NCBI GenBank assembly: GCA_034189135.1
Contig: JAXHVO010000051.1
Location: forward strand, 19,558-67,657
Length of the DNA: 48,100 bases
Source of the DNA: Thermodesulfobacteriota bacterium
GTDB lineage: Bacteria; Desulfobacterota; Desulfobacteria; Desulfobacterales; JAUWMJ01
Reading direction: 5' to 3'
The position numbers and the translations under genes were made by a program. Positions 1 to 48,100 of the stretch are shown here, one piece after another. Position 1 is the first letter of the stretch; the number at the start of each line of letters is the position of its first letter. The notes under the pieces were generated by a model that was given only the letters and a program-made list of their open reading frames with translations, was not told the origin of the DNA and did not search any database.

Positions 1-2
1 AA

Positions 3-99
3 GTGACTAAAGTTAAGGAATTCTGTCTATTTTATTTTTATTAAAAAGATGAAGCGAAGCGACACCACAACTTTAGGCACTCTCGTTCACTTTAGTCAC
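3..99. repeat. Inverted repeat at the window start
   Basis: An 11-base word, GTGACTAAAGT (3-13), returns as its exact reverse complement ACTTTAGTCAC (89-99). A related word, ACTTTAGGCAC, lies between them at about 70-80. The segment precedes the first gene and holds no ORF. It looks like short degenerate intergenic repeat DNA; a regulatory role cannot be shown. Confidence 0.5.
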
Positions 100-161
100 T
101 CTTATTTATTCAGGCAAAACCAATTATCTCTGCCCACGCCCAAAGGGCGTAGCTTTAAAAA

Positions 162-1346
162 TTGAATAAAATCACAGCCATCATCCTTGCGGCAGGATTG
201 TCATCCCGCATGGGAAGCTTCAAGCCTCTACTGCCTCTGATAGAAACGTCGCTAATCGAGCGGTTGATACAGCTTTTTCGATCAGCTGGCATCAACGACA
301 TCCGTGTGGTAGTCGGTCACCGGGCGGATGAGGTAACGCCGCTAATTGAAATGCTTGGCGTGCAAAGCATCGTGAACCGCAGCTATCACGATGGTATGTT
401 CTCCTCGGTATTGACCGGGATTCAGAGTTTAACACTATCAACGTCCGGTTTTTTTATCCTACCGGTAGACGTTCCCCTTGTCCGGCGACAAACGCTGCTC
501 GATCTTTTAAACGCATTTTTCCAAAGGAACGGGAAAATTTGTTATCCGACATTTCTGGGAGAACGAGGGCACCCGCCTCTGCTCTCCATGGCATTTGCCC
601 AAAAAATCAAATGCTGGAGCGGGCATAACGGTCTCAGAGGGTTTCTGGCTCTTCATGAAAATGATGCGGCAGAAGTGCCAGTTGCCGATCAATATATTCT
701 GAAAGACCTGGATACCCCTGTTGATTACCAGTGGATGGTAAAACGTATCAAACGATATGCTATTCCTACAGCCGCAGAATGCCGGGCTTTGATGACCAAA
801 CGCCTCATCGTCCCGGAAAGGGTGTTTGACCATTGCCGGGCCGTAGCCGGTGTGGCATTGTGCATAGGCAAGGCTCTGAAGGCTGCAGGCTGCAGGCTGG
901 ATCTCGGTTTAATCGTCTCGGCGGCCCTGGTTCATGACCTGGCCAGGGGGAAGCCGAACCATACCGCAGAAGGATCGCGTGTACTCAGGGAAATGGAATT
1001 TCCTCTCCTTGCAGACATAGTTGAAGTGCACATGGACTTATCCATAACTAATTGGGTCCCGATAACCGAAGCCGAAGTAGTCTTTCTGGCCGACAAACTG
1101 ATCCAGGGGCATCATCGTGTGGATCTGTCGGAACGCTTTCAATCGAAGCTGACAAAATATGGCGGCGATCCTGTGATACGCGATCGGATCCTATCAAGAA
1201 AGAAAAATGCTTTTAAGGTTAAAAATCGCGTTGAAGCCTTCCTGGGCAAACAAATTGTCGAACTGTGGCCTGTATGCTCGAAAAAACCCACGAACATCCT
1301 GCGCCTTAATCATGACAGGGCCGAAGCGCCCCTTACACTGTCCTGA
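162..1346 (+). CDS. MobA/MocA-like NTP transferase fused to an HD domain
   Basis: The N-terminal half (about residues 1-200) is a nucleotidyltransferase of the molybdenum cofactor cytidylyl/guanylyltransferase group. It has the N-terminal nucleotide-binding motif AIILAAGLSSRMG, a lysine in FKPLLPL, and the metal-binding region LPVDVPLV. The C-terminal half (about 215-330) is an HD metal-dependent phosphohydrolase domain, seen as an early His in VFDHCRAV, the HD pair in ALVHDLARG, and a later VHMDL. The family attaches a nucleotide to molybdopterin in the cytoplasm; what the HD domain hydrolyses is not known from sequence. The start is a TTG, and no nearby ATG would keep the nucleotide-binding motif. 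A ModE-like regulator follows on the same strand, which supports a molybdenum link. Function as cofactor transferase is inferred. Confidence 0.8.
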   Translation: MNKITAIILAAGLSSRMGSFKPLLPLIETSLIERLIQLFRSAGINDIRVVVGHRADEVTPLIEMLGVQSIVNRSYHDGMFSSVLTGIQSLTLSTSGFFILPVDVPLVRRQTLLDLLNAFFQRNGKICYPTFLGERGHPPLLSMAFAQKIKCWSGHNGLRGFLALHENDAAEVPVADQYILKDLDTPVDYQWMVKRIKRYAIPTAAECRALMTKRLIVPERVFDHCRAVAGVALCIGKALKAAGCRLDLGLIVSAALVHDLARGKPNHTAEGSRVLREMEFPLLADIVEVHMDLSITNWVPITEAEVVFLADKLIQGHHRVDLSERFQSKLTKYGGDPVIRDRILSRKKNAFKVKNRVEAFLGKQIVELWPVCSKKPTNILRLNHDRAEAPLTLS

Positions 1347-1519
1347 CTTTCAGAAACATACTCATTTCAGCTAAAAAAGGTGTAAATCGTTTTTACGCTT
1401 TTTCCTTGAAATTAAAGCAAAATCTGATAATGATTAAGCAGGCTGCGTTTATAACAGAAGATATTTTCAATAGCAGGGAATATATATTACATATGCCGGT
1501 TGACAGCACTGCATTTCAC

Positions 1520-1846
1520 ATGCGTTCAAAGATGTGGATTGAAAATGAACAGGGAAAAGTTGTTTTCGGTCTCGGGCGGTATCGCATTCTGGATTCAATC
1601 CAGCGTCTTGGATCGCTGAATGCCGCCGCCCAGGAATTGAAAATGAGTTACCGGGCCATCTGGGGGCGAATCACCGCAACCGAGGACAGGATTGGAAAAC
1701 CACTGCTGGTTCGAGGCAGCAGAGGCTCAAGCCTTACCCCACTGGCCGAATCCTTGCTGAAGCAATTTCGCAGGATGCGAACGATCGTGGAGGCCGAAGC
1801 GGATGAAGTTTTTAAAGATTTAATGGCAGCTTACCTGGATGGGTGA
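1520..1846 (+). CDS. ModE N-terminal-like winged-helix regulator
   Basis: A short protein made almost only of the LysR/ModE-type winged helix-turn-helix. The helix-turn-helix lies in SIQRLGSLNAAAQELKMSYR, followed by a wing rich in Gly and Arg (PLLVRGSRGSSLTPL). In ModE this domain binds DNA and a separate C-terminal Mop domain binds molybdate. Here the Mop domain is absent, so any ligand sensing must occur elsewhere. The reading frame is open from a TTG at 1406, but the family begins close to the RSKMWIE segment, so I place the start at the ATG at 1520. Other starts at 1493 or 1406 are possible because no clear ribosome binding site decides it. It lies downstream of the NTP transferase-HD gene, so a role in molybdenum-related control is plausible but not proven. 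Confidence 0.7.
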   Translation: MRSKMWIENEQGKVVFGLGRYRILDSIQRLGSLNAAAQELKMSYRAIWGRITATEDRIGKPLLVRGSRGSSLTPLAESLLKQFRRMRTIVEAEADEVFKDLMAAYLDG

Positions 1847-1889
1847 ACCTTTGCTTCATTTACCGGATCATCAAGGGATGAGATAACGA

Positions 1890-2720
1890 TCACCCGTTTC
1901 CGGTCAGATAATTTTCATCCAAAGTCCCGTGGACCACGGGAAGTGATTCCATATCCGGTGGTTTGAATCCAAAGACAATTTCAAGAAAAACCATGGTGAT
2001 GCGAAAGGTTGCGCCCCATAGCTTTTCCACACGATCGTTATCTTTATGCAGAAAACAGGGAAAGTCTTTTACGATAGATTTTTTTTCGTTTTCTGGGTGG
2101 GTATTAATATTCAACCGATAACAGGCATAATTAGAATGCATCAGTAAATTTTTAAGCGGTATATAAACGACTTCTTCAACTTCCCAGTTCGGTGAAAAAC
2201 GTTTTTGTCCGGAAACCCAGCCAACCATGGGATAAATGACCCTTTGAAACATGACCAGCTGTTGCGGCGGCAGGGGTCCTAAAAATTTTACGCCAAAAGG
2301 GTTCAACCGCATTTCTTCAAATCCTTCACGCAGGCTGGTGGCAAAAAGAAGTGCCAGTTTTCGGGCCTGTCGTTGTTTTTCTTTACGCCAATTATGCCAC
2401 GAGGGCCAGTTTGACAGAGAAGATCCGGGCAGATATAACAGTTTTGCCAGAAAAGAATCCAGATAAGAAGATATGCTGCCGCCAGGGCAGCAAAGGTCTC
2501 CGGGCTGTTTGACCTTCAGAGATCTCTTGTTTAAAATCAGACATGGTTCAGGGGGAAAACGCTTTTTATCACTCATAAGACCGAGCAGAAACAATACCGC
2601 CGATGCACTCGATGAGTGGTTAATATCACCTGAATAAATACGCTTATCAGGGTTGTTTCCATGGAGTGCATCTATCACTTTGTTAATAAATACAAAGGGA
2701 TCTCCAGAATCGTTCAACAT
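1890..2720 (-). CDS. Nudix hydrolase, CoA-pyrophosphatase-like, with an interrupted Nudix box
   Basis: The motif order fits the CoA pyrophosphatase branch of Nudix hydrolases: a strand with CLILNKRS, then QPGDLCCPGG, then the catalytic helix LREGFEEMRLNP, then a PLPPQQ segment. These enzymes cleave nucleoside diphosphates linked to another group, using Mg2+ or Mn2+ held by the REGFEE glutamates. About 49 residues separate the GG from the REGFEE helix, against roughly 13 in the usual GX5EX7REUXEEXGU box, so an insertion of about 36 residues sits inside the Nudix box. The insertion is rich in Trp, Lys and Arg. The usual Glu after GG is not visible. Substrate is unknown. The gene stands alone, downstream of the HIT gene on the same strand with about 245 bases between. 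Confidence 0.7.
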   Translation of the reverse strand: MLNDSGDPFVFINKVIDALHGNNPDKRIYSGDINHSSSASAVLFLLGLMSDKKRFPPEPCLILNKRSLKVKQPGDLCCPGGSISSYLDSFLAKLLYLPGSSLSNWPSWHNWRKEKQRQARKLALLFATSLREGFEEMRLNPFGVKFLGPLPPQQLVMFQRVIYPMVGWVSGQKRFSPNWEVEEVVYIPLKNLLMHSNYACYRLNINTHPENEKKSIVKDFPCFLHKDNDRVEKLWGATFRITMVFLEIVFGFKPPDMESLPVVHGTLDENYLTGNG

Positions 2721-2859
2721 TTCATCTAAATTATAAATAATCCACCTCGCTTATCGCTGACTTTAGGACCTACTTAACCCCGGAGATAATTTTTAGCAGT
2801 TGTTATAGTCACTCCAACCTATTGAATATCAGAGGAATAACTCTTCAGGATTCCATCCC

Positions 2860-2978
2860 GAGAGCGTTGTGAAAAGTTTCATGACCAAGGTGCAGCGGTT
2901 TTCCATACACCGACCTGCAGTACGCCGAGTTATGAAAAACCGCTGAAACGCAGTTGATGGGTTTTTTATGACGTCATG
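2860..2978 (-). repeat. MITE-like palindromic element, copy A (overlaps the 3' end of the HIT gene)
   Basis: A 119-base element with an inner hairpin: CAGCGGTTTTCCATA (2893-2907) pairs with TATGAAAAACCGCTG (2931-2945), 14 of 15 bases. It shares the core CGAGT...AAAAA..GCT..AACGCAGT with copies B (6115-6266) and C (44312-44438), in the same orientation. The outer ends are degenerate relatives of the GATGGCGTTGTAGAAAG terminus of copy B. The last codons and TAA stop of the HIT gene (stop 2966-2968) lie inside the element. Confidence 0.7.
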
Positions 2979-3388
2979 GCTGCGGCTATCCGATCACCGG
3001 TCTGTTTGATGGCATCCATATCTCCCGGTATAAGTTCCCATTCGGTCATTTTAAGTTTCGGGCTTCCGCTGACTCGGGGAATCAGGTGAAGATGATAGTG
3101 CATTACCACCTGGTTCACACCCTTTCCGTTGAGTTGGAGCACGGCAACCCCCGCCGGGTTGAATACCTCATTTATGGCATCGGCCACTTTTTTGGAAGCC
3201 ATGTGAATGGCGGTAAGGTCTTTAGCTGAAATTTCCCATATGTTCTCTGCGTGCGCCTTTGGTATAATCAGGGTGTGACCATCTGAAATAGGGTTTACAT
3301 CTTCAAATGCCAGCACGCGATCATCTTCATAGACTTTGAAACAGGGAATATCACCTTTAACAATTTTGCAAAAAATACAGTCTCCCAT
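2966..3388 (-). CDS. HIT family nucleotide-binding hydrolase
   Basis: A typical histidine-triad protein of 140 residues, the usual size of HinT-type enzymes. The N-terminus has the CIFCKIVKGDIP zinc-type motif, and the catalytic triad is seen in HYHLHLIPR near residue 100. HinT-like enzymes hydrolyse phosphoramidate or acyl adenylates of AMP in the cytoplasm; the true substrate here is unknown. The start is well supported by an AAGGAGG ribosome binding site six bases before the ATG. The C-terminus is odd: the final Met-Thr-Ser and stop fall inside a dispersed palindromic repeat, so the original end may have been replaced when the repeat arrived. An MFS transporter gene lies 52 bases upstream on the same strand. 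Confidence 0.9.
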   Translation of the reverse strand: MGDCIFCKIVKGDIPCFKVYEDDRVLAFEDVNPISDGHTLIIPKAHAENIWEISAKDLTAIHMASKKVADAINEVFNPAGVAVLQLNGKGVNQVVMHYHLHLIPRVSGSPKLKMTEWELIPGDMDAIKQTGDRIAAAMTS

Positions 3389-3440
3389 TTCATACCTCCT
3401 TTTTAAGTGTTAGAGGTTGTATTAAAAACGCCTTCTAAAT

Positions 3441-4745
3441 TCATTCATTTGATGCTTCACTAGGAAAAGTCTCCTTCATCATGAATGTGCAAATCAGTGC
3501 TGCCAGTGAAGTCCCCAGCAAAATAAGCAAAAGTGTAGCATATGCATCGAGTGAATATCCTGTTGCTGATTTTGGATAGGCATCCAGAACTTTGCCAAGC
3601 GCGGGCATGAACACGGCCCCGCCTAAAAATGGAAACAGGTTTACCGTTCCGACAGAGGTGCCTGCAATCGCAACCGGGAAGAGCTCTTTGGTCATGGTAA
3701 ATCCAATGGCCACAATGCATGAGGCGCAGATCGAAAACATAAAAAACAGAACGTACAGGACGGCATGGGGCAAGTCTGAGGGAAATATATTGAAAAATAA
3801 TAGTATCAACACAAGACCTGAAGTGCAAAATACAAAGACTTTCTTTCGGCTTTTCAAAACCCTGTCCGATAAAAATCCCAAAATAGGGCTCCCCACAATC
3901 ATTCCCCAGGCAATCATGCTGAGAACAGTCCCTGCCTCGGCCCGGGTCATGCCATATACATGCATGAGATAAGGCCCGCTCCAGAGAGCTCCGAAACCGA
4001 AAAAGATACCGCAGTCAAAAAAGTACCATACGGCGACCGGCCAGAAATATTTTTCAGCGACAACTTGTCGTGCGCCCTCCCATAACCCGATCTGATTGAC
4101 CGGAGCCATCACCTCGCTTCCTTTACCATCAATTTGAGCCAGTGAAGGCAATCCCTTGTCTTCAGGACGATCCCGAATAATTAACCAGCCCAGGACCACA
4201 GCCGCAATTGTGCATACACCGATCAGCTCAAAAGATACCCGCCATCCAAACCAGGCAACCATCAGGGCCAGGAGCCAGGTGGCGGCAAGAACCCCCGCTC
4301 CCCCCACCGCATTGAGAATGCCGGCCATGAGGGCAAATTCATGAGCCCTGAACCACTGAGAAAGTATTTTCATGGCCGGAATGAAAACCATGGATACTCC
4401 CAAACCCACCATCACCCTTCCGGCATATGCAGTTTCAATGTTTGGAGCAAAACCAAATAAAATGCTCCCTGCAGAAGCGATGAGCAGAAAAAATGTCACA
4501 GTTTTTCTGGGCCCGATGGAGTCAGAGAGAAGTCCGGCAGGTAATTGCATCACCGCATAACAGTAGAAGTAGATAGAACCGAGCACACCGATTGCACTCG
4601 CGGTGGTTTGAAAATCTTTTACCAGATCATTCGCCACCACAGATAGAGACAAGCGGTGAAAGTAGACAAAAAAATAGGCCAGCGATAAAATAAAAAAAAT
4701 CAACCAGCGGAATCGTAAGACGGATTTGGTTTTGTCTCTATTCAT
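3441..4745 (-). CDS. MFS transporter
   Basis: A 434-residue protein with about twelve hydrophobic helices in two halves. It has the N-terminal MFS signature between helices 2 and 3 (GLLSDSIGPRKT) and a second copy at the middle of the protein (GFLSDRVLKSRKK). The pattern YFFVYFHRLSLSVVANDL in helix 1 resembles the anion:cation symporter and glycerol-3-phosphate transporter branches. It should sit in the inner membrane and move a small, probably anionic, solute driven by an ion gradient. The substrate cannot be read from sequence. The ATG has no strong ribosome binding site. The HIT gene lies downstream on the same strand, but the pairing gives no clear functional hint. Confidence 0.85.
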   Translation of the reverse strand: MNRDKTKSVLRFRWLIFFILSLAYFFVYFHRLSLSVVANDLVKDFQTTASAIGVLGSIYFYCYAVMQLPAGLLSDSIGPRKTVTFFLLIASAGSILFGFAPNIETAYAGRVMVGLGVSMVFIPAMKILSQWFRAHEFALMAGILNAVGGAGVLAATWLLALMVAWFGWRVSFELIGVCTIAAVVLGWLIIRDRPEDKGLPSLAQIDGKGSEVMAPVNQIGLWEGARQVVAEKYFWPVAVWYFFDCGIFFGFGALWSGPYLMHVYGMTRAEAGTVLSMIAWGMIVGSPILGFLSDRVLKSRKKVFVFCTSGLVLILLFFNIFPSDLPHAVLYVLFFMFSICASCIVAIGFTMTKELFPVAIAGTSVGTVNLFPFLGGAVFMPALGKVLDAYPKSATGYSLDAYATLLLILLGTSLAALICTFMMKETFPSEASNE

Positions 4746-4968
4746 TTTCTAAACTATCCGGTACAGGTTCATTGTTTAGTCTCCTTGCGTAACATAAAAC
4801 AGCGTTTAACGCTTTTTTGTAGAAGATGGATTTGAAGCTTTCTCCTGACCTGCCTTGTAAAGACAACGGTTGAAGTCAGCTTCGGTTTTCCCGGAGTACC
4901 ATTGATTTGGGTTATATTTTACACTTATCACAGCCATACTTGGACTGCAAGGGTGCTCCTAACCCCCC

Positions 4969-5394
4969 TTAATCATCAGAAATTGAAACCCGGCGCCTCA
5001 TCCGTTTTAGCTTGCTTCGATGCCGTTTTGCCGCCAGCAAACGTTCTTTTGAGGCTCTGGTTTGTCTGGTCTTAATACGTGATTTTGGTTTTTCCGATGC
5101 TTTGCGGATCAATTTAACCAGACGATCCATGGCATCCTGACGATTACGTTCCTGTTTCCGAAACCGTTTGGCTTCAATAACAAGCACTCCGTTTTCCGTC
5201 ATTTTTTTTCCTGCAAGACCAACCAGGCGGGTACGAACCCCATCAGAAAGAGAAGGGGAGTTCTTTACATCCCATCGAAGTTGAACAGCCGTGGCCACCT
5301 TATTCACATTCTGACCTCCGGGGCCGGATGCTTTTATAAACTGAAACTTTATCTCATTTTTATCTAGTTTAATTGAGGGTGTGATGTCAATCAT
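4969..5394 (-). CDS. arfB: Alternative ribosome-rescue factor ArfB (peptidyl-tRNA hydrolase)
   Basis: A 141-residue release-factor-like protein. It carries the GGQ catalytic motif in KASGPGGQNVNKVATAV at residues 20-36, and a long basic C-terminal tail (ASKERLLAAKRHRSKLKRMR) that in ArfB/YaeJ enters the empty mRNA channel of stalled ribosomes. It lacks the stop-codon recognition domain of RF1 and RF2, and its length matches ArfB. It should hydrolyse peptidyl-tRNA on ribosomes stuck at the end of broken mRNA. The gene stands alone, with about 220 bases to the MFS gene downstream on its strand. Confidence 0.9.
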   Translation of the reverse strand: MIDITPSIKLDKNEIKFQFIKASGPGGQNVNKVATAVQLRWDVKNSPSLSDGVRTRLVGLAGKKMTENGVLVIEAKRFRKQERNRQDAMDRLVKLIRKASEKPKSRIKTRQTRASKERLLAAKRHRSKLKRMRRRVSISDD

Positions 5395-5705
5395 GACCGC
5401 AGCTTACATCATATCCATTTTTTCTTCAACAACAGCGGTTTGAAAAACTTTCCCGATCCCTGAATGAGTTATGTTGGTGAATTCGGCGTGCTTTTTGGAA
5501 AATTCGTTTTTTTTGAGACGGTCAACTTTTATTGAAAGAAAAAAGATTGAGTTAAAAAAAGAGTTGTATTATTTTATTTCTTTATTTATACACGTGCACT
5601 TTGTTTCTCGGTCATGTTCACTCGAACCCTTGACTCCCTGACTCCTTGAACCCTGATCAATCGACCCACTCCCCGGGAGATGATCAATAGCAAAAGGTAT
5701 CCCCT
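5395..5705. other. Intergenic region between arfB and the response regulator, with a TTCAAGG-type repeat
   Basis: These 311 bases lie between divergent genes and are AT-rich. At about 5619-5655 there is a run built on the words CGAACCCTTGA, CTCCCTGACTCC and TTGAACCCT. The same kind of run, in the opposite orientation, occurs upstream of rsmE (about 18231-18258) and of the Sir2 gene (about 41744-41780). No ORF of interest and no convincing promoter were identified. Confidence 0.45.
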
Positions 5706-6086
5706 ATGAACGAAAAGAAATTACTGGTAGTGGATGATGATACGGCTTACCTGAATGTTCTGGAAAAGATATTTTCTAAGATGGATTATACGGCTGAATT
5801 TACCGGCAGTTCTAAAGAGGCGCTGGAAATTTTAACCAAAGAGCATTTTCCCCTTATCATCACAGATTTAGATATGCCAGGTCTCGATGGGGTTGAGTTG
5901 TGCAAGCAAATAAAAAAAATTGACCCTAAGTCCATCGTTTACGCTTTATCCGGATACATTGTAGAATATGATGCGGAGAATCTTGAAAAGTCCGGGTTTG
6001 ATGGCTACCTTTCCAAGCCGGCTAAAATTGAAGTGCTTCAACAGGCGATAGAAGGTGCCTTTGACAAAATTGAAGAAAACCAATAA
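5706..6086 (+). CDS. Single-domain response regulator (CheY-like receiver)
   Basis: A 126-residue stand-alone receiver domain. The acidic pocket is VVDDD at residues 8-12, the phosphoacceptor Asp is in LIITDLDMPGLDG near residue 57, the conserved Ser is in YALSG, and the Lys is in LSKPAK. No output domain is present, so it should act by protein contact after phosphotransfer from a histidine kinase. No kinase gene is adjacent; the nearest is the hybrid kinase about 19 kb away. It is convergent with leuD, and a palindromic element (copy B) fills the space between the two stop codons. Confidence 0.9.
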   Translation: MNEKKLLVVDDDTAYLNVLEKIFSKMDYTAEFTGSSKEALEILTKEHFPLIITDLDMPGLDGVELCKQIKKIDPKSIVYALSGYIVEYDAENLEKSGFDGYLSKPAKIEVLQQAIEGAFDKIEENQ

Positions 6087-6114
6087 GGGTTCACAGGAAC
6101 CAGGGTAAGTACCG

Positions 6115-6266
6115 GATGGCGTTGTAGAAAGGCTCATATACCCCCGCTAAAAATCAGCGGGATAAAAAGGCGTAGCATTTTTTCAGGGACGAGACTATAC
6201 ACATAGTATGTCGAGTTTCTGAAAAAAAGCTACAACGCAGTAGGTGCGCCTTTCTACAACGCCATC
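6115..6266 (-). repeat. MITE-like palindromic element, copy B (best-preserved termini, touches the leuD stop)
   Basis: A 152-base element with perfect 19-base terminal inverted repeats: GATGGCGTTGTAGAAAGGC at 6115-6133 and its reverse complement at 6248-6266. Inside are two hairpins. One is the family core, GTAGC..TTTTTTCAG pairing with CTGAAAAAAAGCTAC. The other is CCCGCT/AGCGGG (about 6146-6162), not seen in the other copies. The leuD stop TGA (6265-6267 on the plus strand as TCA) is formed partly by the element's outer end. No transposase ORF fits inside. It lies between two convergent genes and could fold in both transcripts. Confidence 0.8.
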
Positions 6267-6789
6267 AGTATTTTGAGTCCGCATATTCCATCCATCCCCC
6301 GGCTTTAACAAGCGCACGGTCGAAATCAGAAAGCGAATAAAATATCGTTTCTTCTTTTCCCTCCGTCGAAATGGTGATTTTACTTTCTTCAAAGTCTGTT
6401 TCCACCACAGTTTCTCTTCCGCCAAAAACGGTAAATATATGATCAATGGATTCGGCAGGCAATTCAACAGCCATCATTCCACAGTTAAACATGTTTTGTC
6501 GAAAAATTCTGGCAAAGCTGATTCCGATGACCAAATGGATGCCATTTGCTTCAAGGGCCCAGGGGGCATGTTCTCTGGAGGACCCGCAGCCAAAATTCGC
6601 ACGGGTAATAATGACGGTTTTGCCTGTTATGTCCCGCCCGGGAATGAATTCTTCCAGGTTAAGATCCTCCAGCAGATGTGGCTTTAAGGCCTGTTTTGAA
6701 ATTTCCGTCAGATATTTTGCCGGAATGATTTCGTCCGTATTGATATCCGATCGGTCGAGAAAGAGTACCGGTCCTGCAAAATTTTTCAC
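6265..6789 (-). CDS. leuD: 3-isopropylmalate dehydratase small subunit
   Basis: A 174-residue small (swivel) subunit of the aconitase superfamily. Recognisable parts are FLDRSDINTDEIIPAKYL near the N-terminus, the substrate-loop region NFGCGSSREHAPWAL, and FARIFRQNMFNCG. With LeuC it interconverts 2- and 3-isopropylmalate in leucine synthesis. The size fits the shorter archaeal/bacterial type II small subunit. It starts four bases after the leuC stop, so the two are co-transcribed and probably translationally coupled. Homoaconitase or dimethylmalate dehydratase paralogues look similar, but no lysine or nicotinate degradation genes are nearby. The stop codon overlaps the end of a palindromic element. 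Confidence 0.88.
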   Translation of the reverse strand: MKNFAGPVLFLDRSDINTDEIIPAKYLTEISKQALKPHLLEDLNLEEFIPGRDITGKTVIITRANFGCGSSREHAPWALEANGIHLVIGISFARIFRQNMFNCGMMAVELPAESIDHIFTVFGGRETVVETDFEESKITISTEGKEETIFYSLSDFDRALVKAGGWMEYADSKY

Positions 6790-6793
6790 TGTG

Positions 6794-8080
6794 TTATCCC
6801 TGGTAAATCTTGGAATTTGTTATTTGTCCGGCAATGGCCGAAGCGGCTGCGGTGGCAGGGCTCATCAAATGTACCATACCGCCTTTACCCATTCGTCCGT
6901 TGAAGTTTCGGTTGGTGGTTGACGCGCAGACTTCGCCGTCTGCAAGCACACCGTTGCTCATTCCAAGACAGGCCCCGCAAGTCGGGTTGGTCACACAAAA
7001 TCCTGCATCCATGAAAATCTTGATGATTCCTTGTTCAAGAGCCTGACTGTAAATGTCGGGTGTGGCCGGGGATACAATCCCACGAACCAGATTACTTATT
7101 TTGTTACCTTTAAGAATCTTTGCGGCAACCCGAAGGTCCTCCAACCTGCCGTTGGTGCAGGAACCGATGTAAACCTGGTCTATGGCGGTCCCTTTCATCT
7201 CGTCTACCGGCTTTACCAGATCCGGCTTGTAGCCGAAAGTGACTTGGGGCTTAAGGTTATTTATATCGTGCTCGATGATATCATCATACACCGCATCAGA
7301 ATCCGGAGCAAACATTTGATACGTTTCCAGAGCGGCTTCTTTGGTGGTGTATTCTTGTTGTATGAATTTCCAGAGATAATCGACGGTGCGCATATCTGGG
7401 CTGCATATACCACTGGTGGCCCCTGCTTCAACGGCCATATTGCAAAGGGTCATTCTGCCTTCCATGTTCATGTGATCCACCACCGGCCCTGAAAATTCGA
7501 TAATCTTATTGGTTGCACCGTTTACACCGATACGTCCGATAATTGAAAGAATCACATCTTTTGCATATACGCCCTCAGGCAGTCTGCCGGTAATGTTGAT
7601 TTTAACGGTTACCGGTGTGTGAAATGCACATACACCTTTAAGAATCCCCACTTCAAGATCCGTTGTTCCCACACCGGCGGCAAAAGCGCCGAATGCCCCG
7701 TGGGTGCATGTGTGCGAATCCCCCATGATGATGGTAAATCCCGGTCTGACAAAGCCTTTTTCAGGGAAAATAGCATGACACACGCCGTTTCTTCCAATGT
7801 CAAAAAAATCTTTTATATCATGGCGGTGGGCCCATTCCCTGAGAATTTTTCCCTGCATGGCCGTATTTGAATCTTTTGCCGGGCTCACATGGTCTATGAC
7901 CGCCTTTATTTTAGAAGGATCAAATACCCTGTCCTTGCCTTTGTCCAACAGGCTGTTAATCGCAATCGGTGTGGTTATCTCGTGGCAAAACACGGCATCC
8001 AACTTTAACACATGGATATTTTCCGCCGGACGGTCCACCCGGTGTGACTGGAAAATTTTTTCAGCAATTGTTTGTCCCAT
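6794..8080 (-). CDS. leuC: 3-isopropylmalate dehydratase large subunit
   Basis: A 428-residue large subunit with the aconitase-type [4Fe-4S] ligands: one Cys in IGSCTNGR and the pair in PTCGACLGM. The HTCTHGAFGAFAAGVGTTD stretch is the typical substrate and cluster region. The length matches the type II LeuC/HacA group (about 420 residues) rather than the enterobacterial 466-residue form. It acts in the cytoplasm with LeuD on isopropylmalate. leuA and leuB are not in the window. The assignment to leucine synthesis rather than homoaconitate hydration rests on family frequency and is not proven. Confidence 0.88.
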   Translation of the reverse strand: MGQTIAEKIFQSHRVDRPAENIHVLKLDAVFCHEITTPIAINSLLDKGKDRVFDPSKIKAVIDHVSPAKDSNTAMQGKILREWAHRHDIKDFFDIGRNGVCHAIFPEKGFVRPGFTIIMGDSHTCTHGAFGAFAAGVGTTDLEVGILKGVCAFHTPVTVKINITGRLPEGVYAKDVILSIIGRIGVNGATNKIIEFSGPVVDHMNMEGRMTLCNMAVEAGATSGICSPDMRTVDYLWKFIQQEYTTKEAALETYQMFAPDSDAVYDDIIEHDINNLKPQVTFGYKPDLVKPVDEMKGTAIDQVYIGSCTNGRLEDLRVAAKILKGNKISNLVRGIVSPATPDIYSQALEQGIIKIFMDAGFCVTNPTCGACLGMSNGVLADGEVCASTTNRNFNGRMGKGGMVHLMSPATAAASAIAGQITNSKIYQG

Positions 8081-8177
8081 AAAAGCTCCAGATTAGATGG
8101 TAAACTATGTTATTAACCCGACAACGTAACTTTCAAGCCCTGTTTAGCAGCAGCTTTATTTTGTGTAACGCGTAATC

Positions 8178-8257
8178 GTTACGGGTTGCGCGTTTCGGGT
8201 TACGGGGTATAAAAAAGGAGTATTTACGATTAACAACGCGCAACTCGTAACCCGAAA
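8178..8257. repeat. Inverted repeat of CGTAACCCG-type words between lepA and leuC
   Basis: GTTACGGGTTGCGCGTT (8178-8194) pairs with AACGCGCAACTCGTAAC (8235-8251), 16 of 17 bases. TTTCGGGTTACG (8192-8203) also pairs with CGTAACCCGAAA (8246-8257), 12 of 12. The words are variations on one short unit, so this may be a scrambled simple repeat rather than a single hairpin. It lies between lepA and leuC, which are on the same strand. Confidence 0.6.
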
Positions 8258-8328
8258 CACTTGCGTGATCACAAAAAGAACAAGTTTAAAAAACCGTTTT
8301 ATGGGTAGCGATAAATGTTGTTGTAAGG

Positions 8329-10125
8329 TTAATCCGTATCGGTTTTCAGTACGGATAAAAAAGCCGACTGGGGGATCATCACCTGCCCCACCATCTTCAT
8401 CCGTTTTTTCCCTTTTTTCTGTTTTTCCAAGAGCTTGCGTTTTCTTGTTATATCACCGCCGTAGCACTTTGCCGTCACATCCTTTCTAAATGGCGACACC
8501 GTTTTTCTGGCGATAATGGTGCCGCCGATGGCTCCCTGTATGGCTATTTTAAACATCTGCTTGGGAATTTCATCTCTCAGTTTTTGACAGGCCAATCTCG
8601 CCCGCTCAACAGCCCTTTCTCGGTGAACCAGTTGGGACAGGGCATCTACACGGTCTCCGTTTATCAAAATATCAAGCTTTACCAGATCTGTTTCTCGGTA
8701 ATCTTTTAAATCATAGTCAAAGGATCCGTATCCTTGGGTAACGGATTTGAGTTTATCGTAGAAATCATAAATAACTTCAGCCAGAGGAAGCTCAAATATC
8801 ATTTCCAGGCGGCTGTTGGTGAGATACTGGTAATTTTTATTGATTCCGCGGCGATCCAGACAAAGTTTCATTACCGCACCCATATAGCGGTCCGGGACAA
8901 TGATTGAGGCACGGATAAACGGCTCCTGGGTACTTTCAATCCCACTGGGATCCGGGTATAAAGCAGGGTTGTCTATGGTCAACTCCGATCCGTCATCCAT
9001 AAGGATTTTATAGCGTACCGACGGCGCGGTGAGGATCAGGGAAAGACCATATTCACGTTCAAGCCGTTCCTGAACCACCTCAAGATGTAAAAGACCCAGG
9101 AAACCGCAGCGGAACCCAAAACCAAGGGCAACGGATGTATCTTTTTCATAAATCAGCGATGCATCGTTTAATTTAAGCTTTTCCAGGCCGATGACAAGTT
9201 CCTCATATCCATCAGAGGCAACAGGATAAATCGATGAAAAAACAACGGGTTTGGCTTCCTTAAATCCAGGCATCGGCGTTTCACAGGGTCGGTTTTTTAG
9301 GGTGATGGTATCTCCGCACCGGGTATCGCTGACCGTTTTTATGCCTGCGATTAAATAGCCCACCTGGCCGGCAGAAAGCTCCTGTTGAGGCATGCGGTCA
9401 ATCTGAAATATCCCCACCTCCTCCACTTTGTAAGCCGCCTGGTTGGACATAAATATAATTGTATCGCCGGCTTTTATTTTCCCCTGAAATATTCTAAAAT
9501 GAACAACCGTTCCCCGGTAAGGGTCATAGTGGGAATCAAAAATCAGCGCTCGAAGTGAGTCTTCTGTGTTTATTTCAGGGGCCGGCAGCTTGGTGACTAT
9601 CGCTTCCAGCACATCCTCGATACCGGTTCCTTCTTTAGCTGATACCAGGATAGCCGTGGCGGAATCAAGCCCCAGGTCTTCTTCGATCTGCTTTTTGATC
9701 CTTTCAATATCCGCCGACGGGAGGTCGATTTTGTTTATCACCGGAACAATTTCAAGGTCGTGTTCCAAGGCAAGATAAAGATTTGCCAGGGTTTGGGCTT
9801 CCACACCCTGGCTGGCATCTATTAGAAGCAGTGCTCCTTCACAGGAAGCCAGTGCCCGTGAAACTTCGTAAGTAAAGTCAACGTGGCCAGGGGTGTCAAT
9901 CAGGTTTAGAGAGTACGGATGGCCATCTGTTGCAGTATAAGGCAGACAAACGGTCTGGCTCTTTATGGTGATGCCCCTTTCACGTTCAATATCCATGGTG
10001 TCAAGGATTTGATTCTGAAAATCACGGTCAGACACAATATGGGTGGCTTGAATAAGTCGATCAGACAGGGTGGATTTGCCATGATCGATGTGTGCAATAA
10101 TACTGAAATTTCTTATATTTTTCAT
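8329..10125 (-). CDS. lepA: Elongation factor 4 (LepA), ribosome back-translocase GTPase
   Basis: A full-length 598-residue LepA. GTPase motifs are in order: G1 AHIDHGKST, the switch region RERGITI, G3 DTPGH, G4 NKID and G5 SAKEG. Domain II, the EF-G-like domains III and V, and the LepA-specific C-terminal domain (GGDITRKRKLLEKQKKGKKR) follow. It binds ribosomes and is thought to help initiation or remobilise stalled ribosomes under ionic stress. The C-terminus ends with the usual QSAFLSVLKTD. The gene is not obviously in an operon; about 250 bases containing an inverted repeat separate it from leuC. Confidence 0.97.
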   Translation of the reverse strand: MKNIRNFSIIAHIDHGKSTLSDRLIQATHIVSDRDFQNQILDTMDIERERGITIKSQTVCLPYTATDGHPYSLNLIDTPGHVDFTYEVSRALASCEGALLLIDASQGVEAQTLANLYLALEHDLEIVPVINKIDLPSADIERIKKQIEEDLGLDSATAILVSAKEGTGIEDVLEAIVTKLPAPEINTEDSLRALIFDSHYDPYRGTVVHFRIFQGKIKAGDTIIFMSNQAAYKVEEVGIFQIDRMPQQELSAGQVGYLIAGIKTVSDTRCGDTITLKNRPCETPMPGFKEAKPVVFSSIYPVASDGYEELVIGLEKLKLNDASLIYEKDTSVALGFGFRCGFLGLLHLEVVQERLEREYGLSLILTAPSVRYKILMDDGSELTIDNPALYPDPSGIESTQEPFIRASIIVPDRYMGAVMKLCLDRRGINKNYQYLTNSRLEMIFELPLAEVIYDFYDKLKSVTQGYGSFDYDLKDYRETDLVKLDILINGDRVDALSQLVHRERAVERARLACQKLRDEIPKQMFKIAIQGAIGGTIIARKTVSPFRKDVTAKCYGGDITRKRKLLEKQKKGKKRMKMVGQVMIPQSAFLSVLKTDTD

Positions 10126-10398
10126 TTAATTTTTATTCTCACTAAAAAATGAAAGGTAAAACCTGTTCAGGACAAGGAGGAAAAACTCATAGCTGGTAAG
10201 CCAAAAAGGATTTTGTGGTTGTGGGAAATTAACAGCCGATCATTTTCTCCAGGAATTATAGACGCAAACAAAAGTCGGTTGACACAATCCATGTTTTCAG
10301 CTATATTAATAACTTAGTAATAAAATCATTTTTATCAAATTGTTTTGCCTGATGTCAAGCTTGTAATAAATCGAAAAATAGCTGAGAAATAATCAACC

Positions 10399-11313
10399 AT
10401 GAATGTAGATATTTTAATTGTGGATGACGACTCCAGTGTCAGAAATCCCATGAGCGAATTTGTCAGGCTATCCGGGTACAATTCCTTCGAGGCGTCAAGT
10501 GCAGAAGAAGCCATTGATATTTTAAAGACAAACACCATACAGGTGGTCATCACCGACATCATGCTACCTGAAATGAGCGGGTTTGAGCTAACCGAGCTTA
10601 TCATAAAAGAATATGACAGTGATGTGATCATTATCACCGGCTATAGTGACATTTATTCTTACGAAGAAGCAATCAAAGCGGGAGCAAGTGATTTTATCAT
10701 TAAACCGGTTCGCTTCGAAGAACTGTTGCTTAGGTTGCAAAAAGTTTTATCAGAAAGAGAACTGGCAAAAGATCGTGTCCGGATGATGGAAAAATTGCAG
10801 AAGCTTGCCATCACCGATGGGCTTACCAAACTCCACAATTCAAGATCTTTTTACAGTCAGCTCGAAGTGGAAGTGGACAGGAACAACCGTTACAAACGCT
10901 CACTTGCATTAATGCTTATGGATATCGATCATTTCAAGAAGTACAATGACACTTATGGCCACCTTGAAGGAGATAAGGCGCTGGTTAAAATTGCTCAGAC
11001 AATCAAATCGTGTCTGAGAAAGCTGGATAGTGCCTATAGGTACGGCGGTGAAGAATTTACTGTGATTCTGCCTGAAACAAGCTGTGAAGAAGCGCATACG
11101 GTTGCGCAGAGGATTAAATCGGCTTTAAATGCTGAAAATTTTACGCCTCAAGAGGCAAAAGAAGGAAACATAACCATCAGTATTGGGGTGACGGAATATT
11201 ACCCGGGTGAACAACTGTCGGAGTTTATACAGCGGGCGGACAAGGCCATGTATAAGTCAAAAGAAAAAGGACGGAATAAAGTCACCACACTGACCGCAGA
11301 AGAACTTTTATGA
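10399..11313 (+). CDS. Response regulator with a GGDEF diguanylate cyclase domain
   Basis: Residues 1-120 are a receiver domain with VDDD, the phosphoacceptor Asp in VVITDIMLPEMSG and the Lys in FIIKPVR. Residues about 135-300 are a GGDEF domain with LTDGLTKLHN-like start (ITDGLTKLHNSRSF), DIDHFKKYND and the active-site loop YGGEEF. RKLD lies five residues before the loop, matching the RxxD inhibitory site that binds c-di-GMP, so product inhibition is expected. The protein is PleD-like with one receiver and should make c-di-GMP from two GTP when phosphorylated. It is convergent with the rhomboid gene, and the two coding ends overlap by six bases. The partner kinase is not adjacent. Confidence 0.93.
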   Translation: MNVDILIVDDDSSVRNPMSEFVRLSGYNSFEASSAEEAIDILKTNTIQVVITDIMLPEMSGFELTELIIKEYDSDVIIITGYSDIYSYEEAIKAGASDFIIKPVRFEELLLRLQKVLSERELAKDRVRMMEKLQKLAITDGLTKLHNSRSFYSQLEVEVDRNNRYKRSLALMLMDIDHFKKYNDTYGHLEGDKALVKIAQTIKSCLRKLDSAYRYGGEEFTVILPETSCEEAHTVAQRIKSALNAENFTPQEAKEGNITISIGVTEYYPGEQLSEFIQRADKAMYKSKEKGRNKVTTLTAEELL

Positions 11314-12279
11314 TTTAATCATCACCTTTAAAAACAAATCCCCTTTCAGGCCATCCGTGGTCATCCTGCCAAGCCCTTTTAAGCGAAGCTTGGTATTTTC
11401 TTTTATACCGGGCGGAATAGAAACCCTGACAAGTCTTTTGTGGAATCCCCATGGGATGTTCACCATCTTATGGGTACCTGCCAGGGCCTCAAAAGGTGTA
11501 ATTGCAATCGTGCCGTAAAGATGAGAGTCGTTACCCGGTGCGACAGGACGGATCACCTGCAGGCGGTGTGTCTTTCTCTTTGCGGTTACCGGGCGCATTT
11601 TTTTCGTCACCCCTGCGGACGGTATCAAGAGAAAAAGTTTCAGAAAAATTATTCCAAAAACAAATCCGCCGATATGGGCCCACCATGCAATACCGCTCAC
11701 ATCTCCGTGGCTCCCCGCAGCATTCAAGAACTGAAGGATAAACCAGAACCCGAGAAAAAAATAAGCAGGTATCTCAATAAACCAGGGGATAAATATAATG
11801 GGGATTAAAGTTAAGATTTTCGATTTGGGGTGGAGGATAAAATATGCCCCCATGATACCTGCAATCGCGCCACTTGCTCCGATAGTGGGAATATTGGAAT
11901 GTAAATTTAGTAACAGATGGGAGAGGCCGGAGGCCGTACCACAAAGGAGGTAAAACCCGAGGTATCGCAAAGGACCCAGGCGATCCTCTACATTATCACC
12001 GAATATATATAGAAACCACATGTTCCCCAGGAGATGCAGGAATCCTCCGTGCAAAAACATAAAGGAAACGATGGAAAAAAGCTGCTGACCCGTTGAAAAA
12101 TAAGCGGCGATTTGATAGACGGAATATCGGGCGGGAACCAGGCCGTAGATATAGATAAAGCGGTCCAGCCCCGGCCCCTGCATCAGTTGTAACAAAAATA
12201 CGACCACATTGATGCCGATGATTGTATTATTGATAACCGGGTGGTTTCTGGTAGAAATGGTATCGCGGATAGGAATCAT
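11308..12279 (-). CDS. Rhomboid intramembrane serine protease fused to a DnaJ C-terminal domain
   Basis: Residues 1-220 form a six-helix rhomboid. It has LHLLGNMWFL (Asn 86, oxyanion side), the nucleophile Ser 136 in TIGASGAIAG and the catalytic His 202 in WWAHIGGF. Rhomboids cut transmembrane proteins within the membrane. After a basic linker, residues about 252-323 match the second substrate-binding domain of DnaJ/Hsp40: LYGTIAITPFEALAGT, VRVSIPPGIKENTKLRLKG and GDLFLKV. There is no J domain, so it cannot call DnaK in the usual way. The extra domain is likely cytoplasmic and may bind unfolded clients, which is inference. The gene begins 13 bases after the nadC stop, suggesting co-transcription with nadC, and overlaps the GGDEF gene tail to tail. 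Confidence 0.88.
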   Translation of the reverse strand: MIPIRDTISTRNHPVINNTIIGINVVVFLLQLMQGPGLDRFIYIYGLVPARYSVYQIAAYFSTGQQLFSIVSFMFLHGGFLHLLGNMWFLYIFGDNVEDRLGPLRYLGFYLLCGTASGLSHLLLNLHSNIPTIGASGAIAGIMGAYFILHPKSKILTLIPIIFIPWFIEIPAYFFLGFWFILQFLNAAGSHGDVSGIAWWAHIGGFVFGIIFLKLFLLIPSAGVTKKMRPVTAKRKTHRLQVIRPVAPGNDSHLYGTIAITPFEALAGTHKMVNIPWGFHKRLVRVSIPPGIKENTKLRLKGLGRMTTDGLKGDLFLKVMIKS

Positions 12280-12292
12280 CTGGGCTTACCGG

Positions 12293-13156
12293 TTATTTGT
12301 CGGTTGATTTGGTTGGTTTGATCCGCATGCTTATATCCATGCTTCTGGCAGAATGGGTGAAGGCCCCCACTGAGATAAGATCCACACCGGTATCTGCCAG
12401 GCGGAGAAAATTGTCTTTGGTAACCCCCCCCGAAACTTCAACGATGGCGCGACTGCCGATCAATACGATCGATTCTTTGATTTGTTTAACGCTCATATTG
12501 TCCAGCATGATCACATCCGCACCGGCATCGATGGCTTTCTTTACTTCATCCAGGTTGGATACTTCTACTTCTATCTTCACCAGATGTGATATTTTGCTGC
12601 GGATACGTTCCACCGAAGCGGTTATTCCGCCGCCGGCAGCGATATGATTGTCCTTGATAAGAACCCCGTCGTAAAGCCCCATGCGATGATTAAAAGCCCC
12701 CCCAACGCGGACGGCATATTTTTCTAAACAGCGTAGACCCGGGGTGGTCTTGCGTGTATCCACCAGACGAACGGTATTCTTTTTCAGCTTGTCTACATAA
12801 AAACGTACATTGGTGGCAATACCGGAAAGTCTTTGCAGGAAATTCAAAGCGGTCCGCTCACCTTTGAGCAGGGCACCAAGCGTGCCGCTGACCTGAAAGA
12901 TGGTGTCGCCCTTTTTCACCGTATCGCCATCCTTGAACTCGGAATTATAAACGATTTGGGGATCAAGGCGCTGAAAAACGCTTTTGGCCACCTCAAGTCC
13001 GGCAATCACCAGGCTTTCTTTTGCAATGGTCACACCGACACCCTCAAGCTCAGGGCCAACCAGATTGTCGGTGGTAATATCGGCCGGACCGATATCCTCT
13101 TTAAGTGCGATTTCGATTAAATCATCTATAGAATGCATGTCTAATACTACGGGCAA
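12293..13156 (-). CDS. nadC: Quinolinate phosphoribosyltransferase (nicotinate-nucleotide pyrophosphorylase, carboxylating)
   Basis: A 287-residue enzyme of normal length for NadC. It has the N-terminal ALKEDIGPADITTDNL, the substrate-binding RTALNFLQRLSGIAT, DTRKTTPGLR, the YAVRVGGAFNHRMGLYDG lysine/arginine loop, and the barrel end VEVSGGV. It converts quinolinate and PRPP to nicotinate mononucleotide, CO2 and pyrophosphate in de novo NAD synthesis. nadA and nadB are not in the window. It is followed closely by the rhomboid-DnaJ gene and preceded, 25 bases away, by valS. Confidence 0.95.
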   Translation of the reverse strand: MPVVLDMHSIDDLIEIALKEDIGPADITTDNLVGPELEGVGVTIAKESLVIAGLEVAKSVFQRLDPQIVYNSEFKDGDTVKKGDTIFQVSGTLGALLKGERTALNFLQRLSGIATNVRFYVDKLKKNTVRLVDTRKTTPGLRCLEKYAVRVGGAFNHRMGLYDGVLIKDNHIAAGGGITASVERIRSKISHLVKIEVEVSNLDEVKKAIDAGADVIMLDNMSVKQIKESIVLIGSRAIVEVSGGVTKDNFLRLADTGVDLISVGAFTHSARSMDISMRIKPTKSTDK

Positions 13157-13181
13157 AAAGAGCCCCTCTCTAAGTTGGCCT

Positions 13182-15848
13182 CTAACCAGGGTTAAGCGCT
13201 TTTATCCTATCCAGGTTCGACTGCAACTTCTGCTGCTTTTCCAGCAGATGCATTTTTTTATCTTGCACCTTTTGTACCACCTCTTCCGGTGCTTTTCCCA
13301 GGAATTTCTCGTTTTTCAGTTTGTTTAAAACAGGGACCAGTTCATTGGTCAGCTTGGTAATTGCTTTTTCTAGACGGTGGGTTTCTTTGGCAAAATCTAT
13401 AATTCCTTCCAGGGAGACAAACAGGGTGGCGCCCTCTATCACCGAGGTGGCTACCCGTTCCGGCTTTTCCCCGGAAGGCTCAACCCGAAGAGTCGTCAGC
13501 CCGGCAAGGTTGATAATGATATCTTGATGTTGATGGATCGTTTCTCTGATTTTTTCGTCGTCTGACTGTATGGAAACATCCAGGGACATGGAGGGGGAGA
13601 TGTTCATTTCGCCCCTGATATTCCTTATTCCGGTGATTACCTGCATAACCGTTCCCATTTTTGCTTCGGCGGCTGAATTTCGATTAATGTTTGCAGCATC
13701 GGAATGGTCCGGAGGAAAAATTGCCCGCATAATGGAGCCGTCGGTACCCGGCAGTTTATTAAATATTTCCTCGGTGACAAAAGGAATAAACGGATGCAGC
13801 AAAACAAGTGTATCGTGCAACACCCGCCAAAGTACACTCAAGGTTTTCTTTCTGTTATGCTCACCTTCATTGCCGTAAAGTACAGGCTTAATCGCTTCAA
13901 GATACCAGTCACAAAACTCATGCCAGACAAACTTGTACAGCGCTCCGGCTGCCTCATTAAATCGGTAACTTTCTATGGCTTGGGAAGTCTTGGTCGCCAC
14001 ATGGTTGAGTCTGGACAAAATCCATTGGTCCGGAAGAGATAACCCATTGTATTCGATGGAGTGGTGACTGTGATCAATATGCATCAGGGCAAAACGCGCC
14101 GCATTCCACAGTTTATTGACAAAATGGCGGTATCCTTCCACCCGCTTTTCGGACATCTTGATATCCCTGCCCTGGGCGGCAAAAGCGGCCAGGGTGAACC
14201 GGAAGGCATCCGTACCGTACTTTTCAATGATGGTTAACGGGTCGATGACGTTTCCCTTTGACTTGCTCATCTTTTTGCCATGCTCATCACGAACCAGAGC
14301 GTGCACATAAACATCCTTAAAAGGGACATCCCCCATGAAATGGATTCCCATCATCATCATGCGGGCCACCCAGAAGAAAAGGATATCAAAGCCGGTAACG
14401 AGTACGGATGTGGGATAAAAAATTTTTAGCAGCGGTGTTTTTTCAGGCCAGCCCATGGTAGAGAAGGGCCAAAGGGCGGAGCTGAACCATGTGTCGAGCA
14501 CATCTGTTTCCTGCAACAGGTTTTTGCCTCCACATGCAGCGCATTTTTTTGGTGTATCCAGCGCAACCACCATTTCTCCGCACTCCTGGCAGGTCCAGGC
14601 CGGTATCTGATGCCCCCACCAAATCTGCCGGGAAATACACCAGTCCCTGATATTATTCATCCAGTCAAAATAGGTGTTTTCCCAGATTGAGGGAATAATT
14701 TTTGTTTTTCCTTCCTTTACCGCGGCGATTGCCTTTTCCGCAAGGGGCGCTGCTTTCACAAACCACTGTTTGGACAGATTCGGTTCAACCACGGTCCTGC
14801 ACCGGTAGCAGTGCCCGACGCTGTGTTTATACGGCTCTATCTTCTCAAGAAGACTCTCTTTTTGAAGCTCTTCAATCACCTTTTCTCTGCATGCAAAACG
14901 ATCAAGGCCTTCGAACTTTCCGGCTTCAGCAGTCATCATGCCGTCGTCTCCAATCACCTTGATGCTGGGCAGATCATGGCGGGTGCCTATTTCAAAGTCG
15001 TTGGGGTCGTGTGCCGGTGTAATTTTCAGTGCTCCGGTTCCAAAGGACATGTCCACATATTTATCTTTAATCAGGGGGATCCGCCGGTTCATCAAAGGAA
15101 GAATTACACCTTCGTCGGCGGTTTGCGGATATCGCTCATCATCCGGGTGTATGGCAACTGCTGTATCTCCGAGCATTGTTTCAGGCCGGGTGGTTGCCAC
15201 CACAATGCCGCCTTTTACGTCAGCATATGGATATCGTATATAATAAAGATTTCCATCAATTTCTTCATGCTCAACCTCAAGATCTGCCAGAGCGGTGTGA
15301 CAGCGATGGCACCAGTTAATAATATAGTGACCGCGATAGATAAGGCCTTCTTCGTACAGCTGTACAAAAACCTTGCGCACGGCCTTGGACAGCCCTTCAT
15401 CCATGGTAAAGCGTTCACGGGCCCAGTCACATGAAGCGCCGAGATGTTTGAGCTGGTTAATAATGGCACTGCCGTATTCCTTGCGCCACTCCCATACGGC
15501 CTCAATAAACTTTTCCCGTCCCAGCTGATGTCGATCCGTTCCCTGCTGGGAAAGATGTTTTTCCACCACATTCTGGGTGGCAATGCCGGCATGGTCGGTT
15601 CCCGGCATCCACAGGACATTATTTCCCCGCAGCCTCTGATAGCGGCAGAGAATATCCTGCATGGTATTATTAAGTGCATGGCCCATGTGAAGTACTCCGG
15701 TAACGTTGGGCGGAGGGATCACGATAGAATAGCAGTTTTCATGGCGATCTTCACTGGCGGCAAACAATCCCTGCTCTTCCCAGAATGCATACCAGCGTTT
15801 TTCCACGTCATGGGGTTCATAACCCTTGTCAAGCAGATTGGAACTCAT
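13182..15848 (-). CDS. valS: Valyl-tRNA synthetase
   Basis: Class I synthetase of 888 residues. The HIGH-type motif is PPPNVTGVLHMGHAL, the KMSKS motif is HGKKMSKSKGNVIDP, and the editing domain carries TTRPETMLGDTAVAVHP-like sequence (ATTRPETMLGDTAVAIHP). A C-terminal coiled coil (LEKAITKLTNELVPVLNKL) ends the protein, as in other ValS. The frame is open 31 codons further upstream, but the ATG at 15846-15848 follows an AAGGAG site at proper distance and gives the family N-terminus MSSNLLDKGYEPHDVEKRW, so I start there. nadC and the rhomboid gene follow on the same strand at short spacing. Confidence 0.96.
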   Translation of the reverse strand: MSSNLLDKGYEPHDVEKRWYAFWEEQGLFAASEDRHENCYSIVIPPPNVTGVLHMGHALNNTMQDILCRYQRLRGNNVLWMPGTDHAGIATQNVVEKHLSQQGTDRHQLGREKFIEAVWEWRKEYGSAIINQLKHLGASCDWARERFTMDEGLSKAVRKVFVQLYEEGLIYRGHYIINWCHRCHTALADLEVEHEEIDGNLYYIRYPYADVKGGIVVATTRPETMLGDTAVAIHPDDERYPQTADEGVILPLMNRRIPLIKDKYVDMSFGTGALKITPAHDPNDFEIGTRHDLPSIKVIGDDGMMTAEAGKFEGLDRFACREKVIEELQKESLLEKIEPYKHSVGHCYRCRTVVEPNLSKQWFVKAAPLAEKAIAAVKEGKTKIIPSIWENTYFDWMNNIRDWCISRQIWWGHQIPAWTCQECGEMVVALDTPKKCAACGGKNLLQETDVLDTWFSSALWPFSTMGWPEKTPLLKIFYPTSVLVTGFDILFFWVARMMMMGIHFMGDVPFKDVYVHALVRDEHGKKMSKSKGNVIDPLTIIEKYGTDAFRFTLAAFAAQGRDIKMSEKRVEGYRHFVNKLWNAARFALMHIDHSHHSIEYNGLSLPDQWILSRLNHVATKTSQAIESYRFNEAAGALYKFVWHEFCDWYLEAIKPVLYGNEGEHNRKKTLSVLWRVLHDTLVLLHPFIPFVTEEIFNKLPGTDGSIMRAIFPPDHSDAANINRNSAAEAKMGTVMQVITGIRNIRGEMNISPSMSLDVSIQSDDEKIRETIHQHQDIIINLAGLTTLRVEPSGEKPERVATSVIEGATLFVSLEGIIDFAKETHRLEKAITKLTNELVPVLNKLKNEKFLGKAPEEVVQKVQDKKMHLLEKQQKLQSNLDRIKALNPG

Positions 15849-15964
15849 GAATAAAAACTCCTTTTTACTTTTCACTTCCCCGGAAGAAAAAGCCGTCGGG
15901 CTTCCACCGGGCAGGCTGATTTTTAGGGAAATTGCAATCAACCCAATGCGTCAATAAATTGAAA

Positions 15965-15989
15965 GCGGGGATTATCAAATAATCCCCGC
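15965..15989 (-). terminator. Probable terminator of the acidic repeat-protein gene
   Basis: A perfect ten-base stem, GCGGGGATTA (15965-15974) with TAATCCCCGC (15980-15989), and a five-base loop. Read on the minus strand it lies about 70 bases after the acidic-protein stop and is followed by a T-rich stretch (TTTCAATTTATT). The T-tract is interrupted, so termination may be partial and could allow read-through into valS. Confidence 0.6.
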
Positions 15990-16058
15990 TCTGTATCCTG
16001 ATTTTAAATTAGCGAAATATTCCGATGGGAAATCACACGGGTAAAAATGACTGCAAAA

Positions 16059-18080
16059 TTACTCATCATCGGTTGTATCTTCAAGCAGAAGGGTTTTAAG
16101 CCTTTGGATTTCTATGGACACTTTTTTTTCAATCACATCAGCAAGTACGCGCTCAATCTTTTCAGCATATATCTTATGGACCACTTTTTCAACCGCCCCT
16201 TCAATCATCTCAGCGGATATTGATTCAGGGTCAACCACAGCATCCTTTGTCTTTAAATCTTCTGGTGGCAAATCGGCAAAATCGTCTTCCTGGACCAAGC
16301 CAAAACCGGTTTTTATGCCCGAAGAAATGTCTTCAGCTTCTACGGGTTCTTCTTTAACTGGTGTTGAATCCGCAGAATCAACTTCCTGGTCTAAGTCAAA
16401 GCCGGTTTCCATGTCCTCAGAAACATCTTCAAACTCCATGGATTCTTCTTGTTTGGCTTGAGATGCATCCTCAGAATCAACTTGCTGGTCTAAGCCAAAG
16501 TCGGTTTCCATGTCCGCAGAAACGTCTTCAAACTCCATGGATTCTTCTTGTTTGGCTTGAAGTGCATCCTCAGAATCAACTTCCTGGTCTAAGTCAGAGT
16601 CAGTTTCCATGTCCTCAGAAATGTCTTCAAACTCCATGGATTCTTCTTGTTTGGCTTGAAGTGCATCCTCAGAATCAACTTCCTGGTCTAAGTCAGAGCC
16701 GGTTTCCATGTCCTCAGAAATGTCTTCAAGCTCCATGGATTCTTCTTGTTTGGCTTGAGATGCATCCTCAGAATCAACTTGCTGGTCTAAGCCAAAGTCG
16801 GTTTCCATGTCCGCAGAAACGTCTTCAAACTCCATGGATTCTTCTTGTTTGGCTTGAAGTGCATCCGCAGAATCAACTTCCTGGTCTAAGTCAAAGTCGG
16901 TTTTCATGTCCTCAGAAATGTCTTCAAACTCTAGTATTTCTTCTTCGCTAACAGGCCCTTCATCCAAATCTTCGCCGTCTAATTCCTCCAATTCAATCAT
17001 TTCTTCATCAAAGCTCGAATCGAGATTTGCGCCTGGATCATCTTCTACTGAATCGGCAAGTTCAGGACTTCCCGTTTCACTTCCGAGCTCGGTAGATTTA
17101 AAAACATCTTCATCTTCCACGGGAGTATCATCGGTCATATCTTCAACTTCTTCCTCAAAAGAATTCTCAACCGTAAGGTCTTGTGGTTCAAAAGCCGTTT
17201 CTTCAAGCTCAACGGGTTTTTCGTCTTTAGCCGGTTCTTCATCCAATAACTCGGTTGGCTCGTCATCCATAGACGATACTTCTGGTGGTGAAAACTCAAC
17301 AGTCTCTGCCAATGGTTCGTCATCAAATTCAATATTGATTTCTCCATCCAGATCATCACTGTCCAATTCGTCCAGTACAATGGTCTCTTCATCAGCGTCC
17401 GAATCGAGGTCTGTGCTTTGATCATTTTCTGTTGAAGCGGAAAGTTCTAAACGGTCCGTTTCGCTTCCGAGCTCGGTAGATTTGAAAATATCTTCGTCTT
17501 CCACGGGGGTCTCATCGGCCACAGGTTCATCTTCTTCCTCGAAAGAAGTCTCAACCGCAGGGGTTTCCGGTTCAAAAGCCGTTTCTTCAAGCTCAACGGT
17601 TTCTTCAACAGTGTCAGAAAGCTCAGGCTTTTTTTCAGCTTCCTCAGCCGGCGCTTCAGTAACATGCCCCGTCCCTGAGATTTCTTCAACTTCCGCAGAA
17701 GATGGGTCCGGCATACTGTCAAGCTCCATAATTTCATCTTCGTCTATAAAGAGTTCCTCGTCCGCATTGTTAAATTCTAAACCGTTTTCATCCTGCGGGG
17801 CATTGTCTTCTACTGTGTCAGTGATATCAATAATATCATCATCTTCAGATGGAGGCGTGTCGACCGTGTCAGTCACATCTATAATATCATCATCTGAAGG
17901 GGTATCGGCCATTTCGGTCAAATCCAGAATGTCTTCGTTTTCCGTTGGAGAAGTATCGGTAGGCTCCGATTGCTTTTCTGCTTCTTTCTCATCAGGTTTA
18001 TCCGGCACTTCATTCTTAAGTTCAATAATTTCTTCATCCAACGGATCATCCAGTTGAATGATATTTTCTTTTTCTTCCAT
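16059..18080 (-). CDS. Very acidic protein with tandem repeats, function unknown
   Basis: A 673-residue protein made mostly of Asp, Glu, Ser and Thr, with no signal peptide or membrane segment. Three repeat scales are visible. The N-terminal 100 residues repeat DDDIID(V/I)TDTV. Two copies of about 130 residues contain VEDEDIFKSTELGSET and VEDEDVFKSTELGSET. Six units of 33 residues (99 bases) lie at 16342-16936, each carrying M-E-F/L-E-D, DLDQ and QAKQEES. The last 70 residues are different: a likely amphipathic helix pair (AEMIEGAVEKVVHKIYAEK...IEKKVSIEIQRLK) that could oligomerise or bind a partner. The start at 18080 follows GAGGG at five bases; an upstream ATG at 18092 overlaps that site. 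No family was recognised. It resembles long disordered acidic linkers of bacterial signalling or pole-organising proteins, but that is speculation. Confidence 0.8.
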   Translation of the reverse strand: MEEKENIIQLDDPLDEEIIELKNEVPDKPDEKEAEKQSEPTDTSPTENEDILDLTEMADTPSDDDIIDVTDTVDTPPSEDDDIIDITDTVEDNAPQDENGLEFNNADEELFIDEDEIMELDSMPDPSSAEVEEISGTGHVTEAPAEEAEKKPELSDTVEETVELEETAFEPETPAVETSFEEEDEPVADETPVEDEDIFKSTELGSETDRLELSASTENDQSTDLDSDADEETIVLDELDSDDLDGEINIEFDDEPLAETVEFSPPEVSSMDDEPTELLDEEPAKDEKPVELEETAFEPQDLTVENSFEEEVEDMTDDTPVEDEDVFKSTELGSETGSPELADSVEDDPGANLDSSFDEEMIELEELDGEDLDEGPVSEEEILEFEDISEDMKTDFDLDQEVDSADALQAKQEESMEFEDVSADMETDFGLDQQVDSEDASQAKQEESMELEDISEDMETGSDLDQEVDSEDALQAKQEESMEFEDISEDMETDSDLDQEVDSEDALQAKQEESMEFEDVSADMETDFGLDQQVDSEDASQAKQEESMEFEDVSEDMETGFDLDQEVDSADSTPVKEEPVEAEDISSGIKTGFGLVQEDDFADLPPEDLKTKDAVVDPESISAEMIEGAVEKVVHKIYAEKIERVLADVIEKKVSIEIQRLKTLLLEDTTDDE
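16342..16936 (-). repeat. Six tandem 99-bp in-frame repeats
   Basis: Each unit encodes 33 residues. Units 2 and 5 (in translation order) are nearly the same at DNA level: 129 bases starting at 16441 are identical to those starting at 16738, an offset of exactly three units (297 bases). Units 3 and 4 are also close to each other. This shows recent duplication of a three-unit block or gene conversion. A seventh, degraded unit follows toward the C-terminus. Confidence 0.9.
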
Positions 18081-18285
18081 GTTAACCCTCATTTGGTAGA
18101 AATAAGTATTGGGTTTGCCAAAAATTAAGTTCCAGATCCGTATAATGGAAATTCTTGATTATTATGTAATTTTATCACAGGGTATGATATGTGTCAACAT
18201 AATTGGCTTTGATCGGATTTTGAGGATTTCAGGGTTCAAGGGGGCAGGGGCTCGAGTAACCCTCTGCAGAAGAGGCGGAAACAAT

Positions 18286-19032
18286 ATGAGATACTTCTTT
18301 ATCAAGCAATCGGATCTTGCAGGCTCAAAAGCGGTGGTCAAAGGTTCTGATGCCCACCACATTAAAAACGTACTGCGCCTCAAGCCGGGCGATAAGATCG
18401 GCCTTTTTGACGGTACGGGCCTCAACCATGAGACCAGGATTCTCAGTGTATTACCCAAGAGTATAGAAGTCTCGATCATTCGCAGTTTTTCCTCCAACAC
18501 CGAATCCAACGTAAACATCACGGTTGCCCAGGCCCTGTTAAAAGACAGAAAAATGGACTTGCTGGTCAGGCAGCTTACGGAGCTTGGAATCACCCAATGG
18601 ATACCTTTTATCGCCACGAGATCCATTCCCCGACCGGATCAAAAACGCCTTGCTGCACGAAACCAAAGGTGGGGAAAAATTGCAACAGAAGCGGTAAAAC
18701 AGTGTAAAAGATGCCGTTCGCCGGAAATCGGTGCAACCGTCTCCTTTGAAGAGGTGCTGAGTGTTGGGAAAGAAAGTGACCTCAAAATCGTCTTCTGGGA
18801 AGAAGAATCAAAGCCGGTGGATAAAGATCTTCTGGTGTCTAATCCAAATCCTCTTGAACAAATATTTATCCTGCTGGGGCCCGAAGGTGGTTTTACATCA
18901 AAGGAGGTGGAAAGCGCCAAAGCCAGCGGTTTTATTACCGCAGCCCTCGGTCCGCGCATTTTGCGTGCCGAAACAGCCACCCTAGCCGCATGCACTATGC
19001 TGCAATATCTTTTTGGTGATATGGGCAAATAA
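18286..19032 (+). CDS. rsmE: 16S rRNA (uracil-1498-N3)-methyltransferase
   Basis: A 248-residue SPOUT-class methyltransferase. The N-terminal PUA-like part has HHIKNVLRLKPGDKIGLFDG. The SAM-binding trefoil knot is seen as QALLKDRKMDLLVRQLTELG, IFILLGPEGGFTSKEVE and LGPRILRAETATLAA. It methylates U1498 of 16S rRNA using S-adenosylmethionine. The frame is open from 18109, but family alignment and the ATG at 18286 (MRYFFIKQ, after AGAGGCGGAA) set the start. It is divergent from the acidic-protein gene, and a TTCAAGG-type repeat sits just before it. The tRNA-Phe gene follows. Confidence 0.94.
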   Translation: MRYFFIKQSDLAGSKAVVKGSDAHHIKNVLRLKPGDKIGLFDGTGLNHETRILSVLPKSIEVSIIRSFSSNTESNVNITVAQALLKDRKMDLLVRQLTELGITQWIPFIATRSIPRPDQKRLAARNQRWGKIATEAVKQCKRCRSPEIGATVSFEEVLSVGKESDLKIVFWEEESKPVDKDLLVSNPNPLEQIFILLGPEGGFTSKEVESAKASGFITAALGPRILRAETATLAACTMLQYLFGDMGK

Positions 19033-19035
19033 ATC

Positions 19036-19062
19036 TTGACAAAATTTCAGGACTTCTATAGG
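19036..19062 (+). promoter_or_regulatory. Possible promoter of tRNA-Phe
   Basis: A perfect -35 hexamer TTGACA at 19036-19041 lies just after the rsmE stop, with TATAGG at 19057-19062, a 15-base spacer, 23 bases before the tRNA. The -35 is strong, while spacing and -10 are only fair. Confidence 0.45.
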
Positions 19063-19085
19063 GAAAGCAAGCTATCGTTGGTTGT

Positions 19086-19161
19086 GCCGAGGTAGCTCAG
19101 TCGGTAGAGCAGGGGACTGAAAATCCCCGTGTCGGCAGTTCGATTCTGTCCCTCGGCACCA
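19086..19161 (+). tRNA. tRNA-Phe (anticodon GAA)
   Basis: A full cloverleaf of 76 bases with encoded CCA. The acceptor stem pairs GCCGAGG with CCTCGGC, the D arm is GCTCAGTCGGTAGAGC, the anticodon stem GGGGA/TCCCC encloses the loop CTGAAAA with anticodon GAA, and the T arm is GGCAGTTCGATTCTGTC. It follows rsmE by about 50 bases and is followed by a terminator hairpin. Confidence 0.97.
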
Positions 19162-19171
19162 GAAAGAAAAC

Positions 19172-19206
19172 AGCCACTTACGCTAAAAAGCGGAGTGGCT
19201 TTTTTC
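19172..19206 (+). terminator. Rho-independent terminator after tRNA-Phe
   Basis: AGCCACT (19172-19178) pairs with AGTGGCT (19194-19200), with an inner CGCT/AGCG pairing, followed by TTTTTT. It is ten bases after the tRNA CCA. It may also serve the convergent PilZ gene, because an A-run lies on the other side. Confidence 0.85.
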
Positions 19207-19237
19207 ATTTTTGGCTAAAGAATGGCTATTTCAAATT

Positions 19238-19510
19238 TTAAAATTCATCTACTACATTTAATTCTACTCCAATGCCCTCTGTGTTTTGCCAGATAACCGC
19301 CCCTAAGCGTTTTGAATCTTTTGCTTTTGAATATGGAAGTGCCAACTTAAGCGTTTCTCCAACAGAATATTTATCCTTGGTTTTTACAAAAAGACCGGAT
19401 GTACTGTAATTTTTTACTTCCCCCTCGTAAAGCTGCTTCTCATTAGAAAAAAAAATAGAGCCCTCAAAAGGTATTCTTTGCTCTTTTCTCAATTCTTTTT
19501 TTATCTTCAC
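19238..19510 (-). CDS. PilZ domain protein (c-di-GMP receptor)
   Basis: A stand-alone 90-residue PilZ domain. The c-di-GMP contact motif RxxxR is seen in LRKEQRIPF, and the second motif in NYSTSGLFVKT (N/DxSxxG). It has no output domain, so it should act by binding a partner when c-di-GMP rises. Translation starts with GTG at 19510, after AAAGGAG. The gene is convergent with tRNA-Phe, and the two are separated by a terminator. Two diguanylate cyclases in the window could feed it, though no partner gene is adjacent. Confidence 0.88.
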   Translation of the reverse strand: MKIKKELRKEQRIPFEGSIFFSNEKQLYEGEVKNYSTSGLFVKTKDKYSVGETLKLALPYSKAKDSKRLGAVIWQNTEGIGVELNVVDEF

Positions 19511-20156
19511 AACTTTCTCCTTTATTTTTGTTTTAAACAGATATTGCCAATCTATTCAGTATGACCATATCACAATATGCAGCTAAAGTCAAGTAATAAA
19601 CCACTATATGTTGTAGTTCATCCAGGACAACAAAACTTGCGATATCTCCAAACAGTAGATATCAGTTGCAAAAATTCCGATGATATTCGATTTAAATCAC
19701 AGTTTACAATTATTTAACAAACCGAGCGTTCCCGATGTAAGCTTTAGACAGGCAAAGCGTATCTGATAAAAATCCATTGTACTATATAAGATGAATATCT
19801 CAGTATATCACAGGTTGTGTCGTCTGATGTTTTTGAGATAATGGCTGATATTAGGGCAAATTGGGAAATGTTCTCCTAATATGCAACAGTTCAGCCAGGC
19901 AGTTTGCAGTGCATGCATCAAATAAAGCGGTACCATCCAGCAACCCTGTCAACCCCAACCTTTTTGGCCCCGATTTTGTGACCAGCAGACTGAAAGGGGC
20001 TAAAAAAAAGGCGGCGTTTCAGATTGTATTGAAACGCCGCCCTCATATATTGCCAATAGCCTTCGTGAGCGTTCAAAACATCCTTCCATTGGTGTGGTGA
20101 TTATCGTTTCCTGATCATCTACACTTCACCAGCTCTCGAAGACGTTTATGCTGCGA
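19511..20156. other. Gene-free region between the PilZ gene and katG
   Basis: About 650 AT-rich bases with no convincing ORF. It contains the PilZ gene's upstream sequence, a small inverted repeat ATATTAGG/CCTAATAT around 19845-19885, and the katG terminator near its right end. I see nothing else I can support. Confidence 0.5.
20002..20041 (-). terminator. Terminator of katG
   Basis: A perfect 12-base stem, GGCGGCGTTTCA (20010-20021) with TGAAACGCCGCC (20030-20041) and an eight-base loop, then on the minus strand a run of eight T (20002-20009 as A). It lies about 115 bases beyond the katG stop and is a textbook intrinsic terminator. Confidence 0.88.
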
Positions 20157-22409
<2,253 letters not shown>

Positions 22410-22555
22410 CTACGGATATCGTGCTTCGGTGCTTATTTACCTGGTTAACTTAAGCGGACTTATTAATTGATTCTGATAAGAATGGGAGATTTGAAGAACC
22501 GTAAGAAGAACGGCGCGAATTTTTTGAGCGAAAAATTTTGAGCCGGCTGTGATTA

Positions 22556-22636
22556 TTTTTCAATTATGAGCGACAGAGCAGCTGCATTCTTGGTCAGCCT
22601 TTTCATTTCTGACGTGTGGACCTCCTCATTCATTTG
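22556..22636 (-). CDS. Possible 26-residue peptide between perR-like gene and katG
   Basis: On the minus strand an ATG at 22634-22636 opens a short frame (MNEEVHTSEMKRLTKNAAA...) ending at a TAA near 22556. A GAGGAGGT sequence lies inside it, ahead of an internal ATG. It may be a tiny peptide, a leader, or chance. No family was recognised, and the ribosome binding site does not fit either ATG well. It is listed only because it lies in the katG upstream region. Confidence 0.2.
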
Positions 22637-22694
22637 ATTATTAAATAAAAAGTATTATACAATAACAATTATCATTTAGTGTTAAAAAAATATA

Positions 22695-23138
22695 TTAGAC
22701 TTTCTCTGACCTACAATTGCTGCATATACCGAAAAAGTCCAAGCGATGATTGAGAATTTTAAAATCGGTCTCTAGCGCAACCTCTTTTTCCATTTCAGGC
22801 AGACTATGCAGGTGTGGGTCGATAATTTTTTTACACTTGATACAGATGACGTGTGGATGAGGGTTGGGCTTGTTTCCATCATATCGGTTACTCCCATCGG
22901 GAAACCCTAATTCAAGAACTTCACCTAATGATTTAATTAATATAATATTTTTATATACAGTGGCAAGGCTCATGGTGGGAAATTCATTTTTTATCTGGTC
23001 ATGAATATTTTCCACACTGGGATGGCCTTCACTTTTCGCCAGAACTTTGGCGATAGCCAGCCGCTGGGGTGTTATCTTGTGTCCATTATCCCTTAATTTC
23101 TGAATGATGATTTCAAATCTTTTTTTAGGGTCTGCCAA
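22695..23138 (-). CDS. perR: Fur-family peroxide regulator, PerR-like
   Basis: A 147-residue Fur-family repressor. The winged helix has HKITPQRLAIAKVLAKSEGHPS and the recognition helix TMSLATVYKNI. The C-terminal part has structural zinc cysteines in CIKC and CSNC. Metal-sensing ligands match PerR rather than Fur: NRYDG, then HPHVICIKC, IIDPH and a His in NHRLDFFG. PerR senses H2O2 by iron-catalysed oxidation of His ligands and then releases DNA. It lies upstream of katG on the same strand, and a 7-1-7 palindrome of the PerR-box type sits 19 bases before its own ATG, so autoregulation is likely. Functional PerR identity is inferred from ligands and context. Confidence 0.88.
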   Translation of the reverse strand: MADPKKRFEIIIQKLRDNGHKITPQRLAIAKVLAKSEGHPSVENIHDQIKNEFPTMSLATVYKNIILIKSLGEVLELGFPDGSNRYDGNKPNPHPHVICIKCKKIIDPHLHSLPEMEKEVALETDFKILNHRLDFFGICSNCRSEKV

Positions 23139-23156
23139 CTAAAGCCTCTTTAAGTT

Positions 23157-23171
23157 AAATAATAATTATTT
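23157..23171 (-). promoter_or_regulatory. PerR-box-like operator upstream of the perR-like gene
   Basis: AAATAAT-A-ATTATTT is a perfect 7-1-7 inverted repeat, close to the Bacillus PerR box TTATAATNATTATAA. It lies 19 bases ahead of the PerR-like start, where binding would block transcription. In AT-rich DNA such a word can occur by chance, so the perfect symmetry and position are the main support. Confidence 0.6.
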
Positions 23172-23302
23172 TCAGCTAACATTAATTTTCTTTTATGTCA
23201 ACCTTTTTTTTAGTTGTTTACATATGATAAATCAATTGTTAATTTGTATTAATTTCAATTAGTTAAATAATGGAATGATTTTTAGGTGGCAAAATTTTTA
23301 AC

Positions 23303-23318
23303 CGGGTTGCGCAACCCG
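23303..23318. promoter_or_regulatory. Perfect 16-bp GC-rich palindrome
   Basis: CGGGTTGCGCAACCCG is a perfect palindrome without a loop, standing in AT-rich DNA between the divergent PerR-like and FHA-GGDEF genes. It could be an operator for a dimeric regulator. No regulator can be named. Confidence 0.4.
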
Positions 23319-23507
23319 TCAACCTCCGGTTATCAGCGATAGGATGATCTAAAAAATATGCTGGCTTTTTCATTGTAAATACGGTATCATACATTTGAGC
23401 GATTTAATTCTTTTGTTTTTATGCGTATTAAATTTTCGTGAAGCATATACAAAACTTACCTTTTAAACCAATATCCTTTTTTTAAACAGTGCTTGAATAT
23501 CAAAACT

Positions 23508-24434
23508 ATGAACAAGGCAGATGAAACATGCAGACCTGATGATGAAGATACAGAGGATCTTGAGTTAGAGGAGATTTTCGGCGGGCCCTCCCAAAAACAA
23601 AAGGATCAACAGGAATGCTATTTAATTATTGTTTATGGCGATGATGCCGGCAAAATATATCCTTTAGATAAAAAGGTCATTACAATCGGCAGGAGTGATG
23701 AGTTTGATATTCAGATTTCAGATTCCAGTTGTTCAAGGGAGCATTCAATCATTCAGTTTAATAATAGCAATAAGCCTGTCTTAAAAGACTTGAACAGCAC
23801 CAACGGGACATTTGTGAACGGATCGCAAATCACGAAAATAAATCTTGAAGATGGGGATAAGATTATGTTTGGTGTTTCCTCAGTATTCAAGTTTGCGATA
23901 CAGGATTCTCTTGAAGCCAAATTCCAGAAGAAACTGTATGAATCTTCTGTAAATGATCATCTGACAGGCGCATTCAACAAAAAATACTTCATCGATACAT
24001 TGAATAAAGAGTTCGGTTACTCTTTAAGACACCACAGCAGCCTTGGCCTGCTAATGCTGGATATAGATTTTTTTAAAGAGATCAACGATACGTATGGCCA
24101 TCTTGCTGGCGATATTGTTCTGATAGAGGTTGTTAAAAAAATCAAAAACAATTTGAGAAATGAAGACATTCTCTGCAGATATGGCGGAGATGAATTTGCC
24201 GTTATTTTTAGGAATTTTAAATCCGGCTTTGTTAAAGCCACTGCAGAAAGAATCCGGCTTTTTTTTGATGGAAGATTGATAAACATTAAAAATCACGAGT
24301 TCAATATATCGGTCAGCATAGGCACGGCAACAATAGGTAACAAAAACATCGCAACGCCTGAAGATATGATAGAACTTGCTGACGCCAATCTCTATAAGGC
24401 AAAACAGTCCGGCGGGAACTGTGTTGTCATTTAA
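23508..24434 (+). CDS. FHA domain - GGDEF diguanylate cyclase
   Basis: Residues about 38-130 are an FHA phosphothreonine-binding domain (VITIGRSDEFDIQISD, SSCSREHSII, LNSTNGTFVNG). Residues about 145-308 are a GGDEF domain with DHLTGAFNKKYF, DIDFFKEINDTYGH and the active loop RYGGDEF. RNED five residues before the loop matches the RxxD inhibitory site. The protein should make c-di-GMP, with activity or location set by binding a Thr-phosphorylated partner, which hints at a Ser/Thr kinase elsewhere. There is no membrane segment. I use the ATG at 23508; a TTG at 23493 in the same frame is possible. No operon partner is visible. Confidence 0.92.
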   Translation: MNKADETCRPDDEDTEDLELEEIFGGPSQKQKDQQECYLIIVYGDDAGKIYPLDKKVITIGRSDEFDIQISDSSCSREHSIIQFNNSNKPVLKDLNSTNGTFVNGSQITKINLEDGDKIMFGVSSVFKFAIQDSLEAKFQKKLYESSVNDHLTGAFNKKYFIDTLNKEFGYSLRHHSSLGLLMLDIDFFKEINDTYGHLAGDIVLIEVVKKIKNNLRNEDILCRYGGDEFAVIFRNFKSGFVKATAERIRLFFDGRLINIKNHEFNISVSIGTATIGNKNIATPEDMIELADANLYKAKQSGGNCVVI

Positions 24435-24448
24435 CCGGGGTGGGGGTT

Positions 24449-24466
24449 GGGGTGCGAAACTTGAGT
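24449..24466 (+). repeat. 18-base direct repeat, copy 1
   Basis: GGGGTGCGAAACTTGAGT lies 15 bases after the FHA-GGDEF stop. The identical word occurs at 28102-28119 in the gene-poor region on the same strand. It may be the end of a small dispersed repeat or a mobile-element scar. Confidence 0.55.
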
Positions 24467-24602
24467 TATAAGATTCTATTTATCCATTGGTAGTTCGGGG
24501 TATAATGTTGAGATAACCCACCACCGGGGAAATAATATTTATTACCGCGTCTGCCTTATAAATACGCGGGATTGGCCTAAGGCCGCGAGACCTTATGCCG
24601 CA

Positions 24603-24812
24603 TTATTTCTTTTTACACCCTTCCAGGCATTCCTCATATGCAGCTTCACAGGCAGCCTCTTTAAGCTCATTCTTTTCGGCTTTTTCCTTACACTCTTTTA
24701 AAGCCGTTTCACAGGCAAGTTTGCAGGCAGCTCTTTTGGGTGAAAAACCCATGTAAAAAACCGAGCCAAAAATAATTCCCAGAACAAAAAATATATATAA
24801 ACCCTTTTTCAT
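24603..24812 (-). CDS. Small membrane-anchored protein with a mirror-symmetric cysteine pattern
   Basis: A 69-residue protein. Residues 5-22 are a hydrophobic helix (IFFVLGIIFGSVFYMG) that could be an uncleaved anchor or a signal peptide. The rest is a charged, helical segment with six Cys spaced C-X3-C-X6-C-X13-C-X6-C-X3-C, a pattern that reads the same in both directions. This suggests two antiparallel helices joined by disulfides outside the cytoplasm. A GGAGGG site precedes the ATG, supporting real translation. It is the first gene after the hybrid kinase on the same strand, with about 150 bases between. No family was recognised. Confidence 0.72.
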   Translation of the reverse strand: MKKGLYIFFVLGIIFGSVFYMGFSPKRAACKLACETALKECKEKAEKNELKEAACEAAYEECLEGCKKK

Positions 24813-24963
24813 GATTCCCTCCTTTTTTGGGTGGTTGATTGCCGGCTATTCTGTATCTTCAGGCCAGGCATTTTCGCCTTCCTTAAACTCAAACAGATAA
24901 GCGTAGACTTCTAAAATTACCATTTTTCAAAAGTCTCGCAGCATAAAGAGAAAATGGACATGG

Positions 24964-27570
24964 CTATTTCTCCAATTCTTGCTTAACTGCCAGACCTATT
25001 CTTTCCAGAGTAATCGGTTTTTTTATATATCGACCTGCGCCTAATTTTTGGGCTGCCTTTACCTCATCTGTTTCCGCAAATCCACTGACGATAACCGCCT
25101 TTTGACCGGGGTGAATCTGTATAATCTTTTCGTATGTCTGACGGCCGTTTAGGCCCGGATCCATAATCATATCAAGCAGGATTAAATCCACCGAATTTTT
25201 TTTCAAATATTCAACCGCTTCTTCACCACTGGAAACGGCTTTGGTTTCATAACCCAATGTATCCAGCATGTTACAGGATATTTCTTGCTGGCTTTCCACA
25301 TCATCAACCACCAGGATGGTTTCACCATTTCCCTGGTAGTCTTTGATGGGTATGGATAAAGCCTTATCCGATATTTTATCTCTGGTTATGGGAAAGTACA
25401 GCTCAAATGCGGTGCCGTTTTCGTCCGTGGCTACATCTATATAGCCTTTATGATCCTGCACCACATTCCAGATAACCGCCAGACCCAAACCGGTACCGCT
25501 TCTTCCCATGACCTTCTTGGTATAGAAAGGCTCAAATATTCTCTCAAGGTCATCTGACGATATTCCAGGACCATTGTCCGAAACAGACAGAATGGCATAT
25601 TCACCGATGTATACATCATCATATCCCTTCAGAGGCCGGTCTATATAAAGGTTCATGGTTGATATGGTCACGTGGCCGTCTCCTTCGATGGCTTCCAGTG
25701 CATTTGACACCAGGTTCATCAGCACCTTTTTGAGATGAATAGGTGAACCACTGATGTTAAATAGGTTTGTATCCAGGCGGGTCTTGACCGTGGCGGTGGG
25801 ATAAAATTGCTTGAGCTTCTTAAACTCGGGAGAATGCAAGTACTCACCGACCAGATCATTGATATCCAGGGGTTCTTTTGTGATGGCCACGCCTCTTGCC
25901 ACGGTTAACAAGTCCTGGACAATGGCAACCGCACTGTGCCCGGAATTCTGTATGGTTTCAATGGGCTTTCTGAGCTTGCTGTCTTCTGGTAGATCCATTA
26001 AAATCAATTCCGGATAGCTGACAATCCCGGACAGCACGTTGTTTAAGTCGTGGGCAACACCCCCGGCTAAAAGTCCTAAAGACTCCATCTTTTTTGATCT
26101 TGCCAGCTTTTCTTCACTTTCCCGCAACGCTTTTTCCGCCTCTTTAAGCTTGGTCAGGTCAAAGATGTATCCGATTAAACCGGGTGTGATACCATCTTTG
26201 GTTGGCCTTGCGTTAATAAAGCCGTGATAAGTACGGCCGTCCTTTCGCTGGATCAGATATTCAGCACCATCGGCATACATCCCCTGCAAAATCTGTTTAG
26301 ACAAAGTTAATGCTTTATCATGGTCCTGCGGAGCGATCACTTGCAGCATATTTAAGCCGGCATCAATATCTTTTTGATTAAAACCGGTTGATTCTAAGGC
26401 AGCCTTGTTGGCAAATACGACATTTCCCTCGTTATCCAGTTCGAACATGGCCATGGGCAATAGCTCTGTCAGCAGTCTGTATTTTTCCTCGCTTTCTTTA
26501 ATATTTTTTCTGGATTTGTACAGATTGGAATACAGTTTATTGAACTCCTGGGAGAGAATACCGATCTCGTTTTTTGAGTAATTCCAATCCATCGGTGCAT
26601 TTTTAGACCGGATATTGTGTACAAGCCTGGATAAGGGGCGGAGCGAGTATCTAAGCGTTAAGACTATCAAAATCAGAGCCGCCAGGAAAGCCGTGAGGTA
26701 GAACCGATTGATAAGACTGACCTTCTCTTTTGCTTTAGCCACCACGTCGTCTTTTGGCTGTTGAACCACCACCCCCCACCCGACGGGTTTTATCGGTTGA
26801 TAGGCCGCAATCCAGGTTTTTCCCTCATATTCGTAGTCTATCATGCCAGATTCACCGTACATGAGGCGAACAACCGGAGGGTATTTGGCATAATTGTAAG
26901 CAGTAAAATGCTCGAAATCGAGCTTTATTTTCGGGTGGCCAAGCAACCAACCATGGTTGGACACAAGGTACATGTATCCATTCTTGCCAATAGCTCGGGT
27001 GGTGACTATATCGCCCAATGTGTTCATTTGGGACAGGACGAATACACCTCGCAGTATTCCGATCGTGTCGCCGCCGGTATTATGTATCGGGGTGGAAAAT
27101 CCGCTGACCAGGGTGCCGACCTTCGACTGGACGATGTCTATAAAAACGGTACGATTGATTTCAAGGGTTTTATTCACCCAGTCCATGTTGTGAGAAGGAA
27201 TTTCATCGCCCACCATCCATGGGCGCTTGGGATAAGACACCCATTTCCCGGTGGTGTCCAGCACGAAGTAGTAGTTGTAAAATTGGGACACCGCGTTCAT
27301 TTCACCAAGCGCAGAATCCAATCTGGCTTTCTCCATTGAGACAATCGAGGGGATTTTGGAAAGTGCCTCCAGTTCCAATCTGGCTTTTTTAATTGAAGAC
27401 TTTATGTTGGTAGCGAATTCAACGGCCAGCACTTGCTGACTATGCCCCGCGTCGAGGATTTCATGTTCCTGCATCAAGGGCATCAGATATAGCTTATTGA
27501 ACAGCAGAGACATCCCGAAGACAGCCAAGAGTATGGCAAGGCTTCTAAACTGGAGGGAGTGGATATTCAT
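24964..27570 (-). CDS. Hybrid sensor histidine kinase: dCache - PAS - HisKA - HATPase - receiver
   Basis: An 868-residue inner-membrane kinase. TM1 is at about 10-30, a periplasmic double-Cache sensor at 35-285, and TM2 at about 290-310 (YLTAFLAALILIVLTL). A short HAMP-like region and a PAS domain (about 365-480) follow. The HisKA phospho-His is in LLAGGVAHDLNNVL. The HATPase has N-box NALEAIEG, G1 DNGPGIS and G2 GRSGTGLGLAV. The C-terminal receiver has VVDD, the phosphoacceptor Asp in LILLDMIMDPGLNG and Lys in YIKKPI. It should sense a small external molecule and pass phosphate to a receiver. Several stand-alone receivers exist in the window, but no direct partner is adjacent. The start at 27570 directly precedes TM1. 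Confidence 0.93.
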   Translation of the reverse strand: MNIHSLQFRSLAILLAVFGMSLLFNKLYLMPLMQEHEILDAGHSQQVLAVEFATNIKSSIKKARLELEALSKIPSIVSMEKARLDSALGEMNAVSQFYNYYFVLDTTGKWVSYPKRPWMVGDEIPSHNMDWVNKTLEINRTVFIDIVQSKVGTLVSGFSTPIHNTGGDTIGILRGVFVLSQMNTLGDIVTTRAIGKNGYMYLVSNHGWLLGHPKIKLDFEHFTAYNYAKYPPVVRLMYGESGMIDYEYEGKTWIAAYQPIKPVGWGVVVQQPKDDVVAKAKEKVSLINRFYLTAFLAALILIVLTLRYSLRPLSRLVHNIRSKNAPMDWNYSKNEIGILSQEFNKLYSNLYKSRKNIKESEEKYRLLTELLPMAMFELDNEGNVVFANKAALESTGFNQKDIDAGLNMLQVIAPQDHDKALTLSKQILQGMYADGAEYLIQRKDGRTYHGFINARPTKDGITPGLIGYIFDLTKLKEAEKALRESEEKLARSKKMESLGLLAGGVAHDLNNVLSGIVSYPELILMDLPEDSKLRKPIETIQNSGHSAVAIVQDLLTVARGVAITKEPLDINDLVGEYLHSPEFKKLKQFYPTATVKTRLDTNLFNISGSPIHLKKVLMNLVSNALEAIEGDGHVTISTMNLYIDRPLKGYDDVYIGEYAILSVSDNGPGISSDDLERIFEPFYTKKVMGRSGTGLGLAVIWNVVQDHKGYIDVATDENGTAFELYFPITRDKISDKALSIPIKDYQGNGETILVVDDVESQQEISCNMLDTLGYETKAVSSGEEAVEYLKKNSVDLILLDMIMDPGLNGRQTYEKIIQIHPGQKAVIVSGFAETDEVKAAQKLGAGRYIKKPITLERIGLAVKQELEK

Positions 27571-27849
27571 TTAGCGTATTTCACCGTATTTTTTTTGGGG
27601 GGGGTAAGCCAAATCCTGTTTTAGCTTTTGAAAGTATGCTTAATGTATGCTGCTATCGATATCAGGTTTTTATGGTTGAAGTCTCTGGTGTGATTGAAAC
27701 CGGTCAAGCTTTTAAATCGGCTTAATCCTGCTTGCCCCAATGTTCACATCTTCTAAAGTCCATCTTATTAACTGTATCTTATCGCAAAAACTTCATCAAA
27801 GCAAGAGGTTCAGCAAGTCCTGTTAAAGCGCCGATTGGTGTTAAGGGTA

Positions 27850-28050
27850 TGAATCGAGACAGTTATATTATTTTCTTCCAGGGGATATGAACTGAATCGG
27901 TTGCAGCGTGTCCGGATATTTGGGATAAAGTCCATCCGTTGCTAAACAATATAAAGGGACGGTCTATCCCAAATATCCGAACACTGCGAAAAGAGGTAAT
28001 AGATGACCCACATATCACCTTACAGAAAAAAATATAACCGTTTCGATTCA
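27850..28050. repeat. About 200-bp imperfect palindrome
   Basis: The inner arms match at 19 of 20 positions: GTGTCCGGATATTTGGGAT (from 27909) against the reverse complement of ATCCCAAATATCCGAACAC (to 27986). The outer arms also match: TGAATCGAGACAGTTATAT (from 27850) with the complement of ATATAACCGTTTCGATTCA (to about 28050). The middle of each arm has diverged. The loop is about 38 bases. It looks like a decayed non-autonomous element. Confidence 0.7.
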
Positions 28051-28101
28051 CAGCTGATTTTATATGTGACGTGCCGTCAGGGCATTACTTTCCGCCAAAC
28101 C

Positions 28102-28119
28102 GGGGTGCGAAACTTGAGT
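28102..28119 (+). repeat. 18-base direct repeat, copy 2
   Basis: This copy of GGGGTGCGAAACTTGAGT is identical to 24449-24466. It lies 50 bases beyond the long palindrome, in the gene-poor region. Confidence 0.55.
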
Positions 28120-28937
28120 ATCTTATTTATGCGAATAAGAAAATCAGCAAGATGATCCATGGCAAACAATTTATTGTAGCAGAGGCAGGCACAGGACAGC
28201 ATGGCTTGAAATGTGGAGTTCACCCATTGGGGTGATGGGCATGGCAACAAAGGGAATAGATGAAGGTGATGAAATATAAGGGGTGTGAAGCAACCGAATA
28301 TTCAGGCATAAATATCAATCACTCTACCCACAGATTTTGCTTTTAGAAGTTTAACTGTATTTGAAATATTATAGGTAAGGGTGTGCATATGCGCAAGGCT
28401 TGGGCGAAAATATGAGCACTGAAAGGGTTGATTTTTTTTAAAAAAGACCGGTGGATCCTGTTTGTATGGGTATGTGCGTTGCGGTGCCTGAGATATATTT
28501 CTCGGTGTATGATAAATACTGGGCAAAAGGCTGTGGTGGTGAAATACTCGCATCGGATGTCACTTTTTTTCGCCTTCGCCTGATTGCCCTAAACTTGCCA
28601 TAGGGATGAAAGGCAAGGTGGCTTACGCGGTGGCTCCATAGAGCGAAGGCGGGTTAGGCAGCGTGCGAATTCAATTTTGAAAATCCGTCACTCTCTGCAG
28701 GAGATTCAGTAAATAAAATATATAAATGCATAAGTGATGCCAAAAAGGTAATTGTGTAACCAAAAATGTAACAAAATCTTTAATAACAATTAGTTATATC
28801 TATTTTAAGGTAAAGCCGTCCGTACACATACATAACGATGACGCTGACTTTGTGGGGTCAATTACCTAGAACTGTGAAAGATTTTGCATAAAACCGGTTC
28901 ATAAAAAAAGGCCATTGATAAGAAACTCCCCGATCAA

Positions 28938-29429
28938 TTAACCCACTTTAAAAATTGCACACGTGCTGACTCCGTGCGCGTATAATTCACCATGCTTATT
29001 TTTCAGTTGGCCCTCAGCTGTTGCCAATCTTTTTCCTATATGTATCGGCTTTGCCTCACAACGCAAAACTTTAGTATCGGTAGTTACAGGCCGGATGAAA
29101 TTGACTTTAATCTCAATCGTGGTGCAAGTCATTCCTTTGGGAAGGGTTGAGAGGACTGAAGAAGTCATTGCAGTATCAAGCAATGTTGAAAGTATTCCGC
29201 CATGAACCGTGGCAAAAGGATTATAATGGTACTCTGCGGGATGAAGCTCAAACACGGTATAGCCATGATCTACCTGGAAAATATGGTAACCGATGAGATT
29301 CGCAACCGGTGGTGGACTAATCTTGCCATCCTTTATGGATTTAAGATAATCCAATCCAGACATCGAAGCAACGGCCTCTTTCTTATTCAGTTGGGGATCA
29401 TCCCAGTATATTGTTCTTTTTCTTTCCAT
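28938..29429 (-). CDS. PaaI-type hotdog thioesterase
   Basis: A 163-residue hotdog-fold acyl-CoA thioesterase. The signature is YNPFATVHGGILSTLLDTAM, with HGG and Asp in the positions used by PaaI/4HBT enzymes, followed by IEIKVNFIRPV and GKRLATAEGQL. It should hydrolyse a medium-chain or aryl acyl-CoA in the cytoplasm. An N-terminal extension of about 30 residues precedes the fold. The ATG follows AAGGAG at about five bases. It lies downstream of the glycosylase-like gene on the same strand, 120 bases away, so co-transcription with the TetR gene is possible but not shown. Confidence 0.88.
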   Translation of the reverse strand: MERKRTIYWDDPQLNKKEAVASMSGLDYLKSIKDGKISPPPVANLIGYHIFQVDHGYTVFELHPAEYHYNPFATVHGGILSTLLDTAMTSSVLSTLPKGMTCTTIEIKVNFIRPVTTDTKVLRCEAKPIHIGKRLATAEGQLKNKHGELYAHGVSTCAIFKVG

Positions 29430-29549
29430 ATCACTCCTTGTTTGCTCGTTACAGAACGCTGAAATCCATGGTGGCCATCTCTTTAACCGAACGAATGATG
29501 CATAATTTAAGGTTAAACCGCAATTTTTCCGCCGGGTTCATGCGGCTGA

Positions 29550-30239
29550 TTACAGCCAGGCCATGAGCTCGCTCAACGCTGTTGAACTTGTTAGATACGG
29601 TTCATTGGTTGTGATTGCCCTTGTTTGTGTTTCCTGCAGCAACCTGCGCAATGACCAGGAATTTACAGCGGGGTTGTGGGGGGATGGATCGCCCGATACA
29701 TGGCCCCACATATGTTGAACCGCATTGCGGATTCCACCCTCTTTCGGGGGTGTTCTTAATAACTCAGTCAGAAGTACAGCCAACCCGGAGAAGTTCCTCC
29801 TGGTATGAGAGACCTGGCGGCCGATTTTTTTGTACTGACTCGGATCACGGGCAAGGACTGAATACTTGTGATGGCTCCAGAGTTGCTGCTCATTCTTCGG
29901 AAGTGGTATGCGGCCCGGTTCTTTGTTGGCGTATTTTTTTTTGAGCAGTTGAAATTGTCGGTCCGGTTGATCCAGGTAGGTTGCCGGCCAGATGCCATTG
30001 TTGGAGCGGGTGGTGACGGAAGATTTATCAGTGAAACCCCTCAATGCCATTTCACACGTCAATTGTCTGTGGCGCTGCCTGAGGGCCCAGCCATGACCGA
30101 TCCAGCGGATCGTTTCGGGATGCCTGGAGTAACCCTTTTTCCCTTTGGTGATAATTGATACCACGCCGTGAAGCTCACGATGTTCACCCAGCAGGCTTTG
30201 CCGGTTTAAATATCCTGGATTTATATCCCAAATTCGCAT
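29550..30239 (-). CDS. Pyrimidine-dimer DNA glycosylase (endonuclease V-like) domain fused to a DUF1722-like domain
   Basis: Residues 1-75 match bacterial pyrimidine-dimer glycosylase relatives of T4 endonuclease V: MRIWDINPGYLNRQSLLGEH, HRELHGV, then GYSRHPETIRW. T4 EndV uses an N-terminal Thr as nucleophile and Glu in AEYREL. Here GEHREL keeps the Glu, but residue 2 is Arg, so the T4 nucleophile is absent. The C-terminal part (about 120-200) resembles the YbgA/DUF1722 fold: LWSHHKYSVLARDPSQYKKIG and RNAVQHMWGHVS. I start at the ATG at 30239, which follows AAGGGA and aligns with the family; the frame is open to 30278. The TetR gene ends 31 bases upstream, suggesting an operon. DNA repair activity is inferred only. 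Confidence 0.7.
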   Translation of the reverse strand: MRIWDINPGYLNRQSLLGEHRELHGVVSIITKGKKGYSRHPETIRWIGHGWALRQRHRQLTCEMALRGFTDKSSVTTRSNNGIWPATYLDQPDRQFQLLKKKYANKEPGRIPLPKNEQQLWSHHKYSVLARDPSQYKKIGRQVSHTRRNFSGLAVLLTELLRTPPKEGGIRNAVQHMWGHVSGDPSPHNPAVNSWSLRRLLQETQTRAITTNEPYLTSSTALSELMAWL

Positions 30240-30270
30240 TGAATCCCTTATGGTGAATTGCCGGCAAATG

Positions 30271-30876
30271 CTAGTCAAACAAATACCGGGTAATCATTTC
30301 CGATAATTGGGTGATGAGTCGATGTTCTTCGATTTCCGGTTTGTCGATCTTTATCATATGTACCACAGATTCAACCGCACTCACCACGATAACGGCGGCA
30401 GCTTCCACATCGGTCACCCTCAAGTTGCCGTCATATGAGCGAAGACTTTGGATCACATAGTGCAAAATCATCTGTTCTTCTTTTTGTCTCACTTTGGCCA
30501 CATCCGCATCCATATAGCGCATGGCCGACGTCTGGCGATGGAATTCCGGTGAGTATTCGTGGGCTTCAATGGCCCGGAAAATCAGCTGATTGACCACAGC
30601 CTGTTTGTCTTTTCCTGCAAACAATTGGCCCTGGTGGGGGGCCAGGACTTTGGAAAATATTTTGAGGCTGTATTGGGTCAGGTTTTCGATGAACAACGCT
30701 TTTTTGTCGGTAAAATAGCTGTAAAAACTGCCGATGGAAACACCGGCGGCTTTGGCGATTTCCTTGGAATTGGTATGGTAGTATCCTTTTTGTGAAAAGA
30801 GATTTTCTGCGGCAGCAATGATGCGTTGGCGGGTGGCTTCACTCCTTTTTTGCTGTGGTGTACGAATATTTCCCAT
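30271..30876 (-). CDS. TetR-family transcriptional repressor
   Basis: A 201-residue regulator with an N-terminal TetR helix-turn-helix: RIIAAAENLFSQKGYYHTNS, then IAKAAGVSIGSFYSYF and DKKALF. The C-terminal helical domain should bind an unknown ligand and dimerise. The gene is divergent from a methyltransferase gene, and two 16-base palindromes lie between them, so it probably controls both directions. The glycosylase-DUF1722 gene follows at 31 bases. TetR proteins of this type often control lipid or fatty-acid genes; the ligand here is unknown. Confidence 0.93.
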   Translation of the reverse strand: MGNIRTPQQKRSEATRQRIIAAAENLFSQKGYYHTNSKEIAKAAGVSIGSFYSYFTDKKALFIENLTQYSLKIFSKVLAPHQGQLFAGKDKQAVVNQLIFRAIEAHEYSPEFHRQTSAMRYMDADVAKVRQKEEQMILHYVIQSLRSYDGNLRVTDVEAAAVIVVSAVESVVHMIKIDKPEIEEHRLITQLSEMITRYLFD

Positions 30877-30943
30877 AATATCAATATACTCCGATTATAT
30901 TACTTTAAACATATCATAACAGTCACCGACCGCACAAGAAAAA

Positions 30944-30959
30944 ATGAACTTTAGTTCAT
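30944..30959. promoter_or_regulatory. TetR operator 1
   Basis: ATGAACTTTAGTTCAT has arms ATGAACT/AGTTCAT and forms one of two matching sites between the divergent tetR-like and methyltransferase genes. It lies just upstream of the -35 of the methyltransferase promoter and about 70 bases from the regulator's own ATG. Confidence 0.82.
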
Positions 30960-30966
30960 TTTTTTG

Positions 30967-30995
30967 TTGACAACATGAACCAAAGTTCATATTTT
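30967..30995 (+). promoter_or_regulatory. Promoter of the methyltransferase gene, overlapped by operator 2
   Basis: TTGACA (30967-30972) and TATTTT (30990-30995) are separated by 17 bases, a sigma-70-type promoter 38 bases ahead of the methyltransferase ATG. Operator 2, ATGAACCAAAGTTCAT (30975-30990), fills the spacer, so repressor binding would block RNA polymerase. The two operator centres are 31 bases apart, about three helical turns, so both dimers would sit on one face of the DNA. Confidence 0.8.
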
Positions 30996-31032
30996 GGATA
31001 TAACATTGATTGATGCAAGAAAGGAGATAGCC

Positions 31033-31593
31033 ATGAGTATAGGTGATGTTTTACTGGGAAATAGAATAGACCGCATGCCGAACGTTGCTTTTCACCTGAT
31101 GTCTTTGATGTTCAAATTAATGAAAGTGTTTTTTTCCTATGAAAAAGCGATCGACCGCATGGGGATTCAAGAGGGGATGACGGTGGTCGATTATGGCTGT
31201 GGACCGGGAAATTATATCTTGGGTGTCGCTAAAAGATTGGGCCGTCACGGCAAACTCTATGCGGTGGATGTCCATGAACTGGCGGTTAAAGCGGTGGACA
31301 AAATAATCAAGAAAGAGAATCTCATCAATGTGGAAACCGCATTGGTGCAGGACTACCGATGTGAAATACCCAACCATGTGGCAGATCTGATTTACGCCAT
31401 GGACATGTTTCACATGGTTAAGCATCCGAACCGATTTCTGGTTGAACTGCACCGAATTTTAAAATCAGACGGCAGGCTGATCATCGAAGACGGCCACCAA
31501 CCCAGGGAAAAAACAAAAGACAAAATCAACCAAACTCGAATATGGAAAATTGTCGAGCAGGAGAAAAGATATTTGGTGTGCAGACCGGTTTGA
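31033..31593 (+). CDS. Class I SAM-dependent methyltransferase
   Basis: A 186-residue Rossmann-type methyltransferase. Motif I is TVVDYGCGPGNYILG, motif II has the acidic LYAVDVH, and the later strand is DLIYAMDMFHMV, then LHRILKSDGRLIIEDGH. The N-terminal 45 residues resemble those of small membrane-associated or lipid methyltransferases, but the substrate cannot be named. The ATG at 31033 follows AAGGAG at a good distance; an upstream frame from 30994 would read through the promoter and is rejected. Its promoter carries a TetR operator, so expression should rise when the repressor binds its ligand. Confidence 0.87.
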   Translation: MSIGDVLLGNRIDRMPNVAFHLMSLMFKLMKVFFSYEKAIDRMGIQEGMTVVDYGCGPGNYILGVAKRLGRHGKLYAVDVHELAVKAVDKIIKKENLINVETALVQDYRCEIPNHVADLIYAMDMFHMVKHPNRFLVELHRILKSDGRLIIEDGHQPREKTKDKINQTRIWKIVEQEKRYLVCRPV

Positions 31594-31617
31594 AAAGCCT
31601 GTGTTGAATATGGACGG

Positions 31618-32292
31618 CTATTGTTTGACGCCGCTGAAATAGAGCAGGGCACCGTTCCGGCCGGGAACAATTTCAAACCCGAATCCATTCTTCTGAAGTA
31701 TGCTTGCAAGTTCATCTTCCCGGTAAAGTTTTCCTCTAATTGTACTTTCGGGCTTACTCCTTTCCGGCACCGGTACGGAGCAAAGGAAGATGGAACCTGC
31801 AGTTAGCACTCTGTGCGCCTCTTGTATTACCCTTTCAGTATGATCAAAAAAATTCAGTGACAGGATGCAAAGACACAGATCAAACACTCCATCATCGAAC
31901 GGCAAATCATCCGCACTGGCCACATAGAATTCGGCGTCCTTAAACCCGGCGGAGCTGAAGCGGTCGACCGCTTTCTTCAGCAACCCCGTACTGATATCGG
32001 TTCCAGTGTACTGATTGTCCTTGTCTAGAAAATTAATGGAGCTGCCGCTCCCTGTGGCCAGTTCAATCACACGTTTACCGTGAACATCTTTTAGCTTCCG
32101 GAGAAGAATTTGGTGATGTTTGGTCATATCGCCATCAAACTTGTGGGGAAATATCGAATTTCTCATAATGTAGTCATAAAGAAACGAAAAACAATCTCCA
32201 AGCCAGGGCTTGAAGCGCTGAGGCTTTCCGTTCGTTCCGATAACGTAATTCAAACCATTCTTTTTGACGGTTTGCCTGTCCTTGTTTAACAT
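31618..32292 (-). CDS. Class I SAM-dependent methyltransferase with a receiver-like upstream remnant
   Basis: A methyltransferase of the Methyltransf_11 type: motif I RVIELATGSGSSINFL, then YTGTDIS, VASADDLPFDDGVFDLCLCI and EAHRVLTAGS. The substrate is unknown. I start at the ATG at 32292, because AAGGAG lies nine bases before it and fits translation. The same frame opens at 32343 and begins MNSLSFLLVDDEKEML, which reads exactly like the start of a receiver domain (strand 1 plus acidic pair). The rest of a receiver is missing. This suggests a deletion that joined the first codons of a response regulator to this gene. It is convergent with the other methyltransferase gene, with 24 bases between. 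Confidence 0.8.
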   Translation of the reverse strand: MLNKDRQTVKKNGLNYVIGTNGKPQRFKPWLGDCFSFLYDYIMRNSIFPHKFDGDMTKHHQILLRKLKDVHGKRVIELATGSGSSINFLDKDNQYTGTDISTGLLKKAVDRFSSAGFKDAEFYVASADDLPFDDGVFDLCLCILSLNFFDHTERVIQEAHRVLTAGSIFLCSVPVPERSKPESTIRGKLYREDELASILQKNGFGFEIVPGRNGALLYFSGVKQ

Positions 32293-32420
32293 GTTCAACA
32301 TCTCCTTTTCATCGTCGACCAGAAGAAAACTCAATGAATTCATAGTTATTTTTGTTCGGTTGAATGAAAAATGTTACGGATTTTTCCCAGCCATTGCAGA
32401 TGCAAGCGTATGTTTTTGCC

Positions 32421-33023
32421 CTAAAAGGAAAGCAGGGCCTCTTTAATGGGATTAACGAAAGCAAAAAAAATACTCGATTTTTTTCGTAATGAACGGCGAT
32501 GCAAATTTTCAAACATTTCTTCCCTTAACCCTCTTGAAATTTCCAGCTGTACACCTTTTCCACTCTTGCATCTGTTGCAGATGTTTTCCGGTTTGATTCC
32601 CCGAAGTCCCGTTATTTCGCTGATCACAGCGTTAAATCCGTCTGCCCTTAATGCAGACATTATTCTTTGTTTTAGCTTGTGGTTTTTACCTCCGACAAAA
32701 ACCATGTCGCCCCTGTTTCTGGCGCCGTGAATTGTAACGACAATGAATGCATTTTTCGAAATCTGCAGTCCGATGGGTTCATCAAACCGGTTGCTGGTGA
32801 TATGTAATAGTTTATTCCCCGTTTTTTTAATACCTTTAAAGGCATAAAAGGTAAAATCGCTTCCGGCTAACGCATCTGCAATGTCTATCGTTCCGGGTTC
32901 GATGCCTCCGCCGTGGGGCGCCATTATGGCAATTTTAGCATCAACTTCACGATATAAAATAGTGTAGTCTTCATCTTCTCTCTCATGTTGTTCCAATTCA
33001 GCGAAATTTTTATATTTGTCCAT
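32421..33023 (-). CDS. Poly-gamma-glutamate hydrolase family protein
   Basis: A 200-residue protein of the phage-type poly-gamma-glutamate hydrolase family (zinc peptidase of the carboxypeptidase-like fold). Visible parts are YKNFAELEQHEREDEDYTI, the metal-site motif IMAPHGGGIEPGT, VVTIHGARN and VQLEISRGLREEMF. Such enzymes cut poly-gamma-glutamate capsules; chromosomal copies without a phage may have another substrate. The start is the ATG at 33023, which gives the family N-terminus MDKYKNF; a GTG at 33032 is the alternative. Neighbouring genes give no capsule context. Confidence 0.85.
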   Translation of the reverse strand: MDKYKNFAELEQHEREDEDYTILYREVDAKIAIMAPHGGGIEPGTIDIADALAGSDFTFYAFKGIKKTGNKLLHITSNRFDEPIGLQISKNAFIVVTIHGARNRGDMVFVGGKNHKLKQRIMSALRADGFNAVISEITGLRGIKPENICNRCKSGKGVQLEISRGLREEMFENLHRRSLRKKSSIFFAFVNPIKEALLSF

Positions 33024-33189
33024 TACGGTCACAAAAAGTATTCTATTCGTTTTTATAGCACATCGACAGATGCAACGGACAAACTGGAGCGAGGCGGAAG
33101 GCTGCTCTATGGAAAAAATGGTTATGATTTTACCGTGAATCCATAATTATTGAAGTATCTTGTCCGCGAAATTGTAATTTTTCAAACCA

Positions 33190-33789
33190 TTACAGTTTGG
33201 TGCCTTTTAACAATTTTTCAGCGAAGTGACGCCCCGTATGGTAGGCTTCATCCAGATAATTTTGATGATTCAGGATATCACCCTCGAGGTCGAGACCACG
33301 ATAACAGAGCGATTTTTCCAGCTTCATATCAAGCGTGTCCATAAAATAGCGCATACTTAAAATGGCACCGTCAAACAATTTTTTCCCCTGAGTCGCTCCA
33401 ACTGAAATAAAAATGCCCCTTCGTGAAAAATTTCGGGACGAAGGTGGGATTTTATCAATCCAATGCTGCTTCACCCACAAAGACTGGCAGCGGTCCATGA
33501 ATGCTTTGGTATGTGCGCTGACTGCATAGAAGAATATCGGACTGGCAATGATCAATCCCGGTGCCGCCAAAATCTGCTCGATTACTAGTTGAAAATCGTC
33601 CTGGATGACGCATTTTCCTTGTTGTTTGCAACCATATATTTCCAAGCAGGGTGAAATTTTTAGGTCCCGTAATACAAATTCCTTAACCGTTGCTCCCGCA
33701 TCATGAGCACCTGAAACGGCTTTTTTTAAAAGGGTAGCTGTATTGCCATTTCTGCGTGGACTTCCATATATAGCGACGATATCAGTCAT
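33190..33789 (-). CDS. NADPH-dependent FMN reductase / flavodoxin-family protein
   Basis: A 199-residue flavodoxin-like protein. The FMN-phosphate loop is AIYGSPRRNGNTATLL and the flavin ring segment is IIASPIFFYAVSAHTKAFMDR. Between them CLEIYGCKQQGKC places three Cys at C-X5-C-X5-C, similar to but looser than the cluster motif of iron-sulfur flavoproteins. It should bind FMN and shuttle electrons in the cytoplasm; partner and substrate are unknown. I start at the ATG at 33789 after GGAG; the frame is open to 33825. A four-Cys cluster motif is not complete, so an iron-sulfur centre is uncertain. Confidence 0.82.
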   Translation of the reverse strand: MTDIVAIYGSPRRNGNTATLLKKAVSGAHDAGATVKEFVLRDLKISPCLEIYGCKQQGKCVIQDDFQLVIEQILAAPGLIIASPIFFYAVSAHTKAFMDRCQSLWVKQHWIDKIPPSSRNFSRRGIFISVGATQGKKLFDGAILSMRYFMDTLDMKLEKSLCYRGLDLEGDILNHQNYLDEAYHTGRHFAEKLLKGTKL

Positions 33790-34138
33790 AACACAAAACT
33801 CCATATGATCGTTCCGCAGGAACAAAGATTATATGTTGTGATACAAAATTATGTTTATGATAGAAAATACAATTATTTTTCTGGTAAAGTCAAAGCAAAA
33901 CAATTTGATAATCTTTGCTTCAAGACGGATATGCCATGGTGGTTTTTAACGGTGAAGAGACTGAAGATGAATCCGCAGAAAAAAATTGGCGCAATTTTTC
34001 AGGGAAGAAGGTGAAATAGTATAGGTTCTTTAATTGGCCGAATGGCCAACAGCTATCTATCCCCATAGAAATGGGATAGATAGCATTGTCTGTTTCCTGT
34101 TGCCGGGAAAAATGACTCAAAAAGCGGAGCCCAGTCGC
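33790..34138. other. Gene-free region between the flavoprotein and pyruvate oxidoreductase genes, with a perfect hairpin
   Basis: About 350 AT-rich bases. Near the right end GCTATCTATCCC (34053-34064) pairs perfectly with GGGATAGATAGC (about 34074-34085), and TTGGCC/GGCCAA lies just left of it. These follow the pyruvate oxidoreductase stop on the minus strand, so they may end that transcript or protect its 3' end, although no T-run follows. Nothing else is supported. Confidence 0.5.
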
Positions 34139-37672
<3,534 letters not shown>

Positions 37673-37779
37673 TTATCTGCTATTTCATTATGTTAAAAAA
37701 AGATTTGCCTGCGCATGCCAATGACCTGAATTTGTACCGCTTGTCATAAATATGTTCCGAAATATGGAATTGCGGTATA

Positions 37780-37832
37780 AGTGGTTGTAGAAAAAAACGT
37801 TTTGATAACGGAACGTTTTTTTGACAACCACT
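37780..37832 (-). terminator. Long stem-loop between fumarase and pyruvate oxidoreductase
   Basis: AGTGGTTGTAGAAAAAAACG (37780-37799) pairs with its near-perfect complement CGTTTTTTTGACAACCACT (37814-37832), with about two mismatches. The stem is about 21 bp with a ten-base loop. It lies 105 bases after the fumarase stop and 130 bases before the pyruvate oxidoreductase ATG. The A/T-runs inside the stem make terminator function plausible, but an operator is also possible. Confidence 0.5.
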
Positions 37833-37937
37833 ATAAAAACTTGATCATGGCTGTTCAACACGCCATAAATAAGATTTGTAGAACCAAAGGAATTTTATTA
37901 TTTCAACAGATATGATTTGTAAAGGAAAAAAGCGTTA

Positions 37938-39548
37938 TCAAAGGAGATTTTCAAAAAAATCATTCCCCTTGTCATCCACTAGGATAAATGCGGGAAAATT
38001 TTTAACCGTTATCATGAATATGGCTTCCATGCCCAGTTCAGGATATTCAATGGTTTCAACATTTTTGATGCATTCTTTTCCCAGTCTCGCTGCAGGTCCC
38101 CCAATAGAGCCAAGGTAGAATCCGCCGTATTTTTGACATGATTCGGTGACCACCTTTGACCGGTTTCCTTTGGCCAGCATCACCATGGATCCACCTTGCT
38201 CCTGGAAAATCGGTACATATGGATCCATGCGTCCTGCGGTGGTCGGGCCGAATGAACCGGAAGGATATCCCGGGGGCGTTTTTGCCGGGCCGGCATAATA
38301 GATAATGTGATCTTTGATATATTGAGGCAGGCCTTCCCCCCTGTCCAGGCGCTCCTTTAGTTTGGCATGGGCGATATCCCGTGCCACCACGATTTTTCCT
38401 GACAGCAAAAGGGGTGTGGCCACCGGATATTTGCTAAGGATGGCCCGGATTTCATCCATGGGTTGGCTTAAATCTACTTTAACCGCATCATCATCGCTTG
38501 CTGCCTCAGGCTCAGGCAGATATTGTACCGGGTTGGTTTCAAGTTTTTCCAGGTAAATGCCATCTTTGGTTATTTTGGCTTTTATATTCCGGTCCGCGCT
38601 GCAGCTGACACCAATCCCGATGGGGCAGGAAGCACCGTGCCTGGGCAGGCGTACCACCCGAGTATCCAGGCAAAAGTATTTTCCGCCGAACTGTGCGCCG
38701 ATTCCGAGCTGTTGAGAAATTTTTAAAATTTCATCTTCCAGGCCCGTGTCCCTGAATGCATGCCCGGATTCACTGCCTTTGGTGGGAAGTTTGTCCAGAT
38801 AACCGGCACTGGCCAGTTTTACGGTTTTTAAATTTGCTTCCGCCGAAGTCCCACCCACCACAAAAGCCAGGTGATAGGGCGGACAGGCCGCCGTCCCAAG
38901 GGATTTCATTTTTTCTTTCATGAAATTCACCAGGTTTTCCGGGGTAAGGGTGGCCTTGGTTTCCTGGTATAGGTAAGTCTTGTTGGCCGATCCTCCTCCT
39001 TTGGCAATAAAAAGGAATTTATAATCATCGCCCTGGGTGGCATATAGCTCGATCTGAGCCGGAAGATTGCATGCGGTATTTTTTTCATCATACATCGTCA
39101 GCGGGGCGTTTTGAGAATACCGCAGATTATTTTTTGTATACGCCTTAAAAATCCCCCGTGAAATTGCTTCTTCGTCCGCAACGTCGGTCCACACCTGCTG
39201 CCCTTTTTTCCCTATCACAACGGCGGTGCCGGTGTCCTGGCACATGGGAAACTCACCTTCTGCTGAAATAACGGCATTTTTCAGCATTTCAAGTGCCACA
39301 TACCTGTCGTTATCGCTGCTTTCCGGGTCATGTAAAATATTTTCCACCAATTTTAAATGAGACGGCCTCAGTAAGTGGGCCACATCCTGGAAAGCCTGTT
39401 CAGCAAGAAACTCAAGTCCTTCGGGAGCTATTTTTAAAATTTTACTGCCTTCAAATGATTTTACTGAAACATGTTTTTGAGTTAACCGACGATATTCGGT
39501 GGTGTCTTCTCCAAGGGGAAACATTTCCTGGTAGGTAAAATCCATCAT
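37938..39548 (-). CDS. Class I fumarate hydratase (alpha and beta regions in one chain)
   Basis: A 536-residue iron-sulfur fumarase with the usual single-chain layout. Cluster Cys residues are seen in [20 protein letters not shown] and [11 protein letters not shown]. The beta region contains [21 protein letters not shown] and SIGGPAARL. It hydrates fumarate to malate in the cytoplasm; the cluster is oxygen-sensitive, which fits an anaerobe. The ATG follows GGAGAGG. The FMN-binding lipoprotein gene ends 26 bases upstream on the same strand, so they may share a transcript. FumA and FumB cannot be told apart by sequence, and tartrate dehydratase is a distant alternative. Confidence 0.93.
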
Positions 39549-39574
39549 CTAAACCTCTCCTATTTGTAACTGTC

Positions 39575-39952
39575 TTATTGGTAAGCCTTTTCAATTGCCT
39601 TCTGTACGGCGTTCATAATCACTCTGCTACTGTTGGTCGCTCCGGAGATCGCATCAACCTTGGTGGACTGTTGGGCTAAGATTCTTTGGGGAATAATCTT
39701 GTCCGTCTTTCTGCCTATCCATGAGGCGGTATGCTTTACCAGCGCCACATCGGTTATCCGGCCTTCTGCAATGGTAACCTTTACCACGACCTTATTGAAT
39801 CCTTTGCGGTATTCCCCTTCATAAACACCGTTTTTTAATCCTTGAGGGTCAACCGGTGCGCCCGTCAACGGCGCGATCTGGCAGCTGGCGGAACTTAGAA
39901 TCATACCAACGGCGATAATAATCAGGGAGCAGGATTTAAAAAGATTTTGCAT
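39575..39952 (-). CDS. FMN-binding domain lipoprotein
   Basis: About 125 residues. A signal sequence (LIIIAVGMILSSASC) ends in a lipobox-like Cys near residue 24, so the mature protein should be lipid-anchored outside the inner membrane. The domain is an FMN-binding domain with the covalent attachment motif SGATNSS, where FMN is put on the Thr by ApbE in related proteins. It should carry electrons to or from a periplasmic flavoenzyme. The ATG at 39952 follows GGAGGT; the frame is open to 39973. It is followed closely by the fumarase gene, a pairing that may relate to fumarate metabolism, but no fumarate reductase is present here. Confidence 0.8.
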   Translation of the reverse strand: MQNLFKSCSLIIIAVGMILSSASCQIAPLTGAPVDPQGLKNGVYEGEYRKGFNKVVVKVTIAEGRITDVALVKHTASWIGRKTDKIIPQRILAQQSTKVDAISGATNSSRVIMNAVQKAIEKAYQ

Positions 39953-40075
39953 GAATACCTCCAATCTGACCATGATTACCTGAATGATATCCGAGAGTCT
40001 CCAGCGGTGAAAAATTCAGGGGTCAGAGCATTGGGTTGGTTGGTGGTCGCTAGTCACTTCTCTGAAGGGACATCT

Positions 40076-41428
40076 TTATCCGGCGGGAAGGGCTTCACGC
40101 CCAATATCGACGATAATCTGTTCATTCAGAAGCTCTTCAAATTGCACATGCACACTGCTTTCATCAAAAGGCTGAAGGTGAACGGCCACGATCTTACCGT
40201 TGCAGTTGATTTTGTGCTTGCCTGACTGGTTTTGGTAAATAGTTTGAATGTTTATCCAGGAGTCTAACAACTGGCTGGCATCTTCTTTTTTATTAATCTT
40301 AAACCCATAACTGATACCACCTGCCGAAATATCAAACAGGGATACCTTATAGGGTCTCCTTAGCGGTTTTCCCAATTGGTCTAAAGGCTGAACCAGGGCA
40401 TTGCTGGAGAACTTAACCCGCTTATGCCCCCTTAACTGCAGCCCTGATTTTTGTATCAACTCGCCCACGCTTTCAAACGAGTTGGAAAAAACTCTCAGTT
40501 TATTTTCAATACCGGGTTGATTTTTCTCCCACTCGGTGAGAATATTTTTTTCCAGAAAAAACACTTCCGCATCCGTGATGGCGACCAGAGAAGTGGTACA
40601 TACGGTAAAGGAGAAAAACGCTCCGTCATTTGCCAGGTTACCGGGTGTTAACTCTTTCAAAACCGCTTCCTGCAGTCCGAAGCGATCGTAGTATACCATT
40701 TGAAGTCGGCCACTTTTGATAAAATAGATGTTTGAATCGATCTGACCCTGTTCAAAAACAGGCTGACCCGCTTTAATTGCTTTCCTTTTCATGGCAAAAT
40801 AGAGGGCATTGGCTTCGTCCTTGGTAAGGGTTTCAAAAAGTTTGGCATATGTTTGAATAAAGTTTTCATCCATGGCCTTGCTTTTTTCTTCTTCAATGAT
40901 TTCGCCTGAACGGACAATTTCATTTAACGCCATGGGGGCAACTTCATACAGCTTTTCTCTGAGTTTTTCCGCCCGTGTAAAATCGTTTTCCTTAGAGGAT
41001 GCGGTGATCATTTCCAGCAAAACTTTTGCGGCATTTTCCTGATCTCCCTGCTCAACATAGTGGTCCACCATTTTTTCCTGGTCTGAAATATCGCTTTCCG
41101 GTGGCAATTTTTCTTTCTTTTCGGCGGAGATATCCTCTTTTTGGGCAGGTGGTTTTATTTCGGCTTTGTCTTTCTTTTGTTCTGTTGCTGAACCGGTGCT
41201 TACTGGAATAGCAGCCCCGCAATGTTTGCAAATCTGAGCGGGAGACTGGCTGAGACCACATTCCGGGCATTCTATCCACTTGCTTTGTTGCTTGCTTGCT
41301 GGAGGGGTTTCTTTTTGTACAAAAAATTTGGTCTGGCATTTTTTACATCTGGAATAAACACCCTTAGCCGGAATTCTGGCATCATCGACCCTGTATTCGG
41401 TTTTACAGTTCGGGCACTGAATGTTCAT
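40076..41428 (-). CDS. Zinc-ribbon / cyclic nucleotide-binding / PilZ multidomain protein
   Basis: A 450-residue cytoplasmic protein. Residues 1-40 are an MJ0042-type zinc finger (CPNCKTEY, CKKCQTKF). Residues about 51-72 form a second zinc ribbon (CPECGLSQ, CKHCGAAI). A charged linker and helical segment follow, then a cNMP-binding fold at about 220-315 (AGQPVFEQGQIDSNIYFIKSG). The C-terminal 110 residues are PilZ, with RGHKRVKF (RxxxR-like) and DISAGGISYGF. It may bind c-di-GMP and perhaps a cyclic nucleotide. The cNMP fold lacks a clear phosphate-binding Arg in the expected loop, so nucleotide binding is doubtful. No enzymatic output is visible. Context gives no partner. Confidence 0.82.
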   Translation of the reverse strand: MNIQCPNCKTEYRVDDARIPAKGVYSRCKKCQTKFFVQKETPPASKQQSKWIECPECGLSQSPAQICKHCGAAIPVSTGSATEQKKDKAEIKPPAQKEDISAEKKEKLPPESDISDQEKMVDHYVEQGDQENAAKVLLEMITASSKENDFTRAEKLREKLYEVAPMALNEIVRSGEIIEEEKSKAMDENFIQTYAKLFETLTKDEANALYFAMKRKAIKAGQPVFEQGQIDSNIYFIKSGRLQMVYYDRFGLQEAVLKELTPGNLANDGAFFSFTVCTTSLVAITDAEVFFLEKNILTEWEKNQPGIENKLRVFSNSFESVGELIQKSGLQLRGHKRVKFSSNALVQPLDQLGKPLRRPYKVSLFDISAGGISYGFKINKKEDASQLLDSWINIQTIYQNQSGKHKINCNGKIVAVHLQPFDESSVHVQFEELLNEQIIVDIGREALPAG

Positions 41429-41820
41429 GTTCGACCCCCTTCAGCGGTGGGATAGGAAATCAGACCTTACGAGACCATCAAAATCCGGACTTTTAGCTAC
41501 AATTTTTCAAACACCTATATTATTACATGATTTTATGAACTATATCAATGTTTTTATAGGCGAAATTTCGATTTTTGTCGGTTTTTTCTATCTGCGGTAA
41601 GCCGCCTTCAAAGGCAACCGGATTAAATTTGCGTTTGTTCTTTAAGAAATTTAACATTATAAATAAAGGTCATCTCCCGATTAGTTGTAGTTAATTCAGA
41701 CAAGGCAGGTGAATCATCTTCAAATGAGTCGGTGTGGTTCCAGAGGGCTCAAGGGGCCAAGGATTCAAGGGCTCGAGTGAAATACTAAAGAATTACAAGG
41801 CAGGGAAAGGAAACCAAGAA
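41429..41820. other. Intergenic region upstream of the Sir2 gene, with a TTCAAGG-type repeat
   Basis: About 390 bases without a gene. At 41744-41780 is a run of AGGGCTCAAGG, CAAGGATTCAAGGG and CTCGAGTG, the third occurrence of the repeat type seen at 5619-5655 and 18231-18258. No promoter can be supported with confidence. Confidence 0.4.
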
Positions 41821-42582
41821 ATGAATAAAGAGATCACCATTATTGCACAAAAAATGCGGGAAACCGATAAAAATGTTATTTTCACCGGTGCCGGCATATC
41901 CACTGAAAGCGGCATTCCGGATTACCGCAGTCAGGGTGGAATCTGGGAAAAATTCCGTCCGGTCTATTTTGATGAGTTCATGTCATCCAAAGAAGCTCGG
42001 ATTGAATACTGGCGTCGATGGTCGCAACTCTATGACGATTTGGCACAGGCAAAACCCAACCCCGCTCATTTGGCTGTAGCCGGACTTTATAAAATGGGAC
42101 TCCTTGAAGCGGTGATCACGCAAAATATTGACGGGTTGCACCAGCAGGCAGGCCTTCCGCACGATAAAATAATCGAACTACACGGCAGTACCCGCAGGAT
42201 AAGGTGTATGCGTTGCAGCAAAATATCCTCCATCCATGAAGCCAAAAAGCGCCTGGATGAACAAGATCTTGCGCCGGAATGCGAGTGCGGCGGTTACCTG
42301 AAGCCGGACACCATATCTTTCGGACAGGCCATGCCCGTAGATAAAGTCGAACAGGCGATAAAACGTTCTAAAAACAGCCATTTCTTTATGGTGGTGGGCT
42401 CGACCCTGGTGGTTCAGCCTGCGGCACATATGCCGGTCTATGCTAAAAACAACGGGGCGTTTGTTGCCATGATCAACCTGTCTGAGACTCCGTGTGATGG
42501 GATATGCGACGTACGAATAAATGGAAAAGCGGCAGAAGTTTTGCAAAAAATCACTAATGCAATACAGCAAAATGGTCGATAA
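41821..42582 (+). CDS. Sir2-family NAD-dependent protein deacylase
   Basis: A 253-residue sirtuin. The NAD site is VIFTGAGISTESGIPDYRS, the catalytic His follows QNIDGLH in IELHGS, and the zinc Cys are CMRC and CECGG. Sirtuins remove acyl groups from lysine using NAD, with nicotinamide released. The ATG at 41821 gives the family N-terminus after AAAGGAAACC; an upstream frame to 41734 runs through repeat DNA and is not used. The CheW-LysM gene follows after 36 bases on the same strand, possibly co-transcribed. The usual specificity residues for desuccinylase (Tyr and Arg near the NAD site) are not evident, so deacetylase activity is likelier. Confidence 0.93.
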   Translation: MNKEITIIAQKMRETDKNVIFTGAGISTESGIPDYRSQGGIWEKFRPVYFDEFMSSKEARIEYWRRWSQLYDDLAQAKPNPAHLAVAGLYKMGLLEAVITQNIDGLHQQAGLPHDKIIELHGSTRRIRCMRCSKISSIHEAKKRLDEQDLAPECECGGYLKPDTISFGQAMPVDKVEQAIKRSKNSHFFMVVGSTLVVQPAAHMPVYAKNNGAFVAMINLSETPCDGICDVRINGKAAEVLQKITNAIQQNGR

Positions 42583-42618
42583 TAGTTATGATTTAGAGTC
42601 ACCTTAAAATTAAAGATT

Positions 42619-44172
42619 ATGGACAACACGCAACACCACAACGCTTTTTTAACTTTTCGGGTAGGACCTTTTTGCTTGGCTGTTCCGGCAGTGGACGCGG
42701 AAGCGATTATTACCATGCCGGAAATCAGATCCGTGCCGCTTACCCCTGCCTCTATATCAGGCGTGTTTTCCCATCGCGGTAAAATTACAGTGGTGATCAG
42801 CCTCAAACGTAAATTCGGCCTGAAGGAATCGGACGACCGATCGGCTGGCCAGCTGATTATATCACGCCTGAATTCGGGTTTGAAGGCCTTTCGGGTGGAT
42901 GAAGTGCTGGATATTATTCCTGCTTCAGGTTTAAATTTCAGCACGTTGCCTGCATTTGGCCGGATCACCGCATTCGACAAATTTGCAGTCAAACATGACG
43001 AAATCATTTTACGCACCGATTTCGAACTTCTTTTCCGCCTGGAAGAATCAAAGGAAGTTGCCGATTCGCTGAAAAACTTAACCAAAACGCTAAAACCGGA
43101 GCCGGATTCTGATCAACCTGTGTCTGATGAAGATGTACCTATATCAGAACCCCACTCTCAAACAACCCCTGAAGAGAATAACGGCATAGAGCCCCCCCAG
43201 CATTCAGACAGCGGTGACTCTTCTCAATCTGACGGCAATCCTGCAGACACTCACCCTGAAGAGGTTTCAGCACAAAAAGCTGGGGCGGTGGATAAAAGGG
43301 CTTTATTAAAACCGAATCGCAGGCCAGTGCGAAAACCAATACCCTATAAAGCACGACCGGCTCAAAGAAAAACCCCGAATGGATACGGATTACCCCCGGA
43401 CCGCCAAGACGCCACCCAACCGCCCAAAAGAGTCCTGCGGCTGGTGGTTGCCGCTATGGTGATCCTGGGTATTATTTTCGCATCCATGATATGGCTATGG
43501 CCGATAAACGATAAGGATCTCAAGGTGGCTTATGGGCCGGTGAAACCGGCGGAAAATCACAGCCGGGATGTTTTTACCCAGCCCCCTGATTTTTCTCAAC
43601 AAGAGGTAACAGGTGATACTTCAGAGATAGTTGCGGATACCGTTGAGGTATCCGAAGATAAGAATGATGAACCAGTTAAACCAGAGGAACCTGAGGCGGT
43701 GGAACAGATACCGCTGAAAACGGCAGAAAAAACTTTCGAGACAGTTGAAAAGGATAGTGCGGATTTTACCGCGCCACCGAAAAACAAGGAAATCCTGAGA
43801 ATCGATACGGACGATTTTACCCTGACTGTTGAGCGGCCGCAGTCGTCAAAAACAGAACCGGCGGTGCCACCCGAGCAAAAGACGATTGATGAAGATTCAC
43901 CCCCATTGAAAACGGATGAACAATTCCCCCGCAAAACCCAACAAGCACCGCCGGAAAAAACAGATCAAACCAATTCAGCGCCTGCGGCAGCGGGAAATAT
44001 GGAAATTATACACATCGTGGTAAAGGGCGATACGTTGTGGGATATTTCTGCAAAATATCTGGGTGATCCTTTCCGCTATCCGGAACTGGCAAAACTGAGC
44101 CGAATCAACGATCCGGATCTGATTTACCCCGGCGATCTGATTCGTATCACCAAAAAAAAGCAGACCGTTTAG
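42619..44172 (+). CDS. CheW-like domain - transmembrane - LysM protein
   Basis: A 517-residue protein with three parts. Residues about 8-140 are a CheW-like adaptor domain (FLTFRVGPFCLAVPAVDAEA, SISGVFSHRGKITVVISL, AFRVDEVLDII), the fold that normally links receptors to CheA. A Pro/Glu/Ser-rich stretch follows, then one transmembrane helix at about 273-293 (LVVAAMVILGIIFASM). A second acidic stretch leads to a C-terminal LysM domain at about 461-510 (VVKGDTLWDISAKYLGDP, LIYPGDLIRI), which binds peptidoglycan. The domain order puts CheW inside and LysM outside the inner membrane. It may tether a signalling array to the wall. No other chemotaxis genes are in the window. Confidence 0.85.
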   Translation: MDNTQHHNAFLTFRVGPFCLAVPAVDAEAIITMPEIRSVPLTPASISGVFSHRGKITVVISLKRKFGLKESDDRSAGQLIISRLNSGLKAFRVDEVLDIIPASGLNFSTLPAFGRITAFDKFAVKHDEIILRTDFELLFRLEESKEVADSLKNLTKTLKPEPDSDQPVSDEDVPISEPHSQTTPEENNGIEPPQHSDSGDSSQSDGNPADTHPEEVSAQKAGAVDKRALLKPNRRPVRKPIPYKARPAQRKTPNGYGLPPDRQDATQPPKRVLRLVVAAMVILGIIFASMIWLWPINDKDLKVAYGPVKPAENHSRDVFTQPPDFSQQEVTGDTSEIVADTVEVSEDKNDEPVKPEEPEAVEQIPLKTAEKTFETVEKDSADFTAPPKNKEILRIDTDDFTLTVERPQSSKTEPAVPPEQKTIDEDSPPLKTDEQFPRKTQQAPPEKTDQTNSAPAAAGNMEIIHIVVKGDTLWDISAKYLGDPFRYPELAKLSRINDPDLIYPGDLIRITKKKQTV

Positions 44173-44311
44173 CAAAAAGCCGAATTTACCACTGGCGACA
44201 GGATGCTCACAGAAACAAACGGTTAATAAAACAAAAACTTCTCAGCATTTTCTGATAACTCATTGATTAACTCGTAAGTTCAATTTAGACGGTTTCGAAA
44301 AAAGTATAACC

Positions 44312-44438
44312 GATGGCTAAACAGAAAGTTTCATATACAAGGCACAGTGGTTTTTTAGAGACGAGGCAATACAAGTAGTATGCCGAGTGTCTAAAAAACC
44401 GCTGTAACGCAGTAGATGGTACTTTCTGTGACGCCATC
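44312..44438 (-). repeat. MITE-like palindromic element, copy C (5 bases from the lgt stop)
   Basis: A 127-base element. The ends pair at 15 of 18 bases: GATGGCTAAACAGAAAGT (44312-44329) with the complement of ACTTTCTGTGACGCCATC (44421-44438). The inner hairpin is CAGTGGTTTTTTAGA (44345-44359) with TCTAAAAAACCGCTG (44390-44404), 14 of 15. The core AACGCAGTAGATG is shared with copies A and B. It lies between convergent CheW-LysM and lgt genes. Confidence 0.78.
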
Positions 44439-44443
44439 AATGT

Positions 44444-45289
44444 TCATGGGGAATCTTTTTTGCGAAGATATAGGAAAAGGAGAGCGCCGCAGCCAATCAT
44501 GGCGGCACACAGCAGCTGACCCATGGAAAACGACCAGAAGATATATCCCAGGTGAGTATCCGGCTGGCGAAAATACTCGATAAAAAATCGAACAACGCCA
44601 TAGCCAATCAGATAGAAAGCCAGCATGGCGCCGGGCGGTTTTTTTATCTTGCGGATACTCCACAAAACCGCAAACAGAAAGATTCCTTCGAGAAAAGCCT
44701 CGTATAGTTGTGAAGGGTGCCGAAGCCCGGTCCCGGGTGCAAGGGGAAAGTACATACCGATGGATGAAGAGGTCGTTCTGCCGAACAATTCACCATTGAT
44801 AAAATTCCCGAATCGGCCGAAAGTATATCCCAGCGGAATAGCGGCAATATATAAATCCGCAATCTGCCAAAAGCTTAAGCCCGCCCGGTGAGTGTATAGC
44901 CACGTACAAAAGACCACTCCGATCAGACCGCCATGGTAGGACATCCCGGATATGCCGGTAAAGGTCATTCCGTTGGAAAATTCAAAAGGCAAAATAATTT
45001 CAAGCGGATGTCTAATATAGTAGGAAAAGTTGTAAAAAATGACATATCCCAAACGGGCGCCGATAATCAATCCCACCATCATTAAGGTGGTGAGGTCTTT
45101 CACCTGGTCGGAAGTGATATCAAAGTCCTCTTCCCGTTTGATGCGGAAAAGAACCAGAAAAAAGGTAATGGCAAAAGCAACCACATACATCAAACCGTAA
45201 TACTGCAGCTTGAAAGACCCGATGCCAAATATCACCGGATCAATGTTTTCCGGGAGGTGCTGCCACCAGATTATAAATTCATCCATCAT
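44444..45289 (-). CDS. lgt: Prolipoprotein diacylglyceryl transferase
   Basis: A 281-residue inner-membrane enzyme with about seven helices. Family signatures are SYHGGLIGVV, the Lgt motif GRFGNFINGELFGR with its catalytic Arg, and RHPSQLYEAFLEG. It transfers diacylglycerol from phosphatidylglycerol to the Cys of lipoprotein precursors, the first step of lipoprotein maturation. The FMN-binding lipoprotein in this window would be one client. The ATG at 45289 opens the usual N-terminal segment. A palindromic element follows the stop. Confidence 0.95.
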   Translation of the reverse strand: MMDEFIIWWQHLPENIDPVIFGIGSFKLQYYGLMYVVAFAITFFLVLFRIKREEDFDITSDQVKDLTTLMMVGLIIGARLGYVIFYNFSYYIRHPLEIILPFEFSNGMTFTGISGMSYHGGLIGVVFCTWLYTHRAGLSFWQIADLYIAAIPLGYTFGRFGNFINGELFGRTTSSSIGMYFPLAPGTGLRHPSQLYEAFLEGIFLFAVLWSIRKIKKPPGAMLAFYLIGYGVVRFFIEYFRQPDTHLGYIFWSFSMGQLLCAAMIGCGALLFLYLRKKDSP

Positions 45290-45595
45290 TGGTTCCGTTT
45301 CCCCTTAAGACCTTCCAACTGTCCCGTTTTACCAGGGTTTCCAATCCCTCCTGGCAATTGTTGAATTAACCAACGCATGATAATGTAATATAGTCATTTA
45401 ATCTTTTCAATTGAAATTTACGGACAGTGTGATAAAATCATAAATCATAATGCGTGTAAATTGATTCTGCCAATCCGATAGGACTGCTCAGTTCTTTTGA
45501 TGCTCTTCTCAGTTGATTAATTTGCTTTTTGACTTCATGGAAGCCATGCGGTTACAAAAAAAGGAACCTGTGGCTTATTCAACGTCAGGTTGAAA
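45290..45595. other. Intergenic region between lgt and the SNase remnant
   Basis: About 300 AT-rich bases between divergent genes. It must hold the lgt promoter and whatever once drove the thermonuclease gene. I cannot support a specific site. Confidence 0.4.
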
Positions 45596-45960
45596 ATGAA
45601 AACGCTCATATCCAAAACTTTAGCCATCCTCAGCACTTTATATTTCACAACGATCTACGCATCTGTCGATGCAAATTCATGGCCCGGAAAAGCGGCAGGC
45701 GTTCGGGAAACGTGCCAAACAGTTTACGTCCGGGATGGTTTTTAATAAAAGCGTGAACGTGAAACCGGTCACGAAAGATCGATATGGCAGAACCGTTGCA
45801 TGGGTAAATTGTAATGGAAAAAGTCTTAATGAGAACCTGTTAAAAGATGGGCTTGCCTTGCACATCAAGAGATATTCATCCGATAAAAATCTTGCAATAA
45901 TGGAAAACAAAGCACGTCAAACAAAAGCCGGGCTTTGGATAAATCCGAAAGCTCAGCCTC
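45596..45960 (+). pseudogene. Broken secreted thermonuclease (SNase-like) gene
   Basis: An ATG at 45596 opens a signal peptide (MKTLISKTLAILSTLYFTT...) that runs into a stop at 45743. In another frame (from 45669) the C-terminal half of a staphylococcal-nuclease-type protein is clear: PEKRQAFGKRAKQF, DRYGRTVAWVN, LNENLLKDGLA and [11 protein letters not shown]. The missing middle should hold the first OB-fold strands with the DGDT calcium site and catalytic Arg, about 45 residues. So a deletion plus frame change killed the gene. Its 3' end is also lost: after KAQPP the sequence switches into the LuxR-type gene. The protein once would have cut nucleic acid outside the cytoplasm. Confidence 0.8.
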
Positions 45961-47962
45961 CTTGCAGAGTCGTGAAAATATTCCGGAATTTATAGAAACA
46001 TTTGCAGGAGATGACCGCCATATTGTGGATTATTTAACAGAGGAAATAATTAATCTTCAGCCGGAGCATGTGCAGAATTTCTTACTGCAAACAGCTATTC
46101 TCAATCGTTTATCAGGACCACTCTGTGATTCCGTTACCAGTCAAAAAGGCAGCCAGGAAATATTGGATGACCTGGAAAGAGCAAATTTATTCATTATACC
46201 ATTGGATAATAAGCGTCAATGGTATCGCTATCACCATCTTTTTGCCGATTTGCTTCGGCAGCGATTGCACCGGACACATGGTGATCGTATGCATGAACTA
46301 CACAAGCGGGCAAGTGAATGGTACGATCAGAATGCGTTTGGAGAGGAGGCCATAGAGCATGCGTTAATGGCTAAGGATTTCAAACGAGCAGCACGTTTAA
46401 TTGAAGAACTTACCGAAGCCATATGGCAGCGTGGTGAACCGGCCAGGCTGTTTCGGTGGATAGATGCTCTGCCGGATGCATATGTGATTTCGAGGCCAAA
46501 TCTTTGTATCGCGTACGCTTGGGTACTAGCAGTAAGTGGTAAACAAGCAGCCGCTGAACGGAGCTTGCAGACGGCTGAAAAGATCATTCATACTACTAAT
46601 ATGGATAAACCAATAAAGCCAAAAGGTGAATCAACGAGCCTATATTCTTTAAAGAACAGAGAGCTGCAAGGTAGAATAGCTGCGATTCGTGCGCATATGG
46701 CAACTGACCGGGGGGACGTAAAAAGTATCGTTAAGTTCTCGGAACAGGCGCTTAAACTCCTTCACAAGGAAGATTCAGCATGGCGCGCGGGTGTTGCGAT
46801 TTCATTAGGCATTGCGAACTCGCTTCAAGGAGACAGCATATCAGCCATTGAAGCGCTCTCAGAAGCGGTAGCCGCAAGCAAAGCCGCAGACAATATTAAT
46901 TTGTATCTGATAGCCAATTTTTGGTTGGTGGTTCGACTGAAATATAGTGGCCAACTACCGCGAGCAATTAAACTTTGTAAGCATTTATTGAAAGTCGTAA
47001 ACGAAGAGAAATTGTCACATACGACAATAGAAGGCGCGTTATTCGGTATTTGGGGAGAAGTTCTCTACGAATTGAACGAACTAGATGAAGCCTTACATTA
47101 TGTAAGAAAAGGTCTTATACTGTTGGAACATGGACAATATGTCGGTAGCCTTGGTTGGGCCTATTACGGCCTGCTGAAAATTTTGACTGCCAAAAATGAT
47201 CTCCCCGGCGTCGAAGAATCAATCAAGAAAATAGCGCGATTAGAGCAGGAATCTGAGGTTCCTTCTTGGGTTACTCACCCGATTGAAGCCTGGAAAGCTC
47301 GGATATGGCTAATGAATGGCAACATAGACAGAGTTTTAAAATGGGCGGAAGAACGCGAATTAAAATTGGATGACGATCTGACGCCCATGCGCGAAACTGA
47401 GCACATTATGTTTGCACGAATTCTCATCGCCCAGGGCCGACTGAATGATGCTATCGGATTGTTGGAACGTCTGAGCAAAGAGTGGGAAAAGGGCGGTAGA
47501 AGTCTAAATCAGATCGAAACACTGCTGGTTAAAGCTTTGGCCCTGCGGGCACAAAGGAAAATAACTGAAGCCTCGGTCACCCTTGGGAAAGCGCTATCAA
47601 TAGGCGAACCCGGAGGTTATATCCGCATCTTTTTAGATGAGGGCCCCCTCATAGCTGAATTGCTAGAAAAAGTGCTTGATACAAAGGTTGACGTTCCACG
47701 TGCGTATGTGAAAAAGCTGCTATCAGCATTTAGGCTAAACAAACTAATTAAAACAGATGATGGTCTGGTTGAACGGCTGAGTGAGCGTGAACTGGAGGTA
47801 CTGAGACTCATTGCTGCCGGACTATCCAACAATAAAATCACAGAAGAACTTTTCATCTCATTGAGCACCGTTAAAACCCACCTCAGGAACATCAATAGCA
47901 AACTAAACGTTCATAGCCGCACTGAAGCTATCGTTAAAGCAAAAGAGTTGGATCTATTATAG
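45935..47962 (+). pseudogene. N-terminally truncated MalT/LuxR-type regulator
   Basis: The frame (675 residues from a TTG) matches the middle and C-terminal parts of large MalT-type regulators. It begins at [15 protein letters not shown], a segment that normally follows the NB-ARC/STAND ATPase. It continues through the winged-helix-like linker ([14 protein letters not shown]) and TPR-like repeats ([17 protein letters not shown]). It ends with an intact LuxR helix-turn-helix ([35 protein letters not shown]). The P-loop, Walker B and about 280 N-terminal residues are missing. The truncation point lies at the SNase junction, with only a TTG and no ribosome site, so I call it a pseudogene. Expression as a DNA-binding fragment cannot be ruled out. 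Confidence 0.78.
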
Positions 47963-48100
47963 TTAGATTGATGGTTTACTATTTAGTGTCTGAACGACAA
48001 TTGAAAACTGTTTGAATTTACGATGTAAAATCGCATAGAAGTAAAACGAAGATTTTCCAGAAAATGCATAATTTACTTGCATTGGCAACTCGTTAAAGGT

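Follow-up and report, generated by a model that had tools for sequence, protein, structure and literature searches.

Array placement is known in detail for a few polar flagellates. In vibrios and pseudomonads, the wall-bound landmark is HubP/FimV and the CheW-like array integrator is ParP. Members of the HubP/FimV family carry an N-terminal periplasmic LysM domain, a transmembrane (TM) segment, and a C-terminal TPR/FimV region, and binding of the FimV LysM to peptidoglycan has been shown by sacculus pull-down (PMC12918733). ParP has a ParC-binding N-terminus and a C-terminal AIF domain, and it is encoded next to parC within a che gene cluster. In T. maritima CheW, the receptor groove consists of L14, V27, I30, and V33, and a ParP mutant with alanine at L209 loses receptor binding (PMC5706961). 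M. xanthus FrzB lacks the strands that CheW uses to bind CheA-P5 (PMC6952110).

Here, we describe a protein in which a CheW fold, a single membrane span, and a LysM domain are joined in one chain. It is encoded in a 48,100-nucleotide stretch of Thermodesulfobacteriota DNA, which we refer to as the window. The gene is an intact ORF with an ATG start and no internal stops. Together with its upstream neighbor, it is laid out as follows:

41821..42582, + strand: Sir2 deacylase gene, co-directional upstream with a 36 bp gap, a possible operon partner
42619..44172, + strand: whole gene for the CheW–single TM–LysM protein, 517 aa (ORF, Pfam, hydropathy, AlphaFold2)
42643..43053, + strand: CheW-fold domain, residues 9-145, predicted cytoplasmic (Pfam PF01584, AlphaFold2, VIA-align, own tree clade)
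43054..43425, + strand: disordered cytoplasmic linker, residues 146-269, starting with a helix at 145-158 and basic before the membrane (AlphaFold2, charges)
43426..43497, + strand: transmembrane helix, residues 270-293 (hydropathy, AlphaFold2 helix)
43498..43785, + strand: disordered periplasmic linker, residues 294-389 (AlphaFold2)
43786..43839, + strand: conserved juxta-LysM hairpin motif, residues 390-407, KEILRIDTDDFTLTVERP (family conservation, AlphaFold2 strands 393-396 and 400-405)
43996..44157, + strand: LysM domain, residues 460-513, predicted to bind peptidoglycan (Pfam PF01476, near-invariant in the family, VIA-align)

Both domains exceed their Pfam cut-offs: CheW (PF01584) at residues 10-103 with 60 bits against 23.5 (E 2.5e-16), and LysM (PF01476) at residues 465-510 with 35.6 bits against 20.9 (E 8.8e-9). 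The Pfam scan finds no third domain in the protein. AlphaFold2, given an alignment of 25 rows of family members, models four parts with high confidence: the CheW fold (pLDDT for residues 11-110 lies mostly at 90-96), one helix (270-293), a small hairpin (393-405), and a LysM with the order beta-alpha-alpha-beta (strand-helix-helix-strand, 460-513). Both linkers are disordered, and pLDDT in the cytoplasmic one is mostly below 50 from residue 165 to 266. Structural comparison with VIA-align shows a complete, two-lobed N-terminal domain. Its top matches among CheW chains (9a72, 2ch4_Y, 6s1k, 8c5v, and 2qdl) align over 133-138 residues with Z 15.3-16.6, and Z to CheA-P5 structures is 13.3-14.3. 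For the C-terminal domain, Z to LysM structures is 3.5-6 (rows 7b5h, 7aeb, 7vcm, 4uz2, and 7r1l), and the type IV pilus protein TsaP is among its best sequence matches in the PDB. Likeness to cold-shock and other beta-barrel proteins in VIA-align (Z about 4) was judged to be noise from a common arrangement.

The only hydrophobic segment of the window protein is central (residues 275-293, mean hydropathy 2.73), and hydropathy reveals no N-terminal hydrophobic or signal peptide-like segment. Net charge is +9 over the 40 residues before the membrane segment and -3 over the 40 after it. Given this charge pattern and the lack of an N-terminal hydrophobic segment, we expect an N-in/C-out topology, which would place CheW on the cytoplasmic and LysM on the periplasmic side. 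The first-pass annotation, made from the letters alone, had proposed an N-terminal CheW-like domain, one transmembrane helix, and a LysM on the far side of the membrane; domain search and fold bear this out, and the predicted topology likewise puts the two ends on opposite sides.

The window protein belongs to a set of about 35 proteins that share its build and come from Desulfobacterota and Gammaproteobacteria; 28 distinct proteins were found when both domains were required in one ORF, and later loci raised the number to about 35. Because the same build recurs in so many full-length relatives, a chance fusion, frameshift, or assembly artifact is ruled out. There is a full-length copy with 63% identity in a same-genus genome, and a copy with 33-38% identity in another family of the window's order. 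A contig scan with the single window protein gave no matches, and a profile built from a three-row alignment recovered the family. According to this profile, few genomes of the window's order carry the family (no more than 8 of 389, a count that includes one genome, G180, matched over LysM alone), and the same architecture is found in many gammaproteobacterial metagenome-assembled genomes. In the gammaproteobacterial order of genome G394, about 32 of the 40 genomes were scored as carrying the gene, 5 of these positives being partial matches. A plasmid search returned only ordinary CheW or LysM matches.

The order of parts is constant across the family, with one central membrane span in each protein (weak in L075, L191, and L193). 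Linker lengths vary from 117 to 575 residues on the cytoplasmic side and from 76 to 250 on the periplasmic side. Two sequence features are diagnostic: a hairpin motif, ILRIxTDDFTLTVERP in Desulfobacterota and AxIxxDxxGITIxLxxP in most gammaproteobacteria, and a near-fixed LysM sequence, HxVVKGDTLWxIAxxYxxxPxxYPELAxLSxIxxPxxIYPGxxxxI. The window protein, with its TDDFTLTVERP-type hairpin and C-terminal LysM (HxVVKGDTLW...YPGDxIRI), belongs to the family on both counts. In a tree, all tethered CheW domains fall together in a single clade (98/98), separate from free CheW, CheA-P5, PilI, and ChpC domains drawn from the same kinds of genomes. Putative ParP controls, picked from che operons because they lay behind ParA, proved not to be CheW proteins and were left out of the comparison.

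Several loci hold variants of this build. Two proteins (L192:2817-5420, 867 aa, and L193:2702-4882, 726 aa) represent a long-linker subtype whose cytoplasmic linker is 30% acidic (D/E); the L192 linker contains 34-residue repeats reminiscent of the HubP acidic repeats. At three loci, a second TM-LysM gene follows or overlaps the CheW-LysM gene (L188:3328-4644, L190:6650-7858, and L191:7166-8188), and the gene ends mostly overlap. The second proteins have a different, short cytoplasmic domain and no CheW, and share the juxta-LysM hairpin. Thus, the TM-LysM tether appears to be a reusable module. A 443-aa single-TM protein at L194:3499-4830 lacks CheW and has a tandem pair of LysM domains, both of the same family.

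The CheW module itself is divergent. Core positions are kept across the family (G57, V102, D103, and P49 in E. coli numbering), and others are conserved in a family-specific manner (VGP at 15-17, P34, H/Y52, and W/F at the I116 position). E38, L61, and G30 are lost in 33 of 33 members, L61 being mostly replaced by H/Y and G30 by C/A, and P67 is also not kept; all four are invariant in nine free CheWs. NLRG is changed to SHRG in the window protein, and most members from gammaproteobacteria no longer have the arginine (R62). The window protein thus has neither the NLRG nor the E38 by which we would recognize an array member.

The receptor groove is similarly affected. The alignment of the window protein to T. 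maritima CheW is ungapped up to about residue 67, and the VIA-align match covers the whole CheW fold. Because the alignment to 1k0s has no gaps there, the groove residues can be assigned as L11, A24, A27, and I30, which do not make up a hydrophobic receptor groove. In 30 of 33 members, A, S, T, or C stands at the equivalent of T. maritima V27 (I33 in E. coli and L209 in ParP, the latter matched by the shared groove-residue spacing of 13, 3, 3); in the window protein, this residue is A24. Given this replacement, it is doubtful that the module contacts receptors in the standard CheW manner. The strands for CheA binding that FrzB lacks are not deleted in the window protein. The first-pass suggestion that the protein could anchor a chemosensory array therefore survives in part: the idea of a wall tether stands, while the loss of conserved coupling residues makes it doubtful that the protein sits in the array as an ordinary CheW does.

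Gene neighborhoods offer no direct link to chemotaxis. No che, mcp, or flagellar gene adjoins a family gene in the neighborhoods checked, no ParA-type or che gene is among the annotated genes adjoining the window gene, and comparison of 72 neighbors shows no repeated chemotaxis family among the 25 commonest families listed. The neighbors of the window gene do not recur beside family members in the loci compared, and Sir2 is not a conserved neighbor in the relatives examined. Downstream of the window gene, lgt lies on the opposite strand. Upstream of the Sir2/CheW-LysM pair and divergent from it, a gene of the window (40076-41428, - strand) combines a zinc ribbon, a cyclic-nucleotide-binding domain, and a weak PilZ match in one protein. 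At 45669-47962 (+ strand), a staphylococcal-nuclease-like ORF overlaps at its 3' end a MalT-like TPR-LuxR ORF, for which no N-terminal ATPase domain was reported and which is possibly a gene remnant.

In gammaproteobacteria, the gene often lies between rsmA and apaG-apaH, followed by genes for a small HExxH protein and ComFB; alternatively, it stands behind an acyltransferase gene, with mlaA. Four frames of 742, 430, 328, and 268 aa, considered as a hidden cheA-cheB-mot-parC operon, were identified by Pfam as lptD-surA-pdxA-rsmA. ComFB and the HExxH protein were rejected as conserved functional partners; as ComFB is absent from all gene-bearing Desulfobacterota genomes, the ComFB/HExxH link is lineage-specific. 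Directly behind the CheW-LysM gene, several gammaproteobacteria encode proteins of one family, ~165 aa long and marked by a conserved HEACH/HEAGH zincin-like motif (SALHEACHYICM), at L075:9592-10113 and L057:9429-9917, and likewise at L062, L058, L064, and L076; the family has no Pfam or NCBIfam match. Adjoining another CheW-LysM gene (L055:8926-10623), ankyrin repeats, a PDZ domain, and a caspase-like peptidase occur in one protein.

Chemotaxis genes are nevertheless present elsewhere in the same genomes. The window genome encodes, away from the gene, 2 CheA, 3 free CheW, 7 MCP, and FliG. The first-pass annotation was right, for the neighbors examined, that no che genes are nearby. Canonical CheA, here any CheA frame judged from the match tables not to be of the long ChpA type, was found in 48 of 50 gene-bearing genomes, the window genome among them, against 276 of 389 across the window's order. 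The two gene-bearing drafts without it are G390 and G421 (2.1-2.3 Mb), and G408 has a weak canonical match only. The proposal of a stand-alone scaffold is doubtful on this evidence, even though CheA never adjoins the gene in the neighborhoods checked.

Within the gammaproteobacterial order, 31 genomes have both the gene and CheA, 1 has only the gene, 3 have only CheA, and 5 have neither (Fisher P = 5e-4). The gene is absent in 5 of 6 genomes with only pilus-type ChpA, against 3 of 34 with canonical CheA. Substituting FliG for CheA gives similar counts (29, 3, 2, and 6; P = 5e-4). Five gene-bearing genomes with canonical CheA have no FliG in the draft (G395, G399, G409, G417, and G419), which makes CheA at least as good a companion of the gene as the flagellum. 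When kinship was controlled, the association was not significant, with 3 usable independent pairs and with two rpoB rows from gene-bearing genomes (G429 and G430) on very long branches, probably in the wrong frame. With three such pairs, the profiling against cheA suggested in the first-pass annotation yields a repeated co-occurrence and an association in the gammaproteobacterial order that is suggestive and no more. FimV occurs in most gammaproteobacteria of the set, both with and without the gene; no FimV C-terminus scored above cut-off in nine Desulfobacterota searched.

We tentatively propose, at slightly less than even confidence, that the protein is a wall-anchored tether for a CheA/CheW-type assembly, docked in an unconventional manner. 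The chain would be tethered by a single pass through the inner membrane, and its C-terminal LysM, which by analogy with FimV most likely binds the sacculus, would grip peptidoglycan via a periplasmic linker of ~170 residues. The N-terminal CheW fold, on a flexible cytoplasmic linker of ~130 residues, would serve as a docking module, probably by means other than the ordinary receptor-groove contact. In this way, the protein could secure the whole or the edge of a chemosensory assembly to the wall, one chain covering the roles of both HubP/FimV and ParP. We favor anchoring because CheA is nearly always present, the CheW fold is full, and the HubP/FimV-ParP pair combines the same functions. The distance from membrane to array baseplate is about 25 nm. 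Cytoplasmic linkers of at least 117 residues have a contour length of about 42 nm, so the baseplate would be within reach.

The eroded groove and the lack of che neighbors keep another reading serious, although we consider it to be less probable: the CheW fold might have been re-used outside chemosensing, as an SH3-like module with which a wall-anchored envelope scaffold recruits some other protein. Loss of the canonical coupling residues across the family would fit such a change of role, as would the occurrence of the TM-LysM part without CheW at three loci and the gammaproteobacterial neighbors (lptD-surA-pdxA-rsmA ... apaG ... apaH, or acyltransferase and mlaA), which are all envelope or housekeeping genes. 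However, these neighbors differ between the two phyla, the core CheW fold is intact and scores best to true CheW, and the near-constant presence of canonical CheA would go unexplained. A role in Pil-Chp, the chemosensory system of type IV pili, comparable to that of FimV in pseudomonads, is very improbable. Most gammaproteobacterial genomes do have kinase frames of ChpA size, and the TsaP match to LysM points the same way, but five genomes of the gammaproteobacterial order with a ChpA-type kinase (four of them with FimV) lack the gene, no kinase of that size was seen in the window genome (its CheA frames are 918 and 957 aa), and the CheW domain groups with neither PilI nor ChpC.

We also regard it as improbable that the protein is a sensor passing wall state (glycan occupancy or envelope tension) to a CheA kinase, a version of the wall-state report to a kinase that the first-pass annotation had entertained. 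A LysM outside and a CheW inside on one chain, in a genome that encodes CheA, would suit a sensor. Yet the linkers that separate both domains from the single helix are disordered (pLDDT mostly below 50) and span at least 117 residues inside and at least 76 outside, Pfam finds no HAMP or other signaling domain, and the receptor-groove residues are eroded. Disordered linkers and no signaling domain leave no rigid path for a conformational signal, which makes the proposal mechanically weak. As modeled, the geometry is that of a long flexible leash, suited to a tether or landmark and not to conformational signaling.

If a wall-anchored tether is the correct reading, then a wall-to-CheW link in one protein would be the shortest possible route for array positioning, and could explain array placement in bacteria that lack known landmarks. 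More broadly, the family might constitute a widespread class of wall-anchored landmark, in which one polypeptide with a remodeled CheW interface bridges peptidoglycan to a CheA/CheW array as an alternative to HubP/FimV-ParC-ParP, notably in Desulfobacterota, where the FimV search gave no match; we offer this wider proposal with somewhat less confidence. Even without an array partner, the family would represent an unrecognized use of the CheW fold in two phyla, common in one gammaproteobacterial order. Automated labels such as "chemotaxis protein CheW" or "LysM protein" may also skew counts of chemotaxis systems.

Both domains, the fold, and the concept of a LysM landmark are already known; their combination and the family are undescribed in the literature searched. 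That search returned no description of a CheW-LysM protein, and preprints, subscription papers, or domain-database entries could still hold one. Among other envelope proteins, TsaP and further LysM proteins share a related LysM domain, but have no CheW and a different architecture.

The CheW-TM-LysM family belongs to neither HubP/FimV nor ParP. Like HubP/FimV, it combines a single TM, a periplasmic LysM of the peptidoglycan-binding kind, and a long cytoplasmic part, which in HubP/FimV recruits arrays (PMC12918733, PMC8789113), and the acidic cytoplasmic repeats of HubP are matched by the L192 subtype. However, order and orientation are reversed: the window protein has an N-terminal CheW, a C-terminal LysM, no signal peptide, and no GLB domain, and Pfam and NCBIfam scans find neither a FimV nor a TPR domain. 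FimV also co-exists with the family in gammaproteobacteria. With ParP and its AIF domain, the family shares a CheW-like SH3 module, a long linker joining it to a localizing part, and the forming of a clade of its own (PMC5706961). In contrast, ParP binds ParC through an N-terminal domain and lacks any part for wall binding; its AIF lies nearer to CheA-P5, and its groove leucine L209 is replaced by A/S/T in the CheW-LysM family.

The complete two-lobed fold (Z 15-16) is that of free CheW, whereas the window protein is tethered to the membrane and, as predicted, to the wall, and has lost NLRG, E38, G30, and the I33-equivalent. A parallel for such remodeling is M. xanthus FrzB, also a divergent CheW with a changed interface and function (PMC6952110). 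The two have diverged in opposite directions: in FrzB, the CheA-binding strands are gone and the hydrophobic residues of the receptor contact remain; in the CheW-LysM family, the strands remain and the groove is eroded.
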